The notes under the pieces are model-generated. The model did not search any database. It was given only the letters and a program-made list of their open reading frames with translations, and was not told where the DNA came from. A DNA stretch of 64,000 nucleotides, from the NCBI RefSeq assembly GCF_016593235.1, contig NZ_AP023065.1:310001-374000 (forward strand). The letters run 5' to 3'. Shown here in pieces: positions 1 to 64,000 of this stretch. The position numbers and the translations under genes were made by a program. Position 1 is the first letter of the stretch. Each line of letters begins with the position of its first letter. This stretch comes from Nitratiruptor sp. YY09-18 (GTDB lineage: Bacteria; Campylobacterota; Campylobacteria; Campylobacterales; Nitratiruptoraceae).

Positions 1-1156
1 TCTTTTTGTAGTGCTTCTCTTTGCTGGCAAAATCCGCTATGAACACTGGAAGCAGGGGCAGACTCTTTTAGGATTTTTAGATGCTCATGGGATCAACGCA
101 AAGCTGTATTACAATCTAGATGGAGAAGACAAAGAGCTTGCCAGCGAAATCCGTGCCGGTGTCAAGTTTATTGCTGATTATAATGGGACGCAACTCTTAC
201 AAGCGCTCATTCCTATCAATGAAGAACTGCAGATCCATATCTTTCGTAAAAATGGAGGGTACGCCCTAGATCTCATACCTATACACTACCAAAAAATTCA
301 TGATAAGTTTGGGTTAGCAATTCATTCTAGTCCCTATAATGCAATAGTGCATAACACAAAAAATTTGCGCTTAGCACATGAGTTTGTAGCAGCATTTAAA
401 CATACTGTTGATTTTACGAGGCTGCACAAAGGCGACAAAATTGCTGCAATATATGATCAAAAAGTGCGCTTAGGCGACTTTTTTGGGATGCCAACACTCT
501 ATGCAGCAATGGTGCAACGTGACAAGAGGCGCTATTTTGTATTCAATTTTGAAGAGAGATTTTATGACGAGAAGGGACAAGAACTTGAGAGATTCCTTCT
601 TGTGCGGCCAATTCCTGGAGCGCGAATAACTTCTAGATTTACTCTCAAGCGATGGCATCCAGTCTTGCATCGCTATAGAGCGCATTTAGGGGTCGATTTT
701 GGAGCAAGACGAGGGACTCCCATACGTGCATCAGGAAATGGGCGTGTGGTGTTTTGTGGGCGTAAAGGGGGATATGGAAACTGTATCATCATCGATCATG
801 GGCAAGGCTATAAAACTCTCTATGCACACATGTCGCGATTTCGCCATGGAATGCGAAGAGGCAAACATGTCAAACAGGGACAAATTATAGGCTATGTAGG
901 TAGCACAGGTCTTAGTACTGGGCCGCATCTGCATTTTGGTCTATATAAAAACAATCGTGCAATCAATCCTTTGCGCGTAGTGAGGATTGCCAAGAGCCGT
1001 TTGAGTGGAAAGAAGCTGAGAAAATTTAAAAAAATCGTAGCAAAGTATAAAAAAGAGCTCATTGAGTGCGCCAAGAGAGAATGCAAACCTATCGTAATAG
1101 AAAAAGTTGAGCAAAGCAGCTGCCAATTGCAAGGAGGGGAAAATGCAAAAGGATGA
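1..1156 (+). CDS. M23 family peptidoglycan peptidase, Csd3-like (5' partial)
   Basis: Periplasmic zinc metallopeptidase that trims or cuts peptidoglycan cross-links; in Helicobacter the homologue Csd3 (HdpA) shapes the cell. Counting from the GTG at 11, the LytM/M23 zinc site is visible as HLGVD (H225, D229) and the HLH pair (H306, H308), with a further YAH histidine near 273. The roughly 200 residues before the catalytic domain match the inhibitory N-terminal part of Csd3. The frame stays open upstream of the GTG to the window edge, and the first residues (LFVVLLFAGK) look like the end of a signal peptide, so the true start probably lies a few codons outside the window. The 3' end overlaps mgtE by 14 nt. 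Family sure; exact cleavage specificity not shown. Confidence 0.88.
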   Translation, partial: LFVVLLFAGKIRYEHWKQGQTLLGFLDAHGINAKLYYNLDGEDKELASEIRAGVKFIADYNGTQLLQALIPINEELQIHIFRKNGGYALDLIPIHYQKIHDKFGLAIHSSPYNAIVHNTKNLRLAHEFVAAFKHTVDFTRLHKGDKIAAIYDQKVRLGDFFGMPTLYAAMVQRDKRRYFVFNFEERFYDEKGQELERFLLVRPIPGARITSRFTLKRWHPVLHRYRAHLGVDFGARRGTPIRASGNGRVVFCGRKGGYGNCIIIDHGQGYKTLYAHMSRFRHGMRRGKHVKQGQIIGYVGSTGLSTGPHLHFGLYKNNRAINPLRVVRIAKSRLSGKKLRKFKKIVAKYKKELIECAKRECKPIVIEKVEQSSCQLQGGENAKG

Positions 1157-2501
1157 GGTCTTAAAAATACGCCATGTATTAGAGAGTGAAATAAAGAGTG
1201 GGGATATATCGCTTCATCCAACAGAGATCGCAACGTATTTGAAATATCTCTATAACAATGACAAGTTTGAGTTTTACGAGACACTCAAAAAGCTGCCAGA
1301 AGATGTTTTGGGTGAAGTGCTTTTGGAACTCCCAGAAAACATCAAAGATGATGCTATTGAGCATCTCTCAGCCCAAAAGCTTGCAAAGGCGATAGAAGAG
1401 CTCGATAGTGATGATGCAGTGGATCTTGTCAAGGATATCGAGGATGTTGATGAAGAGCTTGAGCAAGAGGTCCTTGATAACCTTGACAAAGAGTACAAAG
1501 AGGAGATCGAAGAGCTTAGTAGTTATGATGAGGCGCATGCTGGTGCATACATGCAAACAGAGGTCTTCAAAGCTTATGAAGATGAGACTATCAAAGATGC
1601 ACTAGAGCGCTTACGTCAACTCAAATCTCAAGGCGAGCTCTCAAATGTCCATCAGGTCTATGTTGTAGATAGCGATGAAAAACTCAAAGCCATTATTCCT
1701 CTTGATGATTTGATTCTATACGATTTTGATACGAAACTCGCTGATATTATCAAAGATAAAAAGTATGAGCCAATTGCAGTGAGAGTTGATGAACCAATAT
1801 CTGATCTTATTAAAAAATTTGAAGACTATGATCTTTCTGTAGTAGCTGTCGTCGATGATCAAGGAAGACTTCTTGGTCGTATTACATCAGATGATGTTAT
1901 CGACCTCGTAGAAGACCAGGCAACTGAACAGATCTATAACTTGGCTGGTGTTGAAGATGAGGTTGAAGAAGAGGGCGATATCAAAGAGGTTACAAAAAAG
2001 CGTGCATGGTGGTTGCTTATAAACCTTGGTACCGCGATTTTAGCCTCTTTTGTTATTGGTCTTTTTGATGAGACGATTCAAAAGTACGTAGCTCTCGCAG
2101 TGCTCATGCCAATAGTTGCATCTATGGGTGGCAATGCAGGTACACAGACACTTACTGTTGTGGTACGTAAACTTGCTCTTGGAGAGATCGATTGGCAAAA
2201 TGCAAAAAAAGCTCTCTTTCAAGAGACTTTCATATCATTGGCGAATGGCCTCATCTTTGCAGTGATAATGGGTGCGATAGCTTGGATATGGTTTGATGAT
2301 AAGATGTTGGGAGTTGTCATTGCACTTGCTATGATTATTAACTTATTGGCAGCGGGATTTTTTGGGGCTATAATTCCACTCTTTTTGAAAAAAATCGGTC
2401 AAGACCCGGCAGTAGGAAGTAGTGTGCTTTTGACCACAGTAACTGATGTGGTAGGCTTTTTTGCATTTTTGGGTCTTGCAAAACTCATGTTGGTGCATTA
2501 A
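1143..2501 (+). CDS. mgtE: Magnesium transporter MgtE
   Basis: Inner-membrane Mg2+ channel. The 452-residue protein has the usual order: an acidic helical N domain (about 1-130), a CBS pair (about 135-260) that senses cytosolic Mg2+, a linker helix, and a five-helix C-terminal membrane domain (about 285-452) containing the MPIVASMGGNAGTQTL pore-region motif. A longer reading from a TTG at 1107 exists, but the ATG at 1143 has a strong AAGGAGGGG ribosome site just upstream, inside the end of the peptidase gene, so I use it. Closely followed by the Nudix gene (1 nt gap). Confidence 0.95.
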   Translation: MQKDEVLKIRHVLESEIKSGDISLHPTEIATYLKYLYNNDKFEFYETLKKLPEDVLGEVLLELPENIKDDAIEHLSAQKLAKAIEELDSDDAVDLVKDIEDVDEELEQEVLDNLDKEYKEEIEELSSYDEAHAGAYMQTEVFKAYEDETIKDALERLRQLKSQGELSNVHQVYVVDSDEKLKAIIPLDDLILYDFDTKLADIIKDKKYEPIAVRVDEPISDLIKKFEDYDLSVVAVVDDQGRLLGRITSDDVIDLVEDQATEQIYNLAGVEDEVEEEGDIKEVTKKRAWWLLINLGTAILASFVIGLFDETIQKYVALAVLMPIVASMGGNAGTQTLTVVVRKLALGEIDWQNAKKALFQETFISLANGLIFAVIMGAIAWIWFDDKMLGVVIALAMIINLLAAGFFGAIIPLFLKKIGQDPAVGSSVLLTTVTDVVGFFAFLGLAKLMLVH

Positions 2502-2502
2502 G

Positions 2503-3045
2503 ATGATCAAAACAATACAGCCTTTAAAACATCCACATTTTATCAAACCTGTTGAGATCATCTACGAGCAAAACGGGAAAGAGAAACGCTGGGAAGCAGT
2601 GCAGGCACACGATAGCGTAGCTGTGCTGCTTTTTCATCCACAAAAAGATGCTTTTGTGCTTGTCAAGCAGTTTCGCCCAGCTCTCGCTATGCAGCACGGT
2701 TTTGCGTTTAGTTATGAGTTGTGTGCTGGTATTGTGGATAAAGATAAAAGCTTGGAGCAAATAGCTATCGAAGAGGTAGAAGAAGAGACTGGCTACAGGG
2801 TAGAAAAAATTGAAAAGATTACTTCATTTTTTACTTCCGTTGGCTTTGCTGGATCGAAGCAGACTCTTTTTTATGCCGAAGTATCAAAACAGGTAGCTCC
2901 AGGTGGTGGTATAGATGATGAGGTGATCGAGGTAGTACATCTCCCAGTTGCAAAAGCAAAAGAGTTTATGTATGATGAGAGTAAGCCCAAGACTCCCGGG
3001 CTTTTGTTTGCTCTATGTTGGTGGTTTGAGCAAAACTCTCAATAA
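2503..3045 (+). CDS. Nudix hydrolase (nucleotide-sugar / ADP-ribose pyrophosphatase type)
   Basis: Cleaves nucleoside diphosphates linked to another group, likely a sugar nucleotide. The 180-residue protein carries a Nudix box around residues 80-102: a glycine (AGIVD), then IEEVEEETGY, matching the REUxEExGU core except that E replaces the R. The preceding conserved E is K, a mild deviation. Overall layout (VKQFRP, then the Nudix box, then TSVGFAGSKQTLFYAEV) is that of the NUDT14/YffH-type group. The ATG at 2503 directly follows mgtE and is preferred to an upstream in-frame start inside mgtE. Its last 7 nt overlap the convergent globin gene. Substrate not determined. Confidence 0.85.
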   Translation: MIKTIQPLKHPHFIKPVEIIYEQNGKEKRWEAVQAHDSVAVLLFHPQKDAFVLVKQFRPALAMQHGFAFSYELCAGIVDKDKSLEQIAIEEVEEETGYRVEKIEKITSFFTSVGFAGSKQTLFYAEVSKQVAPGGGIDDEVIEVVHLPVAKAKEFMYDESKPKTPGLLFALCWWFEQNSQ

Positions 3046-3488
3046 GTTTTAGATGTATTGAGACGATTTACCATCAATTTCGAAAAATTATCCACATAAT
3101 CCCAAAATGCTTGCTTGAGCTCTTGTGGAATATCTAACTCTTCTAACGTCTCCATCATGGTCCCAAGCCACTCAATCCGTGCTCTCTCGTCGATAGAAAA
3201 CTTTTCGTGAAACTCAATCATATATTCGTTTAGATCTTGGCTTCCTATGTCATAGAGTTTCGGTCCTCCGCAAATAGCTATGAAAAAGAGTGTGTTTTTC
3301 TCCTTGACTTTTGCAAATTCTTCTTCATCCTGTGGGAAAAAATGGGCAATTTCACTCTCATAAATCTTATCATAGAAACTATACATAAATTCTCTCATAC
3401 CATCTACTCCACCTACAGCTTCAAAAAATTCAATAGGTGGGTTTGTAAATGTTATTTTCTCATTCTTCTTTATTGGACTTATTTTCAA
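3039..3488 (-). CDS. Truncated haemoglobin, group II-like
   Basis: Small haem protein for oxygen/NO chemistry. The 149-residue protein shows group II hallmarks: an FYDKIYESE-type A/B helix, a GGPKLY motif, the proximal histidine in IEFHEKFSI, and a WLGTMMETLEE G-helix. I choose the TTG at 3488 because AAAGGAG lies 5 nt upstream; an open frame extends to 3548 but has no good ribosome site. This start overlaps the end of the amidase gene by 29 nt, so the gene is probably the last in the aguA-to-globin run. Campylobacter also has truncated globins (Ctb is group III), but this sequence fits group II better. Confidence 0.85.
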   Translation of the reverse strand: MKISPIKKNEKITFTNPPIEFFEAVGGVDGMREFMYSFYDKIYESEIAHFFPQDEEEFAKVKEKNTLFFIAICGGPKLYDIGSQDLNEYMIEFHEKFSIDERARIEWLGTMMETLEELDIPQELKQAFWDYVDNFSKLMVNRLNTSKTY

Positions 3489-4359
3489 TTCTACTCCTTT
3501 GACAAAATCTTTGCATGAGACATCCATAGGCATCGATCCTGCGATCACGTAAAAATGGCCAGATGTCTCTTACTTCTTTTGTGCGTTTCATATCTATTTC
3601 ACAGGTTATTACTTGTTCACTTTTACTATCAGCTTGTATGAGAATCTCTCCTTGTGGTCCACATGCAAAGCTATTGCCCCAAAACCTAATGCCTTTGAGA
3701 CATTCACTATCGTCTTTTTCAAATCCTACCCTATTGACACTGATAAGTGGCAAGCCATTTGCAATGGCATGGGAGCGTTGGATTGTGATCCATGCATCCA
3801 GTTGACGAGATTTTTCATCTTCACTATCTTCATCAAACCATCCGATTGCTGTAGGATAGACGAGAATTTCTGCACCTTTGAGCGCCATAATGCGTGCGGC
3901 TTCAGGAAACCACTGATCCCAGCACACAAGCACACCAAGTCTTCCTATCGATGTATCGACTGGTTCAAAACCAAGATCACCTGGAGTAAAATAGAATTTC
4001 TCATAAAATCCTGGGTCATCTGGAATATGCATCTTCCGATACATCCCTGCTATTTTACCTTTGTCAAAAACAACTGCCGTATTATGATAAAGTCCCGGTG
4101 CCCTCTGTTCAAAGAGACTCGCAACAAGCACAATGTCTTTTGTCTTACTGAGTTTTTGCCAAAAGGCGACATCTTCTTCAAAAGTAGCAGCAAGCTTGAA
4201 ATATGAAGTATCTTCACTTTGGCAAAAATAGGGTCCTTGATGAAGCTCTTGAAGTACGACCAGATCAATCCCTTTGGCTTTATCGATTAGTTCGAGAGTT
4301 TTTGTTATTGTGGCCTCTTTGGAACCATGATATTTTTGTTGTATCAAAGCTACTTTCAT
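3460..4359 (-). CDS. aguB: N-carbamoylputrescine amidase
   Basis: Nitrilase-superfamily enzyme that hydrolyses N-carbamoylputrescine to putrescine, CO2 and ammonia, the second step of the agmatine-to-putrescine route. The catalytic triad is visible as E39 (LQELH), K109 (YRKMHIPDDP) and C146 (LVCWDQWFPEAAR). The 299-residue length and the HIPDDPGFYEKFYFTPGD stretch fit the AguB group. The first enzyme of the route, agmatine deiminase, lies three genes upstream in the same run, which supports the assignment. The ATG overlaps the stop of the ABC permease gene by 4 nt (ATGA), implying translational coupling. Confidence 0.93.
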   Translation of the reverse strand: MKVALIQQKYHGSKEATITKTLELIDKAKGIDLVVLQELHQGPYFCQSEDTSYFKLAATFEEDVAFWQKLSKTKDIVLVASLFEQRAPGLYHNTAVVFDKGKIAGMYRKMHIPDDPGFYEKFYFTPGDLGFEPVDTSIGRLGVLVCWDQWFPEAARIMALKGAEILVYPTAIGWFDEDSEDEKSRQLDAWITIQRSHAIANGLPLISVNRVGFEKDDSECLKGIRFWGNSFACGPQGEILIQADSKSEQVITCEIDMKRTKEVRDIWPFLRDRRIDAYGCLMQRFCQRSRIENKSNKEE

Positions 4360-5147
4360 TTTCTATCCTTTATAATGCTCAATCCAAAAAAGAGTGCAGC
4401 TACAAGAATGATCGAGGCAGTGGCTGAAATATCAAAAGTATTGGCGATAAAAAGACCAACAATTTGAACGATGAGACCTAATATGCCACTTACTATTATC
4501 ATGGAAGCGAAATTTTTGGTGAATTTTTGTGCGATAAATGGCGGGATACTAAGAAGGGCTATAACAAGTATGAGTCCTATTGAACGTATACTCATAACAA
4601 CTGTAAAAGCGATGAGAATGAGTGTAAGAGTATGCAAAAATCCAACAGGCAAACCTCTTGTCTTTGCAAACTCCTTATCATAAGCGATAGCAAGAATATG
4701 ATGATAGAACATCAGTATATAAATGATAAGAATCACATCTACAAAAAACATATAGTATAAGTCGCTTTGAGGTACAAGCAAAATATCACCAAAAAGGTAA
4801 GCCAAAAGGTCTGGATGGTAGCCGGGAGTCAGGTCATTAAAAATAATACCTATACTCATACCTACCGCCCACAAAATACTTATATAGACATCCACATGGC
4901 GATGGGACTTATATGTGAGATAGGCAAAAATGAGAGCAAGGATGAGGGCAAAAATCGTAGCACCAAAAAGTATGGAGATTCCAAAGTAGAGTGCCATCCC
5001 TACGCCCCCATAACTTCCATGGGCGATACTAGCTGCAAGGTAGTTGTAGCGGTTAATAAGCATCACAGAGCCAATAATGGCAATAGCGATACTTAAAAGC
5101 AGGGAAGCAGTAATGGAGTTGGAAAAGAGATGGATAAACTTAAACAT
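4356..5147 (-). CDS. Zinc/manganese-type ABC transporter permease
   Basis: Membrane subunit of an ABC-3 family metal importer (ZnuB/MntB type). The 263-residue protein has seven to nine hydrophobic segments and the family features AASIAHGSYGGVGMALYFG near the N terminus and SIRSIGLILVIALLSIPPF near the C-terminal third. The ATG at 5147 overlaps the ATPase stop codon by 8 nt, which is a better fit than a longer reading from 5198 inside the ATPase gene. The metal cannot be told from the permease. Confidence 0.9.
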   Translation of the reverse strand: MFKFIHLFSNSITASLLLSIAIAIIGSVMLINRYNYLAASIAHGSYGGVGMALYFGISILFGATIFALILALIFAYLTYKSHRHVDVYISILWAVGMSIGIIFNDLTPGYHPDLLAYLFGDILLVPQSDLYYMFFVDVILIIYILMFYHHILAIAYDKEFAKTRGLPVGFLHTLTLILIAFTVVMSIRSIGLILVIALLSIPPFIAQKFTKNFASMIIVSGILGLIVQIVGLFIANTFDISATASIILVAALFFGLSIIKDRK

Positions 5148-5868
5148 TGCATCCCTTTTGTAGCTCTTCAAAGAGATCCATTTCACAAAAATGCTCATCT
5201 GCAGAATGAATATGGATATTAGGTTTGTCGTGAATAAAGAGTTTTCTATTTATATAGAAAACTCTGTCTACACCTTTGAGAATGATATTGATATCGTGAC
5301 TTACAACAAGACGTGTGATAGAGAGCTCTTGCAATATGTGATAGATCTGCCTTTGTGCTTGTAGGTCTACTGATGCAGTTGGCTCATCGAGGATAAGAAT
5401 TTTTGGATCAGTGACAAGAGCCCGGGCAAGGAGCACTCTTTGTCGTTGTCCTCCTGAGAGATCGCTGATCTTTCTTTCTAAAATCTCTTCTATTGCAAGT
5501 TTTGCTGCAATCTCTTCAAGTTTTTTATAGTCTTTTTGATTGAAGCGAAATTTTTTGGGATTGAGCCTTCCTTGGAGTATTATATCTTTTGCCTGCAAGG
5601 GCATATCGAGATTGAAATTGACATTTTGAGGAAGATATCCTATGAATTTTTGTGCTTCTTGCGGAGATTTTCCATAGATAGTGATGCTCCCTTTAGTAGG
5701 TTGGAGTAGTCCTGCTAAAAGACGCAAGAATGTAGTCTTGCCTCCACCATTGGGACCAATGATTGCAATATACTCTTTGTCAAAGATCTGTGCAGTGATA
5801 TCTTCAAGCACATACTCTTTATCGTAGCGAAACCAGAGATTGCGAATATCAATCGCCAAAGATCGCAC
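5140..5868 (-). CDS. Zinc/manganese-type ABC transporter ATP-binding protein
   Basis: ATPase of the metal importer encoded with its neighbours. It has Walker A GPNGGGKTT, a Q-loop in GYLPQNV, signature LSGGQRQR, Walker B ILILDEPTA and the H-loop VVSHD. Candidate starts are TTG 5874, GTG 5868 and TTG 5859, all inside the end of the binding-protein gene; the GTG has GAAGG six bases upstream and is my choice. About 20 nt overlap with the upstream gene suggests coupled translation. Confidence 0.92.
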   Translation of the reverse strand: MRSLAIDIRNLWFRYDKEYVLEDITAQIFDKEYIAIIGPNGGGKTTFLRLLAGLLQPTKGSITIYGKSPQEAQKFIGYLPQNVNFNLDMPLQAKDIILQGRLNPKKFRFNQKDYKKLEEIAAKLAIEEILERKISDLSGGQRQRVLLARALVTDPKILILDEPTASVDLQAQRQIYHILQELSITRLVVSHDINIILKGVDRVFYINRKLFIHDKPNIHIHSADEHFCEMDLFEELQKGCNV

Positions 5869-6661
5869 GGGCAACCTTCACAATATTTTCATCCCACTCA
5901 TATGCCAAAGGGTCAATGACGACTACTTTTGCACCGATGCGCTGAGCTAGAAACTTAGCACTCTTGCGTGGAAATTGTGGCTCTATAAAGATTGTTTTGA
6001 TACCCTCTTTTTTTGCTATTTTTATAATTTTTAGAAGGTCTTGGGATTTTGGCTCTTTGCCTTCATGTTCGATTGCTATTTGTCGAAGATGGTAGACTTT
6101 TGCAAAATAGCCAAAAGATGGGTGGTACACAAGGAAGCTATGGATTGAAGAGTGCAGGCGCATCTGGAAGATCTTTTGGTCTATCGTGCCAATTTTTGCT
6201 ATCAATTTTTGCATATTAGATATATAAATATCAGCATTTTTAGGGTCTCGAAAGCTAAGCTCCTCAGCGATTTTGCGCACTATCTGCACAGCATAATTTG
6301 GAGCAAGCCAGATATGTGGATCTGGGTGGGTGGCTCCATCGTGAGTAAGAGGGAAGCGTTTTGTATACTCTCCGCAGTCGATGATTTTGAGTTTGGGATT
6401 TGCACTTTGGATGCGATCAAGCCACATCCTCTCAAACGGCACTCCGATAGTGAAATAGACTGAAGCTTTTTTAATCGCTTTCAAATCTGAGGGTTTGAGC
6501 GAATAGGTGGCAGGTGAAGCACCTTTAGGGACAAGCGCTTTGACTTCGACTTTGTCATTGGCAATCTGTTCGACGAAATATTTTTGTGGCAGGATCGCGA
6601 CAAGTATCAGCTCTTTGGCAAAAAGAGGTAGTGTAAAAAGTAGCAAAAAGAGTAAACGCAT
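5849..6661 (-). CDS. Metal ABC transporter substrate-binding protein, ZnuA-like with an altered metal site
   Basis: Periplasmic metal receptor of the importer (cluster A-I family, 270 residues) with signal peptide RLLFLLLFTLPLFAKE. Metal-ligand candidates are H116 in HPDPHIWLAP, a histidine in VYHPSFGYF, and the acid in VVVIDPLAYEWDENIV. In ZnuA and relatives the first ligand is the histidine of PHTYEPxPSD; here that segment reads SPATYSLKPSD, with alanine in its place, and the His-rich loop of zinc-specific ZnuA is short. Metal preference may therefore differ from zinc. The ATG at 6661 follows AAAGGA and the stop of aguA. Operon position supports a transport role. Confidence 0.88.
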   Translation of the reverse strand: MRLLFLLLFTLPLFAKELILVAILPQKYFVEQIANDKVEVKALVPKGASPATYSLKPSDLKAIKKASVYFTIGVPFERMWLDRIQSANPKLKIIDCGEYTKRFPLTHDGATHPDPHIWLAPNYAVQIVRKIAEELSFRDPKNADIYISNMQKLIAKIGTIDQKIFQMRLHSSIHSFLVYHPSFGYFAKVYHLRQIAIEHEGKEPKSQDLLKIIKIAKKEGIKTIFIEPQFPRKSAKFLAQRIGAKVVVIDPLAYEWDENIVKVARAIFGD

Positions 6662-6663
6662 CA

Positions 6664-7620
6664 CTATCCTTTAAAAAGATTCATACAGCTACAGTGAATC
6701 GAGCCATGCTGGCGAATGAGTACTGAGGCATCAAGCCCAATGATATCACGAGTTGGAAAAAGTTTTTTAAATATTTTTAGAGCCTCTTCATCATTTGGAT
6801 CTTTGTATGTTGGCATTATTACCGCACCGTTTATTATAACAAAGTTGGCGTAGCTTGCTGGGAGTCGCTCTCCATCAAAAATTTTTGGAGATATAAAAGG
6901 CAATGGCACTAAGTCATATCCAAAGCTTTGCAGCTCTTTCTCCATTTTTTTAAGTGCATTATAATGCATATCCTCTCTATCATCACATGTTATATAAGTG
7001 ATTGTGTGGGGGTTGACAAAACGTGCTAACATATCGATATGACTATCAGTATCATCTCCTTCCAAAAAGCCGTGATTTAGCCACAAAACCTTTTTGAGTC
7101 CAAAGAAGGTTTTGAGTTGCTTTTCAATTTCATCTTTTGATAGATAGGGATTTCTATTAGCTTCCAAAAGGCATTTTGAGGTAGTAAGTAAAACTCCATC
7201 TCCATTGCTATCGATACTGCCCCCTTCTAATACAAAACCAATCTTTTTTGTATAAAAAAGCTTTCTATTAACAAGGTTGTCATAGTTTGCTGGAAATTTC
7301 AGACCCCAGCCATTGAATGTAAAATCAAGAAGTTTTGGTGTGTTGTTGTTAAAAACAGTAATGGGTCCGTAGTCTCGTACCCATGTATCGTTTGTTTGGG
7401 CTTTGAGGATTTTTATATTATGTTTAGTTGGGGGAAAGGTGAGATTTTCCTGTGTGATTAAATAGACATCTTGATAGTGAGCTACAATGGAGATAAACTC
7501 TTTGTAAAACTCTCTTACTTCATCCAAATATGGCAGCCAATCGCTCTTTTTGTGAGGATATGCAAGCAAAAGCGCCTTTTGCTCTTCCCACTCTGCAGGG
7601 AGTCTCATTTGAATAGACAC
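6664..7620 (-). CDS. aguA: Agmatine deiminase
   Basis: Converts agmatine to N-carbamoylputrescine and ammonia in polyamine synthesis. Guanidino-modifying (PPAD) fold motifs are all present: NDTWVRDYGPI, EGGSIDSNGDG, FLEGDDTDSHIDM, and the catalytic cysteine C310 in GSIHC near the C terminus (318 residues). The GTG at 7620 is the longest start; an ATG at 7608 is possible, and neither has an obvious ribosome site. This is the first gene of the minus-strand run that ends with the globin gene and sits directly at the boundary of the AT-rich island. Confidence 0.93.
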   Translation of the reverse strand: MSIQMRLPAEWEEQKALLLAYPHKKSDWLPYLDEVREFYKEFISIVAHYQDVYLITQENLTFPPTKHNIKILKAQTNDTWVRDYGPITVFNNNTPKLLDFTFNGWGLKFPANYDNLVNRKLFYTKKIGFVLEGGSIDSNGDGVLLTTSKCLLEANRNPYLSKDEIEKQLKTFFGLKKVLWLNHGFLEGDDTDSHIDMLARFVNPHTITYITCDDREDMHYNALKKMEKELQSFGYDLVPLPFISPKIFDGERLPASYANFVIINGAVIMPTYKDPNDEEALKIFKKLFPTRDIIGLDASVLIRQHGSIHCSCMNLFKG

Positions 7621-7645
7621 ATATTTAACTTATGAAAAATTGTTG

Positions 7646-9019
7646 TTATTTATTTTTTTCTTCCAGTTCTTTTTTTAATGAATCGTCTGCATACTGTAAA
7701 GCATCTTTACTATCTTTCACAGCAGCCAGAACTACATCTTTATCTTTTTTCAATGAATCATCCGCAAATTGTAAAGCATAGCCATTGCTTTTTACAGCAG
7801 CCAACATAAAATCTTTATCTTTTTTCAATGACTCATCTGCATATTTCAGAGAGGCGCCAAAGTTTTTCACAGCAGCCAGAACTACATCTTTATCTTTTTT
7901 CAGTGAATTATCTGCATATTGCAAAGCATTGCCATTGCTTTTCACAATAGCCAGGACTACATCTTTATCTTTTTTCAATGAATTATCCGCATATTGCAAA
8001 GCTTCGCCATTACATTCCACAGCAGCCAGGACTACATCTTTATCCTTTTTCAGTGAATCATCTGCATATTGCAATACATAGCCATTATGTTTCACAGCAA
8101 TCAGAACTACGACTTTATCCTTTTTCAGTGAGTCATCCGCATATTCCAATGCAGAGCCAGCATTTATATGAGAATTAAGTGCAATTAAGACTACATCTTT
8201 ATCTTTTTTCAGTGAATTATCTGCATATTGCAAAGCATCGCCATTATTTTTCACAGCAGCCAGGACTACATCTTTATCTTTTTTCAGTGAATTATCTGCA
8301 TATTGCAAAGCATCGCCATTATTTTTCACAGCAGCCAGGACTATATCTTTATCTTTTTTCAGTGAATTATCTGCATATTGCAAAGCATCGCCATTATTTT
8401 TCACAGCAGCCAGGACTACATCTTTATCTTTTTTCAGTGAATTATCTGCATATTGCAAAGCATCGCCATTATTTTTCACAGCAGCCAGGACTACATCTTT
8501 ATCTTTTTTCAGTGAATTATCCGCATATATCAAAGAAAATGCATCACTTTTCACGGCGTTAAGCATAAAATTTTTATCTTTTTTCAATGAATTATCTGCA
8601 TATTCTAAAAAAATAGAATTATGTTTCACAGCAGCCAGGACTACATCTTTATCTTTTTTCAGTGAGTCATCCGCATATTTCAAAGCATCGCCATAGTTTT
8701 TCACAGCAGCCAGGACTACATCTTTATCTTTTTTTAGTGAATCATCTGCATATTGCAAAGCATAGCTATAATTTTTTACAATATTTAAAAAAATATTTTT
8801 GTTGGTTTGTAGATCTTTACATATTTTTATTTTATAATCAACAAAACCATTTTGATTTTGTTTCTTTTTTTCTAGTGCTTCTATAAAGCTTTCCTTATCA
8901 CAAACATCTATGTTTTTATCGAATTTTATTGAAAGTATTCCTACAATTATAATTATTACTGCTAATAAGCCTATGAAGGTTTTAAAAATGATTTTTAAAA
9001 ATTTCAAAATTAAATTCAT
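7646..9019 (-). CDS. Membrane-anchored DUF4116 repeat protein
   Basis: Function unknown. Residues about 8-32 form one strong membrane segment (IGLLAVIIIIVGILSIKF). After a short spacer the rest of the 457 residues is 15 tandem repeats of about 25 residues, consensus DVVLAAVKNNGDALQYADNSLKKDK split over two helices; one copy carries a 3-residue insertion. This is the DUF4116 pattern, predicted to build an all-helical solenoid, probably facing the periplasm. Four adjacent repeats are nearly identical even at the DNA level. The ATG follows AAGGAG. Oriented with the agu run but separated by 26 nt; I assign it to the island because of its base composition and lack of any metabolic link. Confidence 0.85.
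   Translation of the reverse strand: MNLILKFLKIIFKTFIGLLAVIIIIVGILSIKFDKNIDVCDKESFIEALEKKKQNQNGFVDYKIKICKDLQTNKNIFLNIVKNYSYALQYADDSLKKDKDVVLAAVKNYGDALKYADDSLKKDKDVVLAAVKHNSIFLEYADNSLKKDKNFMLNAVKSDAFSLIYADNSLKKDKDVVLAAVKNNGDALQYADNSLKKDKDVVLAAVKNNGDALQYADNSLKKDKDIVLAAVKNNGDALQYADNSLKKDKDVVLAAVKNNGDALQYADNSLKKDKDVVLIALNSHINAGSALEYADDSLKKDKVVVLIAVKHNGYVLQYADDSLKKDKDVVLAAVECNGEALQYADNSLKKDKDVVLAIVKSNGNALQYADNSLKKDKDVVLAAVKNFGASLKYADESLKKDKDFMLAAVKSNGYALQFADDSLKKDKDVVLAAVKDSKDALQYADDSLKKELEEKNK
8191..8521. repeat. Four near-perfect tandem copies of a 75-bp unit inside the DUF4116 gene
   Basis: Copies begin at 8191, 8266, 8341 and 8416 (exact 75-bp period) and the match continues into a fifth partial copy to 8521. 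The only difference I see between the four full copies is a C-to-T change at 8344, giving DIV instead of DVV. Flanking repeat units on both sides are diverged. DNA identity this high points to recent expansion by slippage or recombination, or to gene conversion. Confidence 0.95.
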
Positions 9020-9058
9020 TTCATACTCCTTGATATTTATAGTAATCTCATAATTTGT

Positions 9059-9064
9059 TATAAT
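9059..9064 (+). promoter_or_regulatory. Possible -10 box for the TAXI/channel operon
   Basis: TATAAT lies in the 100-bp divergent gap between the DUF4116 gene and the TAXI gene. A second TATAAT at 9105-9110 sits only 10 nt before the ATG at 9120; if that one is used, the ATG at 9144 would be the likelier start. AT-rich sequence makes chance matches common. Confidence 0.3.
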
Positions 9065-9119
9065 TTGAAACTAAATTATACAGGATATTCTATGCAATAT
9101 CAAATATAATAAGTATGTC

Positions 9120-9959
9120 ATGTTAAATAATGTTTATTATAAAATGAAAATTGCTAAAAAAATTGATTTTTTAAAATTAATATATTTTCTGCTTCTTTTC
9201 ACTTCAATTGATGCTTATTCACAAAAGGAATATTCCATATTCACAGCATCGTCTAATGGCGATTATTATTCACTTGTCATCAAGGCAAATAAAAAGTGTA
9301 ATTTACATTTAAAGCCAGTTGAAACAAGAGGTAGTTTGGATAATATTAAAAAATTAATACATTCTAAGTATCCTACTTATGCAATTGTACAAGGAGATGT
9401 ATTAGATTTTGTTAAAAAAATATCAAATTCTGATATTAAAAATAAAATAAAATATGTAAAAAAATTACAAAATTATACAGAAGCAATTTATGTAATTAGA
9501 AATAAAACTGATAAATCATATCATAAATTAACAAAATTAAATAACAATATTAAAAAAATAAAGAATATAAAACCAATTTCTATAGGTCGTTTTGGTTCTG
9601 GTAGCAGTATAACAGGGTATAATTTACTTACGCCATTAGAATTAAACCCCAATATAGTTTATATGGAAAAAGATGAAGCTTTGAATTCATTATTAAATAA
9701 AAAAATATTAATGATTGTATATGTAGCAAAATATAATAAAAAAAATAACAAAATCGCAAAATGGGTAAGTAATATAATTGCACAATTTCCCCAATATCTT
9801 GAATTAATGGAGATTGATCCTTTGTCATATGGAAAAAACTTTTATCAACAGACAGTCTCTTATAAAAATACAAAATTAATACTTATACCTACATATTTTA
9901 TATCTACAGATTCTGACTCTAAAAAAAATATGGAAATATATCAATGTTTAAATTATTAA
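9120..9959 (+). CDS. TAXI-family periplasmic solute-binding protein, orphan
   Basis: Resembles the TAXI class of TRAP solute-binding proteins. Visible family motifs: a TASSNGDYYSLV phosphate-loop-like start, VETRGSLDNIKKL (family: T-GS-xNI), YAIVQGDVLDF, and IGRFGSGSSITGYNLL. A hydrophobic segment (about 17-31, IYFLLLFTSIDAYS) acts as signal peptide or anchor. At 279 residues it is slightly short for the family. No TRAP membrane subunits lie in the window, so it is not an obvious transporter part. Its end overlaps the next gene, a binding-domain/ion-channel fusion, by 16 nt, so the two are probably co-translated. Start could be ATG 9120 or ATG 9144; neither has a clear ribosome site. I infer a sensory, ligand-presenting role. 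Confidence 0.75.
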   Translation: MLNNVYYKMKIAKKIDFLKLIYFLLLFTSIDAYSQKEYSIFTASSNGDYYSLVIKANKKCNLHLKPVETRGSLDNIKKLIHSKYPTYAIVQGDVLDFVKKISNSDIKNKIKYVKKLQNYTEAIYVIRNKTDKSYHKLTKLNNNIKKIKNIKPISIGRFGSGSSITGYNLLTPLELNPNIVYMEKDEALNSLLNKKILMIVYVAKYNKKNNKIAKWVSNIIAQFPQYLELMEIDPLSYGKNFYQQTVSYKNTKLILIPTYFISTDSDSKKNMEIYQCLNY

Positions 9960-11926
9960 TTTTGTTATTAATAACAATATCTGTTTATGCTGATGAATAT
10001 AAAAAGGTTTTAGTTATAACCAATTACAACCCTTTTAGAGCAGACACAGAAGCATTTAAAAAAGGACTTGATGATGTAAAAAAAGAAATTGAACGTAAAT
10101 ATCCAAAAATAAAAGTAGTTTATACAAATATTTTTATAGATAGAAAAAATAAAAAATTAATAGAAAAAGATATTAATAAACTTGAAAAAATATTAAATGA
10201 TAAATTTCTTTTTATTGTTGCTCCTGGTATATCGAAAGCTTTTGGAACAGTTGCACCTTGCTTACCTAAAGACACACCGATTATAACTGCATCTTCTGCT
10301 ATTGATGAATTACAAAAATTTAAAGGTAATATTTTTTCAACTAGCGACCTTCCAAGGTATTCTAAAGCCAAAGATATTTATAAATTAAAAAAAATAATTA
10401 AATATAAAAGAATTATTAATGTTTATGATAAACAACCAGGAAGCTATCCTATTTATATTTTGAAAGCCTTTGCTAAAGATAATCCCGATATAAAAATAAT
10501 AAATATAAATCTTACCAGTATTAACAAAGGGTTTTTGGACAAATATGGTAATGATGCATTATTTTATATATCTGCAAACGGAACAAAATCTTGTAAGATT
10601 ATTTTTGATAGATTAAATTTTATTATAAAGAATTTAGAATTTTTATATAACAAAAAATATAATATTAGCTACTATTTGTCCTATTTTTCTACTATTTATT
10701 CTTATAAAAATGATAAAAAAGTTTTTTCTAGTTCATCAATTACAAGTAATAAAAAAAATATATTTGAATATGAATATTTAAGACCATTAAAATATAAAAA
10801 TGAAAAGCTTATAAAAAGATATGATCAAGCATTTAGATGGTATTATCCAAAAATACTATTAGGATTAAGAGGGTTAGAAAACTTTGATTTAGATATTAAC
10901 GTTTTACATAGAATTATAATTGACAATCTTAAGAAGACAAATATTTATAATCCATTTGTAGATAAAAGAACTAGATATATTTATGCTTTTGAAAAAAAAG
11001 ATTACAATGGAAGAGAAATATATTTTAATGCCATAAGAAAATATAATATTTTAAAAAACTATCTTTATATATTGAGTTCTGGGCAAAAATTATTAAATCC
11101 AATCCAAATTTTTAATGATTTTAAGTATCATACCATCTATGTCACTCCTCAAATTAAAAAACTAAAAATTCTAACTTTAGATGCTACAAAAGCAAAAGTT
11201 GATTTAGTAATTAGAGCAGCAAGTATCAATAAAAATTTTGAATTTGGCAAAAGTATATTAATGAAATCGGCAAAAAAAGATGATTTCGATATTAAACTTT
11301 TAAGTTCTAGTAAAATAACATTTTTAAATACGCCATTATATTATAAAGTTTATAATATACATTTAATGATCAATATCAATAGTGATTTATTTAAATTTCC
11401 ATATGATAAACAGATAATTAATATTCCTTTCTATCCGAATAATTTTTCTAAAGATCACTATGTAATTCAAATGATAAATGATAAAAACCAATATGACGCA
11501 ACAATCTCAGATAACTGGTTTATAGATAAACATTTTCCAACTTATTCAAGACAAATATATAAAGTTGAAAATGGATTAGATAAAAAGCTAAAAGTTTTAC
11601 TTACGGATATAAATTATTTTACACTTCAAATTAAACGTAAAGATCCTTTGCAAATTATATTGAAATATTTTTTACCAGCAATAATATTACTTTTTATGGC
11701 TATATTTATAGGATACTTCATCTTTAAAAAATATAGTCAAAATCATATTGCCATAATAAGTGATGTTCTTTTGGGAATAATTTCTATCTATTTCATATAT
11801 AGTTTATTGATACAAATTGAAACTTTAATAATTATGGATTTAGTTTTTTATGTAATTATATTTATGGTAATATTATTAATAATTTCAATTTTTATACTAG
11901 AAAAATTAGGATATATCAATAAATAA
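9944..11926 (+). CDS. Periplasmic-binding domain fused to a pentameric ligand-gated ion channel module
   Basis: A 660-residue envelope protein. Residues 1-16 are a signal peptide. About 19-330 resembles a type-1 ABC-substrate-binding fold (KKVLVITNYNP start, ITASSAIDEL, RIINVYDKQPGS hinge). About 390-565 fits the beta-sandwich ligand domain of pentameric ligand-gated channels: FPYDKQ at 485-490 is the conserved Pro-loop (GLIC has YPFDSQ-like sequence), followed by DNWFI and a FTLQIKRKDP segment just before the membrane. TM1 (about 569-594) carries the conserved proline P578; TM2 (about 603-622) would line the pore; TM3 is about 627-652. The protein ends at 660 with no fourth helix, unlike GLIC or ELIC. 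Inferred role: ion flux gated by a periplasmic solute. No search could be run; the Pro-loop/TM1 pattern is the main support. Confidence 0.72.
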   Translation: MFKLLILLLITISVYADEYKKVLVITNYNPFRADTEAFKKGLDDVKKEIERKYPKIKVVYTNIFIDRKNKKLIEKDINKLEKILNDKFLFIVAPGISKAFGTVAPCLPKDTPIITASSAIDELQKFKGNIFSTSDLPRYSKAKDIYKLKKIIKYKRIINVYDKQPGSYPIYILKAFAKDNPDIKIININLTSINKGFLDKYGNDALFYISANGTKSCKIIFDRLNFIIKNLEFLYNKKYNISYYLSYFSTIYSYKNDKKVFSSSSITSNKKNIFEYEYLRPLKYKNEKLIKRYDQAFRWYYPKILLGLRGLENFDLDINVLHRIIIDNLKKTNIYNPFVDKRTRYIYAFEKKDYNGREIYFNAIRKYNILKNYLYILSSGQKLLNPIQIFNDFKYHTIYVTPQIKKLKILTLDATKAKVDLVIRAASINKNFEFGKSILMKSAKKDDFDIKLLSSSKITFLNTPLYYKVYNIHLMININSDLFKFPYDKQIINIPFYPNNFSKDHYVIQMINDKNQYDATISDNWFIDKHFPTYSRQIYKVENGLDKKLKVLLTDINYFTLQIKRKDPLQIILKYFLPAIILLFMAIFIGYFIFKKYSQNHIAIISDVLLGIISIYFIYSLLIQIETLIIMDLVFYVIIFMVILLIISIFILEKLGYINK

Positions 11927-11937
11927 TAAAGAAAATC

Positions 11938-12588
11938 ATGTGTAAAAAAATTTTCTATATTTTAATTTCAATGATTATTATTTGCATAGCTGGTTTTTTC
12001 TCATTTAGTGATGAAATATTAACAGAATATGCGAAATTTTTTACCGTCAATAACGCAACTAAAAAAGCAGATTTGATTTTTATACTTGGTGGAAATCCAA
12101 AAACTAGACCAGCAAAAGCTGTTGAGCTCGTTAAACAAGGCTTTTCTAATAAGGTTGTTATGACTCATATCAAAGATAAAGCTTTAAAATATCAAAACTT
12201 TTTTATTAAAGAAGAAAAACTGACAGAAGCAATATTAAAAAGTGAATCTATTCCATTTAAAATAATACCTTGCATAAAAAAAGATGGAGCCACAAGTACT
12301 TTTGATGAAGCATATTCATTAGCTGAGTATGTAAAAAATAACAATTTAAAACATGTTATTATTGTTACTGATGCCTTCCATACAAAAAGAGCCTTGTATG
12401 CATTCAAAAAAATTTTTAGGCTTGAAAAACTCAATACCAAAGTTGAAGTAGCAGCCGCTTATAATGGTGTTTATAGGGAAAACAATTGGTGGAAAACTGA
12501 AAAAGGTTTAAGATCTTACATCATAGAACCTATAAAGTTTTTATTTTATATATTTAATTCCAAAAACTTAAACACTATAAATAATTAA
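11938..12588 (+). CDS. DUF218 (YdcF/SanA-like) membrane-anchored protein
   Basis: Begins with one membrane helix (about 4-22, KIFYILISMIIICIAGFF), then a DUF218 domain: DLIFILGGN, RPAKAVELVKQGF, and the C-terminal VTDAFHTKRALYAFKK motif. Family members are linked to envelope or vancomycin-resistance phenotypes and lack a settled enzyme activity. It starts 11 nt after the channel gene and shares its low-GC composition, so it is probably the third gene of the same operon. Its job there is unknown. Confidence 0.8.
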   Translation: MCKKIFYILISMIIICIAGFFSFSDEILTEYAKFFTVNNATKKADLIFILGGNPKTRPAKAVELVKQGFSNKVVMTHIKDKALKYQNFFIKEEKLTEAILKSESIPFKIIPCIKKDGATSTFDEAYSLAEYVKNNNLKHVIIVTDAFHTKRALYAFKKIFRLEKLNTKVEVAAAYNGVYRENNWWKTEKGLRSYIIEPIKFLFYIFNSKNLNTINN

Positions 12589-13028
12589 TTAAATTTATAA
12601 TTTAGTTATTAATAAAATTAATATAAAATGGAATTGTATCACTAATGCATGAACTTATTAGTCATGTAGAAATATTAAACATCTCCTAGGTCATAGAATA
12701 AATGTTAATGTTAAAAAAGGTTGAAATATAGTATTTTTTTGCTAAAAAGATCTCCTCAAGTCGCTAAATTACTTAGTAAATATAAAATTAGGTATATTAG
12801 AATTATCTCATTAAAAATGAGCAAACAAGAATTAGAGTAATTATTGTTAGGATAAATATGAAGAGGCATATTACAAAGATTAAAATCATTGATATATATT
12901 GAGAAATCGCCAGAATATATATAATAAGTATTTATATAATTAAATTTTATATTTTTGGGACTAGTAAACCTTTTAATATATAAATGGCACAAGTGATATA
13001 AACAATAACTCTAAATATTTTTGAGATT
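12589..13028. other. 440-bp AT-rich gap without a credible gene
   Basis: Lies between two genes that converge. On the plus strand, about 12745-12840 reads as a short open stretch (RSPQVAKLLSKYKIRYI...) ending in a stop, without a start or ribosome site; it could be a leftover of a transposase-like gene, but I cannot name the family. No hairpin-plus-T-run terminator stands out. Confidence 0.4.
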
Positions 13029-13775
13029 TTATCTACTATTTTCAAACCTAAATATATTTAATATACCTCGCTGTTTTAGAGATATAAACTTATCAGCCTT
13101 TAAGGTATTTATACCAGGTCCTTTTATTGGAAAAATATCTATATTGTTATAAGCTTTTGAGCGAACATAATGTGTTACATACGGTATACCATCTTTTTCA
13201 ATATAAGATACTACACCAATATGCCCAAAAATTTTTCCATTTGGTAAATTTTTAGCATCCTTGATTCCGCTAGGCCAAATTACTATATCCCCAATTTTTA
13301 AGTTTTTAATATCAAAGCTATTTAAAGAATTATTTTTCGATACATAAATTAAATGGAAATTTTTATCATATAGTAATTTTTTATAAAGTGAAAATGTATT
13401 AAAACGTTTTAAATAAGAGTTGAAACCTAAATAATACATAATTCCATGAATAAATCCTGTACAGTCAAATCCCTTTTTAAAATTTTTGATGTCGCCACCC
13501 CAATTGTATGGCAACCTGTAATTTTTTTCTAATTTATTCATCTCATAAGCAACTGTACCAATATTAATAATATCTTTATTATTTGTTAGATTTGAAATTG
13601 CTTCTTTTATATATAAATTTTTTTTTGCAATTGAAGTGTGGTTTATTAAAGATATTCTTCTTTGCGAAGAAAAAATTTTTCGAGTATTTTTATAATCTAA
13701 ATTGTCATCTTCTAAAAAGATTATTATTGCAAATGGAAATATCACTATGATTAAAAAAAATAGTTTGTAATTCAT
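13029..13775 (-). CDS. NlpC/P60-type secreted peptidase or amidase
   Basis: Likely cell-wall or peptide hydrolase outside the cytoplasm. N-terminal membrane helix (about 4-21) then a domain with the NlpC/P60 landmarks: YNWGGD, FDCTGF with nucleophile C105, and FGHIGVVSYIE with general-base H185. Length 248 residues from the ATG at 13775, which is 2 nt after the upstream stop; a longer reading would run into the DUF350 gene. Forms a tight minus-strand trio with the DUF350 and TerB-like genes. The cleaved bond is unknown, and the spacing between C and H (80 residues) is longer than in compact members. Confidence 0.75.
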   Translation of the reverse strand: MNYKLFFLIIVIFPFAIIIFLEDDNLDYKNTRKIFSSQRRISLINHTSIAKKNLYIKEAISNLTNNKDIINIGTVAYEMNKLEKNYRLPYNWGGDIKNFKKGFDCTGFIHGIMYYLGFNSYLKRFNTFSLYKKLLYDKNFHLIYVSKNNSLNSFDIKNLKIGDIVIWPSGIKDAKNLPNGKIFGHIGVVSYIEKDGIPYVTHYVRSKAYNNIDIFPIKGPGINTLKADKFISLKQRGILNIFRFENSR

Positions 13776-13777
13776 AG

Positions 13778-14005
13778 TTATGGTCGAATTATTGAACTCA
13801 CCACCCAAGCACATGCGATAATAAGGGATGCAAGAACTATGGCAACCGAAATATTATTTTCTTTTATTTCTTTCCACTCACTTACTTCACCAGTAAATTT
13901 ATCAAACATCCATAACGTAATAATTATACCCAAGCCAATACTAATTGAACCAACAATAGCCCATCCAAATGTAACAACATAATCGAGCAAAATTTGTTTT
14001 ATCAA
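13778..14005 (-). CDS. DUF350 family small membrane protein
   Basis: A 75-residue protein with two membrane helices (about 8-32 and 50-70) and the family pattern YVVTFGWAIVGSISIGLG. DUF350 proteins are inner-membrane proteins of unknown function. Start options are TTG 14011 or TTG 14005; AAAAGGA lies six bases before the latter, so I prefer it. Located between a TerB-like and an NlpC/P60 gene on the same strand with gaps of 2-14 nt. Confidence 0.78.
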   Translation of the reverse strand: MIKQILLDYVVTFGWAIVGSISIGLGIIITLWMFDKFTGEVSEWKEIKENNISVAIVLASLIIACAWVVSSIIRP

Positions 14006-14019
14006 GATCAATCCTTTTC

Positions 14020-14370
14020 TTATATATCAAAAAGGTCTCTTCTGATTTTATCAAAAAGCTCATACTCTTTATTTTGTATGCCATCACTAATAATTATTTC
14101 ATTAATATACATCATCAACCTTGTTTTTTGCATAGGTAATTTTGCCAAAAATTCTTTAATGATTAATATATCGTCACTAATATCATCTTGTCGAAGTGCT
14201 TGTTCAAATAGATCATTTATTCTACTTTGATTTAATTGAAATTCTCTTTCAAAAAAATTAAAAAATTTCTTTTTTTCTCGTTCAGATACAGTACCATCCA
14301 TATTAATCATCTTACCCAAAATATTTGCATAAGCTTTAGAAAGTCTAGTTGTATCTATCATATTTTCCAT
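14020..14370 (-). CDS. TerB-like small cytoplasmic protein
   Basis: A 116-residue all-helical acidic protein. ILGKMINMDGTVSEREKKKF, followed by a helix and the second half-repeat MYINEIIISDGIQNKEYELF, matches the duplicated acidic DG-xxS/N-xxE pattern of TerB-fold proteins that bind metal near membranes. AAAGGA sits 6 nt before the ATG. First gene of a trio with DUF350 and NlpC/P60 genes. The family assignment rests on that pattern only. Confidence 0.65.
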   Translation of the reverse strand: MENMIDTTRLSKAYANILGKMINMDGTVSEREKKKFFNFFEREFQLNQSRINDLFEQALRQDDISDDILIIKEFLAKLPMQKTRLMMYINEIIISDGIQNKEYELFDKIRRDLFDI

Positions 14371-14431
14371 TGTAGTCCTTTCTTTAATTTTTTTATCATT
14401 GAATCATGAGAACATCCAATTGGGCAAACGC

Positions 14432-15112
14432 TTATAATCCTTTGCAGTTTCTAATTGTGTAAGCAAAACCTTCACCATAATAAGGTGAAAATAAAATATA
14501 TGAAGGGTGAAGTGCTTTTACATTGACCTTACCGTTTTTGTATTTACATAAACCCTTTTGTAAGCTTTTCAAAACTTTTTTATTGTCACTTGTATTTTTA
14601 GGTTTTAGTTCTTCAAAACGTTTAATATTTACCTGGTACAAAAACACAGCCTTGGGATGACTTGTAAAAATGCCGAACAACCTATTTATGTCTTTATTTT
14701 GACCGATAGTGCTGTTTTTTACATTTTTTATAGTTGTCTCAGTTGCTTCAAATTTCGTTTTACAACCAAACGGAAAAGGCAAAACGGCAATTTTGTCTAT
14801 ATCTCTTCCTTTTTTCAGATTATAGTGATAAAATATATAAATGGGCTTTGATGCATTGAAGCTTTTTCGCTTTTTTGGCGATGAACAGTTTTCTTCAAGA
14901 ATTTTCTCGTAATTTGTCTTTAGTTTATTTTTATCTGTTGGCACTCTGAAGGACATAAGTACATATACCTTTTTTCCGTTTGCCGTTGTCATCATAATGC
15001 TTCCTGCTCTTACTTGTTTTACTTTCTCTACTGTATTTTCTTGAGTATTTGCCAAAAGAATAGTACTTGATAATGCAATGGCGAATCCCGATGAAATTAT
15101 TTTTTTTATCAT
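14432..15112 (-). CDS. Secreted protein of unknown function
   Basis: Not recognised. Signal peptide at 1-21 (SSGFAIALSSTILLANTQ), then a 205-residue soluble part with four or five cysteines (NCSSP, FGCKT, LCKY, RNCKG) that could form disulfides in the periplasm. AAGGAG seven bases before the ATG supports the start. Same strand as the TerB trio with a 61-nt gap, so a shared transcript is possible. Confidence 0.75.
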   Translation of the reverse strand: MIKKIISSGFAIALSSTILLANTQENTVEKVKQVRAGSIMMTTANGKKVYVLMSFRVPTDKNKLKTNYEKILEENCSSPKKRKSFNASKPIYIFYHYNLKKGRDIDKIAVLPFPFGCKTKFEATETTIKNVKNSTIGQNKDINRLFGIFTSHPKAVFLYQVNIKRFEELKPKNTSDNKKVLKSLQKGLCKYKNGKVNVKALHPSYILFSPYYGEGFAYTIRNCKGL

Positions 15113-15220
15113 AATGCACTCCTTTATTTTTACAGGAATCTATACCATAATCGACAGTTAGTTTAAGTTCTAGAGAATAATGCATATTTATTATAACTAA
15201 TAAAAGCTGGCTTCACTATA

Positions 15221-15407
15221 TCAATAACGATAAATTTCTTGCCGAAGAATTCTCATTACAGTTTCATCCAATTTTTTTATTTTAGGATTGGTATCTTTCA
15301 TAATCCATACTATCATTTTTACCTTTGATTAACCATCAGCAGATATAAAAGTACCAAGTAGTGTAAAAGTTGTTGCAATTTTGATAGACAGAAGCTTTTT
15401 TATTCAT
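15221..15407 (-). pseudogene. Frameshifted remnant of a small secreted protein
   Basis: AGAGGAAACAAC precedes an ATG at 15407. Read straight, only 23 codons follow. Removing one A from the early A-run gives a clean signal peptide (MNKKLLSIKIATTFTLLGT...), then one in-frame TAA, then 35 more codons (SKVKMIVWIMKDTNPKIKK...) ending in TGA at 15221. One frameshift and one stop over 62 codons suggests a decayed gene; the family is not known. Confidence 0.45.
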
Positions 15408-15571
15408 GTTGTTTCCTCTTTAATGCATTTATCCCAACACATCACCCAAAGGTTGCATAAGTTCATTCACATATGGCACTCAGCAAAGGAGAGTAAGAAG
15501 TGTAGATTAGAGATAAGTGGTATGGAATTAAAAGAGTAAAAAGATTAGAGCAAAATTACTACAATAGCCTT

Positions 15572-16555
15572 ATGATACATAATGAGACAAAAAGAAGAAA
15601 AAAGATATTGAAGTTTTTTGGGAAATATGGATTAGATGCTTGTATCGGTGCATTTGGAGTAAGCAGAAGAACACTCTTTCGATGGAAAAAAAGCATACAA
15701 TGATGCAAATAGCGGTATTAAAGCCTTAAATCCAAAATCACATAGACCAAAAAGAGTAAGAGAATCAAAAGTACCAAGAGAGATTGTTAATGAGATAAAA
15801 CGATGAAGAGAAGAGTATCCCTATATCGGCAAAGCAAAACTCTACCATCTACTGAAACCCTTTTGTGAAGAAAAAGGTTTTAAAACTCCATCAGAGTCCA
15901 CTATAGGAAGAATTATCGCAAAAGCTCCAGATAAAATGAGACTCTTTCCTTACAGAGTAGACTCCAAAGGAAGAGTCAAACCTAAAAAAGAGAGTGGTAA
16001 AAATCCTAAACCAAAAAACCTTAAATCCAAACCCTTTGAACTTTGGGCAGTCAATACTATCCAAATAGTCTCCAATGGTATAAAACGCTATATCCTTACT
16101 ATGATTAACCCACTCACACGTATTGCATTTACAGTAGCAATACCTTCTAAAAGGCAAAACATACAGCATACGCCCTTGAAACTCTCATCGATGGAATAAT
16201 CTCCATCAAACATAAACGTAAACTTGAAATTCTCTTAGATAATGGAAGTGAATTAAAAAAAAGAGTTTGATGCTTTGCTTGAACAAAAAGGTTTTATCCA
16301 CTAATGGACATACTCAAGAAGCCCTAAAATGAATGCTCATAATGAGAGATTTAATAGAACATCCAAGAACAATTCATCGATTACTATGAAGAGCTGCTTT
16401 TTTACAGACTTACAAGAATTCAATAAAAAATTAGCAAAATGGCTCATCGATTACAATACTTTAATCCCCCACTATTCACTTAATCTCAAATCTCCAGTAC
16501 AATACTTCTTGAAAATCATAATGAGTGCTATATATATTGGACTTATACAAGAGAT
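15572..16555 (+). pseudogene. Decayed DDE transposase (insertion-sequence remnant)
   Basis: Once encoded a transposase with a helix-turn-helix N terminus (ACIGAFGVSRRTLFRWKK) and an rve-type integrase core (GIKRYILTMINPLTRIAF, ILLDNGSE, NERFNRT). It is broken by several frameshifts (near 15700, 16155-16165, the A-run at 16252-16264, and 16360-16405) and stops at 15804 (TGA) and 16302 (TAA). The expected first catalytic Asp in ELWAVDTI-like context is Asn (AAT at 16053). DNG and NERF portions of the triad remain. IS481/IS3-like by eye. No terminal inverted repeats or target duplication could be identified. Confidence 0.85.
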
Positions 16556-16593
16556 CCCAATATTGTCATTACTATGTTAAAATCTAGATAGCT

Positions 16594-16968
16594 TTGAGTG
16601 GCGCTAATAAATTTTTGATACAAGGCAATGGCTATGGCGTTGTCACTGCCTTGAAACTATCAGGTCTCAATTTTAAAGGAACAGATATAGTTGTGTTGTT
16701 AGCTTGTGAAACTGGAGTAGTCGATACAAAATCATCCGAAAATGTCAGTAGGCTTGCGAAAGCTTTTATTCAAGCAGGTGCCGAAGATGTCGTTATGAGT
16801 TTAAGGAAAGTGAGTGACAGTGCTACACAAGATTTAATGAGTGCTTTTTATAAGGAGCTTCACAAAAGACAATATTACTCCAAAACCTCAAAAGATGCCA
16901 AACTTAAAATGATCTCTCAAAACAAAAACTACTCCTACTGGACTCCTTTCAAAGTCTTAGGTAACTAG
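16594..16968 (+). pseudogene. C-terminal fragment of a CHAT-domain protease
   Basis: CHAT proteins are caspase-like cysteine peptidases. This 124-residue piece keeps the second half of the domain: ALSGANKFL, LKLSGLNFKGTDIVVL, the nucleophile C38 in LLACETG, then AFIQAGAEDVVMSLRKV and the LMSAFYKEL tail. Everything before ALSGAN, including the catalytic histidine, is missing; a stop at 16585 closes the frame and the dead transposase ends just upstream. The most direct reading is that the insertion or a linked deletion removed the 5' part. Probably inactive. The two genes downstream may once have been its operon partners. Confidence 0.8.
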
Positions 16969-16969
16969 A

Positions 16970-17581
16970 ATGAATGAAAAATATTCTGTATGTTGTATAA
17001 ATAAGCTATTGTTGGGATTATTAATCTATGGATTTTTCATTATTGCTTTTTATTTATACAAGGAGTATAGAAATCCTATTGTTTCGCTTTCTATTACTGA
17101 TTCGCCAGAATCGATTGTTAAATTTGATATGAGTAATAAATCGTTATTTCAAAAACTGCAAGATGTGATAGAGGAAGATTTGAAAAAGATAGAACTTAAA
17201 AATAAAAATTATCAAATGGTTATTGAAAAAAATAGGAACAATTTACATTTTATAAGCGATAGTGATTTATATTTTGTAAGTAATGATAGAAAAATACTTT
17301 TTAGTAATTTTAATGGCTTCAAAGAAAGGACTTTAATAAATACTATCTATATTAGTAAGAAATGGCTTGTGGATGTAGCTATCGATAATAGATATTTTAC
17401 AAAACAGATACTTTTATTCAAATTGAAAAAATATGATTTATGGTATGGAACACTCTTTCATAGAGACTATTTATTAAATATTGAAGCGGATGATTTTAAA
17501 TTGGAAGGAGATAAGTTTTTTATTCATTCAAAAGATAAATGGATTAAAATAGACCTTAATGCAAAAGAGGTGATAGATTGA
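16970..17581 (+). CDS. Single-pass membrane protein of unknown function
   Basis: Not recognised. A 203-residue protein with one membrane helix at about 12-30 (LLLGLLIYGFFIIAFYLY) and a C-terminal soluble part rich in Lys, Asn and beta-type sequence. It starts one nucleotide after the CHAT fragment and overlaps the next, large propeller gene by 4 nt, so the three look like one operon. No known motif seen. Confidence 0.7.
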   Translation: MNEKYSVCCINKLLLGLLIYGFFIIAFYLYKEYRNPIVSLSITDSPESIVKFDMSNKSLFQKLQDVIEEDLKKIELKNKNYQMVIEKNRNNLHFISDSDLYFVSNDRKILFSNFNGFKERTLINTIYISKKWLVDVAIDNRYFTKQILLFKLKKYDLWYGTLFHRDYLLNIEADDFKLEGDKFFIHSKDKWIKIDLNAKEVID

Positions 17582-20500
17582 TATTAAAGCTATTTTTAAT
17601 AATTCTCGTTAGCTTAAATATATTTGCAGATTTTTTGATTTACGATAAAGCACACTCCTCTTATATAACAGATATGATCTATCACAACGGCCAGATTATT
17701 ACAGTATCAAGAGATGGAACACTTAGAATTTGGGATAAAGACTCTTTTGATGAAACTATTTACTATGCCAATAAAGAGTTAGGATATGGGAATTTTTATG
17801 CAGTTGCAGCAACTGATAATTATGTTTTGGCTTCAGGGAGTTTGTATCAGCCTATTCCTATTTATATTTTTAAAAGTAATATTTTTACACTTGAACATAT
17901 AAAAACCATTCCTCAACATTCAGACACCATCAATGCAATAGATATAAGTAAAGATAATACAAAATTTATAACAGCTACAGTTGATTCTTTATATATTTAC
18001 TCTTTAAAAGATTTTACATTAGTTAAACGTATACCAATTTATAAAATATTGCCTGATAATGATATTTACGATGTAAAATTTTTAGACAACAGCCGCATTG
18101 TATTTGTAACAAGAAATTTAATAGGGGGGAAAGTTGTCATCTTTGATATAGATAAAGGAAAAATCATTGCTCAAAAAGAGCTCGGATATCATTTGTGGAG
18201 TATAGATGTAATAGGTGATAAAATTTTTACTGCAGGATATAATAAAGATTGGAATTTAGAAGAGTTTGATTTTAAACTAAACAAAATAACCAAATTTAAC
18301 ACACATGATGATGGCATTTTTAAACTTAATCACAACGGTAATTATCTCCTTGCTAGTGGTAATAGAGCTGTTTATCTTTACCATATTGTAAGTGGATATC
18401 TTTTGAACCTTGTAAAGAAAATAGAAGTTAAAGATAGATCGATGGCAAATACATTTTTAGATAAGAGTATCGATGGCAAGGTAAAATTTGCTTATGCAGA
18501 TGGAAATGTTTTAAAGATAAATAATAAACCGTATCTATATGTCGAATCAAATATATTTAAACCTTATTATATTGGCATTGAAAAAGATGGTATTGATATA
18601 GGCTATTTTTTACAATTTAATATAAAAAAGTTTACGATTGAACAATCGATCAATAAAGTAAAGCATAACTCTTACCAAAATAAAGATTTTCTTTTTAAAA
18701 TTGATACATCTTATAATAGTCGTGATACAATTGTTATATATAAAAACAGTAAAGTTTACTCCAAAATTATCAGAAATTTTCTTCAAGGTTACTACCATAT
18801 AGATGCAAAATGGTATAAAGATTATATAGCAAGCATTGGTGAATATGGTCGCTTTTATATCTATAAAAAATCGGGAGAGATTGCGGTTGAGCTTCTTGGA
18901 AGTTCCACAAAGTTAGTTGATTTTGATATAAAAGATGATTTGGCAGTAGCAGTTGATATAACTGGAGTTATCTATTTCTGGGATTTATCTGGAATAGATA
19001 TTCAAAATTGTAACAAAAAAGAGATTTTATATTTTACAAAAATGGTAATAGATAAAAATAGAAATTTTGCTATTTTTGATGATAAACATTTTTACGCTAC
19101 TTCTAATAAACTTCTCTTGACTGGAACTCTAAAAGATGGTTTGTATCACAATATTAAACCAGTAAATTTAAAAAAGAGTGATTTACAATATTTTAAAAAG
19201 CTTTTTCATAAGAAAAATAATTATGAGATTTTTCATGTTAAAGAAGAATATCCTTTAAATATTAAAGATGAACTCTTTTCCGTGTTTATATTAAAAGATA
19301 AAAAACATCTTTTAATATCTGATGATTCAAATTTGATAAAAATATTTGATGTAGAAAATGAAAAAGTTACAGATTTTATAAAAATACCAAAATATGAAAG
19401 AATTTATAGTTTTTACCAAGAAGATAAAGATTCCCCAATTTTTTTGGGAACAGACCATAGTAGAATATTAAAAATAGATAATAAAGAGTTTAAAGTTCTT
19501 CAAATAGATCTTTTACCTGACAAAATGAAAGTTAAACATATCAATATTGTTGGAGATCTCATTTTTGCAACATTAGAGCGTATATATCCTCAAAAATATT
19601 TTATACAAATTTATGACAAAGTTAATTTTTCAAAAATAACAAAGTTTCCAATAGAGTTTGATCAAAAAATCTATTCTAAGATCGAGATGTATCATAGCAA
19701 ACTCTATTTTAGCTCACTTGAAAATATTTATGAAGTGGATCTAAAAAATAAAAGAGTTAAAAAATTTGCAAAAGGTTATTTAGTTGGAAGATATAAAAAC
19801 TATCTATTAAGTAATACTTTTGGAGAAATAGTCAGAATTAATTTAGAAAACAGTAAACAAAAGCATTTAAAAATAGATGGAGATATTAAGCTTTTTAAAG
19901 ATAAAATTTATGTAAAAAGTGACGATAAGGTTCAAATATTTGATATAAAAACTCTAAAACTTTTAGCTACTATTCCTCTTAAATATGATGATTACTATTT
20001 TACTGCTTTAGATAATTTGATAGTAACTTATAAAAACGAAAGAATTGATATCTATCAAAATAAAAAGCTAAAACAGATACCCGTTGGAAAAGCTGGTGTT
20101 GAAAATATTGTCAAATATAAAAACCGCTTTTTAGTTGTCAAAACTTCTGAAATTGACATTTATAATAAAAACCTAAAACTTCTCTATTCATTTGAAAAGA
20201 GTAAATTTAACGATTTTATAGATTTTTATAATAATAAAATTTTGATGCTTGAGGGAAAAAATATTGTTTTTAGAGATTTGAAAGGCAAAATAGTAAAAAA
20301 AATAACGTTAAATAATAGCATTTTTAATACTTTATCCACAAGTCTAATACAAAACAATCTCTTATATCTTGCAACGTTTAATAATCTTTATATTGTAGAT
20401 TTAAAAAAAGAGAAGGTTTTGCAAAGTTTTAATAAGAAAATAAAACTTATATTTTTAACAAAAAAGCTTCATCATATATACCTCATTTCAAGAGATAATG

Positions 20501-20880
20501 TTTTGTATAAATTGGAAAAATTACAAAACAATTATAAACTAAAAAAAGTTCTGAATAACATAAAAGTTTCATTAGTCAATACATATAAAAATTACACTAT
20601 TTGGATAAATAGTAATATAATTAAAATAGTTAAAAATTCAAAGGTTGTATACAAAGAAAAATTTAATGATGATATTATAAAAGTTATTGCAAATGATGCT
20701 TATATAGTAGCAACATCAAAAGATAAACTCTATATTTTTAAAAATGACAAATTACAAAAAATTGTAAAAATAGTTCCTTCGATAAATTCTATAAAGAGTA
20801 TATCGTTTTATGATAAAAACTCTGTTTTAGTTGCTATGGAAACGGGTAATATTGAAATAATAAAAATGAAACAATTTTAA
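17578..20880 (+). CDS. Very large secreted beta-propeller (WD40-like) protein
   Basis: 1,100 residues with a signal peptide at 1-17 (LFLIILVSLNIFA). The N-terminal part has WD40-like blades (VSRDGTLRIWDKDSF, AIDISKDNTKFITATVDSLYIYSL, VAVDITGVIYFWDLSGID, LLISDDSNLIKIFDVEN) and blade-like repeats continue to the C terminus, probably two or more propellers. No catalytic domain seen. Such scaffolds bind partners; here likely in the periplasm. The start is TTG at 17578, overlapping the previous stop (TTGA) with AGAGG upstream. Follows a truncated CHAT gene and a membrane-anchored protein. Very AT-rich like its neighbours. Confidence 0.8.
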   Translation: MILKLFLIILVSLNIFADFLIYDKAHSSYITDMIYHNGQIITVSRDGTLRIWDKDSFDETIYYANKELGYGNFYAVAATDNYVLASGSLYQPIPIYIFKSNIFTLEHIKTIPQHSDTINAIDISKDNTKFITATVDSLYIYSLKDFTLVKRIPIYKILPDNDIYDVKFLDNSRIVFVTRNLIGGKVVIFDIDKGKIIAQKELGYHLWSIDVIGDKIFTAGYNKDWNLEEFDFKLNKITKFNTHDDGIFKLNHNGNYLLASGNRAVYLYHIVSGYLLNLVKKIEVKDRSMANTFLDKSIDGKVKFAYADGNVLKINNKPYLYVESNIFKPYYIGIEKDGIDIGYFLQFNIKKFTIEQSINKVKHNSYQNKDFLFKIDTSYNSRDTIVIYKNSKVYSKIIRNFLQGYYHIDAKWYKDYIASIGEYGRFYIYKKSGEIAVELLGSSTKLVDFDIKDDLAVAVDITGVIYFWDLSGIDIQNCNKKEILYFTKMVIDKNRNFAIFDDKHFYATSNKLLLTGTLKDGLYHNIKPVNLKKSDLQYFKKLFHKKNNYEIFHVKEEYPLNIKDELFSVFILKDKKHLLISDDSNLIKIFDVENEKVTDFIKIPKYERIYSFYQEDKDSPIFLGTDHSRILKIDNKEFKVLQIDLLPDKMKVKHINIVGDLIFATLERIYPQKYFIQIYDKVNFSKITKFPIEFDQKIYSKIEMYHSKLYFSSLENIYEVDLKNKRVKKFAKGYLVGRYKNYLLSNTFGEIVRINLENSKQKHLKIDGDIKLFKDKIYVKSDDKVQIFDIKTLKLLATIPLKYDDYYFTALDNLIVTYKNERIDIYQNKKLKQIPVGKAGVENIVKYKNRFLVVKTSEIDIYNKNLKLLYSFEKSKFNDFIDFYNNKILMLEGKNIVFRDLKGKIVKKITLNNSIFNTLSTSLIQNNLLYLATFNNLYIVDLKKEKVLQSFNKKIKLIFLTKKLHHIYLISRDNVLYKLEKLQNNYKLKKVLNNIKVSLVNTYKNYTIWINSNIIKIVKNSKVVYKEKFNDDIIKVIANDAYIVATSKDKLYIFKNDKLQKIVKIVPSINSIKSISFYDKNSVLVAMETGNIEIIKMKQF

Positions 20881-20925
20881 TAGTAAAGAATAAATTGTGT
20901 ATTATGAAAGCTTTAACAACATAAT

Positions 20926-21627
20926 ATGATGCTATCAAACATAAAAAAAATAGATTCAGATTCAATATTATTAAGCTTAATTGTTCTATCTACTCTTTTT
21001 TGGTTATTTGGTATATTCATAGGTCTTGATGAGAATTTGTTGTCAAAATTTCTTTTATCATCAATATCTTTTTCAGTTATATTATTAAATATTGAAGTTA
21101 TTCAATATAAGCATAAATTAAATAGTGATATTGATGAAAAATTCCTCATCCAAGGCAGTATAAAAATATTTAAAAACTATTTTATATATTTAAATAAAAA
21201 AATTGGATATAACGAGATTGTTGATATTCAAATAAAAGATATAAAATATTATCGAAGTAAATTTAAAAATTTTGAAATATTACTAAAACTTAAAAATGGA
21301 GAACGAGTATTTGATAATGGTAGATACTTAAGTGGAAATATAACTAATGAAAAAAGATTAAAGTGGGAATTTTTAATATTTTATCTTAAAAACAAAAATC
21401 ATAGATGTAACAAAATTTCAAATTTTAAAAAAAATATCGTAAAGTATTTATTAATAATCCATATAATAATTTATTTTGCCTTTTTGATTAATAGTGTATT
21501 GTTTCCAGTATTGTTAATTGAGATTGCCATAAACATACTTATTAGTTATTACATACTAGAAAGTTTTCACAAAATAAAAAGATGTTTTTATTTACAAAAA
21601 ATGTTAAATTTATTGAATAAAAAATAA
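20926..21627 (+). CDS. Multi-pass membrane protein of unknown function
   Basis: Not recognised. The 233-residue protein has two N-terminal helices (about 15-55), a soluble middle part with alternating beta-like pattern (IDEKFLIQGSIKIFKNYFIYL, IGYNEIVDIQIKDIKYYR) reminiscent of bacterial PH-like domains, and two C-terminal helices (about 170-210). ATG codons at 20926 and 20929 are both possible; there is no clear ribosome site. Last gene of the AT-rich island before alr. Confidence 0.6.
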   Translation: MMLSNIKKIDSDSILLSLIVLSTLFWLFGIFIGLDENLLSKFLLSSISFSVILLNIEVIQYKHKLNSDIDEKFLIQGSIKIFKNYFIYLNKKIGYNEIVDIQIKDIKYYRSKFKNFEILLKLKNGERVFDNGRYLSGNITNEKRLKWEFLIFYLKNKNHRCNKISNFKKNIVKYLLIIHIIIYFAFLINSVLFPVLLIEIAINILISYYILESFHKIKRCFYLQKMLNLLNKK

Positions 21628-21875
21628 AAATTGAAAACTTAATATAAATTTTCTCATTATCTCTTATTATTTTATTCGTTGATACCATATATTTGCTGAT
21701 ATTATATTAATTTATTTGAAACTATATAAAATTTGTAAGAATATAGCGATTCCCCGCCTAACTGCATAGGTGATAATACGTTCATACAAGGCAGAAAAGA
21801 GTTAGTGATGGATAAGCAGTATAGTTTATTAAATAATGTAAATGTTTTCGTCTGTATATTTGCTACAATTCCCTC
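21628..21875. other. Noncoding gap at the island edge
   Basis: 248 bp with no credible gene. A GC-richer patch (about 21748-21810, CCCCGCCTAACTGCATAGG...) stands out against AT-rich surroundings and contains no ORF; it may be island-end or small RNA sequence. TACAAT at about 21864-21869 could be an alr -10 box, close to the ATG. Confidence 0.35.
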
Positions 21876-22880
21876 ATGGGTTATATAAAACTATCAAAAA
21901 GTGCATTTTTTCATAATTTAGGGCTTATCATCAAAAGAGCGGGCTGTAAAGATAAAGTAGCTATCGTTTTAAAAGACAATGCCTATGGCCATGGGCTTTT
22001 GGAGATTGCTAAATTAGCAAATGAATATGGCATTAAAAGAGCAGTAGTGAGGAATACCGCTGAAGCTAAAGAAATAGAAAATCTTTTTGATTACATTCTC
22101 ATTTTAGCTGATGCTCCACAGCAAAAAGTGAAGTTCCACTATACAATCAATAGCTTAGAAGATCTCAAAAAATTTCCCACTGGCTCCAATATTGAGCTTA
22201 AAGTTGATACAGGAATGCATAGAAATGGCATTGTGCCAGATGAATTGGAAGAGGCTTTTACACTTATCAAAAAAAGAGGTCTTAATCTCAAAGGTATTTT
22301 TACTCACTTTCGCAGTGCAGATGAGTTAAGTAGCGAGCTTTTTTGGCAAGAAAGAATCTTTGATGAAGTAAAAAGGAGAAGTTTAGAGCTTGTTAAAAGG
22401 TATGGACTACTTCAGCCTCTTTTTCACTCTTGCAACTCAGCAGCGCTTTTTCGCAAGCAAAAGTTAGATGATGATTTTGCAAGAGTTGGCATCGCAGCCT
22501 ATGGGTATTTAGAGAGTGATGAGATTTTTGATCTGCCTCCTTTGCAGTCAGTTCTCTCCCTTTGGGCAAAGAAGCTCTCCACAAGATCATTACAAAAAGG
22601 GCAGCGAGTAGGATATGGAGGCGTGTTTGAGGCTGATCGGGATATGGTAGTCTCTGCCTATGATATTGGCTATGGAGATGGGATTTTCCGTGCGCAAAAA
22701 AGCATAGTTAATGGAAAGATACTTGGTCGCGTGAGCATGGATAGTATCATTGTAGAGGGCGAGCAGGATGAGATCTGTATTTTTGATGATGCGAAAAAGG
22801 TAGCTAAAGAGATAGGTACAATTAGCTATGAAGTGCTTGTAAAACTCAGTCAGAGTCTACCTCGTATAGTTTGTGAGTAG
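21876..22880 (+). CDS. alr: Alanine racemase
   Basis: PLP enzyme making D-alanine for peptidoglycan. K33 in LKDNAYGHG binds PLP, the catalytic tyrosine is in VGYGGVF, and GYGDG and GRVSMDS motifs are present; 334 residues, slightly short but complete. ATG start directly after a possible -10 box. The last 24 nt overlap the convergent downstream gene. Marks the return to backbone base composition after the island. Confidence 0.93.
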   Translation: MGYIKLSKSAFFHNLGLIIKRAGCKDKVAIVLKDNAYGHGLLEIAKLANEYGIKRAVVRNTAEAKEIENLFDYILILADAPQQKVKFHYTINSLEDLKKFPTGSNIELKVDTGMHRNGIVPDELEEAFTLIKKRGLNLKGIFTHFRSADELSSELFWQERIFDEVKRRSLELVKRYGLLQPLFHSCNSAALFRKQKLDDDFARVGIAAYGYLESDEIFDLPPLQSVLSLWAKKLSTRSLQKGQRVGYGGVFEADRDMVVSAYDIGYGDGIFRAQKSIVNGKILGRVSMDSIIVEGEQDEICIFDDAKKVAKEIGTISYEVLVKLSQSLPRIVCE

Positions 22881-23225
22881 TACTCCATCGATCCCTGCTT
22901 CAATTACCTTTTCAATGAGTCTCTCATCGATTTTGGCTATCACTTTCGCATCGAAAAGATAATTTTCAGCTACTTTTTGTACCTCTTTTGCCAAAGAGAG
23001 GTTACAGAGTAAGAATTTTGCTTCCAGAGCATTTGCATAGACTGCCTCAGTGATGGAAGATATCCATGCTGCACAAGTGATGTTGTTTTCTTGGCAGTAG
23101 CGCAAAAGCTCAAAGTCAAAATCAAATGCCACAATCGCACTGGCTGGTGTTTGTGCGATTTCTTCTTTGCTTTTTACAAACATAATTGATGGATTTGGAA
23201 TATGTGGATGGCCAAAAATTATCAT
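22857..23225 (-). CDS. Conserved hypothetical protein
   Basis: Not assigned. 122 residues with an alternating alpha/beta pattern (SAIVAFDFDFELLRYCQENN, AKVIAKIDERLIEKVIEAGIDGVLL) that suggests a Rossmann- or TIM-barrel-like half fold. The ATG at 23225 overlaps the stop of the upstream zinc-ribbon gene by 4 nt; a longer reading runs into that gene. Tail overlaps convergent alr. Confidence 0.65.
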   Translation of the reverse strand: MIIFGHPHIPNPSIMFVKSKEEIAQTPASAIVAFDFDFELLRYCQENNITCAAWISSITEAVYANALEAKFLLCNLSLAKEVQKVAENYLFDAKVIAKIDERLIEKVIEAGIDGVLLTNYTR

Positions 23226-23422
23226 GTTTTGACTCCTGCACATTTTTTTGAGCAGTAGTATTTGCCATTTTTGATAATTGCTTCTTTGCTACTTACAAAT
23301 GTACCACATTGATCACATTCGACCATAATGTCTGTCTCTTTATCTTCCAGAGGTTTTTTCTTAATAAAGAAATAGTATATCCCGCCAATGACTACAGCAA
23401 GGAGGAGTATTTTAAAAAGCAT
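23222..23422 (-). CDS. PP0621-like zinc-ribbon membrane protein
   Basis: 66 residues: one N-terminal membrane helix ([18 protein letters not shown]) and a zinc ribbon [13 protein letters not shown]...YYCSKKC (C-x2-C and C-x3-C). This layout fits the PP0621 family, function unknown. Overlaps rsmG's end by 11 nt and the next gene by 4 nt. Confidence 0.75.
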
Positions 23423-23951
23423 CTTTTCCCTTTATAAATACGTAGTTGCGTTTGCCATGTTGTATCATTTTAAAATTTTCAATACCTTCAAGTTCATTTG
23501 GTGCTTCTTGCCCTTTATAAAAGACTATAATTGTATCATCTTTGATAAATGGATGAGCGAGAGCCAAGAGATCTTTTGTTTTGGTAACTGCTCGAGAGGT
23601 GATGAGGTCGGCTTTGAAAGGCTCAATCTTTTCTACTCTCTTATCTGCTACTGTGACATTTTCAAGATCTAAAAGTGTCTTGATATAGTGCAAGAAGCTT
23701 GCGCGTTTTTTACGAGGTTCAGCCAGAGTCCAATGGGTCTGGGGCATGGCGATGGCAAGAATGAGACCCGGAAAGCCAGCACCAGTACCAATATCCAGTG
23801 CCTTTTCTACATTTTGAGGGATATGTGGCAAAATGGCTACAGAATCTTCAATATTTTTTTGAATTTCTTGCTCACTCTTTGCTCCGGTGAGATTATGAAT
23901 TTTGTTCCATTCAAGCAGTTTTTGTGTAAAGGTGCGAAGTTTCTCTTCCAA
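23412..23951 (-). CDS. rsmG: 16S rRNA (guanine(527)-N(7))-methyltransferase
   Basis: SAM-dependent methyltransferase (GidB) acting on 16S rRNA G527. Motif [14 protein letters not shown], then [31 protein letters not shown] and the C-terminal [10 protein letters not shown] are typical. 179 residues, near the usual 180-200. Lies 9 nt after ribA and overlaps the zinc-ribbon gene. Confidence 0.93.
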
Positions 23952-23960
23952 ATGATTCCT

Positions 23961-24524
23961 TTAGAGAAGATGTCCCATTTTCTCTTTTTTTATTTTGAGA
24001 TAGTTTTCATTGTGAGGATTTGGTTCCACTTTAATAGGGATACGCTCCACAATTGCTACATCTTTGATACTCTCTATTTTTTTGGGGTTGTTGGTGAGAA
24101 GTTTAATTTTTTTGATACCGTAAAAATCGAGAATAAATTCAACTATTTCGTAAGTGCGCTCATCTGCACTAAATCCTAGCTGATGATTTGCTTCAATTGT
24201 ATCATAGCCTTTATCTTGTAGAGCATAGGCGTTAACTTTGTTAAGCAGTCCTATATTACGGCCTTCTTGACGCAGATATATTACCATGCCGCCGTGGTTT
24301 GCGATATAATTGAGAGCAAACTCTAGCTGTTCTCCACAATCGCACTTCTTACTGCCTAGAGTGTCTCCTGTGAGGCATTCAGAATGTACGCGGACAGCTG
24401 GAATTTTTGGAAGCTCTTTTGACATAATGACAAGATGCTCTTTGCAGCCCTCGGCAAAACATTGAATGAGAAAATCCCCATATTTTGTAGGTAGATTGGC
24501 TACTTCACTAACCTTTATCTCCAT
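23961..24524 (-). CDS. ribA: GTP cyclohydrolase II
   Basis: First committed enzyme of riboflavin synthesis. Zinc-binding cysteines and substrate motif are visible in [21 protein letters not shown], with the catalytic [11 protein letters not shown] stretch and the C-terminal LLTNNPKKI motif. A stand-alone RibA of 187 residues from the ATG at 24524 (GAAAGAGAAAA upstream); a longer reading from 24569 lacks support. Divergent from hemB with about 60 bp between. Confidence 0.94.
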
Positions 24525-24585
24525 TTTTCTCTTTCTTTTGGTAAAATGTAAATAGATTATATCAAACAATTATATATAAAGGATT

Positions 24586-25554
24586 ATGATGTTCAAACGC
24601 TTTCGTAGACTCAGACTCAATCCCGTCCTTCGAAATCTTGTCCAAGAAACTAGACTTGATATCCATGATTTTATTTATCCGTTATTTGTCAGAAGTGGTG
24701 AAGGGATCAAGAACGAAGTAGCTTCAATGCCAGGTGTCTATCAGATGAGTATTGATAATATTCTCAAAGAGTGTGAAGAGCTTAAAGCTTTGGGTCTCAA
24801 AGCAATTATTCTTTTTGGGATTCCAGATACCAAAGATAGTGTTGGGAGTGAAGCTCTCTGTGAGCATGGGATTATAGCCAGAGCTGTGCGAGCTATCAAG
24901 CAAGCTCATCCTGACATGTTTGTCGTTACCGATCTTTGCTTTTGTGAGTATACCGACCATGGTCATTGTGGAGTACTCGATCCAAAACTCCAAACAGTTG
25001 ATAATGATGCAACACTGACTCTCCTTGCAGAGCAAGCAATTATTCACGCAAAAGCGGGAGCCGATATGATCGCTCCAAGTGGTATGATGGATGGTATGAT
25101 TAGTGCGATTCGTGCTGGACTTGATGAGGCTGGATTTAGTCATATTCCTATTATGAGCTATTCGACAAAATTTGCAAGTGCTTACTATGGACCATTCCGT
25201 GATGTGGCTGAATCTGCTCCAAGTTTTGGAGATAGACGTAGTTACCAGATGAATCCGGCGAATAGACGAGAGGCAATTTTGGAGAGTATCGAGGATGAGA
25301 CTGAAGGTGCAGATATCCTCATGGTCAAGCCTGCGCTGGCCTATCTTGATATTGTACGTGATATTCGCGAGGCAAGCATGCTTCCCCTCGCAGTTTATAA
25401 TGTTAGCGGTGAATACTCTATGCTCAAAATGGCTGCAAAAGCTGGTGTGATTGATTATGAGCGTGTGATGATGGAAACTCTCATCGGATTTAAGCGAGCA
25501 GGTGCGGATATAATTATCACTTATCATGCCAAAGAGGCTGCAAAGCTGCTATAA
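24586..25554 (+). CDS. hemB: Delta-aminolevulinic acid dehydratase
   Basis: Condenses two 5-aminolevulinate molecules to porphobilinogen in haem synthesis. Schiff-base lysines in [16 protein letters not shown] and [12 protein letters not shown]; metal-site region [17 protein letters not shown]. 322 residues, usual size. Start is ATG 24586 or the adjacent ATG 24589, after AAAGGA. Followed by argF; hemN lies three genes on, so haem genes cluster here. Confidence 0.96.
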
Positions 25555-25555
25555 T
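25550..25555 (+). promoter_or_regulatory. Possible -10 box of argF overlapping the hemB stop
   Basis: TATAAT overlaps the hemB stop codon (TAA at 25552-25554), 32 nt before the argF TTG. Could allow argF and the genes behind it to be transcribed independently of hemB. No firm -35 box. Confidence 0.4.
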
Positions 25556-25586
25556 AAGCTTTTAATTCGCAAAAAGGAACTATAAA

Positions 25587-26513
25587 TTGAGGCACTTTTT
25601 GACACTCAAAGATTATACAAAAGATGAAATTTTAGAGATTATTGATCTAGCTATTCAAATCAAAGAAGAGACTAAACGCAAAGAGTTTGTGCCGTATCTT
25701 GAGCACCAGACTCTAGCAATGATATTTGAAAAGAGCTCCACAAGGACACGAGTAAGCTTTGAAGTTGGAATCTACCAGTTGGGTGGTATAGGACTTTTTT
25801 TGAGTAAAAATGATATCCAGCTGGGACGTGGAGAGCCTATGAAAGATACAGCACGTGTGGTGAGCCGCATGTGTGATATGGTGATGATTCGCACCTTTGA
25901 ACAAGCTAAACTTGAAGAGTTTGCACGCTATAGCAAAGTACCTGTTATTAATGGACTTACTAATGAGTATCATCCTGTGCAACTTATGGCTGATTATCTA
26001 ACGATGATAGAGTTTGGCAAAGCCGACAATCCGATAGTTGCCTATATAGGTGATGGTAACAATATGGCACATTCATGGCTCATGCTTGCTAGCAAACTAG
26101 GATTTACACTGCGAATTGCAACGCCAAAAGGATATGAACCAAATGAGCATATTTTTGTAGAAGCTTTGAAATTTGCTAAGGAGAGTGGAGCGACAATAGA
26201 GCTGACTCACGATCCCAAAGAAGCTGTCAAAGATGCTGATGTTGTGACGACTGATACATGGATAAGTATGGGACAAGAGGAAGAAAAAGAGAAGCGAATT
26301 CAAGATTTTAAGGGATTTGAAGTTACAAAAGAGCTAATGAAGTTAGCAAAGGATGATGCAATCTTTTTGCATTGTCTGCCTGCATACCGTGGTTATGAGG
26401 TAAGTGAAGATGTTTTTGAAGAGCATGCAGAAGAGATATTTACAGAAGCTGAAAACAGACTCCATGCACAAAAAGGTATTATGGTTTGGCTCGATAGAAA
26501 AAGGAGTAGCTAA
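25587..26513 (+). CDS. argF: Ornithine carbamoyltransferase
   Basis: Makes citrulline from ornithine and carbamoyl phosphate. [11 protein letters not shown] is the carbamoyl-phosphate motif, [11 protein letters not shown] and [12 protein letters not shown] (Cys-Leu-Pro, ornithine site) complete the signature. 308 residues. TTG start at 25587, supported by AAAAAGGA upstream. The downstream DUF2603 gene begins immediately after the stop. Confidence 0.95.
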
Positions 26514-27011
26514 GTGGAACCTATCAAAATAACTGGACAGAACTTGCTTTCTCACATTAACAAAATGGCTACAGAACTTGGCATTGAAAATCCAGCTAAT
26601 GTGACTGTAGTACGTTTAGGAGATACTGAAGACCCTAATAAAAAGACTTTGGAGCTTGTACAAGGCAGTTGGGAAAACAGTGCTCCATGGTTTGTGATAG
26701 GTAAAGATGACAAAGTCTATGTACTCTCAAGTCTCGAATCAATTTTGCAACTGATAAAATCGCTCAATGATACTCGTTATGAGAATTTTAATCTCAAACT
26801 TGAAAAAGCGATACTAGAAAATCTTCCGGTTGATTTTAATGATGTTTGGGTAGTGGCAATGAATGAGATTCAAAAACGTTTAGCTGAGAGCAAAAACAAA
26901 AATCTTCTCGATATTGATATTAAAAAGCTTGTTAAAGATATCAAAAAAAATCACCCAAATCTTTTTATGCGACTCAAAGATTTCCAATTCCCACCTATGC
27001 AGGGGGAGTAG
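26514..27011 (+). CDS. DUF2603 (UPF0763) family protein
   Basis: 165-residue cytoplasmic protein of unknown function with the lineage-specific pattern (NVTVVRLGD, KTLELVQGSWENSAPWFVIG, HPNLFMRLKDFQFP). The family is, to my knowledge, essentially restricted to Campylobacterota and helps place the organism. GTG start; sits without gaps between argF and hemN, in the same operon. Confidence 0.8.
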   Translation: MEPIKITGQNLLSHINKMATELGIENPANVTVVRLGDTEDPNKKTLELVQGSWENSAPWFVIGKDDKVYVLSSLESILQLIKSLNDTRYENFNLKLEKAILENLPVDFNDVWVVAMNEIQKRLAESKNKNLLDIDIKKLVKDIKKNHPNLFMRLKDFQFPPMQGE

Positions 27012-28379
27012 ATGATAGATTTTGAAAAATTTGTAAAATATTCTCGACCAGGCCCTCGTTATACGAGTTATCCAACAGCGGTAGAATTTAATGAGGATTT
27101 TACATATGGTGAATATATAGAGAAACTGCAAAATCAAGATAGCTCCAAACCTCTCTCACTCTATTTTCACCTTCCGTTTTGCCGCAGTGCGTGCTACTTT
27201 TGTGGATGTAACGTAGTCTTTACATCAAAAGAGGATAAAAAAGAGCGCTACATAAACTATCTCAAACGTGAGCTTGACATTCTTTCAAGCTATCTCGATA
27301 CTTCTCGCAGTGTAATTCAGCTCCACTTTGGTGGAGGTACTCCTACATTTTTCTCACCTGAACAGCTTGATGTTATTATAAAAGAGATTAAGAAGGTTTT
27401 CCCAAACTGGAGCAATGAAGCAGAGGTAAGCTGTGAGATAGATCCAAGATTTTTGAGCGAAGAACATATGCAGGTGTTAGCCAAGGGAGGTTTTAACAGG
27501 GTAAGTTTTGGTGTGCAAGATTTCAATGAACAGGTACAAAAAGCCGTCCATCGAATTCAAAGTTTTGAAATCACCAAAAATGCCGTAGATCTTGCACGAA
27601 AATATAGAATGCAAAGTGTCAATATCGATCTTATCTATGGCTTGCCTTATCAGACGTTGCAAAGTTTTCAAGAGACTCTTGACCTTACACTCAAACTCGA
27701 TCCTGATCGTCTTGCAGTCTTCAACTATGCCCATGTACCATGGCTTAAAAAGACAATGCGCAAAATTGATGAGACTACTCTCCCAACACCTGATGTAAAA
27801 TTGGCCATTTTAAAATATACTATTGACTTTTTTACAACACATGGCTATAAAATGATAGGGATGGATCATTTTGCAAAACCTGAAGATGAGCTTTTTCGTG
27901 CCATTGAGAAAGGAGAACTTCACCGAAATTTCCAAGGATATACTACCAAAGGTGGTGCAGACTTAATAGGTATAGGACTCACGAGTATTGGTGAGGGAGA
28001 AGATTACTATGCCCAAAACTATAAAGAGATGCACCTTTATGAAGAGGCAATAGATTGCGGAAAGCTCCCCTTTCACAGAGGTGTGAAACTTTCATTTGAT
28101 GATAGAGTACGAAAAGCTGTCATTATGGAGCTTATGGCTAACTTCAAGCTCGATATTCCAAGGATAGAAAAGGAGTTTGGCATCAACTTCAAAGAGTACT
28201 TTGCAGATGCTTTGCAAGCACTTAAAGAGTTTGAAGAGCAGGACCTTGTAAAGCTGAGTGATCATGCAATTGAGGTAAGTCCTACGGGAACTCTTCTCAT
28301 TCGCAATATCGTCATGCCTTTTGATGCGTATATGAAAAAGCATGGTGAAGGTAAAAAGGTATTTAGCAAAACGGTATGA
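27012..28379 (+). CDS. hemN: Oxygen-independent coproporphyrinogen III oxidase
   Basis: Radical-SAM enzyme that converts coproporphyrinogen III to protoporphyrinogen IX without oxygen. Fe-S ligands C57, C61, C64 in PFCRSACYFCGC, SAM-binding FGGGTPTFF, and the HemN C-terminal domain (KGGADLIGIGLTSIG, LIRNIVMPFDAYM). The 455-residue size and the C-x3-C-x2-C-x-C pattern separate HemN from HemW-like proteins. Overlaps addB by 4 nt. Confidence 0.95.
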   Translation: MIDFEKFVKYSRPGPRYTSYPTAVEFNEDFTYGEYIEKLQNQDSSKPLSLYFHLPFCRSACYFCGCNVVFTSKEDKKERYINYLKRELDILSSYLDTSRSVIQLHFGGGTPTFFSPEQLDVIIKEIKKVFPNWSNEAEVSCEIDPRFLSEEHMQVLAKGGFNRVSFGVQDFNEQVQKAVHRIQSFEITKNAVDLARKYRMQSVNIDLIYGLPYQTLQSFQETLDLTLKLDPDRLAVFNYAHVPWLKKTMRKIDETTLPTPDVKLAILKYTIDFFTTHGYKMIGMDHFAKPEDELFRAIEKGELHRNFQGYTTKGGADLIGIGLTSIGEGEDYYAQNYKEMHLYEEAIDCGKLPFHRGVKLSFDDRVRKAVIMELMANFKLDIPRIEKEFGINFKEYFADALQALKEFEEQDLVKLSDHAIEVSPTGTLLIRNIVMPFDAYMKKHGEGKKVFSKTV

Positions 28380-30568
28380 AACTTCTTGTCTTTACTACCC
28401 AAAGAGAGCTGCGCCAATTTGCAGCCTCCCATCCCCAAAAACTCCTCCCCAAACTCCTTACAATTGGTGATTTTTTAGATAGAGCAATTCTTAGCGACTA
28501 TGCATTTGTGGATGAGGAGCTGCGCAACTACTATTTTTATCAAGCCTGCAAAAGTGTTGATTTGGCAAAACTCGGAATTGATGAGAACTTTGAAAAGTTT
28601 TTGCAAGCGAGCGAAACACTCTACAGTTTTTTAAAAGAGATGTTTTTGGAGCGAGTCGATTTTGCAACGCTCATGATGAGTGATACCTATGCAGAGTATA
28701 GCGAGCATATTGCAATTCTTCAAGAGATTCGTCAAAACTACAAAAAGCTACTTCATGCTAAAGGATTTACTGATATTATCGTATTGGATGAGTATCAAAT
28801 TAATCATAAATATTTTGACCAGTTTGAGGATATTACTATTAAACTTGCAGGATATTTGACCAAATTTGATAGGGAGATTATTGAACAGATAAAGGTGCCT
28901 TTAGCAATAGATTTTTGGGCGAGTAGATTCAATCTTCCTCTTGCAAGGAAAATGTTTGGTATAGAAGAGCCTGGGCACTACATCATTAAAAATGGCAAGG
29001 TTGAAAAAGTCCAGGATGATAACCCTATATTACAAACTCTTGCATACAAATCCTTTCCCAAACGTATAGAACAGTGTAACTATATTTTTGCCAAGATTGA
29101 AGAGTTTGTCCAAAATGGAATCGATCCACAAAACATAGTAGTGATTGTACCTCAAGCTGATTTCAAGGAGTATCTAGAGAGTTTTGATAGACTTAATAAT
29201 CTTAATTTCAGTATGGGAGAGAGTTTTATCTATTCGCCTTTATATCGCAAATTGGAGGCTCTTTATAAATATCTCTATCTCCAAGAAGAGGAGTTTGCAA
29301 AAAAACTTCGCCAAGAAGAGGTAGAGGAGTTTCGCAATATTACAAATTGGCATGATCTCAAAGAGTTTATATTTGCCCATGCAAATGACAAGGAAAAGCG
29401 CCTTATTGAAGAAGATCTCTTTCGTTTTGAGAGGATGCTTGATCATATTGATCTCTCTTTTGAAGCGATTTTGCATCTGCTGCTAAGAAGACTACAAAAT
29501 TTACGTTTTGATGATATTCGTGGCGGTAAAGTAACAGTAATGGAGGTGCTGGAAAGTAGGGGAACACAATTTGATGGGGTGATCATTGCTGATTTTAATG
29601 AAGGGGTAGTGCCAAAACTTTCGCAAGAGGATACCTTTTTGAATAGTACCACAAGAAGGCATGCAAAATTACCAACGACCGCAGAGAAAAAGTCGCTTCA
29701 AAAGCATTACTACTATACACTTCTTGCTACAGCTAAAAGAGCAGTAGTGAGTTTTGTAAAAAATGAAGAGAGCGATGCAAGCCGCTTTTTGTGGGAGTTG
29801 CCATTTGAAAAAAGGGAAGAGAAGCTAAGTTACAGCAGTGTGCTTTATAGATTTTCTAAAGCTCCGCATGTTTATGAAAAAATAGAGACATTTCCAAAGC
29901 CAGTAAAGCTTTCACCAACAATGCTTGAGATTTTACTTAAATGCCCTCTGCGTTATTATCTGAGCTATCATCAAGGAATTCGGGATAACGAGAAAGGTTA
30001 TCAAGGTATAGCAATCCATAGAGCTATTGAGGAAGCTATCAAGAGAACTCCCAGATCTGAAGAGGAGTATTTTACTTTTATTTGGGAAGCATTATTAAAA
30101 GGTACTTCACGCCAGGAGCGCTATAATCTCAGTGTAGATTGGTATCAAAGGCTCAAAAAATTTGCTACTGCAGATTTTCGCAATTTACGCGGGAAAATCC
30201 GTACTGAAGTAAAAGCAAGTCGCGAGCTGGATGGTATTGTACTTGAAGCGCGTGTAGACCGCTTGATAGAACATAATGGCAAGATATTTATATACGATTA
30301 TAAAACAAATAATACTAGGAACTATCTTAATCACTACCTCAAAGACACTGCAAAACTTCAAGCTGAATTTTATAGCTATATTTGGCAGAGTGATGAGGTC
30401 TATTTTTGGGATCTGCGCAATACAAAACTGCAAAAAGTGGATACTAAAGAAAGTCGAAGTCTCTTGAAAGAGGCTTTGGAAAGAGTAGAGTGTATTACAA
30501 GAAAGAGTGATGATATAGCATATTGTCGTTATTGTCAATTTAAATTCGGCTGTAGAGGTGAAGTGTGA
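28376..30568 (+). CDS. addB: AddB-like helicase-nuclease subunit with Fe-S cluster motif
   Basis: Partner of AddA in double-strand-break resection and recombination. The 730-residue protein has an inactive helicase-like body and a C-terminal PD-(D/E)XK nuclease (GIAIHRAIEEAI, ARVDRL, IFIYDYKTNN). Cysteines in LLKCPLRYYL and AYCRYCQFKFGC match the four Cys that hold the AddB 4Fe-4S cluster. Overlaps hemN and addA by 4 nt each. Confidence 0.88.
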   Translation: MKLLVFTTQRELRQFAASHPQKLLPKLLTIGDFLDRAILSDYAFVDEELRNYYFYQACKSVDLAKLGIDENFEKFLQASETLYSFLKEMFLERVDFATLMMSDTYAEYSEHIAILQEIRQNYKKLLHAKGFTDIIVLDEYQINHKYFDQFEDITIKLAGYLTKFDREIIEQIKVPLAIDFWASRFNLPLARKMFGIEEPGHYIIKNGKVEKVQDDNPILQTLAYKSFPKRIEQCNYIFAKIEEFVQNGIDPQNIVVIVPQADFKEYLESFDRLNNLNFSMGESFIYSPLYRKLEALYKYLYLQEEEFAKKLRQEEVEEFRNITNWHDLKEFIFAHANDKEKRLIEEDLFRFERMLDHIDLSFEAILHLLLRRLQNLRFDDIRGGKVTVMEVLESRGTQFDGVIIADFNEGVVPKLSQEDTFLNSTTRRHAKLPTTAEKKSLQKHYYYTLLATAKRAVVSFVKNEESDASRFLWELPFEKREEKLSYSSVLYRFSKAPHVYEKIETFPKPVKLSPTMLEILLKCPLRYYLSYHQGIRDNEKGYQGIAIHRAIEEAIKRTPRSEEEYFTFIWEALLKGTSRQERYNLSVDWYQRLKKFATADFRNLRGKIRTEVKASRELDGIVLEARVDRLIEHNGKIFIYDYKTNNTRNYLNHYLKDTAKLQAEFYSYIWQSDEVYFWDLRNTKLQKVDTKESRSLLKEALERVECITRKSDDIAYCRYCQFKFGCRGEV

Positions 30569-33144
30569 GAGAGATGTTAGCACTCAAAGCAAGTGCAGGT
30601 ACAGGTAAAACCTATGCATTGGCTTTGCGTTATCTTGCCAAACTCTTCATGGAAGCAACACCTTATGATGTACTCGCTATTACCTTTACCAACAAAGCAG
30701 CCAATGAGATGCGAGAGCGTATAGGAGAGTTTTTGCAAAAACTTGAAAGAGACAAAGAATTAGCACAAAACCTCTCACATATCACAGGACTTACTCTTGA
30801 TGAGATTAATCAGCGCAAAGAGAAAGTTTTTGCAAAATTTTTACGTGATGATTTACTTATTATGACAATAGATTCTTTTGTACAAAGAATTTTACGGAAG
30901 TTTTCTTATTATGGTGGAGTTGCAAGCGATTTTGAAATCGGTGAATGTGAAATTTTTGAGCAATTTTTAGAAGAGTTGAATGAGAGAGAATATCACGAAT
31001 TTATCTCATTTGCATTATGGTATGGTGCAAAAGTGGAGGAGTTTTTTACTACTCTTTATGAAAAAGATAAAGAACTTCCTCCGCCTCCAGATCCTTTGCA
31101 AGATAATACGCAAAAAATCATCGATCTTTATAATAAAATAGTAGCCCATGTGCAGATATATGGCAGTGATGCAAAGAAAAAAGAGTATCATGAAACTGAT
31201 GATATAGATAAAATTCTCTATACATCAAATGGGATTAGAGCATATCTCAAAAAAGAAAATTGTAAAATACCAGGTGTAAAAAGATGTGAAGTGATAGAGC
31301 AGGAATTCCAAGAACTCAAACGGGAAATAACATACTATTTTGCATATCGTGAATCGGTATTTCTCTCACTGTTATACAAGTTTTATTCTCGCTACAAAGA
31401 ACTTAAACTCGCTTTCATTACAAAGCAAAATCTTCTTTCTTTTACAGATATCAAGCATATCACATATGATCTTTTACAGCACTCAATTGCTAAAGATTTT
31501 CTCTATTTTCGTCTCGATAGTAAACTGGCTCACATAATGATCGATGAGTTTCAGGATACTTCGGTGGAAGATTGGAAAATATTTGAACCTTTAGTTGATG
31601 AGATAGCAGCTGGAAGTGGAAGCAGAGATTTTCGCAGTTTCTTCTATGTAGGAGATATTAAGCAGTCGATTTATGGCTTTCGTGGAGGAAAGCCTGAACT
31701 CTTTGATTATGTAGCAAACCGTTATAACATGCAAATTGAGGAGCTTGATATCAATTATCGCTCCAGAGAAAACATTGTGGCATATGTAAATGAGGAGTTT
31801 GATTTAGAGCAAAAAAGTGTAAAAGAGGGAGGATATGTAGAAGTAGTAGAAAGTGATGAAACTCTGCTAGCTCTAGAAGAGAAACTGCATATGCTGCTTG
31901 AAGCTGGTGTAGCAAGTAAAGATATCGCAATTCTTGTACCTCGCAATGATGATGTATTAAAAGTTGCAGAATTTTTGGAAGAGAAGTTTAGTCTCAAAGC
32001 CTCTACGAGCATTTCAAAGCTTGTGATCCATCAGCCCTTTGCAAGAGCAGTAATAGAAGCTATTAAATATCTCAAAGATAATACCAATACATTGGCACTT
32101 TTTCACTTTTGCTCAATTACAGGCGAAGAGAATATTGAAGATTTTGAACTTGAAAAACCTGTACAGTTGATCCGCAAAATCTGTGACAGATATGAGCTGT
32201 GGGATGAGTCTACACTCACACTCATGCAAGAAGCGGTAGCATATAAAGATATCGAGGAGTTTTTGCTTTATATCGAAGAGCTTCCTACTCAAATGCCAAG
32301 TAGTATGCAACATATTGAAGTGCTTACAATTCATAAATCAAAAGGTCTCGCTTTCAAGCATACTATAGTCCTTGATGTTTTAGGACTAGATAAGCCAAAA
32401 TATCCAAAAGTAATTTTTGACTATGATGATATTACTTTGCAAAAACTAATATTGCGCCAAAAGGGTAGAGAAGAATTTGATGTACGATATAAAGAAATTT
32501 TACAAAAGGCTGAACAAAAAGAGCAAAAAGAGTTGCACAATGTAGCTTATGTAGCTCTTACAAGAGCGATCGATTCCCTTATAGTTATCAAAAAGCCAAA
32601 AAGCAGGAGATTTGGTTTTTTGCACACTACCAAAAGAGGAGTAATTTCTCCCCAGAATGACTCCTCTTCTTATGAAGAGTTGCAAGATTTCTCTTTGCCT
32701 CTTCGCTACTATGGTAAACAGGAGTTTATAGAAGAGCAGGAGTATAAACCTAATGAGTATGCTGCAATTTACAAAGGTGAGGCTATCCATAAAGGTTTTG
32801 AAATTGGAGTTGACTATGTCAAATCTCGTTATAAAGTCTTTGTGGATGTTGATGATATCGACCAGATTATACAAAGTGTACAAGATGATATTGAAAAGCA
32901 CTTTAAAGGAGAGTTTTACAAAGAGATTCCCTTTGTGCACAAACAGCGCCTCGGTATAATTGACTTGCTTATTCGTACCGACAGTGGTTATGTGGTGATT
33001 GACTACAAGAGTGTACGGCCTGCAGATGAGAGTGGATATATAAGGCAGGTAAGTTTTTATAAAGAGGCAATAAAGATGATTACAGGACAGCCATGCCAGG
33101 GGTATCTTTATTATATAGATCAAAAACTAATGAAAAAGGTCTAA
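30565..33144 (+). CDS. addA: AddA-like UvrD/RecB family helicase-nuclease
   Basis: Superfamily 1 helicase with nuclease domain, acting with AddB on DNA ends. Walker A ASAGTGKTYAL at 9-19, ITFTNKAANEMRERI, Walker B HIMIDEFQDTS, motif III/IV VGDIKQSIYGFRGG, motif V/VI LTIHKSKGLAF and YVALTRA, and nuclease LGIIDLLIR...VVIDYKS. 859 residues, on the short side for AddA but typical of this lineage. Start is GTG 30565 (4-nt overlap with addB) or ATG 30574. Confidence 0.9.
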   Translation: MREMLALKASAGTGKTYALALRYLAKLFMEATPYDVLAITFTNKAANEMRERIGEFLQKLERDKELAQNLSHITGLTLDEINQRKEKVFAKFLRDDLLIMTIDSFVQRILRKFSYYGGVASDFEIGECEIFEQFLEELNEREYHEFISFALWYGAKVEEFFTTLYEKDKELPPPPDPLQDNTQKIIDLYNKIVAHVQIYGSDAKKKEYHETDDIDKILYTSNGIRAYLKKENCKIPGVKRCEVIEQEFQELKREITYYFAYRESVFLSLLYKFYSRYKELKLAFITKQNLLSFTDIKHITYDLLQHSIAKDFLYFRLDSKLAHIMIDEFQDTSVEDWKIFEPLVDEIAAGSGSRDFRSFFYVGDIKQSIYGFRGGKPELFDYVANRYNMQIEELDINYRSRENIVAYVNEEFDLEQKSVKEGGYVEVVESDETLLALEEKLHMLLEAGVASKDIAILVPRNDDVLKVAEFLEEKFSLKASTSISKLVIHQPFARAVIEAIKYLKDNTNTLALFHFCSITGEENIEDFELEKPVQLIRKICDRYELWDESTLTLMQEAVAYKDIEEFLLYIEELPTQMPSSMQHIEVLTIHKSKGLAFKHTIVLDVLGLDKPKYPKVIFDYDDITLQKLILRQKGREEFDVRYKEILQKAEQKEQKELHNVAYVALTRAIDSLIVIKKPKSRRFGFLHTTKRGVISPQNDSSSYEELQDFSLPLRYYGKQEFIEEQEYKPNEYAAIYKGEAIHKGFEIGVDYVKSRYKVFVDVDDIDQIIQSVQDDIEKHFKGEFYKEIPFVHKQRLGIIDLLIRTDSGYVVIDYKSVRPADESGYIRQVSFYKEAIKMITGQPCQGYLYYIDQKLMKKV

Positions 33145-33145
33145 A

Positions 33146-34420
33146 GTGTTTGAATATACCAAAGTAAGCGATGCATGTATCAAATGTGGTAAATGTATCC
33201 CTACATGTACAATTCATCAAATAAATCCAGATGAAACAACAAGTCCTAGAGGGTTTATAGAGCTTTTGGGAGATTATCAAAAGGGTGAACTCGATCTCGA
33301 TAAAACAGCAAAAGATATTTTTGAGAGCTGTTTTTTGTGTACCAATTGTGTAGATGTATGTCCTAACTCTCTCCCTACTGATATGATAATTGAAGAAGTA
33401 CGTGCAGATATTGCTCAAAAATATGGAATCGCTTGGTATAAGAGGGCATTTTTTTGGTTACTGCGTCATCGCAAGATGATGGATATTTTTAGTAAACTTG
33501 GTTTTGTCTTTAAAAGCTGTGCTCTATCTCCTGATCCAAAAGGGCGGGGGCTACTAGCTAAATTTAATCTTCCGATGCTCAAAAAAGGGCGATTGCTCCC
33601 ATCTATGAAGAGTGTGAGCTTTCTCAATAAATATCCAGAGCATCTCAATGAAGGAAAACAGAAAAAGGTCGCTATATTTATCGGATGTTTGGCAAACTAC
33701 AACTACACCGAAATTGGTGATAGCCTCGTAGATATTCTCAAAGCTCTCGAATATGAAATCTATATTCCTAAAAAGCAGCTATGTTGTGGGGCTCCAGCCT
33801 ATTTCACAGGAGATTTTGATACTGTTGCATATCTTACAAAAAGAAACATAGAGTATTTTGAGAGTTTTATCGATGAGGTTGAGGCGATTATAGTACCAGA
33901 GGCTACATGTAGTGCGATGATCAAGCATGATTGGGAGGTCTTTTTCCGCAATCGAGGTGAAGAAGAGTGGGCAAAAAGAGCTGCTAAGTTAAATGAGAAG
34001 ATTTTCATAGCTACACAATGGCTCTACGAAAAGACACCGCTTTTGAAAATTTTGCAAGAGCAAGGTAAGAAGTTGCCAACAAGTGTGACATACCATGATC
34101 CATGCCACGCGCGTAAAGTGCAAGGGGTTTGGAGAGAGCCAAGAGCGCTCCTGGCGCAAAATTTTACAATCAAAGAGATGGAAGATCCCAACCGCTGCTG
34201 TGGGTTTGGAGGAGTGACTATACAGACTGAAAAGTATCATCTCGCTGAAGCTGCAGGTAAGCCAAAGGCCGCCATGATTGAGCAAAGTGGTGCAGAGGTG
34301 GTGGCAGCAGAGTGTAGCGCCTGTAGGGTGCAGATTAGCAATGCTTTGGTGCAAGCAAAGAGCAATGTGGTGTTTAAAAACCCGTTGGAACTAATAGCCG
34401 ATGCATTAAAAGACGATTAA
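33146..34420 (+). CDS. Fe-S oxidoreductase with CCG domains (GlcF/LutA-like)
   Basis: Probably an electron-transfer subunit for a 2-hydroxyacid dehydrogenase. N-terminal pair of 4Fe-4S motifs (CIKCGKCIPTC, CFLCTNCVDVCP) and two cysteine-rich CCG domains (LCCGAPAYFTGD at about 210; RCCGFGGVT at about 350). 424 residues, GTG start one nt after addA. The matching FAD dehydrogenase (glycolate or lactate) is not in the window, so the substrate is unknown. Confidence 0.82.
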   Translation: MFEYTKVSDACIKCGKCIPTCTIHQINPDETTSPRGFIELLGDYQKGELDLDKTAKDIFESCFLCTNCVDVCPNSLPTDMIIEEVRADIAQKYGIAWYKRAFFWLLRHRKMMDIFSKLGFVFKSCALSPDPKGRGLLAKFNLPMLKKGRLLPSMKSVSFLNKYPEHLNEGKQKKVAIFIGCLANYNYTEIGDSLVDILKALEYEIYIPKKQLCCGAPAYFTGDFDTVAYLTKRNIEYFESFIDEVEAIIVPEATCSAMIKHDWEVFFRNRGEEEWAKRAAKLNEKIFIATQWLYEKTPLLKILQEQGKKLPTSVTYHDPCHARKVQGVWREPRALLAQNFTIKEMEDPNRCCGFGGVTIQTEKYHLAEAAGKPKAAMIEQSGAEVVAAECSACRVQISNALVQAKSNVVFKNPLELIADALKDD

Positions 34421-34432
34421 TCATTTAGTTTA

Positions 34433-34438
34433 TATAAT
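34433..34438 (+). promoter_or_regulatory. Possible -10 box for carbonic anhydrase gene
   Basis: TATAAT 20 nt before the ATG at 34459, in the 38-bp gap after the Fe-S protein gene. Spacing to the ribosome site (AAAAAAGGT) is reasonable. No clear -35. Confidence 0.4.
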
Positions 34439-34458
34439 TAAAACAAAAAAGGTAGACT

Positions 34459-35208
34459 ATGAGAAAAATTATCATAATGGCAGGATTGGCTTCTGGACTC
34501 CTCTTTGCAGGAGTGACTGGTGCAGGACACCATGCAGAGCATAAGCACTGGAGCTATAAAGGCAGTGAAGGGCCTATACATTGGGGTGAGATAGATCCAA
34601 AGTTTCGTATGTGTAAACTTGGTGTCAATCAGTCTCCTATTAATATGAACAGATTTATCGACGCAAAACTTCCAGATTTACAAATCACCTATGCTGGTAT
34701 TAGCAAAGAGGTGGTCAATAATGGTCATACTATTAAAGTAACAGCAAGTGGTAAAAATGAAGTAGTGGTAGATGGCATACCATTTGAGCTCATGCAATAC
34801 CACTTCCACACTCCTAGCGAGAATACTCTCAATGGCAAACACTTCCCAATGGAAGGGCACTTTGTTCACAAAAGTAAAGATGGAGAGTATCTTGTTATTG
34901 CTTTGATGTTTAAAGAGGGAAAGAAAAATAGTGCCCTCGAAAAGGTTTTGACATATTTGGACCCAAAAGTAGGAAACAAGAAAAATCTCAAAGAGATGTT
35001 TAATCCCGGAGACTTTTTTCCAAAAAAACTAGACTACTACCGCTATGATGGATCTTTTACTACTCCTCCATGTACTGAAGGTGTTCGTTGGATAGTGCTC
35101 AAAAATCCTGTTGAGGCTTCCAAAGAGCAGATTGCAAAGATGCATGCAATGATGGGTAATAATAATCGCCCAACACAACCTCTCCATGCAAGGGTAATTT
35201 TAAAATAA
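34459..35208 (+). CDS. Periplasmic alpha-class carbonic anhydrase
   Basis: Interconverts CO2 and bicarbonate outside the inner membrane. Signal peptide 1-18 followed by a His-rich stretch (HHAEHKH). Zinc ligands H115 and H117 (YHFHTPSEN) and H134 (EGHFVH); the YDGSFTTPPCTEGVRW motif is also present, and C52 with the TPPC cysteine can form the usual disulfide. 249 residues. Helicobacter and vent Campylobacterota have this class; here it may support CO2 supply or pH control. Confidence 0.95.
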   Translation: MRKIIIMAGLASGLLFAGVTGAGHHAEHKHWSYKGSEGPIHWGEIDPKFRMCKLGVNQSPINMNRFIDAKLPDLQITYAGISKEVVNNGHTIKVTASGKNEVVVDGIPFELMQYHFHTPSENTLNGKHFPMEGHFVHKSKDGEYLVIALMFKEGKKNSALEKVLTYLDPKVGNKKNLKEMFNPGDFFPKKLDYYRYDGSFTTPPCTEGVRWIVLKNPVEASKEQIAKMHAMMGNNNRPTQPLHARVILK

Positions 35209-35224
35209 AAATACTCTTTGCATC

Positions 35225-35251
35225 TAAATAATTGTCCCAGCCTTTCGATAA
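35225..35251 (+). promoter_or_regulatory. Candidate sigma-28 (FliA) promoter of the chemoreceptor
   Basis: TAAA at 35225-35228, exactly 15 nt, then TTCGATAA at 35244-35251, against the consensus TAAA-N15-GCCGATAA (six of eight -10 positions match). It precedes a chemoreceptor, the class of gene FliA controls. The predicted start point would be near 35258. Confidence 0.55.
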
Positions 35252-35277
35252 TAGATAAAAACAAAAGAGGCTGGGCA

Positions 35278-36750
35278 ATGGCAAAAATATCATCTTTGCA
35301 AAAGATACAATATGCAAACATTCTCTCCATTGTATTGTTTTCAATTTCGTTAGGCTATGAAGTATATAAAAATGGTTTCAACGGTATTTTTGTCATCAAT
35401 ATATTCAACTTTATTTGTGCTATTGTGATCTTCTTGAGTGTAATGGATATTCGGAAATCTCTCAATGCAATCTCCTATGTCTTGCAAAAAGCAAAAGGTG
35501 GAGTTTTTAAATATGATGTGAAGATAAATGATACAGGAACTCTCAAGGAGATGTTTGACAACCTCATGGGGTTTATGGAGCAGGTAGAGGGATTTTTGAC
35601 TGATGTCAATATCGTGCTCAAAAGCCTCGAAGAGAAGAACTTCACAAAACTCAACGAAAAAAAATACAAAGGAATTTTTAAAAATATTGCTGAATCAATC
35701 AATGCCTCTGTCGATAATATGATGGTCAAAGAGAAGTTTGTAGAAAGAGAAAAGCTTAACTCAAAAGTGGGACAACTTGGAGGAGGTGTTGCAGGTGGTC
35801 TTGCTATTATTAAGCGAGATCTTATGGAGTCGATCAACAAAGTCAAAGATATTGTAGACAATAGCAACAAAATCTCATCAAATTCCAAAGAAGTCTCCCA
35901 AACTCTCGATGAGATCGTAAGTAAACTCAATAGTCTCATAGACATTGTCAAAGAGTCACATCTTGTGATAGAAAAGCTCAACAGAAAGACTGAAAATGTT
36001 AACAACATCATCAAACTTATCGATGATATAGCAGACCAGACGAATCTTTTGGCACTCAATGCTGCCATAGAGGCTGCGAGAGCGGGTGAGATGGGTAAAG
36101 GTTTTACAGTGGTGGCTGAAGAGGTAAGAAAACTAGCAGAAAAGACACAGCAATCTACTGATGATGTAAGAGAGGTTCTCAAAGAGCTCCAGGTGGAGAG
36201 CGAAAACAGCATAAATAACTCTACAAAAATGGAGCAGATTGCTAATGAATCAGCAGTGGTATTGAGTAAGTTCCGTGCATCTATTGATGCATTTACAGAC
36301 AATGCGCAAAAGACTACCACTCTAGCAAATCTTATCCAAAATATAATCATCATTACCAAATTCAAACTCGACCATATTATCTATAAAAATCGTGTAGTGT
36401 ATAGAAACTTCTTCAGTGGTAAAATAGAGACGCAGTATACAGATGAGAAGCATTGTGATTTTGGCAAATGGTACTATGGAGAGGGTAAGAAACTCTATGG
36501 CATGCTTGAAGCGTATAACCAAATAGAAAAGCCGCACAAGATGATCCATGACTATTCTAAACGTATTATAGAGCTTGTGCAAAGACCAGATTTCCAACAA
36601 TTCATAATGACCCATCAAGATGATATCTATAAAGAGTTTCAACGCCTCGAAGCCACATCCGAAAATCTTTTCAATCTTCTTGATCAACTCCTCGAAGCAT
36701 ATGAGAAAAGCCTCACGAGTACTCCACAAGTCGCCAAAAAAGCTGCCTAA
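35278..36750 (+). CDS. Methyl-accepting chemotaxis protein with C-terminal CZB domain
   Basis: Chemoreceptor signalling to CheA/CheW. Two N-terminal membrane helices (about 15-30 and 38-60) with almost no periplasmic loop, so sensing is likely cytoplasmic or membrane-based. Signalling hairpin tip [19 protein letters not shown] at about 250-275. The C-terminal ~110 residues form a zinc-binding CZB domain ([31 protein letters not shown]; ligands are the H/C/H/H set), a module that senses zinc/hypochlorite in other bacteria. ATG 35278 follows AAGAGG; a 20-codon longer reading from 35218 has no support. Confidence 0.9.
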
Positions 36751-36761
36751 ACTCTTTTCGC

Positions 36762-36787
36762 TATAATTCCTTGAATTTAATTCAAGG
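36762..36787 (+). promoter_or_regulatory. -10 box and 19-bp palindrome upstream of lgt
   Basis: TATAAT at 36762-36767 is followed by CCTTGAATT-T-AATTCAAGG (arms 36769-36777 and 36779-36787), a perfect 9-bp inverted repeat that covers the expected transcription start and the AAGG ribosome site of lgt (ATG at 36794). It could be an operator or an mRNA hairpin masking the ribosome site. Confidence 0.55.
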
Positions 36788-36793
36788 TTGGCG

Positions 36794-37612
36794 ATGGAGT
36801 ATTGGCAGCATATCTATGAACATTTTAATCCTGTAGCATTCAATCTTTTTGGTATACCCGTCCACTGGTACGGGATTATGTATCTTCTTGCACTCATTAC
36901 TGCACTACTCTTTGCTGAGTGGCTCGTACGCCATGACAAGCTGCCATTTACAAAAAAAGAGCTCGATACCTATTTCATCTACGCAGAGATTGGAGTAATA
37001 CTTGGAGCAAGATTAGGTTATATTCTTTTTTATGATCCACACACATCATATTATATTACACATCCATGGCAAATATTTAACCCTTTCCTCAATGGTCATT
37101 TTGTAGGAATACGTGGATTTAGCTATCACGGTGCAGTTATTGGCTTTTTGCTTGCTACATATCTCTATGCCAAGAGGTACCACAAAAACTTCTGGCTGCT
37201 CCTTGATATCGTGGCTGTTTCTGTACCTCTTGGATATATTTTTGGGCGTATTGGAAATTTTCTCAATCAAGAGCTTGTCGGAAGAGCTACCGATGTGCCA
37301 TGGGGTATTTATGTGGGAGGAGTTTTGCGCCATCCTTCACAACTCTATGAAGCATTTTTGGAGGGTTTAGTAATTTTTGCTATCCTTTTTTGGTATCGTA
37401 AGAGAAAGAGGTTTGATGGGGAGCTTATAATCCTCTATGGATTTTTATATGGACTTTTTCGCTTTCTAGCTGAATTTTTCAGAGCTCCAGATATTCAACT
37501 GGGATTTATCTGCTGCGGTTGGATGACGATGGGGCAGCTACTTTCACTTGTAATGATGGGAGCAAGCACAATCTTATGGATATATCTATCAAAAAGGAGG
37601 GTGTATGAGTGA
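36794..37612 (+). CDS. lgt: Prolipoprotein diacylglyceryl transferase
   Basis: Transfers diacylglycerol to the lipobox cysteine of prolipoproteins in the inner membrane. Multi-pass, 272 residues, with the family signature [32 protein letters not shown] (HGG-like) and [19 protein letters not shown] 36794 is preferred over the TTG at 36788 because of AAGG spacing. Overlaps a tiny downstream gene by 8 nt. Confidence 0.95.
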
Positions 37613-37730
37613 TACGCATATGATAGGGCTCTATGCAACATTTGTATTTATGATAATATTGGCTGTATTTCCCTATTTTGTGATCAAGTATGTCAAAAAG
37701 AGAGGACGTGATCGCATAACAAAGGAGTAG
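37605..37730 (+). CDS. Tiny single-pass membrane protein (41 residues)
   Basis: AAAAAGGAGG precedes an ATG at 37605 that overlaps the lgt stop by 8 nt. The product has a membrane helix ([20 protein letters not shown]) and a positively charged tail ([14 protein letters not shown]), giving a C-in topology. A strong ribosome site, coupling to lgt and plausible protein composition support a real gene; function unknown. Its stop touches the convergent permease stop at 37731. Confidence 0.65.
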
Positions 37731-37739
37731 CTACTCCTT
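37722..37739. repeat. 18-bp perfect palindrome containing two convergent stop codons
   Basis: AAGGAGTAGCTACTCCTT spans the junction where the tiny gene and the convergent permease gene end back to back, both finishing with codons for Lys-Glu-stop. No T-run, so not a standard terminator. Confidence 0.6.
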
Positions 37740-38774
37740 GAATTGTGCCAGTTTTGGATAGAGGTTGAGGAGACTAATTGTCAGAGCTACTACAGCAGGG
37801 CCTATGATCATACCCCAAAAGCCGTAGCTAGAGAGTCCTGCGACAATTGAGAAAAATATGAGGAGTTCATTGATCTTCACATGGGACTCCTCAATCATCA
37901 CATCATCGATATATTTGATAATAATTGGTTTGATAAAAGTATCTGCAATAATAGAGATGACAATAATAGAGTAGAGTGCGATGACTATCGCTCCTGATGT
38001 ATCATCATGAAAGTAGCGATCGATTGAGAGAGGCAGCCACATAATAATTCCACCAATGACAGGAATAAGTGAAGCAAACCCGTAGAGTATACCAAATACA
38101 AGTCCATTATAGCCATAAATTTGCGCAATGATACCAAACAAAAATCCTTCAAAGATTGCAGTAGCAATAATAGAGTTAAACACTACACCTAGCACACCTG
38201 CAAGATTTTCAAAGATTGTTTTGCTATCTTCTTTTTTGAGAGGAATTATTTTTTGGAAGTAAAGAAGCAGATCTTTGCCATAAAAGTTGGCAAAGAAGTA
38301 GAAAATAAGGATCAATACTGTATCTTTGAGAAAGATTGCACTCTTTTTTCCTAAAAATGTAGCAGTTTGTACAATTGAGTTGATGATGGAGTTTGCGTCT
38401 ATTTTAGCAGTGAAGCTCTGCATATCCACCCCACCAAAAAATGTTTTATGCTCAGCCAAAAATTCTGCAAGCCACTGCTTGAGGTGCTCAAAAGACTCCA
38501 CCATCAAAGAGAAATCTATCTTTGTCACAAACGTTGCAGCGTTTGTGATGATATAGATAATAGGTGCAAAGAAGATAATGGCCAAGAGGAGGGTGCTAAG
38601 GAGGGAGGGAATGAAACGAGAACTGAATTTATGGGCAAAAAAGAGGTGGATTTTAAATGTTGCAAGAGCCAAAAGGATCGCTATAGTAATAGGAGAAATG
38701 TAGGGATAGAAGACTTGATAGAGAAAATATCCTACAACTAAGAGCAAAAGGCCTAAAAAGTGTATCGGTTTCAT
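37731..38774 (-). CDS. AI-2E/PerM family (UPF0118) permease
   Basis: 347 residues with about eight membrane helices and the family C-terminal region (IGGIIMWLPLSI, FIKPIIIKYIDD, FWGMIIGPAVVAL). Family members have been linked to autoinducer or ion export, none certain here. Sits 7 nt after ruvB on the same strand, probably the last gene of panB-ruvB-permease. Confidence 0.85.
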   Translation of the reverse strand: MKPIHFLGLLLLVVGYFLYQVFYPYISPITIAILLALATFKIHLFFAHKFSSRFIPSLLSTLLLAIIFFAPIIYIITNAATFVTKIDFSLMVESFEHLKQWLAEFLAEHKTFFGGVDMQSFTAKIDANSIINSIVQTATFLGKKSAIFLKDTVLILIFYFFANFYGKDLLLYFQKIIPLKKEDSKTIFENLAGVLGVVFNSIIATAIFEGFLFGIIAQIYGYNGLVFGILYGFASLIPVIGGIIMWLPLSIDRYFHDDTSGAIVIALYSIIVISIIADTFIKPIIIKYIDDVMIEESHVKINELLIFFSIVAGLSSYGFWGMIIGPAVVALTISLLNLYPKLAQFKE

Positions 38775-38781
38775 AATGCTC

Positions 38782-39789
38782 CTACAGTAGACTCTTCTGG
38801 ATTTTTGGTGTGAGTTTTAAAAGTTCATATGTCTTTGGCGTGGCTACCCTTCCTCTGGCTGTGCGCTCAATATAGCCATTTGCAAGCAAAAAGGGCTCTA
38901 TTACATCTTCAATAGTCCCCTCATCTTCACTTAAGGCTGCTGCAATGGTTCCGAGTCCTAGTGGACGCCCTTTTGCTTCGGCTAAGAGTCGTAGCAGTTT
39001 TAAGTCCAGCTCATCAAACCCCTGCTCATCTACTCCGAGGGCTTCAAGAGCTTCAAGGGCTTTTGCATGAGAGATCGTATCTTCATTTGCCACATCGCTA
39101 AAATCTCTCACTCTTTTCAAAAGACGCAAAGCAATACGTGGTGTTCCACGACTTCTCCTAGCAATCTCCAAGGCTGCACTCTTTTCGATTCCCTTACCAA
39201 GTTTTGCTGCAGCATTGGTAATAATGGCACCAAGTTCATTTGGTGTATAAAATTCAAGCCTAAAATGCATGCCAAATCTATCACGCAGAGGACTCGAGAG
39301 CATTCCGGCTCTGGTAGTTGCACCTATGAGAGTGAAGCGTGGCAGATCTATCTGGATAGTTTGTGCAGCTGGTCCACTTCCTATGATAATATCGAGTCGG
39401 AAATCTTCCATAGCAGGATAGAGAATCTCCTCGATTGCAGGGGAGAGACGGTGGATCTCATCAATAAAGAGGATATCTCCCTCTTCGAGATTTGTCAAAA
39501 TAGCCGCTAAATCTCCACTCTTTTCTATCATAGGAGCAGCAGTGACTTTGATGCTGGCTTGCATCTGGTGAGCGATGATATTTGCTAATGTTGTTTTACC
39601 AAGTCCCGGAGGTCCAAAGAAGAGGATATGATCGAGGCTCTCACCTCTTTTCTTAGCAGCTTCTATGAAGGTTTTGAGAAGTTTTTTGACCTTCTCTTGG
39701 CCAATATACTCATCCCAGCTACTTGGACGCAATGAGCTTTCGAAACAGCTCTCTTCACTAAATTTTTCAACTTCTACAATGCGTTCCAT
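38782..39789 (-). CDS. ruvB: Holliday junction branch migration ATPase RuvB
   Basis: Hexameric AAA+ motor of RuvABC. Walker [10 protein letters not shown], Walker [11 protein letters not shown], sensor 1 [18 protein letters not shown], and C-terminal winged helix ([12 protein letters not shown]). 335 residues. Start overlaps the panB stop by one nt (TGATG). Confidence 0.97.
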
Positions 39790-40568
39790 CAGTAGCTATA
39801 ATCCTTTGTCGGAAATTTTCCTTCTTTTACCTCTTTGGCGTATTGACTCACTGCCTTTTTGACAAGTGTTGCTCCATCAAGATACTTTTTGACAAATTTT
39901 GGCTTGAAATCTTCGAAAAAACCCAACATATCACTCCACACAAGCACCTGTCCATCCACATCCACGCCAGCTCCTATGCCTATGACAGGAATATCGACAC
40001 TTTTTGCCACCTCTTTGGCTATATGAGCCTCTGTACCTTCCAAGACTATTGCGAATACTCCAGCCTTTTCCAAAGCCTTTGCATCTTGGAGGAGTTTCTT
40101 GGCATCTCTGACGACTTTGTAGCCTCCCTCGCTTCTAACAGATTGTGGCTGCAAGCCGATATGACCCATTACTGCTATACCATTTTCTACAAGATGTTCT
40201 ATGATAGAGGCTTTCTCAGTACCACCTTCAAGCTTAATAGCATCTGCTGTAGTCTCTTTGTAGACACGTATTGCGTTTTTAAGAGCACTCTTTTTATTTG
40301 TATAGCTGCCATAAGGCATATCAAAGACTATAAAACTCTCAGGTGCACCTGCGCAGACAGCTTGTGTATGATAGATCATCTGCTCCATAGTAGCACTGAG
40401 AGTATCGGGGCTGCCAGCAAAAATCATATTGAGACTATCACCTACCAAAATCATATCTACATAGGGTGCAAAGAGTTTGGCAAAGAGAGCATCATAGGCA
40501 GTGACCATCACGAGTTTCTCTTTATTTTTTGCTGCCTTGATGGTGGTGATAGTGTGCTTTTTGGCCAT
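39789..40568 (-). CDS. panB: 3-methyl-2-oxobutanoate hydroxymethyltransferase
   Basis: First step of pantothenate synthesis. Motifs [38 protein letters not shown] and the [19 protein letters not shown]-terminal signature. 259 residues from the ATG at 40568, which has AAAGGGGGAG upstream; the longer ATG at 40595 does not. Divergent from trpA. Confidence 0.96.
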
Positions 40569-40611
40569 TTCTCCCCCTTTAGAAACTAAATTCATTTTAT
40601 CAAAAAAAGTG

Positions 40612-40617
40612 TATAAT
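40612..40617 (+). promoter_or_regulatory. -10 box for trpA
   Basis: TATAAT in the gap between divergent panB and trpA, 27 nt before the trpA GTG, with AAAGGA between as ribosome site. Confidence 0.5.
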
Positions 40618-40643
40618 TACAATCAAAAAGGCAAAGGATAGTA

Positions 40644-41384
40644 GTGAAAAAACTCGTTGGCTACATTACTAGTGCATACCCAGACAAAGAGTTTACAATC
40701 GATCTCATTTTGGCTATGAAAGAGAAGGGATTAGATAGTGTTGAATTGGGAATTCCTTTTAGCGATCCGGTAGCAGATGGTCCCGTGATTGAGGAAGCGA
40801 ATGTAAAAGCACTACAAAATGGGTTTAAGTTTGCTGATGTATTAGATATTACTAAGGCTGTAGCCAACGAAATTGATACGCTATGGATGGGCTACTTCAA
40901 TCCTTTTTATCATAGAGGTGTAGAAAGAAGTATCAAAGAGGCCAAAGAGCTTGGTGTGAGTGGATTTATCATTCCAGATTTACCTTACGAAGAAGCGCTC
41001 GCTTATAGGCCACTCTTTGATGAGCATGAGTTAGCTCTCATCGATTTTGTTGCACCTACTGATACAAAAGAGCGAGTCGATCTTATCTGTGAAAATGCAA
41101 AGAAGTTTATCTATCTTGTAGCCTATGCCGGAATTACAGGTGCACAAAAAAGAGAAGATCTTAGCCAAATTATCGTTTGGATTCGCCAGAGTACAGATAC
41201 GCCGGTGTATCTAGGATTTGGTGTCAATGAGAAGACAGCCAAAGAGAAGGCCAAAGATGTAGATGGAGTTATAGTGGGAAGTGCATTTGTGAAAATTTTG
41301 CTGGATGATGGCTTGACAAATAGCCAAAAAATTGCTAAAATTGCCGAGCTTTCAGGAAAGATTAAGGAATTAATCAACTCCTAG
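40644..41384 (+). CDS. trpA: Tryptophan synthase alpha chain
   Basis: Cleaves indole-3-glycerol phosphate to indole. Catalytic E34 and D45 in SVELGIPFSDPVADGP, YAGITGAQK loop, and GFGVNEKTAKE and GVIVGSAFVK phosphate-binding motifs. 246 residues, GTG start. The beta chain gene is not in the window, so the trp genes are scattered. Confidence 0.96.
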   Translation: MKKLVGYITSAYPDKEFTIDLILAMKEKGLDSVELGIPFSDPVADGPVIEEANVKALQNGFKFADVLDITKAVANEIDTLWMGYFNPFYHRGVERSIKEAKELGVSGFIIPDLPYEEALAYRPLFDEHELALIDFVAPTDTKERVDLICENAKKFIYLVAYAGITGAQKREDLSQIIVWIRQSTDTPVYLGFGVNEKTAKEKAKDVDGVIVGSAFVKILLDDGLTNSQKIAKIAELSGKIKELINS

Positions 41385-41402
41385 CTGGTTGCCCCAAAAT
41401 AT

Positions 41403-41775
41403 GGGGGTGACATGGCTTCGACGGGAGCAGTCGGTCATAGGCTGCGTGCCGGCTTGAGGAACGCCGTAAAAACTCCTCAAAAAAATAGACGCAAACAATA
41501 CAGATTACAGACCGGCTTACGCAGTAGCAGCGTAAGTTAAGAACTTACGGTCCCTCGCACCTATCCCTGCCCTCTGGGATAGGATTTTGCGGGGTCATCC
41601 TCTAGAGGGCTAGGATATCTGGTTGCCTAGCCAGATATCGACACCTTGAGGCTGGACTACTGTAGGTTTCGGGCGCTGAGCCTACAGTAGTCGAGATCAA
41701 TCAGCGCTACTACGCACGTAGAGGCCTATGGTCGGTTGTTTCCGGACTCGGGTTCGATTCCCGACACCTCCACCA
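41403..41775 (+). ncRNA. ssrA: Transfer-messenger RNA (tmRNA), one-piece
   Basis: Rescues stalled ribosomes by tagging the nascent chain. 5' GGGGGTG pairs with CACCTCC at the 3' end, followed by discriminator A and encoded CCA (41773-41775). A tRNA-like T-arm (TCGGG-TTCGATT-CCCGA) is present. The tag frame starts with the resume codon GCA at 41491 and ends at TAA 41533-41535, giving ANNTDYRPAYAVAA. Hairpins that fit the pseudoknots lie after the tag frame. Promoter not clear; it sits 18 nt after trpA. Confidence 0.97.
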
Positions 41776-41858
41776 AAAATTAATCTTCAATACGCTACAA
41801 TATCTGACAAAAATCAATCTTTCTATAATAACTTTACTACTACTACTGGAGAATCTAT

Positions 41859-42503
41859 TTGGAAAAAAAAGTGGTCTTGGCCTTAGGCGATTGCAATATG
41901 CGAGGGGCAAATAGTTTCAAAGGTCAAACTTATATTGATTTGATAGCCCAGGAATTGCAAGCCGAAGCGATTAATTGTGGAATCACCATGAGTACTACTA
42001 GAGAAGGATTGATCCTTTTTAATAAGTATAAATCTATTAAACCAGATTTTGTCATCATAGCTTATGGTCTTGTAGATAGCTGGAAGACATTTAAGTATGC
42101 ACCATATGTTCTTTATTATCCGGATAATATATTGAGAAAAATCGCGAGAAAATTTGTGAAAAAATATAAAAAGATTGCGCGCAAACTTGGACTCAATGAA
42201 ATTTTAGGGCAAAAGTATGTCGTCCCTCCCAAAGAATATAAAAAGAATTTACAAAAAATTATAGAACAAGCAAAAGAGGTGATTCTCATCGAAACTCCGC
42301 CTCATCTTTCGCAGCTATTTAGAAACAGAGATATACAGCTTTATAACACAATATTAGATGAGCTATCGCAAGAAAATGATAACTGTAAAGTGGTCAAAAT
42401 CTATGATGATTTTGAAAAAAATAAGGCGTTCTATCTTGACAATACCCATTTCAACCAAGATGGGTATAACTATATAGCAAAAAAAATTTTGGAAGTTTTA
42501 TGA
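41859..42503 (+). CDS. SGNH-like hydrolase with Cys in place of the usual Ser
   Basis: 214-residue cytoplasmic-type protein with SGNH landmarks: block I LALGDCN, block III IIAYGLVDSW, and DNTHFNQDGY with the Asp/His dyad near the C terminus. The expected nucleophile Ser of GDS is Cys, and the GxND Asn is changed, so it may not be a standard esterase. The start is TTG 41859 with GGAG upstream. It overlaps a glycosyltransferase gene by 4 nt, hinting at surface-polysaccharide work. Confidence 0.7.
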   Translation: MEKKVVLALGDCNMRGANSFKGQTYIDLIAQELQAEAINCGITMSTTREGLILFNKYKSIKPDFVIIAYGLVDSWKTFKYAPYVLYYPDNILRKIARKFVKKYKKIARKLGLNEILGQKYVVPPKEYKKNLQKIIEQAKEVILIETPPHLSQLFRNRDIQLYNTILDELSQENDNCKVVKIYDDFEKNKAFYLDNTHFNQDGYNYIAKKILEVL

Positions 42504-43369
42504 AGTTTGGAATCTATCGCTTTAGCGCATTGGGGGATATTGCTGCTTCTATTCCGGTATTCAAAGCTTTCGAACAAAAACCTACAATACTCACTTCACC
42601 AATGGGATATGAACTCTTAAAAGATGAGTTTGAGGATATTATTATTCTCAAAAGTAAAAATATCATAGATGTTTTGCAGTTTATCTATAGGCTTAAAAAG
42701 GAGCATTTAGGGCTTTTTATAGATCTACAAAACAACGATAGAAGCCGTTTTATTCGCTCATTTTTCAAAAACATCGACAATAAAGGTGTAGATTTTGATC
42801 AAAGTGTTACTTATATCTTTTACGATATTGCAAAAAAGAGTAGATTGGTTGGTGAACTTGATGTAAATTTTACAAAAAAAGAGCGAAGCTATATTGTGCT
42901 CAATGTAGGCTCAAGTCCCAAATGGATATCAAAGCGCTTGCCTTTTCACAAGTGGCATGAATTTAGTGAAATTTTGTATGAAAGATTTGGTCTGGAATTT
43001 GTTCTCACAGGTGATAAAAACGAGCAAGAGTATGTAGAAGAACTTTCTCGGCACATTGTAGGCAAAAAAGAGGTAGTAGCTGGAAAGACCAATCTCCAAG
43101 AGCTAAAAAATATTCTTAAAAATGCCTATCTTACTGTCTCAACGGATTCGGCCCCAATGCATATCTCAGCAGTCTATAAAACTCCAACCATTGGTCTTTT
43201 TGGTGCGACAAATTGGATACGCTCAGCTCCTTTTGGTCCTTGGAGTGTAGCACTTTATGACAAAAAGCAATTTAGCAAGCCTCCCAAAGTCAACAGAGTT
43301 GCAGTGGGAGACTACTATGAAAATATAGATATCAGTGACGGTCTCAAGCAGTTAGAGCAGTTTTTATAA
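42500..43369 (+). CDS. Glycosyltransferase family 9 (heptosyltransferase-like)
   Basis: Transfers a sugar, typically heptose, in lipopolysaccharide synthesis. 289 residues with FSALGDIAASIPVFKAF at the N terminus, VGSSPKWISKRLPFHKW, and the nucleotide-sugar motif STDSAPMHISAVYKTPTIGLFG. Slightly short for WaaC/WaaF. Follows the SGNH gene (4-nt overlap). Convergent with the HerA-like gene; 6-nt tail overlap. Confidence 0.85.
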   Translation: MKFGIYRFSALGDIAASIPVFKAFEQKPTILTSPMGYELLKDEFEDIIILKSKNIIDVLQFIYRLKKEHLGLFIDLQNNDRSRFIRSFFKNIDNKGVDFDQSVTYIFYDIAKKSRLVGELDVNFTKKERSYIVLNVGSSPKWISKRLPFHKWHEFSEILYERFGLEFVLTGDKNEQEYVEELSRHIVGKKEVVAGKTNLQELKNILKNAYLTVSTDSAPMHISAVYKTPTIGLFGATNWIRSAPFGPWSVALYDKKQFSKPPKVNRVAVGDYYENIDISDGLKQLEQFL

Positions 43370-45712
43370 ATCTATCTGCTTCCATACGAGGCTCAGCCTT
43401 GTTTTGATTTCGCTTTTGCGTGGTTTAATGATGATCTCTTGGATAGGAAAGTTTTCAAATGTATATCTATTTTCTAGTTTCTCTAGCTCCTCTTCAAGCT
43501 CTTCTTGAATTGTTTCGATTTCGTGCTCTAACTCTTCAATGCGCTCTTTTGCGCTCTCAATATCATCATACTCGTTATAGGCTCTTTTGGCTTTAGAAAT
43601 TGTAGAGCCAGCTTTTGCAATGGTGGAGCTCTTTATCTTTTTGCGGCCAAAGAGTGAGTCAAGGAGTGTCATACCAATAGATATGATTGTATCGGTAGTC
43701 TTGCTTTTTGCTTCCTCTTTCTCTTTTTCGAGTTTTTCATAAGCGCGTCTGAGTTTAATTTGCAGCTGCTTGAGCTTTTTTTCATAGCGTTTTTGAATCT
43801 TTTCTCGCTCTTGCTCCTTTTTATCCCGCAAAAGTGCCAAAGCGCGTGCTTTAAAATCTTCAAGCGACTCTTCAGGAGTTGATTCAATACGTAGTTTTGC
43901 AATTTTATAGAGAGTAAGATGCTTATTTATATAGAGCATATTGCGTAGATCTTTTGCTAGCGTTACCCACCCTTTTTTACTTAGCAGCTGGGATGGTAAC
44001 GCAGCAAATACGGAATTTTCTGGTGGCTTTGTAGCTAAACTTCGCTCATCACACTCTTCCATTGCTTCAAGATCCATATCTTGCGCTGCAAATTCATAGC
44101 AAACTTCTTGGAGAGTATCTATACCACGTGTTTGGTTGTAGTAGTGGAGTGTAGCTTTTGCCTGAATAAATGGAGCAAAGCGAAAAGTTTGTGTGCTTGG
44201 ATTGTAGATTTCAAAATATTCATCAATTCCAGCTGGAACGAGAGGCTTTTGTGCTAGAGAGCTTTTTGGCTTTAGAGTGTTCTGAGCAGTTTGTGCAGAA
44301 TTTTTTTCCTCTTTTTTGGCTGCCATGAGTCTTGCGATTTCCTCTTTGTTTAGAGGCCCTTTGAGATAGCTAAGTACCCATCTAGTTTTGAAAATTTCTA
44401 GATTTTCTTTGTGGATGCTGCGCAGCAAAAAGGTGCGTTTAGGAAGATTTGAGAGTATTTGGGTTATTCTCTTTTTATCAAGAGCATCTGGACTGTTTTT
44501 GAGCAGTCCATCGATAACTCTTTCGATATCTTGCTTTGTTTGCAATCTGCCCAAAAACCATGTGCCGATATTTGCAAGCCCTTTGTAGTCTATGTCCACT
44601 GGGTTTTGGGTAGAGAGCACTGCACCTATTCCAAATGCGCGAGCCTGCTTGAGGAGTAAAAGCATAGGCTCTTTTGACGGAGGATTTGCATTTGGCGGAA
44701 AGTAGCCAAATATCTCATCCATGTAAAGTAACGCTCGCAGAGCCGATGTTCCACTCTGTGTTCGCATCCACGAAATGAGTTTGTTGAGGAGATATGTGAC
44801 AAAAAACATCCTCTCATTGTCACTGAGGTGTGCGATATACATGATACTCATTCGTGGCTTGCCATTTTGGGTGTAGAGGAGTTTTGCAATATCGAGAGGT
44901 TCTCCTTTGATCCAGTTGCTAAAGGATGGATGAGAGATGAGGTTGTTGAGTTTGAGCGCTAGTTTGGTACGCCCATTTGCTGGGTAGAATCCCTCAAGTG
45001 GCAAAATTCCTATCTTTTTAAATGGTGGGTTGATGATATTTGCAATGAGCTGCTCAAGAGTGAGACTCTCTCCCTTTTTCCAATAAAAATCCAAAATATT
45101 TGAGAGGAGTATAAATTCATTTGTTGCCTCTTCTTGCGATTGACCCAACAGAGCGAGTAGGGAGTTTGCACTTGCTGCAAGCATATAGCTATAGCTATCA
45201 GTATCTTCAATAATCTCTTTGCTTGGAGCATCAAAACTTGCTAACAGTGAAATCTGCACACCAGCACTGCTTCCTGGTGTATAGATAGTGAAATCTGCTG
45301 ATTCTTTGAGCTTTTTGATACGAGATCTATCTTGGTAGAAACTCTCTATCCCCTCTTGCCACATTGCAGCGATTTTATCTGCATATTCTTCGACACTCAG
45401 TCCCTTTTTTTGTGCTTCAAGAGGATCTATCCAGGGTACGAACTCTTGAGGAGATAGATTTTCAAATGCTAGAAGCAGATCGCCCATATCACCTTTTGGA
45501 TCTATGATAAGAGCAGGGATTTTATCGATTGCCGCTTCTTCCAGGATACCGATCCCAAGTCCGGTCTTGCCGCTACCGGTCATCCCGATAATTGCGGCAT
45601 GAGTAGTAAGGTGTTTGTTTTTGATAAGCTCTAAAAGACCGGTCTCTTCACCTTTTTGATCTACCTGCTTACCAAGATAGAAGAGACCTAATTTCTCATA
45701 GATCTGTGTCAT
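43364..45712 (-). CDS. HerA-like ATPase (DUF853 family)
   Basis: 782 residues. N-terminal ATPase with Walker A GMTGSGKTG at about 43-51, Walker B region ALLYMDEIFGYFP, and LSTQNPVDIDYKGLANIG, placing it with HerA/FtsK-type motors. C-terminal third is a long charged coiled coil (EQEREKIQKRYEKKLKQL..., then a second coil near 700-755). Family role unclear; some members are DNA translocases. TAATG overlap with the upstream DUF2853 gene. Confidence 0.82.
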   Translation of the reverse strand: MTQIYEKLGLFYLGKQVDQKGEETGLLELIKNKHLTTHAAIIGMTGSGKTGLGIGILEEAAIDKIPALIIDPKGDMGDLLLAFENLSPQEFVPWIDPLEAQKKGLSVEEYADKIAAMWQEGIESFYQDRSRIKKLKESADFTIYTPGSSAGVQISLLASFDAPSKEIIEDTDSYSYMLAASANSLLALLGQSQEEATNEFILLSNILDFYWKKGESLTLEQLIANIINPPFKKIGILPLEGFYPANGRTKLALKLNNLISHPSFSNWIKGEPLDIAKLLYTQNGKPRMSIMYIAHLSDNERMFFVTYLLNKLISWMRTQSGTSALRALLYMDEIFGYFPPNANPPSKEPMLLLLKQARAFGIGAVLSTQNPVDIDYKGLANIGTWFLGRLQTKQDIERVIDGLLKNSPDALDKKRITQILSNLPKRTFLLRSIHKENLEIFKTRWVLSYLKGPLNKEEIARLMAAKKEEKNSAQTAQNTLKPKSSLAQKPLVPAGIDEYFEIYNPSTQTFRFAPFIQAKATLHYYNQTRGIDTLQEVCYEFAAQDMDLEAMEECDERSLATKPPENSVFAALPSQLLSKKGWVTLAKDLRNMLYINKHLTLYKIAKLRIESTPEESLEDFKARALALLRDKKEQEREKIQKRYEKKLKQLQIKLRRAYEKLEKEKEEAKSKTTDTIISIGMTLLDSLFGRKKIKSSTIAKAGSTISKAKRAYNEYDDIESAKERIEELEHEIETIQEELEEELEKLENRYTFENFPIQEIIIKPRKSEIKTRLSLVWKQIDL

Positions 45713-46053
45713 TAAGAGTAAAGATTCTCTTTTTTAAACTTTTTAACCAAGAGATAGTAAAAGATTGCTCTATATTTATTGCGGTTGGATGAGCCCATTT
45801 TTTCGCACACCTCTTTGAGAGCTTTATCGAGCTCATCATCACTTGCATCGATCCCAAGCTTTTTGATGATAAAGTTTTTCTTGACTCTCTCTAGCTCATC
45901 GGGGCTTGAGCATGATACAGTCTCTGCATCTTTTTTGTAGATTGATGGGCCAAGACTCTTTGTGATCTTTTCTAGCAGCGTTTCATCAAACTTTGGTTCA
46001 ATCTCTTTGATCTTCTCTTTGTAAAGAGCAATTTTTTCTTGCAATTTGTTCAT
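45712..46053 (-). CDS. DUF2853 family protein
   Basis: 113-residue helical protein of unknown function. Family pattern: SLGPSIYKKDAETVSCSSPDELERVK and MGSSNRNKYRAIFYYLLVKKF. ATG 46053 follows AAGGAG; a longer reading from 46086 is less likely. One-nt overlap with the HerA-like gene. Confidence 0.82.
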   Translation of the reverse strand: MNKLQEKIALYKEKIKEIEPKFDETLLEKITKSLGPSIYKKDAETVSCSSPDELERVKKNFIIKKLGIDASDDELDKALKEVCEKMGSSNRNKYRAIFYYLLVKKFKKENLYS

Positions 46054-46137
46054 AATAAACTCCTTAACTTTATGATGTACTTTCATTATACTTTTATAAA
46101 TCTAATGCTTGGCTTAAATTTATGCTACTATTTTACG

Positions 46138-46761
46138 ATGAATAGTGAACTTAAAAATATTATAATCTGCCACCATTGCCAAACACCCAATAAGAAGAAA
46201 CATTTGCAAGAGAACGAAGCAGCCTATTGTGCAACATGTGAGAGCTTTTTATATAGCAATGATCCACTGCTTTTGCAAAAACTCTTTGCATTTTCACTAA
46301 GTGCTTTGATATTTTTTACAATAGCAAATATCTATCCGATTGTTGCGATAAATATAAGCGGTTTACAGGGGGAATTGACTCTGCTAGAAGCTATATTGCG
46401 CCTTTTTGATGAGGAGTTTGTATTTGTCTCATTCTTTTCGCTGCTAGTGCTCTTTATCTTTCCACTGCTATTGATGGTTCTTCTATTTTGCTATGCTTTT
46501 TTGATGCTATTTTTTCCTCTGTGTACTCTTAGCAAAAATATTCTCATTGCTATCTCAGTTGTGAGGCGATGGAGTATGCTCGATATCTTTTTTATAGCTA
46601 TTTTGGTTGCACTGATCAAAATATATGAATACTCTTCTATTTACTTTGGTCCTGCATTTTGGTCACTGGCAATTTTTATAATTATTGAAATATATTTGGT
46701 GCGTATGCAACCTATAGATATGCTATGGAGTATCTGGGAGGAAAGATGTGAAGTATCTTAG
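46138..46761 (+). CDS. pqiA: PqiA-type membrane protein, first copy
   Basis: Part of a Pqi/Let-type lipid-transport system. 207 residues: zinc-binding ribbon (CHHC...CATC) and four membrane helices (SALIFFTIANIYPIVAINISG is the family signature). E. coli PqiA is a fusion of two such halves; here the halves are separate genes. Start ATG 46138 has no clear ribosome site. Overlaps the second copy by 14 nt. Confidence 0.85.
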   Translation: MNSELKNIIICHHCQTPNKKKHLQENEAAYCATCESFLYSNDPLLLQKLFAFSLSALIFFTIANIYPIVAINISGLQGELTLLEAILRLFDEEFVFVSFFSLLVLFIFPLLLMVLLFCYAFLMLFFPLCTLSKNILIAISVVRRWSMLDIFFIAILVALIKIYEYSSIYFGPAFWSLAIFIIIEIYLVRMQPIDMLWSIWEERCEVS

Positions 46762-47326
46762 ATGTCTCTATTGTGATGCTACAAACCCAAAAAATCATGA
46801 AGTGTGCTGGCGATGTGCGCTTCCTTTGGATTATGATCGCAAAAAGAGTATTCACAAAAGTCTTGCTTTTTTGTTTGCTGCCATAATTTTCTACATTCCT
46901 GCAAACCTCTATCCTGTATTGCAAACTGCGAAGTTTTCCGAGTCTCATGGAAGTACAATTCTTGAGGGTGTCTTATCAATGTGGCAAAGTGGTGACTATC
47001 CTGTTGCCATCATTATTTTCATAGCATCCATTTTTATTCCAATGCTCAAATTTATCATCCTTTTTTACCTTATTATAAGTATAATGCGTTGCAGCGCCAA
47101 AAGAGTAAGAGAAAAGATCAAGCTCTACTTCCTCATTGAGCTTACAGGACCCTGGTCACTCATAGATGTGTTTGTAGTCTTAATTTTGGTAGCTTTGATA
47201 CACTTTAAAAATATAGCTATAATTCCTGGAATTGGAGTGACATCTTTTGCCCTCATGGTAGTATTGACACTTTTGAGCGCAAATGCCCTAGATCCAAGAG
47301 CTTTAGGAGAAAATTGTGAAGAATGA
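46748..47326 (+). CDS. PqiA-type membrane protein, second copy
   Basis: 192 residues with a zinc ribbon (CLYC...CWRC), helices IIFYIPANLYPVL..., GDYPVAIIIFIASIFIPMLKF and TGPWSLIDVFVVLILVALI (family signature). The partner of the preceding half-size PqiA. GTG start inside the previous gene; overlaps the MCE gene by 11 nt. Confidence 0.87.
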   Translation: MKYLRCLYCDATNPKNHEVCWRCALPLDYDRKKSIHKSLAFLFAAIIFYIPANLYPVLQTAKFSESHGSTILEGVLSMWQSGDYPVAIIIFIASIFIPMLKFIILFYLIISIMRCSAKRVREKIKLYFLIELTGPWSLIDVFVVLILVALIHFKNIAIIPGIGVTSFALMVVLTLLSANALDPRALGENCEE

Positions 47327-48923
47327 TGAGATTGTTGAAGTAAAAATCAAAAAGAGAGAAATCCATTTTCTTATTTGGCTTGTCCCAATTGTAGCTTTTA
47401 TTATTGGTGGTTGGATGGTGTACAAATACTATACAAAACTTGGACCACTTATCACTATAACCTTTAAAAATAGTGGAGGACTAGAGCCAAAGCAGTCGTA
47501 TGTAAAGTTTCGGGATGTCAAAGTTGGTATAGTCGAAAAGATAGAGATTCTCAAGCAAAAAGATGGCGTAGTAGTCTATGTGAGAATGAACAGGGATGTA
47601 GAGCCATTTCTCAATGAATATACAAAATTTTGGATAGTCAAGCCTGAAATTACGGCAGGGAAAGTAAGAGGTCTCGATGCTCTTATGAGCGGAAGTTACA
47701 TCCAAATGGAGAGTAAGCTTGGAGGCAATAGTCGCTATACATTTAAGGGTCTTGAGTCTCCGCCACTTGAGTTCGATGCAAGCCAGGGAAGCACATTTGT
47801 ATTGGAGAGCAGCTCTTCATATACATTGAGTGTAGGTCTGCCTATCTACTACAAAGATCTCGAAGCTGGATCGGTAAAAAAGGTGGAACTCGCTAAAAAT
47901 GGTGAAGAGGTATTGATATATGTTTTCATCCGCCATCCATTTGATAGATACATTAATGATACGACGCAGTTTTGGAATCTCAAAAGCTTTGACGTGCAGA
48001 TTGATCAAAGTGGCCTCAAAGTTAAAACTCCTTCCATCTCACAGCTTCTCTTGGGAGGTATCGCATTTGGTACCACAGATCTCCATCGAAAGAGATCAAA
48101 AAATCTTACGCACTTTTGGCTCTACAGCTCCAAAGATGAAGCAGCGCGTGCAAGGCTTGGAGCTAAGAGAGCCAAATTTATTCCAATGTTGATACATTTT
48201 GGAGAGGGGAGCGGGTATCTGCATAAAGGTGATGAGATACTCTTTAAAGGGTATAAAGTAGGTTACATTAAAGATATCAGATCAAAAATTTTTGACAAAG
48301 ATATTACAGCTACAATTATAGGAATGCTTGATATCAATGCCTTTAGCGATCAAAACCGCAGTGGTCAAGAGGGGTTACGAGAAGCTTTTTCAAAAGGGAT
48401 TGTTGCGACTTTACAAAAAAACAATCTCCTTACAAATAGCTATCACATAGAGCTGAGCTTTGATGGGAAGAGTCGTAAGATGAAAAAAATTGATGGTCTC
48501 TTGGTGCTCCCATCAAAGAGGAGTGTGGAGGATAGATTCTTTGAGCAGATTCAAAAAATCCTCGATAAGATCCAAAAACTCCCTCTTAAAGAGAGTTTAG
48601 AGTCATTTAGCAATATGATGAAACAAAACAGCAAGCCGTTGCAAAAACTCCTTGTAGATACCGACGCGAGCATCAAAGAGTTGCATAAGATTTTGGAGCA
48701 AAATGCTACAAAGAGCTTACCTCAAGAATTTGCACAAACTATGCAAGAGCTGCAAAAAACTCTCAAAGAGTATAAGAAGTTAGCACAAAGCTATGCAAAG
48801 GATTCGATGTTCCAGGCAAAACTCGAACAGACACTCAAGGATATTGATACAGCATCCCAATCACTCAATAAGCTTTTGATAAAGATCTATAAAAAACCAA
48901 ATGCTGTGGTATTTGGAGATTAG
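47316..48923 (+). CDS. pqiB: PqiB-like MCE-domain protein
   Basis: 535 residues anchored by one N-terminal helix (FLIWLVPIVAFIIGGWMVY) with three MCE domains in the periplasm: about 45-140 (TFKNSGGLEPKQSYVKFRDVKVG), 160-265 (VGLPIYYKDLEAGSVKKVEL) and 295-390 (FGEGSGYLHKGDEILFKGYKVG), then a long helical tail that forms the needle-like tunnel in E. coli PqiB. Moves lipids between membranes together with PqiA and PqiC. GTG start. Confidence 0.92.
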   Translation: MKNDEIVEVKIKKREIHFLIWLVPIVAFIIGGWMVYKYYTKLGPLITITFKNSGGLEPKQSYVKFRDVKVGIVEKIEILKQKDGVVVYVRMNRDVEPFLNEYTKFWIVKPEITAGKVRGLDALMSGSYIQMESKLGGNSRYTFKGLESPPLEFDASQGSTFVLESSSSYTLSVGLPIYYKDLEAGSVKKVELAKNGEEVLIYVFIRHPFDRYINDTTQFWNLKSFDVQIDQSGLKVKTPSISQLLLGGIAFGTTDLHRKRSKNLTHFWLYSSKDEAARARLGAKRAKFIPMLIHFGEGSGYLHKGDEILFKGYKVGYIKDIRSKIFDKDITATIIGMLDINAFSDQNRSGQEGLREAFSKGIVATLQKNNLLTNSYHIELSFDGKSRKMKKIDGLLVLPSKRSVEDRFFEQIQKILDKIQKLPLKESLESFSNMMKQNSKPLQKLLVDTDASIKELHKILEQNATKSLPQEFAQTMQELQKTLKEYKKLAQSYAKDSMFQAKLEQTLKDIDTASQSLNKLLIKIYKKPNAVVFGD

Positions 48924-49457
48924 ATGCGAGGATTAATTTTTCTGCTACTCATCTTTTTTGCAGGGTGTAGTTCAAAGCAGGTCTATATCCCTGCTGCCCC
49001 GCAACCGCAACAACAAAGTATAAAAAGGTGCACTATAGGAGTGATGCAGCTAGATCTACCCTGGTATATGCTCGAGGGTAAAATCTATGATAAGAATGAA
49101 AAAAAGTATATAGATATTGGATTGAGCGAAGATATAGCTGATTGGTTGATGCAAAGAGGTGTATACTATTTGCAAAACTCTTTTCCAAATGCTACAGTAG
49201 GCCGCTATCCATGGGATTTTGACAAAAAGCCGCAATTGTTGGTCCATATTGTCATTGATGAGCTTTTTGTAAAAAATAATACTATGATAGTAGAGGGAAA
49301 AGTTTTTATTAACGAGCAGGCAAAAATATTGCGATTTGAGGAGTCCCTGAATACCAATTTGTACAAATCAATAGACAAAATTTTTGCTAAGCTTCTAGCT
49401 TTTGTAGTTACAGAGGTAGATAGATCTTGTCAAGAAGCTCTTGATACTCACTTTTGA
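48924..49457 (+). CDS. pqiC: PqiC-like outer-membrane lipoprotein
   Basis: 177 residues with lipobox FFAGCSS (Cys at about 15); the mature part has the ABC-auxiliary lipoprotein pattern (VYYLQNSF, ATVGRYPWDF). Starts at the codon after the pqiB stop and closes the Pqi operon. Matches PqiC by position and lipobox more than by sequence. Last 50 nt overlap the convergent pabB. Confidence 0.75.
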   Translation: MRGLIFLLLIFFAGCSSKQVYIPAAPQPQQQSIKRCTIGVMQLDLPWYMLEGKIYDKNEKKYIDIGLSEDIADWLMQRGVYYLQNSFPNATVGRYPWDFDKKPQLLVHIVIDELFVKNNTMIVEGKVFINEQAKILRFEESLNTNLYKSIDKIFAKLLAFVVTEVDRSCQEALDTHF

Positions 49458-50349
49458 CATCGCTATCAGAGGTGATTCCGCCTCCGCTTTTGTAGATAAG
49501 ACCTTGTGGTGTCTTTTCAATGAAGCGAATCATAACTCCACTATCTAAATTCTTTCCATCAAAGTAACCGAAAATACCTGTATAAAAGTCTCTTTCGTAC
49601 TTTTCAGCTCTTTTAATGATTTGGCAGGTGCTCTTTTTGGGAGTTCCTGTGATGCTTCCAGCTGGCAGCAAAGCATTAAAAATCTCTCCGAGTTTCGCTG
49701 TCCAATCCTTTGGGAGTTTTCCAGCTATTTCGCTCGATACTTGCAGCAGCTCTTTCTCTCCTGCAAGAATCTTATCAACATAGCGAAATCTCTTGACTCT
49801 TACCCCTCTTGCTACCTGGTTGAGGTCGTTGCGCAGCAGATCTACCACCATCGTGTGTTCAGCCATCTCTTTGATATCTTGCAGGATTTTATTTTTGGCA
49901 TCTGGAATAGATGCATCGATTGTTCCCTTCATAGGGTAGGTGCTGATAGTATCATCTTCTATTTTTATAAATCTTTCAGGTGAAAAGCATATAAACTCAT
50001 CTTGGAAATAGAGCTTGAATTTGGCTTTGGTAGCAAAAAATATCTCTTGGAGCGAATGTGAAGTTTTGATGGGGGTAGGGAATGTAAGATTGAGCAGATA
50101 TGTGTTGCCTTTGCGGATCTGCTCTTGCACATATGTAAAAGCTTTGGCATAGTGGGCAAAATCTATCGGCTCTTTTTGAATGATTGTAGGATAGATCTTT
50201 GGTGGGAGGGTGTAATTTTTAAAACTTGGGACTTTGAAATAGATATTATGAAGCTCTTCTATAGGTTTAGCAAAAACCTTGCACTTATCATAGCTTATAA
50301 CAAAGAGAAAAGGGATTCCTCTTTTTGCGTAGTATGAGAGTCTATCCAT
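49408..50349 (-). CDS. pabB: Aminodeoxychorismate synthase component I
   Basis: Forms 4-amino-4-deoxychorismate for folate. Chorismate-binding core motifs: [40 protein letters not shown], and GGGITSDSD. The Lys in PMKGT is the PabB-type residue (TrpE has Ala there). 313 residues, a short form lacking the N-terminal part. ATG 50349 overlaps the pyrB stop by 8 nt. Confidence 0.9.
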
Positions 50350-51217
50350 TGATGAGAAGATCAAGAACCGCCATACGTACTGCTACCCCATTCTTAACCT
50401 GCTCTAAAACCTTACAGCGAGGATCAGCAAGCACTTCATCGCTTATATCGATATTGCGATGGACTGGTCCTGGATGGAGTATCATGATATTGCGATTTGC
50501 TATGAGATCTTTTGTGATGCAATATTCACTTCCATAATCTTTCAAAGAGGCATAGATGGGATATTTGTGGCGCTCAGTCTGGGTGCGAAGACTCATTATT
50601 ACATCCACTTCATCGATCACATCTTGCAAAGAGTAAGTACTTCGCAGTGAGGTTTTTGGCAAAAAGTGGGGTGGAGCGACGAGGATGACCTCCATACCAA
50701 AGCGCTGCAAGAGCTCAATATTGGAGTTTGCTACGCGAGAGTTTTTGATATCTCCTACGATTGCTATTTTTTTGCCTTCAACGTCTGGAATATACTGTTT
50801 GATTGTAAAAAGATCTAAGAGTGCTTGAGTAGGATGCGCGTGTGCACCATCGCCTCCATTGATGAGCGATGCACAGACGTAGCGGGCCAAGATGTTTGGT
50901 ACGCCTGCACTTTTGTGACGCACAACTATCGCATGTGGTCCCATAGCATCAAGATTGGCTGCAGTATCAAAGAGGGTTTCCCCTTTTTTGGTTGAGCTTT
51001 TGGAGACATCGAGGCTAACAACTTCAGCACCGAGTCTTTTAGCGGCCACTTCAAAACTGCTGCGTGTTCTTGTGGAGTTTTCAAAAAATATAGTTATAAT
51101 GAGCTTGTTTGCTAGGAGTTTTTCTGGTTCATTTTGCAAAAATCTCTTCGCACGTGTAAAAATCTCTTCGATTTGCTGCTTTGTTAAATCTTTGGTTGAG
51201 ATAAGATGTTTTGCCAT
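50342..51217 (-). CDS. pyrB: Aspartate carbamoyltransferase catalytic subunit
   Basis: Pyrimidine synthesis. [19 protein letters not shown] binds carbamoyl phosphate; [12 protein letters not shown] and [12 protein letters not shown] fit the family. 291 residues. No regulatory chain gene (pyrI) nearby. Transcribed before pabB, translation coupled. Confidence 0.95.
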
Positions 51218-51273
51218 TTCACAATTGCCTCACAAAAATTTCATATATTATACAAAAATATGAGGAGGCGAAG

Positions 51274-51759
51274 ATGAAAAAGTTGATAGTTCTGAGTATG
51301 ATTGCAGCTTTGGCAATGGCAGAAACTATAACTTTTAAAAAGTATATCCCTGTATATAAGAGTGTTGAAGTACATAAAGAGGTGATTCGCAAAAGACCAT
51401 ACGAAGAGTGCTGGAATGAAGAGGTTCCTGTAGATGAAGGGGTAGATGAGGGGACAGTAGGCGCAGTGATTGGCGGAGCTGCAGGAGGAATCTTGGGACA
51501 TCAAATTGGAAAAGGCAGCGGTAAAACAGCAGCAACTATTGGTGGGGCTGTTATAGGTACTTTGGTGGGCAAAAATCTCGCACAAAGCAGAGCAAAACCA
51601 GGATATCGTGTCGTGAGACGCTGTCGCACAAAATACTCTCGCGAAAGAGATGTAGTTATTGAGTATAAAAACTACGCAAAAGTAGAAGGGCGTACTATCA
51701 TTAAATATAGCGACAGACCACTTAGCTCAATCCCTGTGAAGATAATTATCAAATACTGA
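51274..51759 (+). CDS. Glycine-zipper 2TM-domain envelope protein
   Basis: 161 residues: signal peptide 1-16 (LIVLSMIAALAMAE), then a glycine-zipper segment with two helices (GAVIGGAAGGILGHQIG, TIGGAVIGTLVG), as in the rickettsial 17-kDa antigen family. Outer membrane or periplasmic, role unknown. Start set at ATG 51274 by GAGGAGG; a longer reading from 51211 is wrong. Tail overlaps convergent bioD by 33 nt. Confidence 0.85.
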   Translation: MKKLIVLSMIAALAMAETITFKKYIPVYKSVEVHKEVIRKRPYEECWNEEVPVDEGVDEGTVGAVIGGAAGGILGHQIGKGSGKTAATIGGAVIGTLVGKNLAQSRAKPGYRVVRRCRTKYSRERDVVIEYKNYAKVEGRTIIKYSDRPLSSIPVKIIIKY

Positions 51760-52359
51760 TGTAAGCTCAAGAGGCACTTGACCAAAGTGCTTCTTATAAA
51801 ATGGATAGGTAATTGTAAAAAATTCTTCTTTATCTTTGAAAAGATTGACATACCAATAATGTGTGATCGATCTATTTCGCAGAGCCTCAAGACTCAAAAG
51901 TGTTTGGTTTATGCAGCCAAGCTGCGAGGGGGTGACGAGGAGAGCTTGAGCTTTGCTCTCTTTGATAAGATCAATCATATAGTAATCCTCTTCAATTGGT
52001 ACCATCAAACCTCCAGCACCTTCGATGAAAAGGATATCGCAACTCTTTTCAAGCTCTTCTATCTTTTCTGAAATTAATCCAATATCGATTTTTTCCTCTC
52101 CCTTGGCTACATAGGGAGCTGCTGGAAGCTTGAAACTATAAAAGACAATATCATTAACTTCTATATCTTTATAAAATTGATTGAAGCGCTGACAAGTCTG
52201 CAGCAGCTCTTTTCCATCAAGAGGTATAGTTGCTACACCTGTCTCAATTGGTTTGCACACTCCTGGTCGTAACCCTTGCTTGGCCGCGAGCTCTATAAGC
52301 TTTTTGGTTGTATAGGTTTTGCCTACATTTGTATCTGTTGCAGTGATAAAGAGTCTCAT
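51727..52359 (-). CDS. bioD: Dethiobiotin synthetase
   Basis: ATP-dependent ring closure in biotin synthesis. P-loop TATDTNVGKTYTTK at 7-20, CKPIETGV, EGAGGLMVPI and TPSQLGCINQTLLSLEAL motifs. 210 residues. No other bio genes in the window. Confidence 0.93.
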   Translation of the reverse strand: MRLFITATDTNVGKTYTTKKLIELAAKQGLRPGVCKPIETGVATIPLDGKELLQTCQRFNQFYKDIEVNDIVFYSFKLPAAPYVAKGEEKIDIGLISEKIEELEKSCDILFIEGAGGLMVPIEEDYYMIDLIKESKAQALLVTPSQLGCINQTLLSLEALRNRSITHYWYVNLFKDKEEFFTITYPFYKKHFGQVPLELTSVFDNYLHRD

Positions 52360-52520
52360 GAGAATAATTGTAGTCTATTTAAGGTTAAATTTGCAAAATA
52401 TGAAAATTTTGGCTCCTATATTGGCCATAATATGGTAAGTAGTGCAAGTTTGACAAAACCTTAAAAGTTTGTTAATATGAATTTGCTCTCCCAAGCTCCT
52501 TGATATTTCCTATAAAAGTG

Positions 52521-52526
52521 TATAAT
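52521..52526 (+). promoter_or_regulatory. -10 box of the clpS-clpA-aat operon
   Basis: TATAAT 28 nt before the clpS ATG, with AGAGGGA as ribosome site in between. Lies at the downstream end of a 195-bp gap that is divergent from bioD. Confidence 0.5.
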
Positions 52527-52554
52527 TATTAATGAATATACAAAGAGGGAATAG

Positions 52555-52848
52555 ATGGAGATAAAAACAGAGTCACAAGAGATAACAGAGCTCAAAGAGC
52601 CTAAAAAATATAAAGTTTTTTTACTGAATGACGACTACACTACAATGGATTTTGTAGTGGATGTGTTGTGTGAGATTTTTCACAAAACCTATGAAGAGGC
52701 AGTAAATATTATGTTAAAAATTCATAAAGAGGGCAAAGGCTTATGCGGTGTATACACATATGAGATCGCTGAGACAAAGGTAGATCAGGTTCATCGTCTT
52801 GCCAGAGCCCATGAGTTTCCGCTCAAAGCGACAATGGAGGAAGAATAA
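52555..52848 (+). CDS. clpS: ATP-dependent Clp protease adaptor ClpS
   Basis: Delivers N-degron substrates to ClpAP. 97 residues with [18 protein letters not shown] (binding pocket), [24 protein letters not shown]. First gene of an operon with clpA and aat. One-nt overlap with clpA. Confidence 0.96.
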
Positions 52849-55040
52849 TGATTAGTAACCAACTCAACTCAATTTTTAAAGAAGCGGTGCGTTACGCTAA
52901 AAGCCACCGTCATGAATATTTAACCTTAGAGCATGTCTTTTTGGCAGTACTCAACTCGCCAGAGGGTGAAGCGATACTCAAAGAGGCAGGAGCTGATGTG
53001 CTCACACTCAAAAAAAAGCTTATCGCTCATCTAGAAAATACGCTCAAACCGCTTCCAACAAATGTAGTGCGTGAGCCTTTTGAGACCGTGGCACTTTCAC
53101 GCGTCATTGAGAATATGATCCGCCATATCCAGAGTGCCGATAAAAAAGAGGCGACTGTAGGTGATCTCTTGGCGGCAATTTTTGATGAAGAGCACTCATA
53201 CAGTGTCTATCTACTCAAAGAGCAAGGAATTAGTAAGCTTGATATTTTGGAAGTGATATCCCATCGTCCTGAACCAAAAGAGGAGCAGCGAACGAGTAAA
53301 AAGAGCGAAGATGAGAGTTATCTTGCTAAATTTACAGTAGATCTCTTGGCTGAGGCAAAAGAGGGGCGCATTGATCCAGTAATTGGACGCGATAAAGAGA
53401 TAGAGCGCGTTATGCAGATTCTTTGTCGTCGCAAGAAAAACAACCCATTGCTTGTGGGTGAACCAGGTGTTGGAAAAACTGCGATAGCAGAAGGATTAGC
53501 GCTTAAAATTGCAAACCAAGACGTACCAGAAATCCTTAAAAATGCAACACTCTATTCATTGGATATGGGTGCACTCTTGGCTGGCACAAAGTATAGAGGT
53601 GATTTTGAAAAGCGTCTCAAAGGAGTCATTGAAGAGCTCAAATCGATTCCAGAAGCAATTTTGTTCATCGATGAGATTCACACAATTGTAGGTGCAGGAG
53701 CGACGCAGGGTGGAAGCATGGATGCTTCAAATATGCTCAAGCCTGCTCTTGCTAGTGGTGCAATTAAGTGTATAGGAGCTACGACATATAGCGAGTTTCG
53801 TAACTTTTTAGAAAAAGATAGAGCTCTTAGCAGACGTTTTGCAAAAGTTGACGTAAAAGAGCCAGATTTAGAGACTACATTTAAGATCCTTAGAGGGCTC
53901 AAAGACAAATATGAAAAGCACCACGATGTGAAGTATCACTTGAGTGCTTTGCGCAGTGCTGTGGAGCTTAGTGACAAATATATCAATGATAGACAGCTTC
54001 CAGATAAGGCGATTGATCTCATAGATGAGGTGGGTGCTAGTTTTCACTTGCGCAAAAAGCGTCGTAGAGTTGTCACAGTCAATGATATCGAAGATACAAT
54101 TGCAAAGATGGTAGGTCTTCCACCGCAGCGTGTGACACACGATGATGTGGCAATTCTCAAAAACCTTGATGAGCGCCTCAAATCTCGCGTTCTTGGACAA
54201 GCAGAAGCGTGCGAGGCACTTGCTACTGCTATTAAGCGCAGTCGTGCTGGACTCAATCCGCCAAATAAACCGATCGGATCGTTCTTGTTTGTAGGTCCTA
54301 CTGGTGTAGGTAAAACTGAATTAGCCAGGGAGCTTGCACGCACGATGGGAGTACATTTTGAGCGCTTTGATATGAGTGAATATATGGAGAAACACGCCAT
54401 ATCGCGTCTTATTGGAGCACCTCCTGGATATGTAGGCTATGAAGAGGGAGGTTTACTCACTGAGACAATCCGTAAGCATCCATATACGGTGCTTTTGTTG
54501 GATGAGATAGAGAAAGCCCATCCAGACCTTATCAATATTTTGTTGCAAGTGATGGATAACGCAACGTTAACAGACAATAATGGAAATGTAGCAGATTTTA
54601 AACATGTCATTATCATAATGACATCAAATGTTGGTGCTACTGAAGCCAATATTATGGGCTTTAAGAAGGAGTCAGTGAGCAAATTTGATGAGGCGCTCAA
54701 GCAGTATTTCACGCCAGAGTTTCGCAACCGCCTCGATGCGATTATACGCTTTAGACCATTAAGTCTTGAGATCGTTGAGGGAATTGTGGATAAATTCATT
54801 GAAGAGCTCAATATGCAGCTCGATAACAAAGGCATTACACTTGTTCTCACCAAAAGAGCCAAAGAGTATCTTGCAAAAAAAGGCTACAGTGAAGAGCTTG
54901 GTGCAAGACCGCTTGCACGGGTCATTGCCGAAGAGATCAAGACGCCACTTACTGATCATATCCTCTTTGGCAAACTCCGTAATGGAGGTAAAGTAGAGGT
55001 AGACTATAAAAATGAGTATCTGGTGTTCGATTTCAAATGA
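52848..55040 (+). CDS. clpA: ATP-dependent Clp protease ATP-binding subunit ClpA
   Basis: Unfoldase of ClpAP. N domain (1-145) for ClpS binding, AAA1 with Walker A GEPGVGKTA at about 204 and ALFIDE-type Walker B, AAA2 with GPTGVGKTE at about 482 and LLLDEIEKAHPD. 730 residues, near the usual 750; the IGF-type ClpP loop reads as IMGFKKES. Overlaps aat by 4 nt. Confidence 0.96.
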   Translation: MISNQLNSIFKEAVRYAKSHRHEYLTLEHVFLAVLNSPEGEAILKEAGADVLTLKKKLIAHLENTLKPLPTNVVREPFETVALSRVIENMIRHIQSADKKEATVGDLLAAIFDEEHSYSVYLLKEQGISKLDILEVISHRPEPKEEQRTSKKSEDESYLAKFTVDLLAEAKEGRIDPVIGRDKEIERVMQILCRRKKNNPLLVGEPGVGKTAIAEGLALKIANQDVPEILKNATLYSLDMGALLAGTKYRGDFEKRLKGVIEELKSIPEAILFIDEIHTIVGAGATQGGSMDASNMLKPALASGAIKCIGATTYSEFRNFLEKDRALSRRFAKVDVKEPDLETTFKILRGLKDKYEKHHDVKYHLSALRSAVELSDKYINDRQLPDKAIDLIDEVGASFHLRKKRRRVVTVNDIEDTIAKMVGLPPQRVTHDDVAILKNLDERLKSRVLGQAEACEALATAIKRSRAGLNPPNKPIGSFLFVGPTGVGKTELARELARTMGVHFERFDMSEYMEKHAISRLIGAPPGYVGYEEGGLLTETIRKHPYTVLLLDEIEKAHPDLINILLQVMDNATLTDNNGNVADFKHVIIIMTSNVGATEANIMGFKKESVSKFDEALKQYFTPEFRNRLDAIIRFRPLSLEIVEGIVDKFIEELNMQLDNKGITLVLTKRAKEYLAKKGYSEELGARPLARVIAEEIKTPLTDHILFGKLRNGGKVEVDYKNEYLVFDFK

Positions 55041-55714
55041 TCGTAGTGCCACAGCTAAGTAGATTTAGTTACGTATTTCCAGATCCTCGCCGCGCATCCC
55101 CTGAAGGTATTGTAGCTTTTGGCGGGGATCTGAGTCCCCATCGCATCCTCACAGCCTATCGCAACGGTATTTTCCCTTGGTACAACGAAGGTGATCCAAT
55201 TCTTTGGTGGTCTCCAGATCCAAGATGTATACTCTATCCAGACAATATCAAAATATCTCGCTCACTCAAAAAGAGTCTCAAAAAATATGAAGTTCGCGTC
55301 GATACTAATTTTGAAGCAGTTATAAAAAACTGCAAAGATATTCGCGATGAGACGTGGATACTGCCTGAAATCATTGAGGCCTTTTGTGAGCTCCATGAGA
55401 TGGGATTTGCTCACTCCATTGAGACATACTATGAAGGGAAGCTTGTGGGTGGGCTCTATGGTCTGAGTCTTGGTGGAGTATTTTTTGGTGAGAGTATGTT
55501 TAGTAAACGCAGTGATGCGAGTAAAGTTGCTCTTGTAAGGCTATGTGATATAGCAAAAAGATTCGATTTTGATTTTATTGATTGTCAGATTCCAAGTGCA
55601 CATCTAAGGCGCATGGGAGCTGAAGAGATTGCACGAGAGCAGTTTTTGAATGAACTAGAGAATGCTTTGCAAAAAAGTGGAAAATATGGAAAATGGGAGG
55701 ATATATGTTTTTAG
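55037..55714 (+). CDS. aat: Leucyl/phenylalanyl-tRNA-protein transferase
   Basis: Adds Leu or Phe to N-terminal Lys/Arg of proteins, creating N-degrons. FPDPRRASPEGIVAFGGDLSP, GIFPWYN, WWSPDPRC, GGLYGLSLGGVFFGESMFS and DCQIPSAHLRRMG motifs. 225 residues. Directly behind clpA: the three genes give the full N-degron pathway. Confidence 0.95.
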   Translation: MIVVPQLSRFSYVFPDPRRASPEGIVAFGGDLSPHRILTAYRNGIFPWYNEGDPILWWSPDPRCILYPDNIKISRSLKKSLKKYEVRVDTNFEAVIKNCKDIRDETWILPEIIEAFCELHEMGFAHSIETYYEGKLVGGLYGLSLGGVFFGESMFSKRSDASKVALVRLCDIAKRFDFDFIDCQIPSAHLRRMGAEEIAREQFLNELENALQKSGKYGKWEDICF

Positions 55715-56682
55715 AAGATATCGAGTTTTCATTGTGGGTTGATTTTATAGAAAGAGAGTTCATTCACACAACACTCAAAAATCTCATTGAGCAAAATATT
55801 GTCAATGGCGCTACGAGTAATCCGGCAATTTTTAAAAATGCAATCTTGAATTCACCAGCATACAAGGAGCAGCTAGCAAAACTAAGTGGTGATGCAAAAG
55901 CAAAGTATGAAGCATTAGCAATAGAAGATATCAAGATGGCTGCTGATGTACTTAAGCCACTATATGATAAAGGAGATGATGGCTTTGTTAGTATAGAGGT
56001 TGATCCAAGACTTGCATACGATGCTTTTGGGACTGTAGAAGAGGCAAAAAGACTTTTAGCAAAAATTGGTAGAGACAATGTGATGATAAAAGTACCTGTG
56101 ACTCCAGCGGGATGTGAAGCTATTGAGGAGCTTATAAGAGATGGTGTCAATGTCAATGCGACGCTCATTTTTTCGCCAAAGCAAGCAGATGAGTGTCTTG
56201 ATGCGATGGAGAGAGGCTTCAAAAGTGGTTCACAAAGCCATGCAGTTTTGAGCATTTTTGTAAGCCGCTTTGATAGAAAGCTTGATCCCTATTTAGCGCA
56301 AAAGGGACTTCCAGTTGGCCGTGTAGGGATAATGAATGCGGCAAAAATCTACAATATGATCAAAAAACGCAACCTCCCGCATACCAAAGCGCTCTTTGCA
56401 AGCACAGGAGTCAAAGGTGGCAACTATCCGTCTCATTACTATATTTCTGAACTTGTAGCTCCAAGAGCGATAAACACAGCTCCAGTTGAGACGATTGAAG
56501 CTTTTGTCAAAGAGGGAGACAAAAGGGCTAGGCTGCCTATATCAAATGAAGAGATTGAGAAGTTTTTTATACAGCTCAAAGCTAACGGAATCGATATGAA
56601 AAAAGTCTATGATGAACTTTTGCACGAGGGGCTTGATGCGTTCGTGCAAGCTTTTGAAGAGATTTTGAAGGAGCTCTCATGA
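55705..56682 (+). CDS. tal: Transaldolase
   Basis: Pentose-phosphate enzyme moving dihydroxyacetone units. Schiff-base lysine in NVMIKVPVT, GATSNPAIF motif, NVNATLIFSP. 325 residues from the ATG at 55705, which has GGGAGG five bases upstream; the ATG at 55693 sits in the aat end. Overlaps pilT by 4 nt. Confidence 0.94.
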   Translation: MFLEDIEFSLWVDFIEREFIHTTLKNLIEQNIVNGATSNPAIFKNAILNSPAYKEQLAKLSGDAKAKYEALAIEDIKMAADVLKPLYDKGDDGFVSIEVDPRLAYDAFGTVEEAKRLLAKIGRDNVMIKVPVTPAGCEAIEELIRDGVNVNATLIFSPKQADECLDAMERGFKSGSQSHAVLSIFVSRFDRKLDPYLAQKGLPVGRVGIMNAAKIYNMIKKRNLPHTKALFASTGVKGGNYPSHYYISELVAPRAINTAPVETIEAFVKEGDKRARLPISNEEIEKFFIQLKANGIDMKKVYDELLHEGLDAFVQAFEEILKELS

Positions 56683-57836
56683 ATCAAAGCTTTAACCCAA
56701 GTTCCCACGATTTTCGGATGACCAAAAAGCTTAATCGCTATTTGCAAGAGCTTGTAGATTTGGGTGGAAGCGATTTACATATCAAGGCCAATTCTCCAAT
56801 ATATGCACGTATTAATGGCGATATTGTACCTCTCTCTACAGATACTATTTCTAAAGAGGATGCGCTTCTTTTGGCTAAAGAGCTTTTGCGCAGCCGTTTT
56901 AATGAGCTTGCAGAACAAAAAGATGTAGATCTCATCTACTCCTATGATACTAAAAATCGCTTCCGTAGCAACATATTTTTCCAGATAGACGGTGTTTCGG
57001 CTGTTTTTCGTGTCATTCCAACTGAGATTAAAACAATAGATGAGCTTGGGTTACCAGAGGCTGTGAAAAAGATAGCAGATCTGCATAGAGGCCTTGTGCT
57101 CGTTACTGGTATCACTGGGAGCGGTAAATCAACAACAATGGCAGCAATTTTAGATGAGATCAACCGTAAGCGCAATGCGCACATTATTACTATCGAAGAT
57201 CCGGTGGAGTTTGTTCATCAAAACAAAAACTCTATCGTCAATCAGCGAAGTCTTGGTCAGGACACTCCCTCATATGCAAGGGCTCTACGGGCAGCTTTGC
57301 GTGAAGACCCTGATATTATAGTCATTGGTGAGATGCGTGACCTTGAGACTATCGAAATGGCGCTTCATGCTGCTGAGACTGGACACTTGGTGTTCTCTAC
57401 ACTCCACACACTCGATGCCAAAGAGACTATTAATAGGATAATATCAGTCTTTCCTAGCCAGGAGCAAAACCGTATCCGCATAGTCTTAGCTTCTGTGCTT
57501 GAGAGTATCCTTTCACAAAGACTTGTCAAAACAAAAGATGGTGGAAGGGCTGCGGCTTTGGAGATTCTATTTAAAACAGAGCGTATTGCTTCTCTCATTA
57601 TAGATAAAAGTGATAGTGAAATTAGTGAAGCTATTGAAGGTGGCAAGATCTACGGTATGCAAACCTTTGACCAATCACTTCTCGATCTTTATGATAAAGG
57701 AATTATAGATGAAGAAGAGGCATTGGCAAATGCAACATCCAAAGGTGACTTGAAGCTCAAGCTCAAACAGGTGGAAGCTACGAAAAAGAGTGCAGATCTT
57801 GTGGGAGAGGATGGCATAATTGATCTTAAGCTTTAA
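56679..57836 (+). CDS. Type IV pilus retraction ATPase PilT-like
   Basis: Hexameric secretion ATPase. LGGSDLHIKAN N-domain signature, Walker A GITGSGKSTT at about 144, Asp box and Walker B PDIIVIGEMRDLETIEMAL, His box HAAETGHLVFSTLHT. 385 residues, larger than E. coli-type PilT (about 330-370). No other pilus genes nearby; couples to transaldolase gene by 4-nt overlap. Confidence 0.9.
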   Translation: MNQSFNPSSHDFRMTKKLNRYLQELVDLGGSDLHIKANSPIYARINGDIVPLSTDTISKEDALLLAKELLRSRFNELAEQKDVDLIYSYDTKNRFRSNIFFQIDGVSAVFRVIPTEIKTIDELGLPEAVKKIADLHRGLVLVTGITGSGKSTTMAAILDEINRKRNAHIITIEDPVEFVHQNKNSIVNQRSLGQDTPSYARALRAALREDPDIIVIGEMRDLETIEMALHAAETGHLVFSTLHTLDAKETINRIISVFPSQEQNRIRIVLASVLESILSQRLVKTKDGGRAAALEILFKTERIASLIIDKSDSEISEAIEGGKIYGMQTFDQSLLDLYDKGIIDEEEALANATSKGDLKLKLKQVEATKKSADLVGEDGIIDLKL

Positions 57837-57859
57837 GTGAAAATAAAATTAATTTCGCT

Positions 57860-57865
57860 ATAATA
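57860..57865 (+). promoter_or_regulatory. -10 box of rplY
   Basis: TATAAT in the 58-bp gap, 29 nt before the ATG, followed by AAAAAAAGGAAGAG as ribosome site. Confidence 0.5.
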
Positions 57866-57894
57866 AGCTCCCATTTTTAAAAAAAGGAAGAGAA

Positions 57895-58431
57895 ATGTTA
57901 GAAGGCATTGTAAGAGAGAGTACCGGCAAAAAAGCTACAAAAGCTTTGCGACGGGATGGTTATCTTATTGCCAACATTTATGGAAAAGAGTTTCCAAACA
58001 TAAATGCGGCATTCAAGAAGGGCGATTTCATCAGAGCCGTTCGCCACAAGGAAAAACTCGCTTTTCCAGTGAAAGTAGGTGATAAAGAGTTAGAAGTTGT
58101 TGTGCAGGAGTACCAAAAAGATCCTGTAACATACGATCTATTGCATGTAGACTTGATGGTGGCACAACCTGGTGTAGTAACTTACTACATGGTACCTATC
58201 AAAACTATTGGAACACCAATTGGTCTCAAAAACAAAGGTGTTTTGATCACTTCAAAAAGAAGAATCAAAGTTAAAGGCGCAATAGAGAATATCCCTGATA
58301 GCATTACGCTTGATGTAAGCAATCTCGATGTAGGTGATGCAATTCTCATCAGAGATATCGAACTTCCAGAGGGTGTTGAGCATATGACACCAGAACATGT
58401 TGCAGTTGTGGGTGTTGTAAAAGCGAAATAA
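57895..58431 (+). CDS. rplY: 50S ribosomal protein L25 (Ctc form)
   Basis: Binds 5S rRNA. 178 residues: N-terminal L25 domain and C-terminal TL5-type domain ([31 protein letters not shown]-like). This longer Ctc form is usual in the phylum. One-nt overlap with pth. Confidence 0.94.
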
Positions 58432-58997
58432 TGTTTCTCATTGTAGGATTGGGTAATCCTGGCAAAAAATATGAGAAAAATAGGCACAATGTAGGATTCA
58501 TGGTGGTCGATATCCTTATCGACCGCCTCTCTCCTCAGTCCATCTCCAAGCAGACTTTCAAAGGTGAACTTTTTAAAGCTGGAGAAATACTCCTTCTCAA
58601 ACCAGCTACATATATGAATCTTAGCGGCGAGAGTGTCCAAGCGGTCAAAAACTTCTATAAAATTGATCTAGATCATACTATTGTTATCCATGATGATCTT
58701 GATCTCGGTCTTGGTGCAATCCGCATCAAAAAAGGTGGCGGTCACGGTGGTCACAATGGCCTCAAATCAATCGATGCAGCCATAGGAAAAGAGTATATAC
58801 GTATCCGGTTTGGAATAGGGCGCCCTGAAAGAAAAGAAGAAGTTATTCATTATGTATTGAGTGATTTTTCATCACAAGAATTATCTTGCATTCAAGAACC
58901 ACTCCAAAAAGCAGCCGATGCAGCTATAGAACTTACACGTAAACCTCTTGAAGTTGTAAGAAGTCAATACTCCCAAAAACCTCCAAGCTGTGACTAA
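58431..58997 (+). CDS. pth: Peptidyl-tRNA hydrolase
   Basis: Releases tRNA from drop-off peptidyl-tRNA. GLGNPGKKYEKNRHNVGFM with catalytic His, KPATYMNLSGE, IHDDLDLGLG and GGGHGGHNGL motifs. 188 residues. The rplY-pth-lptF/G order is seen across Campylobacterota. Confidence 0.96.
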   Translation: MFLIVGLGNPGKKYEKNRHNVGFMVVDILIDRLSPQSISKQTFKGELFKAGEILLLKPATYMNLSGESVQAVKNFYKIDLDHTIVIHDDLDLGLGAIRIKKGGGHGGHNGLKSIDAAIGKEYIRIRFGIGRPERKEEVIHYVLSDFSSQELSCIQEPLQKAADAAIELTRKPLEVVRSQYSQKPPSCD

Positions 58998-59038
58998 AGA
59001 GTTTTTTGCTACAATCTGAAAAATTTTAAAGAGGCGCG

Positions 59039-60070
59039 ATGGCAAAACGCTACTTAGCCAAACTCTATAGCAAATACTTTTTAATTATTCTCAGTGCTTT
59101 GGTTTTATTTTTTGTAGGTTTAGACTTTTTACAAGCATTCAAAAAGCTTCCAGATTCAGCAAACCTCCAACTTCTCTACATTTTCTATAGATTTTTGCAC
59201 GGTATTGATATCCTCTATCCCATATCACTTGTCTTTGCCATGATAGGGCTCAAAGTCATGCTTATTCGCTCCAATGAACTTGTGGCACTCTATGCACTAG
59301 GGTACAGTAAGCGTGCGATTTTGGCACCAATGTTTTTGACCTCATTAGTGCTTACTTTCATCTACTTTTTCTTACATCTCACATCTTTTACTTATGCCAA
59401 TGAGTATGCAGATAATATTCGCAAATACAACTCACTCCAAAGTGCAACCAAAGAGCTCTATTTTAAATACAATAGTAGCTATGTCTATTTTGATAAGCTC
59501 TTGCCTTTGGCGCAAGAGGCTTTTGATATTCGTATATTCGAAACCAAAGGGAGGAATCTTCAAAAGATCGTCACTGCCAAAAGAGCAAAATTTACCCAAG
59601 ATCACTGGCATCTGTTCGGAGCAAAAATTGTGCAAAATTTTGGAGACCACATAGAGGTGCGAAGAAGTGATCTTAATACACTCTATGGCTACAAACCAAA
59701 AATCCTCGATAGCGTATATGAAGGCAAAAGCAACATATCCCTTCTTGATGCAATCTATGCGCTTGAACTCTTCTATAAGCAAAAAATCGATACCCAAAAA
59801 CTCAAAGCTGTGGTCTACTACAATCTCTTTTATCCATTTTTTGCACCACTTCTTATGATCATCATCTTCTATTTTGTTCCTATTACTGCTCGTATAGCTT
59901 CACTCAATCTCTTCAGTTTTGGTGCTATTGTATTTACGCTTTTTAGTTGGGGGGTTCTCTATACCCTAGCGAAGATGGCTTTCAATGGTGCACTTAAGCC
60001 TGAGGCGGCAATATTGATACCTATTGGAATCCTCTTTATTGTGTCTTTTTATTTTTATAAGAAATTCTAA
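59039..60070 (+). CDS. LptF/LptG family lipopolysaccharide export permease
   Basis: Inner-membrane subunit that hands lipopolysaccharide to the Lpt bridge. 343 residues: three N-terminal and three C-terminal helices around a periplasmic beta-jellyroll (about 105-255). YPISLVFAMIGLKVMLIRSNELVALYALGYSKR and the KLKAVVYYNLFYPFFAPLLMI C-terminal region are typical. Whether this is F or G is not settled; the other is outside the window. TACAAT near 59010 could be a -10. Confidence 0.88.
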   Translation: MAKRYLAKLYSKYFLIILSALVLFFVGLDFLQAFKKLPDSANLQLLYIFYRFLHGIDILYPISLVFAMIGLKVMLIRSNELVALYALGYSKRAILAPMFLTSLVLTFIYFFLHLTSFTYANEYADNIRKYNSLQSATKELYFKYNSSYVYFDKLLPLAQEAFDIRIFETKGRNLQKIVTAKRAKFTQDHWHLFGAKIVQNFGDHIEVRRSDLNTLYGYKPKILDSVYEGKSNISLLDAIYALELFYKQKIDTQKLKAVVYYNLFYPFFAPLLMIIIFYFVPITARIASLNLFSFGAIVFTLFSWGVLYTLAKMAFNGALKPEAAILIPIGILFIVSFYFYKKF

Positions 60071-60111
60071 AAACTTTTGCTAATATTGGGCAAATTTTTC
60101 AAGGATGCAGA

Positions 60112-61317
60112 GTGGATTATAAAGCATTAGTACAAAAATATGATACACCTTTGTATGTGTATAATTTTGACATAGTTGCACAAAATTTTATGCAGATTAA
60201 AAATGCTTTCAAGGCGAGAAAATCTCTTATAGCATATGCAGTCAAAGCAAATTCTAATATGAGTCTTTTAAAGCATCTCGCAAATCTTGGAAGTGGAGCA
60301 GACTGTGTAAGTATTGGTGAGGTTAAGCGTGCACTTTTGGCTGGTATTCCTCCTTATAAAATCATTTTTAGTGGTGTAGGGAAGCGTGATGATGAGATAG
60401 CCGAGGCTTTGGAAAAAGATATTCTTTTTATCAACGTAGAGAGTGAAGCTGAGCTTGGACGCATAGAAGATATAGCAAAATCAATGGGTAAAGTAGCCCG
60501 TATAAGTATACGCGTCAATCCCAATATCGATCCAAAGACTCACCCCTATATCTCTACAGGTTTAAGTGAGAATAAGTTTGGTGTAGAAATTGATGTGGCT
60601 AAGAAACTCTATCTCCAGGCTAAAAATTCTCCATATCTTCAGCCAGTTGGTATCCATTTTCACATAGGAAGCCAATTGACTGAACTTGAACCTATCAAAG
60701 AGGCAAGTGAAAAAGTGGCTGATCTTGTGAGAGCTTTGCAAAAGATAGACATAGATATCAAGTTTTTTGATGTTGGTGGGGGTTTAGGGATTCGCTATCA
60801 AGATGAAAAGACGATCGAGCCATACGATTATGCGCAAGCGATTCTTTCGACTTTAAGTGGTACAAATATGACGATTGTATGTGAACCGGGAAGATTTATC
60901 GTAGGCAATGCTGGAGTCTTTTTGACAAAAGTACTTTACGAAAAACGGACAAAATCGAAGCGCTTTATAATTGTAGATGGAGCGATGAATGATCTCTTGC
61001 GCCCAAGTCTTTACAACGCTTACCATGAAGTGGTGGTAGTTGGCAAAGAGAATGAGAGGGGGAGTAAAGCTGATGTTGTGGGACCGGTATGTGAGAGTGG
61101 GGATTTCTTAGCCAAAGAGAGGGAACTTCCTCCAACTGAACACGGTGATATTGTTTTGGTCAAAAGTGCTGGAGCATATGGATTTGTTATGAGCAGCAAC
61201 TACAATACAAGACCACGGCCAGCTGAAGTCGCTCTTGAAGGTGGCAAAGATAGACTCATACGTGAACGTGAAACATTTGAATATATTATAGAAAAAGAGA
61301 TAAGGTTCATGGTGTGA
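60112..61317 (+). CDS. lysA: Diaminopimelate decarboxylase
   Basis: Last step of lysine synthesis. PLP lysine in AYAVKANSN, GSQLTELEP, DVGGGLGIRYQ, CEPGRFIVGNAG, and C-terminal VGPVCESGDFLAKER motifs. 401 residues, GTG start with CAAGGA upstream. Overlaps the HAD gene by 4 nt. Confidence 0.96.
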   Translation: MDYKALVQKYDTPLYVYNFDIVAQNFMQIKNAFKARKSLIAYAVKANSNMSLLKHLANLGSGADCVSIGEVKRALLAGIPPYKIIFSGVGKRDDEIAEALEKDILFINVESEAELGRIEDIAKSMGKVARISIRVNPNIDPKTHPYISTGLSENKFGVEIDVAKKLYLQAKNSPYLQPVGIHFHIGSQLTELEPIKEASEKVADLVRALQKIDIDIKFFDVGGGLGIRYQDEKTIEPYDYAQAILSTLSGTNMTIVCEPGRFIVGNAGVFLTKVLYEKRTKSKRFIIVDGAMNDLLRPSLYNAYHEVVVVGKENERGSKADVVGPVCESGDFLAKERELPPTEHGDIVLVKSAGAYGFVMSSNYNTRPRPAEVALEGGKDRLIRERETFEYIIEKEIRFMV

Positions 61318-62078
61318 AATTTTTTATTGATGTGCAGGGTACTCTCATTGATGATACACACAGACTGCCACTTCCGGGAGCAATTGAGTTTGTTGATGCT
61401 CTCAATAAAAAAGCCATTCCTTATGTTATTATTACAAATAATACAAAGCAGTTAGATTTTTTAGAATATCTACGTACTCTAGGATTTGAAATCGATGATC
61501 AAAACTATATCGATCCTTTGCAGATTCTCCCTGAGGCTATGCCATACAAAAGAGTTGCCGCATATGGGCTAGATCAATTTTTGCAAACCCTGCAAAAGCT
61601 TGGATTTATACTCGAATATAAAGATCCTGAGGCAGTACTTTTAAGTGTGAAGAGAGACTATACTTTTGAAGAGTTTGCTGATATTGATGAATTTTTACTT
61701 TTAGGTAAGCCACTCTTTGGTATGCATCAGACTTCCCTCTATGCCAAAGGCGATAGGCGCTATCCAGGAGTTGGAGCATTGGCAGCTATGTTTTCTTTTG
61801 CTACAGGAGTACAGCCACAATTTATTGGGAAGCCAAGTGAATATTTTTTCAAAAAGGCTTTGGAAAAGATTGGTGCGAAAAATTTCAAAGAGATTACAAT
61901 TATCAGTGATGATGTGCAGGGCGACCTCATGGGAGCCGCAAAACTTGGAATGAGGAGTGTTTTTGTTTTAAGTGGCAAATATAAAAGGGCTGAAGAGATA
62001 CTACCAAAACTTGGATTTACTCCAGACCTTGTGTGTCGCGATATTGCTGAAGCTGGTAAAAAATTAGGAGTGCTGTAA
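61314..62078 (+). CDS. HAD-IIA family protein with altered first motif
   Basis: 254-residue HAD hydrolase of the NagD-like subfamily: motif II VIITNNT, motif III/IV K174-type GKPS and ISDDVQGDLMGAAKLGM, cap domain in the middle. Motif I reads D6-V-Q8-G-T instead of DxDGT, so the general acid/base Asp is Gln. May still dephosphorylate slowly, or act as a binding protein. It lies between lysA and pheA with coupled starts. Confidence 0.8.
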   Translation: MKFFIDVQGTLIDDTHRLPLPGAIEFVDALNKKAIPYVIITNNTKQLDFLEYLRTLGFEIDDQNYIDPLQILPEAMPYKRVAAYGLDQFLQTLQKLGFILEYKDPEAVLLSVKRDYTFEEFADIDEFLLLGKPLFGMHQTSLYAKGDRRYPGVGALAAMFSFATGVQPQFIGKPSEYFFKKALEKIGAKNFKEITIISDDVQGDLMGAAKLGMRSVFVLSGKYKRAEEILPKLGFTPDLVCRDIAEAGKKLGVL

Positions 62079-63148
62079 TGGAAGATAAATTGCAAGAGTT
62101 GCGTAAGCAGATAGATGCTATCGATGATCAACTGCTTGAACTCCTCAACAAGCGGATGGAAGTTGTCAAGGCTGTCGGTGAGCTTAAAAACAGATCAAAA
62201 GCACCGATATACCGACCAGAGCGTGAGATTGAAATTCTCAATCGTCTCAAAAAACAAAATAGAGGTCCTCTCAACGATAAAGCGATAGAGGCTATATTTT
62301 TGGAGATTTTTGCAGTCTCACGTAATTTGGAAAGACCAGAGCGCGTAGCATACCTTGGACCAGAGGGGAGTTTTACACACCAAGCTGCTGAATCGCGCTT
62401 TGGGGCGATGAGCGAGTATCTTCCAGCGCACTCTATAGCAGCAGTTTTTAAGTCAATTGAAGCAGAGAGAGCAAAGTATGGAGTGGTGCCTATCGAAAAC
62501 TCCATTGATGGGGTTGTAGGAGAGACACTCGATCTTCTTGGCAAAAGTGAGCTTAAAATCGTAGCAGAAGTTTATATGCCGATCCACCACTCTTTTGCAT
62601 CGCTTGAAGAGGATATTAAAAATATCAAAAAGATCTATTCCAAAGATATTGCATTTGGACAGTGTAGAAAATTTTTGCAAGAGCACTTTTTGGAAGATGT
62701 AGAGCTCATACCTGTTGAATCAACTGCAAAGGCTGCAATGCTTGCAAGTAAAGAGCCAAAAAGTGCGGCAATCTGCTCCAATATTGCGGCAAAACTTTAC
62801 AATATTCCGGTTCTTTTTGAAAATATCGAAGATGTGCATACCAATATGACACGCTTTATAGTGCTGAGCAATTTCAAAAACCAGCCAAGCGGATTTGACA
62901 AAACTTCAATCCTTGCCAAGTTAGAGGATAAACCTGGAGCACTTGTAAGATTTTTGCAAGATTTTGACAAAGCCAATATAAACCTTACCAAGATTGAATC
63001 AAGGCCAGCTGAAGATAAAGATTTTAATTACTGGTTCTATATAGATTTTGATGGGCATGTAGATGATGCAAATGTCCAGGAAGTTTTCAAAAAGCATCCA
63101 AAAGAGATCAAATGGCTTGGAAGTTACGCCAAAGGAGATAATCAGTGA
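62078..63148 (+). CDS. pheA: Bifunctional chorismate mutase/prephenate dehydratase
   Basis: Converts chorismate to phenylpyruvate in phenylalanine synthesis. N-terminal AroQ mutase (1-90, [18 protein letters not shown]), dehydratase (about 88-270, [15 protein letters not shown] and [18 protein letters not shown]) and C-terminal ACT domain (about 275-350, [24 protein letters not shown] and ESRP loops bind Phe, implying feedback inhibition). 356 residues. Overlaps hisC by 4 nt. Confidence 0.96.
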
Positions 63149-64000
63149 AATTCAATCCAACACTTTCGCGCCTCAAAACCTATGAAGCTGGCAAACCTAT
63201 CGAGCTTGTTGTGAGAGAATTTGGTATAGAAGAGAAGGATATTATTAAGCTCGCATCTAATGAAAACCCCTATGGAGCAAGTCCAAAAGTAATAGAGGGT
63301 GTGCATGAGAATGCTCACAAAGTCTCCATCTATCCTGATGATAGTATGTATGAGCTCAAATCTGCTCTTTCTCAAAAATTTAATATATTTCCTGAAAACC
63401 TCATCATAGGAGCAGGAAGCGACCAGGTACTAGAGTTTTGTGCTAGAGCTGTGCTTGGTGAAGGTGATAATGTATTGATGAGTAAAATCACTTTTGCAAT
63501 GTATGAGATCTATGCATTGCAGCAGGGTGCAAATATTGTGCGCAGCTCTTGCTATCGTCACGATCTGGATGAGTTTTATGATCTATACAAAAAGTACAAC
63601 CCAGCTATCATCCATATCTGTACACCAAACAATCCAACAGGTGATGCACTTGATCGCGATTATCTCTATCAATTTTTAGAAGATGTAACAGATCCTCTTA
63701 TCATTGTAGATTGTGCTTACATGGAGTATGCAGCCTATAAAGATCCAAAAAAGTCGATCGATCCAAAAGATCTGATTGGAAAATTCCCAAATGTGATCTA
63801 TCTTGGTACATTTTCAAAAGCCTACGGCCTAGGGGGTATGCGCATAGGATATGGAATAGCGCAACCTCGTATTATCCAAGAGCTCTACAAACTGCGTCCA
63901 CCATTTAATGTGACTACTCTCTCTTTAGTAGCTGCACAAGCGGCTCTTGAGGATGAGAAGTTTGTGCAAGAGACAATTCGCAAAAATTTTGAGCAGATGG
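63145..64000 (+). CDS. hisC: Histidinol-phosphate aminotransferase (3' partial)
   Basis: PLP aminotransferase of histidine synthesis; 285 codons in the window, the rest is cut off. [33 protein letters not shown] and [14 protein letters not shown] (PLP lysine). GTG start after AAAGGAG. Being next to pheA, it may also serve aromatic transamination. Confidence 0.92.

Follow-up and report, generated by a model that had tools for sequence, protein, structure and literature searches.

The stretch of DNA analysed here, a 64,000-nucleotide window on one of the two contigs of the 1.76-Mb Nitratiruptor sp. YY09-18 genome, carries a pair of overlapping genes on its forward strand. The first (9120-9959) encodes a TAXI/NMT1-like periplasmic binding protein of the PBP-II class, and its 3′ end overlaps the second gene by 16 nt. 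The second is a 660-codon ORF with an ATG start (9944-11926, forward strand), and its 660-aa product can be read as a signal peptide, a domain resembling the type I periplasmic binding proteins (PBP-I), an extracellular domain (ECD) like that of pentameric ligand-gated ion channels (pLGICs), and three membrane helices, M1 to M3. The signal peptide, recognized from the sequence, spans residues 1-17 (9944-9994; MFKLLILLLITISVYA). Divergent from the pair lies a reverse-strand gene (7646-9019) for a protein of twelve DUF4116 repeats, whose DNA contains a 75-bp tandem array of about 15 copies with 81% matches.

When 150 genomes were queried with the 660-aa protein, a single homologue was recovered, 69% identical and encoded at 8001-9971 of L003, a Campylobacterales MAG contig from a genome of the same family. 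A profile of the C-terminal part, run against 397 genomes, likewise found no believable copy apart from L003; its weaker matches were rejected as relatives, being copper ATPases, kinases and other membrane proteins. Relatives of the protein were not found in the plasmid and viral collections either, and searches of Pfam, NCBIfam and PDB sequences gave no relevant match. Between the two homologues dN is ~0.20 while synonymous sites are near saturation, so the codon comparison indicates that the channel-like gene is under strong purifying selection. On the same grounds, and since the gene is intact in two genera, a pseudogene was rejected.

Several motifs place the C-terminal half among the pLGICs. 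The Pro-loop, FPYDKQ (residues 485-490; 11396-11413), falls in register with the YPFDSQ and FPFDRQ of known channels in both hhalign and MAFFT alignments, and W525, within DNWFI (523-527), aligns with the beta-9 tryptophan of pLGICs. Downstream, a basic cluster, KRKDP (564-568), leads into M1 (568-596; cluster and helix together at 11633-11731), where P578 follows K566 by 12 residues, the same Arg-to-Pro distance found in 6 of 6 pLGICs measured. The distance from P486 to R565 is 79 residues (66-81 in six pLGICs), and that from P486 to the M1 proline is 92 (78-93 in the same number). The putative pore helix, M2 (600-626; 11741-11821), was assigned by alignment and by identity between the homologues; ungapped alignment to GLIC places S606 at 6′ and L609 at 9′, in a register that could shift by one. 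M3 follows (about residues 632-654; 11822-11905). A preliminary description of this DNA, drawn up from the letters alone, had pointed to the signal peptide, FPYDKQ, DNWFI, KRKDP and a hydrophobic helix with P578, and had put the Pro-loop about 80 residues from the first membrane helix; all of these features are present in the ORF, and the spacing agrees with that of the six channels. In the MAFFT alignment the W-x-P motif of loop A is missing, its stretch being absent between beta2 and the Pro-loop.

Profile comparison carries the assignment further. Profiles of pLGICs were built from GLIC (an exact match to PDB chains), ELIC, part of sTeLIC and a Legionella pLGIC (L035), and a pooled version combined GLIC, ELIC, sTeLIC and the Legionella sequence with two Campylobacterota proteins, L036 and L037. 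Compared by hhalign with the pooled profile, a two-sequence profile of the C-terminal part gave a probability of 91%, an E-value of 1e-6 (for a single comparison) and a score of 51, with the alignment beginning in the strands that precede the Pro-loop and ending where M1 starts. The window's C-terminal part as a single sequence still scored 45, whereas none of 120 unrelated ORFs exceeded 27 and none of 60 shuffles exceeded 24. The outcome depended on the profile used: the probability was 54% against the four original pLGICs, and the match was weak against the Campylobacterota sequences alone. The strong match thus comes from the pooled profile and not from the Campylobacterota four-helix pLGICs by themselves. 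By these controls and shuffles, residues ~391-654 match pLGICs beyond chance.

Structure prediction agrees in fold, at low confidence. AlphaFold, run without templates on residues 380-660, gave a model (pLDDT 48, pTM 0.38) of beta strands followed by three helices, and among the PDB matches listed by Foldseek all 50 of 50 were pLGICs, with probability 1.00 over 208-325 alignment columns; TM-scores to these were ~0.4, which means that the way the model packs its domains is not to be trusted. Taken with the hhalign and MAFFT results, the model supports a pLGIC-like extracellular beta-sandwich at about residues 391-566 (11114-11641), one that lacks the loop A W-x-P. It could be argued that this half is simply a generic beta-rich periplasmic domain joined to three helices and that the Pro-loop resemblance is fortuitous, a reading that the low model confidence and the want of any curated family match would favour. 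Set against it are the controls and shuffles, the Foldseek result and several independent motifs in register, and it was already disfavoured to the point of being very improbable. The search for pLGIC similarity that the preliminary description had called for came out on its side, with the profile score and the Foldseek matches in agreement.

The N-terminal half resembles, with moderate confidence, the type I periplasmic binding fold. The full-length two-sequence prediction is of low confidence overall (pLDDT 42); it reaches moderate confidence over about residues 18-240 only. In the putative PBP-I part, beta strands and alpha helices alternate, at pLDDT about 60. A Foldseek search with the full-length model matched this half to leucine-binding protein, sugar-binding PBPs, the natriuretic receptor NPR1 and the N-terminal domains of AMPA receptors. 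A profile of ABC_sub_bind sensor domains from Campylobacterota aligns from the mature N-terminus, a weak match whose score of 30 compares with top scores of 24 among the controls and 25.5 among the shuffles. In the comparison with binding-protein profiles that had been proposed for this half, the score stood just slightly above the controls. We place a putative PBP-I domain, a fold of two alpha/beta Rossmann-like lobes, at residues 18 to ~385 (9995-11098), best supported over ~18-240, and infer that residues ~240-385 belong to it as well. Profile comparison with controls, Foldseek searches of template-free models and the register of the motifs together support the fusion of a type-I binding-protein domain to a pLGIC-type module, as originally suggested.

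The protein departs from the GLIC-type, four-helix channel of the preliminary description in its membrane part. Hydropathy gives three hydrophobic segments (~576-594, 604-623 and 633-652), followed by 6-8 residues and the stop, and neither hydropathy nor the model reveals an M4 in either homologue; both end after M3, at the same place, the stop in the window lying six residues beyond the helix. This ending had gone unnoticed in the preliminary description. M4 is present in all pLGICs aligned here. The next gene begins 11 nt downstream in the window, where it encodes a DUF218 protein (PF02698); in L003 the gap is 23 nt and the gene encodes a TerB protein. No M4 therefore lies concealed close by, and an M4 that is frameshifted or encoded separately was rejected on the same distances and on the difference between the two downstream genes. 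Both genomes have a TerB-family gene in the vicinity of the channel gene (window 14020-14370, reverse strand; L003 9995-10339, forward strand; proteins 41% identical), although their position and strand differ.

With M4 absent from both homologues, a GLIC-like function of the window protein cannot be assumed. ELIC and the Torpedo nAChR tolerate deletion of the C-terminal end of M4, while some other receptors do not (PMC8119899), and a GlyR alpha4 subunit truncated in M4 is non-functional as a homomer (PMC5797729). The main rival explanation, unlikely in our estimate but weightier than the others, is accordingly a pLGIC-derived receptor that lost M4 and no longer conducts, a ligand-binding membrane sensor signalling by conformation or by recruiting a partner. 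It draws on the shared loss of M4, the non-functional GlyR subunit and the missing loop A, and degenerate Pro-loops do occur in other Campylobacterota relatives, FPLND in L038 and LSLED in L054. It fits poorly with the conservation pattern: identity between the homologues peaks in M1 and M2, at 89% and 93% against 69% overall, and the longest identical run (24 residues, 606-629; SDVLLGIISIYFIYSLLIQIETLI) sits in M2, the most conserved of all, as expected of a pore under selection. Nor is M3 followed by an output domain in the cytoplasm, as the chain runs on for just about 6 residues. A channel subunit could instead borrow M4 from another polypeptide or co-assemble with a four-helix subunit. 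A split GlyR, with ECD and M1-M3 on one chain and M4 on another, can be functionally rescued, according to work cited in PMC5797729; here no conserved neighbour could supply the helix, the downstream genes being DUF218 and TerB, and the pLGIC profile found no other match in the window's genome, which makes borrowing or co-assembly improbable.

The upstream gene is a more constant companion. Its homologue in L003 (7240-8016) is 60% identical and overlaps the channel gene by the same 16 nt, and the two genes are probably co-transcribed. The L003 copy matches PF16868 (NMT1_3) with an E-value of 1.7e-4, below the curated cut-off, and the window copy does so weakly. Just 5′ of the pair in L003, on the same strand, a soluble MCP gene overlaps a triple-CheW gene (3782-7037, forward strand). 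The channel gene of the window has no such genes beside it, and elsewhere in the window's genome the triple-CheW protein finds just a partial match, at 26%. The L003 arrangement fits a chemosensory role without showing one.

On balance, we consider the window gene to encode a subunit of a bacterial pLGIC, highly diverged, with a PBP-I N-terminus and three transmembrane helices, predicted to form a chemosensory channel, and we would give this reading a probability of roughly 0.6. Counted against a channel are the empty searches of curated families, the low-confidence models with their TM-scores near 0.4, the missing M4 and loop A, and the MCP and CheW genes that do not adjoin the gene in the window. 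If the subunits do form a channel, they would sit as a pentamer in the inner membrane with their binding domains facing the periplasm. A small solute, bound directly by the PBP-I clamshell or passed on by the TAXI protein, could alter the clamshell angle; this motion would be transmitted through the beta-sandwich and Pro-loop to the M1-M3 bundle, whose helices would pack without an outer, lipid-facing M4, and would open a pore lined by M2. The resulting ion flux might then serve sensing, possibly chemotaxis. That a natural pLGIC of three-helix subunits functions in this way, with a fused type-I clamshell controlling its gate and a co-expressed TAXI protein as partner, is put forward tentatively, as a conjecture somewhat short of an even chance.

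Whether M4 is essential in pLGICs is debated, and a selected, naturally M4-less pLGIC would directly test the need for it; if they conduct, the three-helix ending of the window protein and its only known relative would matter. The literature searched, mostly outside subscription journals, gave no description of a pLGIC that naturally has three helices. A PBP-I clamshell mounted on a pLGIC would also parallel the amino-terminal domains of AMPA and NMDA receptors, though the pores are unrelated. The pLGICs of unicellular organisms have no known biological role (PMC4795631), and the paired TAXI gene offers a concrete lead to a ligand.

The searches turned up other pLGICs as well. PF02931 found none above its cut-off in 298 Campylobacterota genomes. 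With the pLGIC profile, clear four-helix pLGICs came up in two Campylobacterota genomes (L036, 800-1837, forward strand, E 1e-19; L037, 1486-2415, reverse strand, E 2e-14) and a weak match in a third (L038, 1420-2406, forward strand). These and a further pLGIC-like four-helix protein, L054, were missed by Pfam or fell below its cut-off. In Legionella adelaidensis, the plasmid-borne L035 (2776-3726, forward strand), annotated as hypothetical, is a pLGIC that scores above the PF02931 cut-off.

Among known systems, GLIC, ELIC and sTeLIC share with the window protein the order of the ECD strands, the Pro-loop, the base before M1, the M1 proline and the position of M2; unlike it, they have four helices, an intact loop A and no extra N-terminal domain. 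L036 and L037, from the same phylum, have a YPFD Pro-loop and IQR before M1, and the W-x-P of loop A is absent from them, as it is from L038; they differ in having four helices and no PBP-I domain, and compared directly by profile they match the window protein weakly. The ABC_sub_bind (PF04392) sensor histidine kinases of Campylobacterota (L055-L059) possibly carry the same class of type-I periplasmic sensor domain, although the similarity is weak and their output is a kinase. DeCLIC (6v4s, 7q3g), a Foldseek match of the C-terminal model, is likewise a pLGIC whose N-terminus carries a large regulatory domain in the periplasm, but that domain consists of two jelly rolls and not a PBP-I fold, and DeCLIC has an M4. 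Close parallels are the ART-LGICs of M. magnetotacticum and B. japonicum, in which Tasneem et al. 2004 (PMC549065) described an N-terminal PBP-I followed by a pLGIC ECD and transmembrane helices, as here. The same authors found stand-alone PBP-II genes in operons with other bacterial pLGICs, much as the TAXI-like gene adjoins the channel gene at this locus, and proposed a part in chemotaxis. The principle was thus already known, and the core claim of the preliminary description was right without being new. The PBP-I-fused ART-LGICs keep a four-helix core, whereas the window protein has three helices, has lost loop A and escapes Pfam, and its locus, unlike theirs, combines a PBP-I fusion with an operonic PBP-II gene. 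What differs here is the three-helix membrane part, the fusion and its PBP-II partner occurring together, and the strong divergence of the protein.
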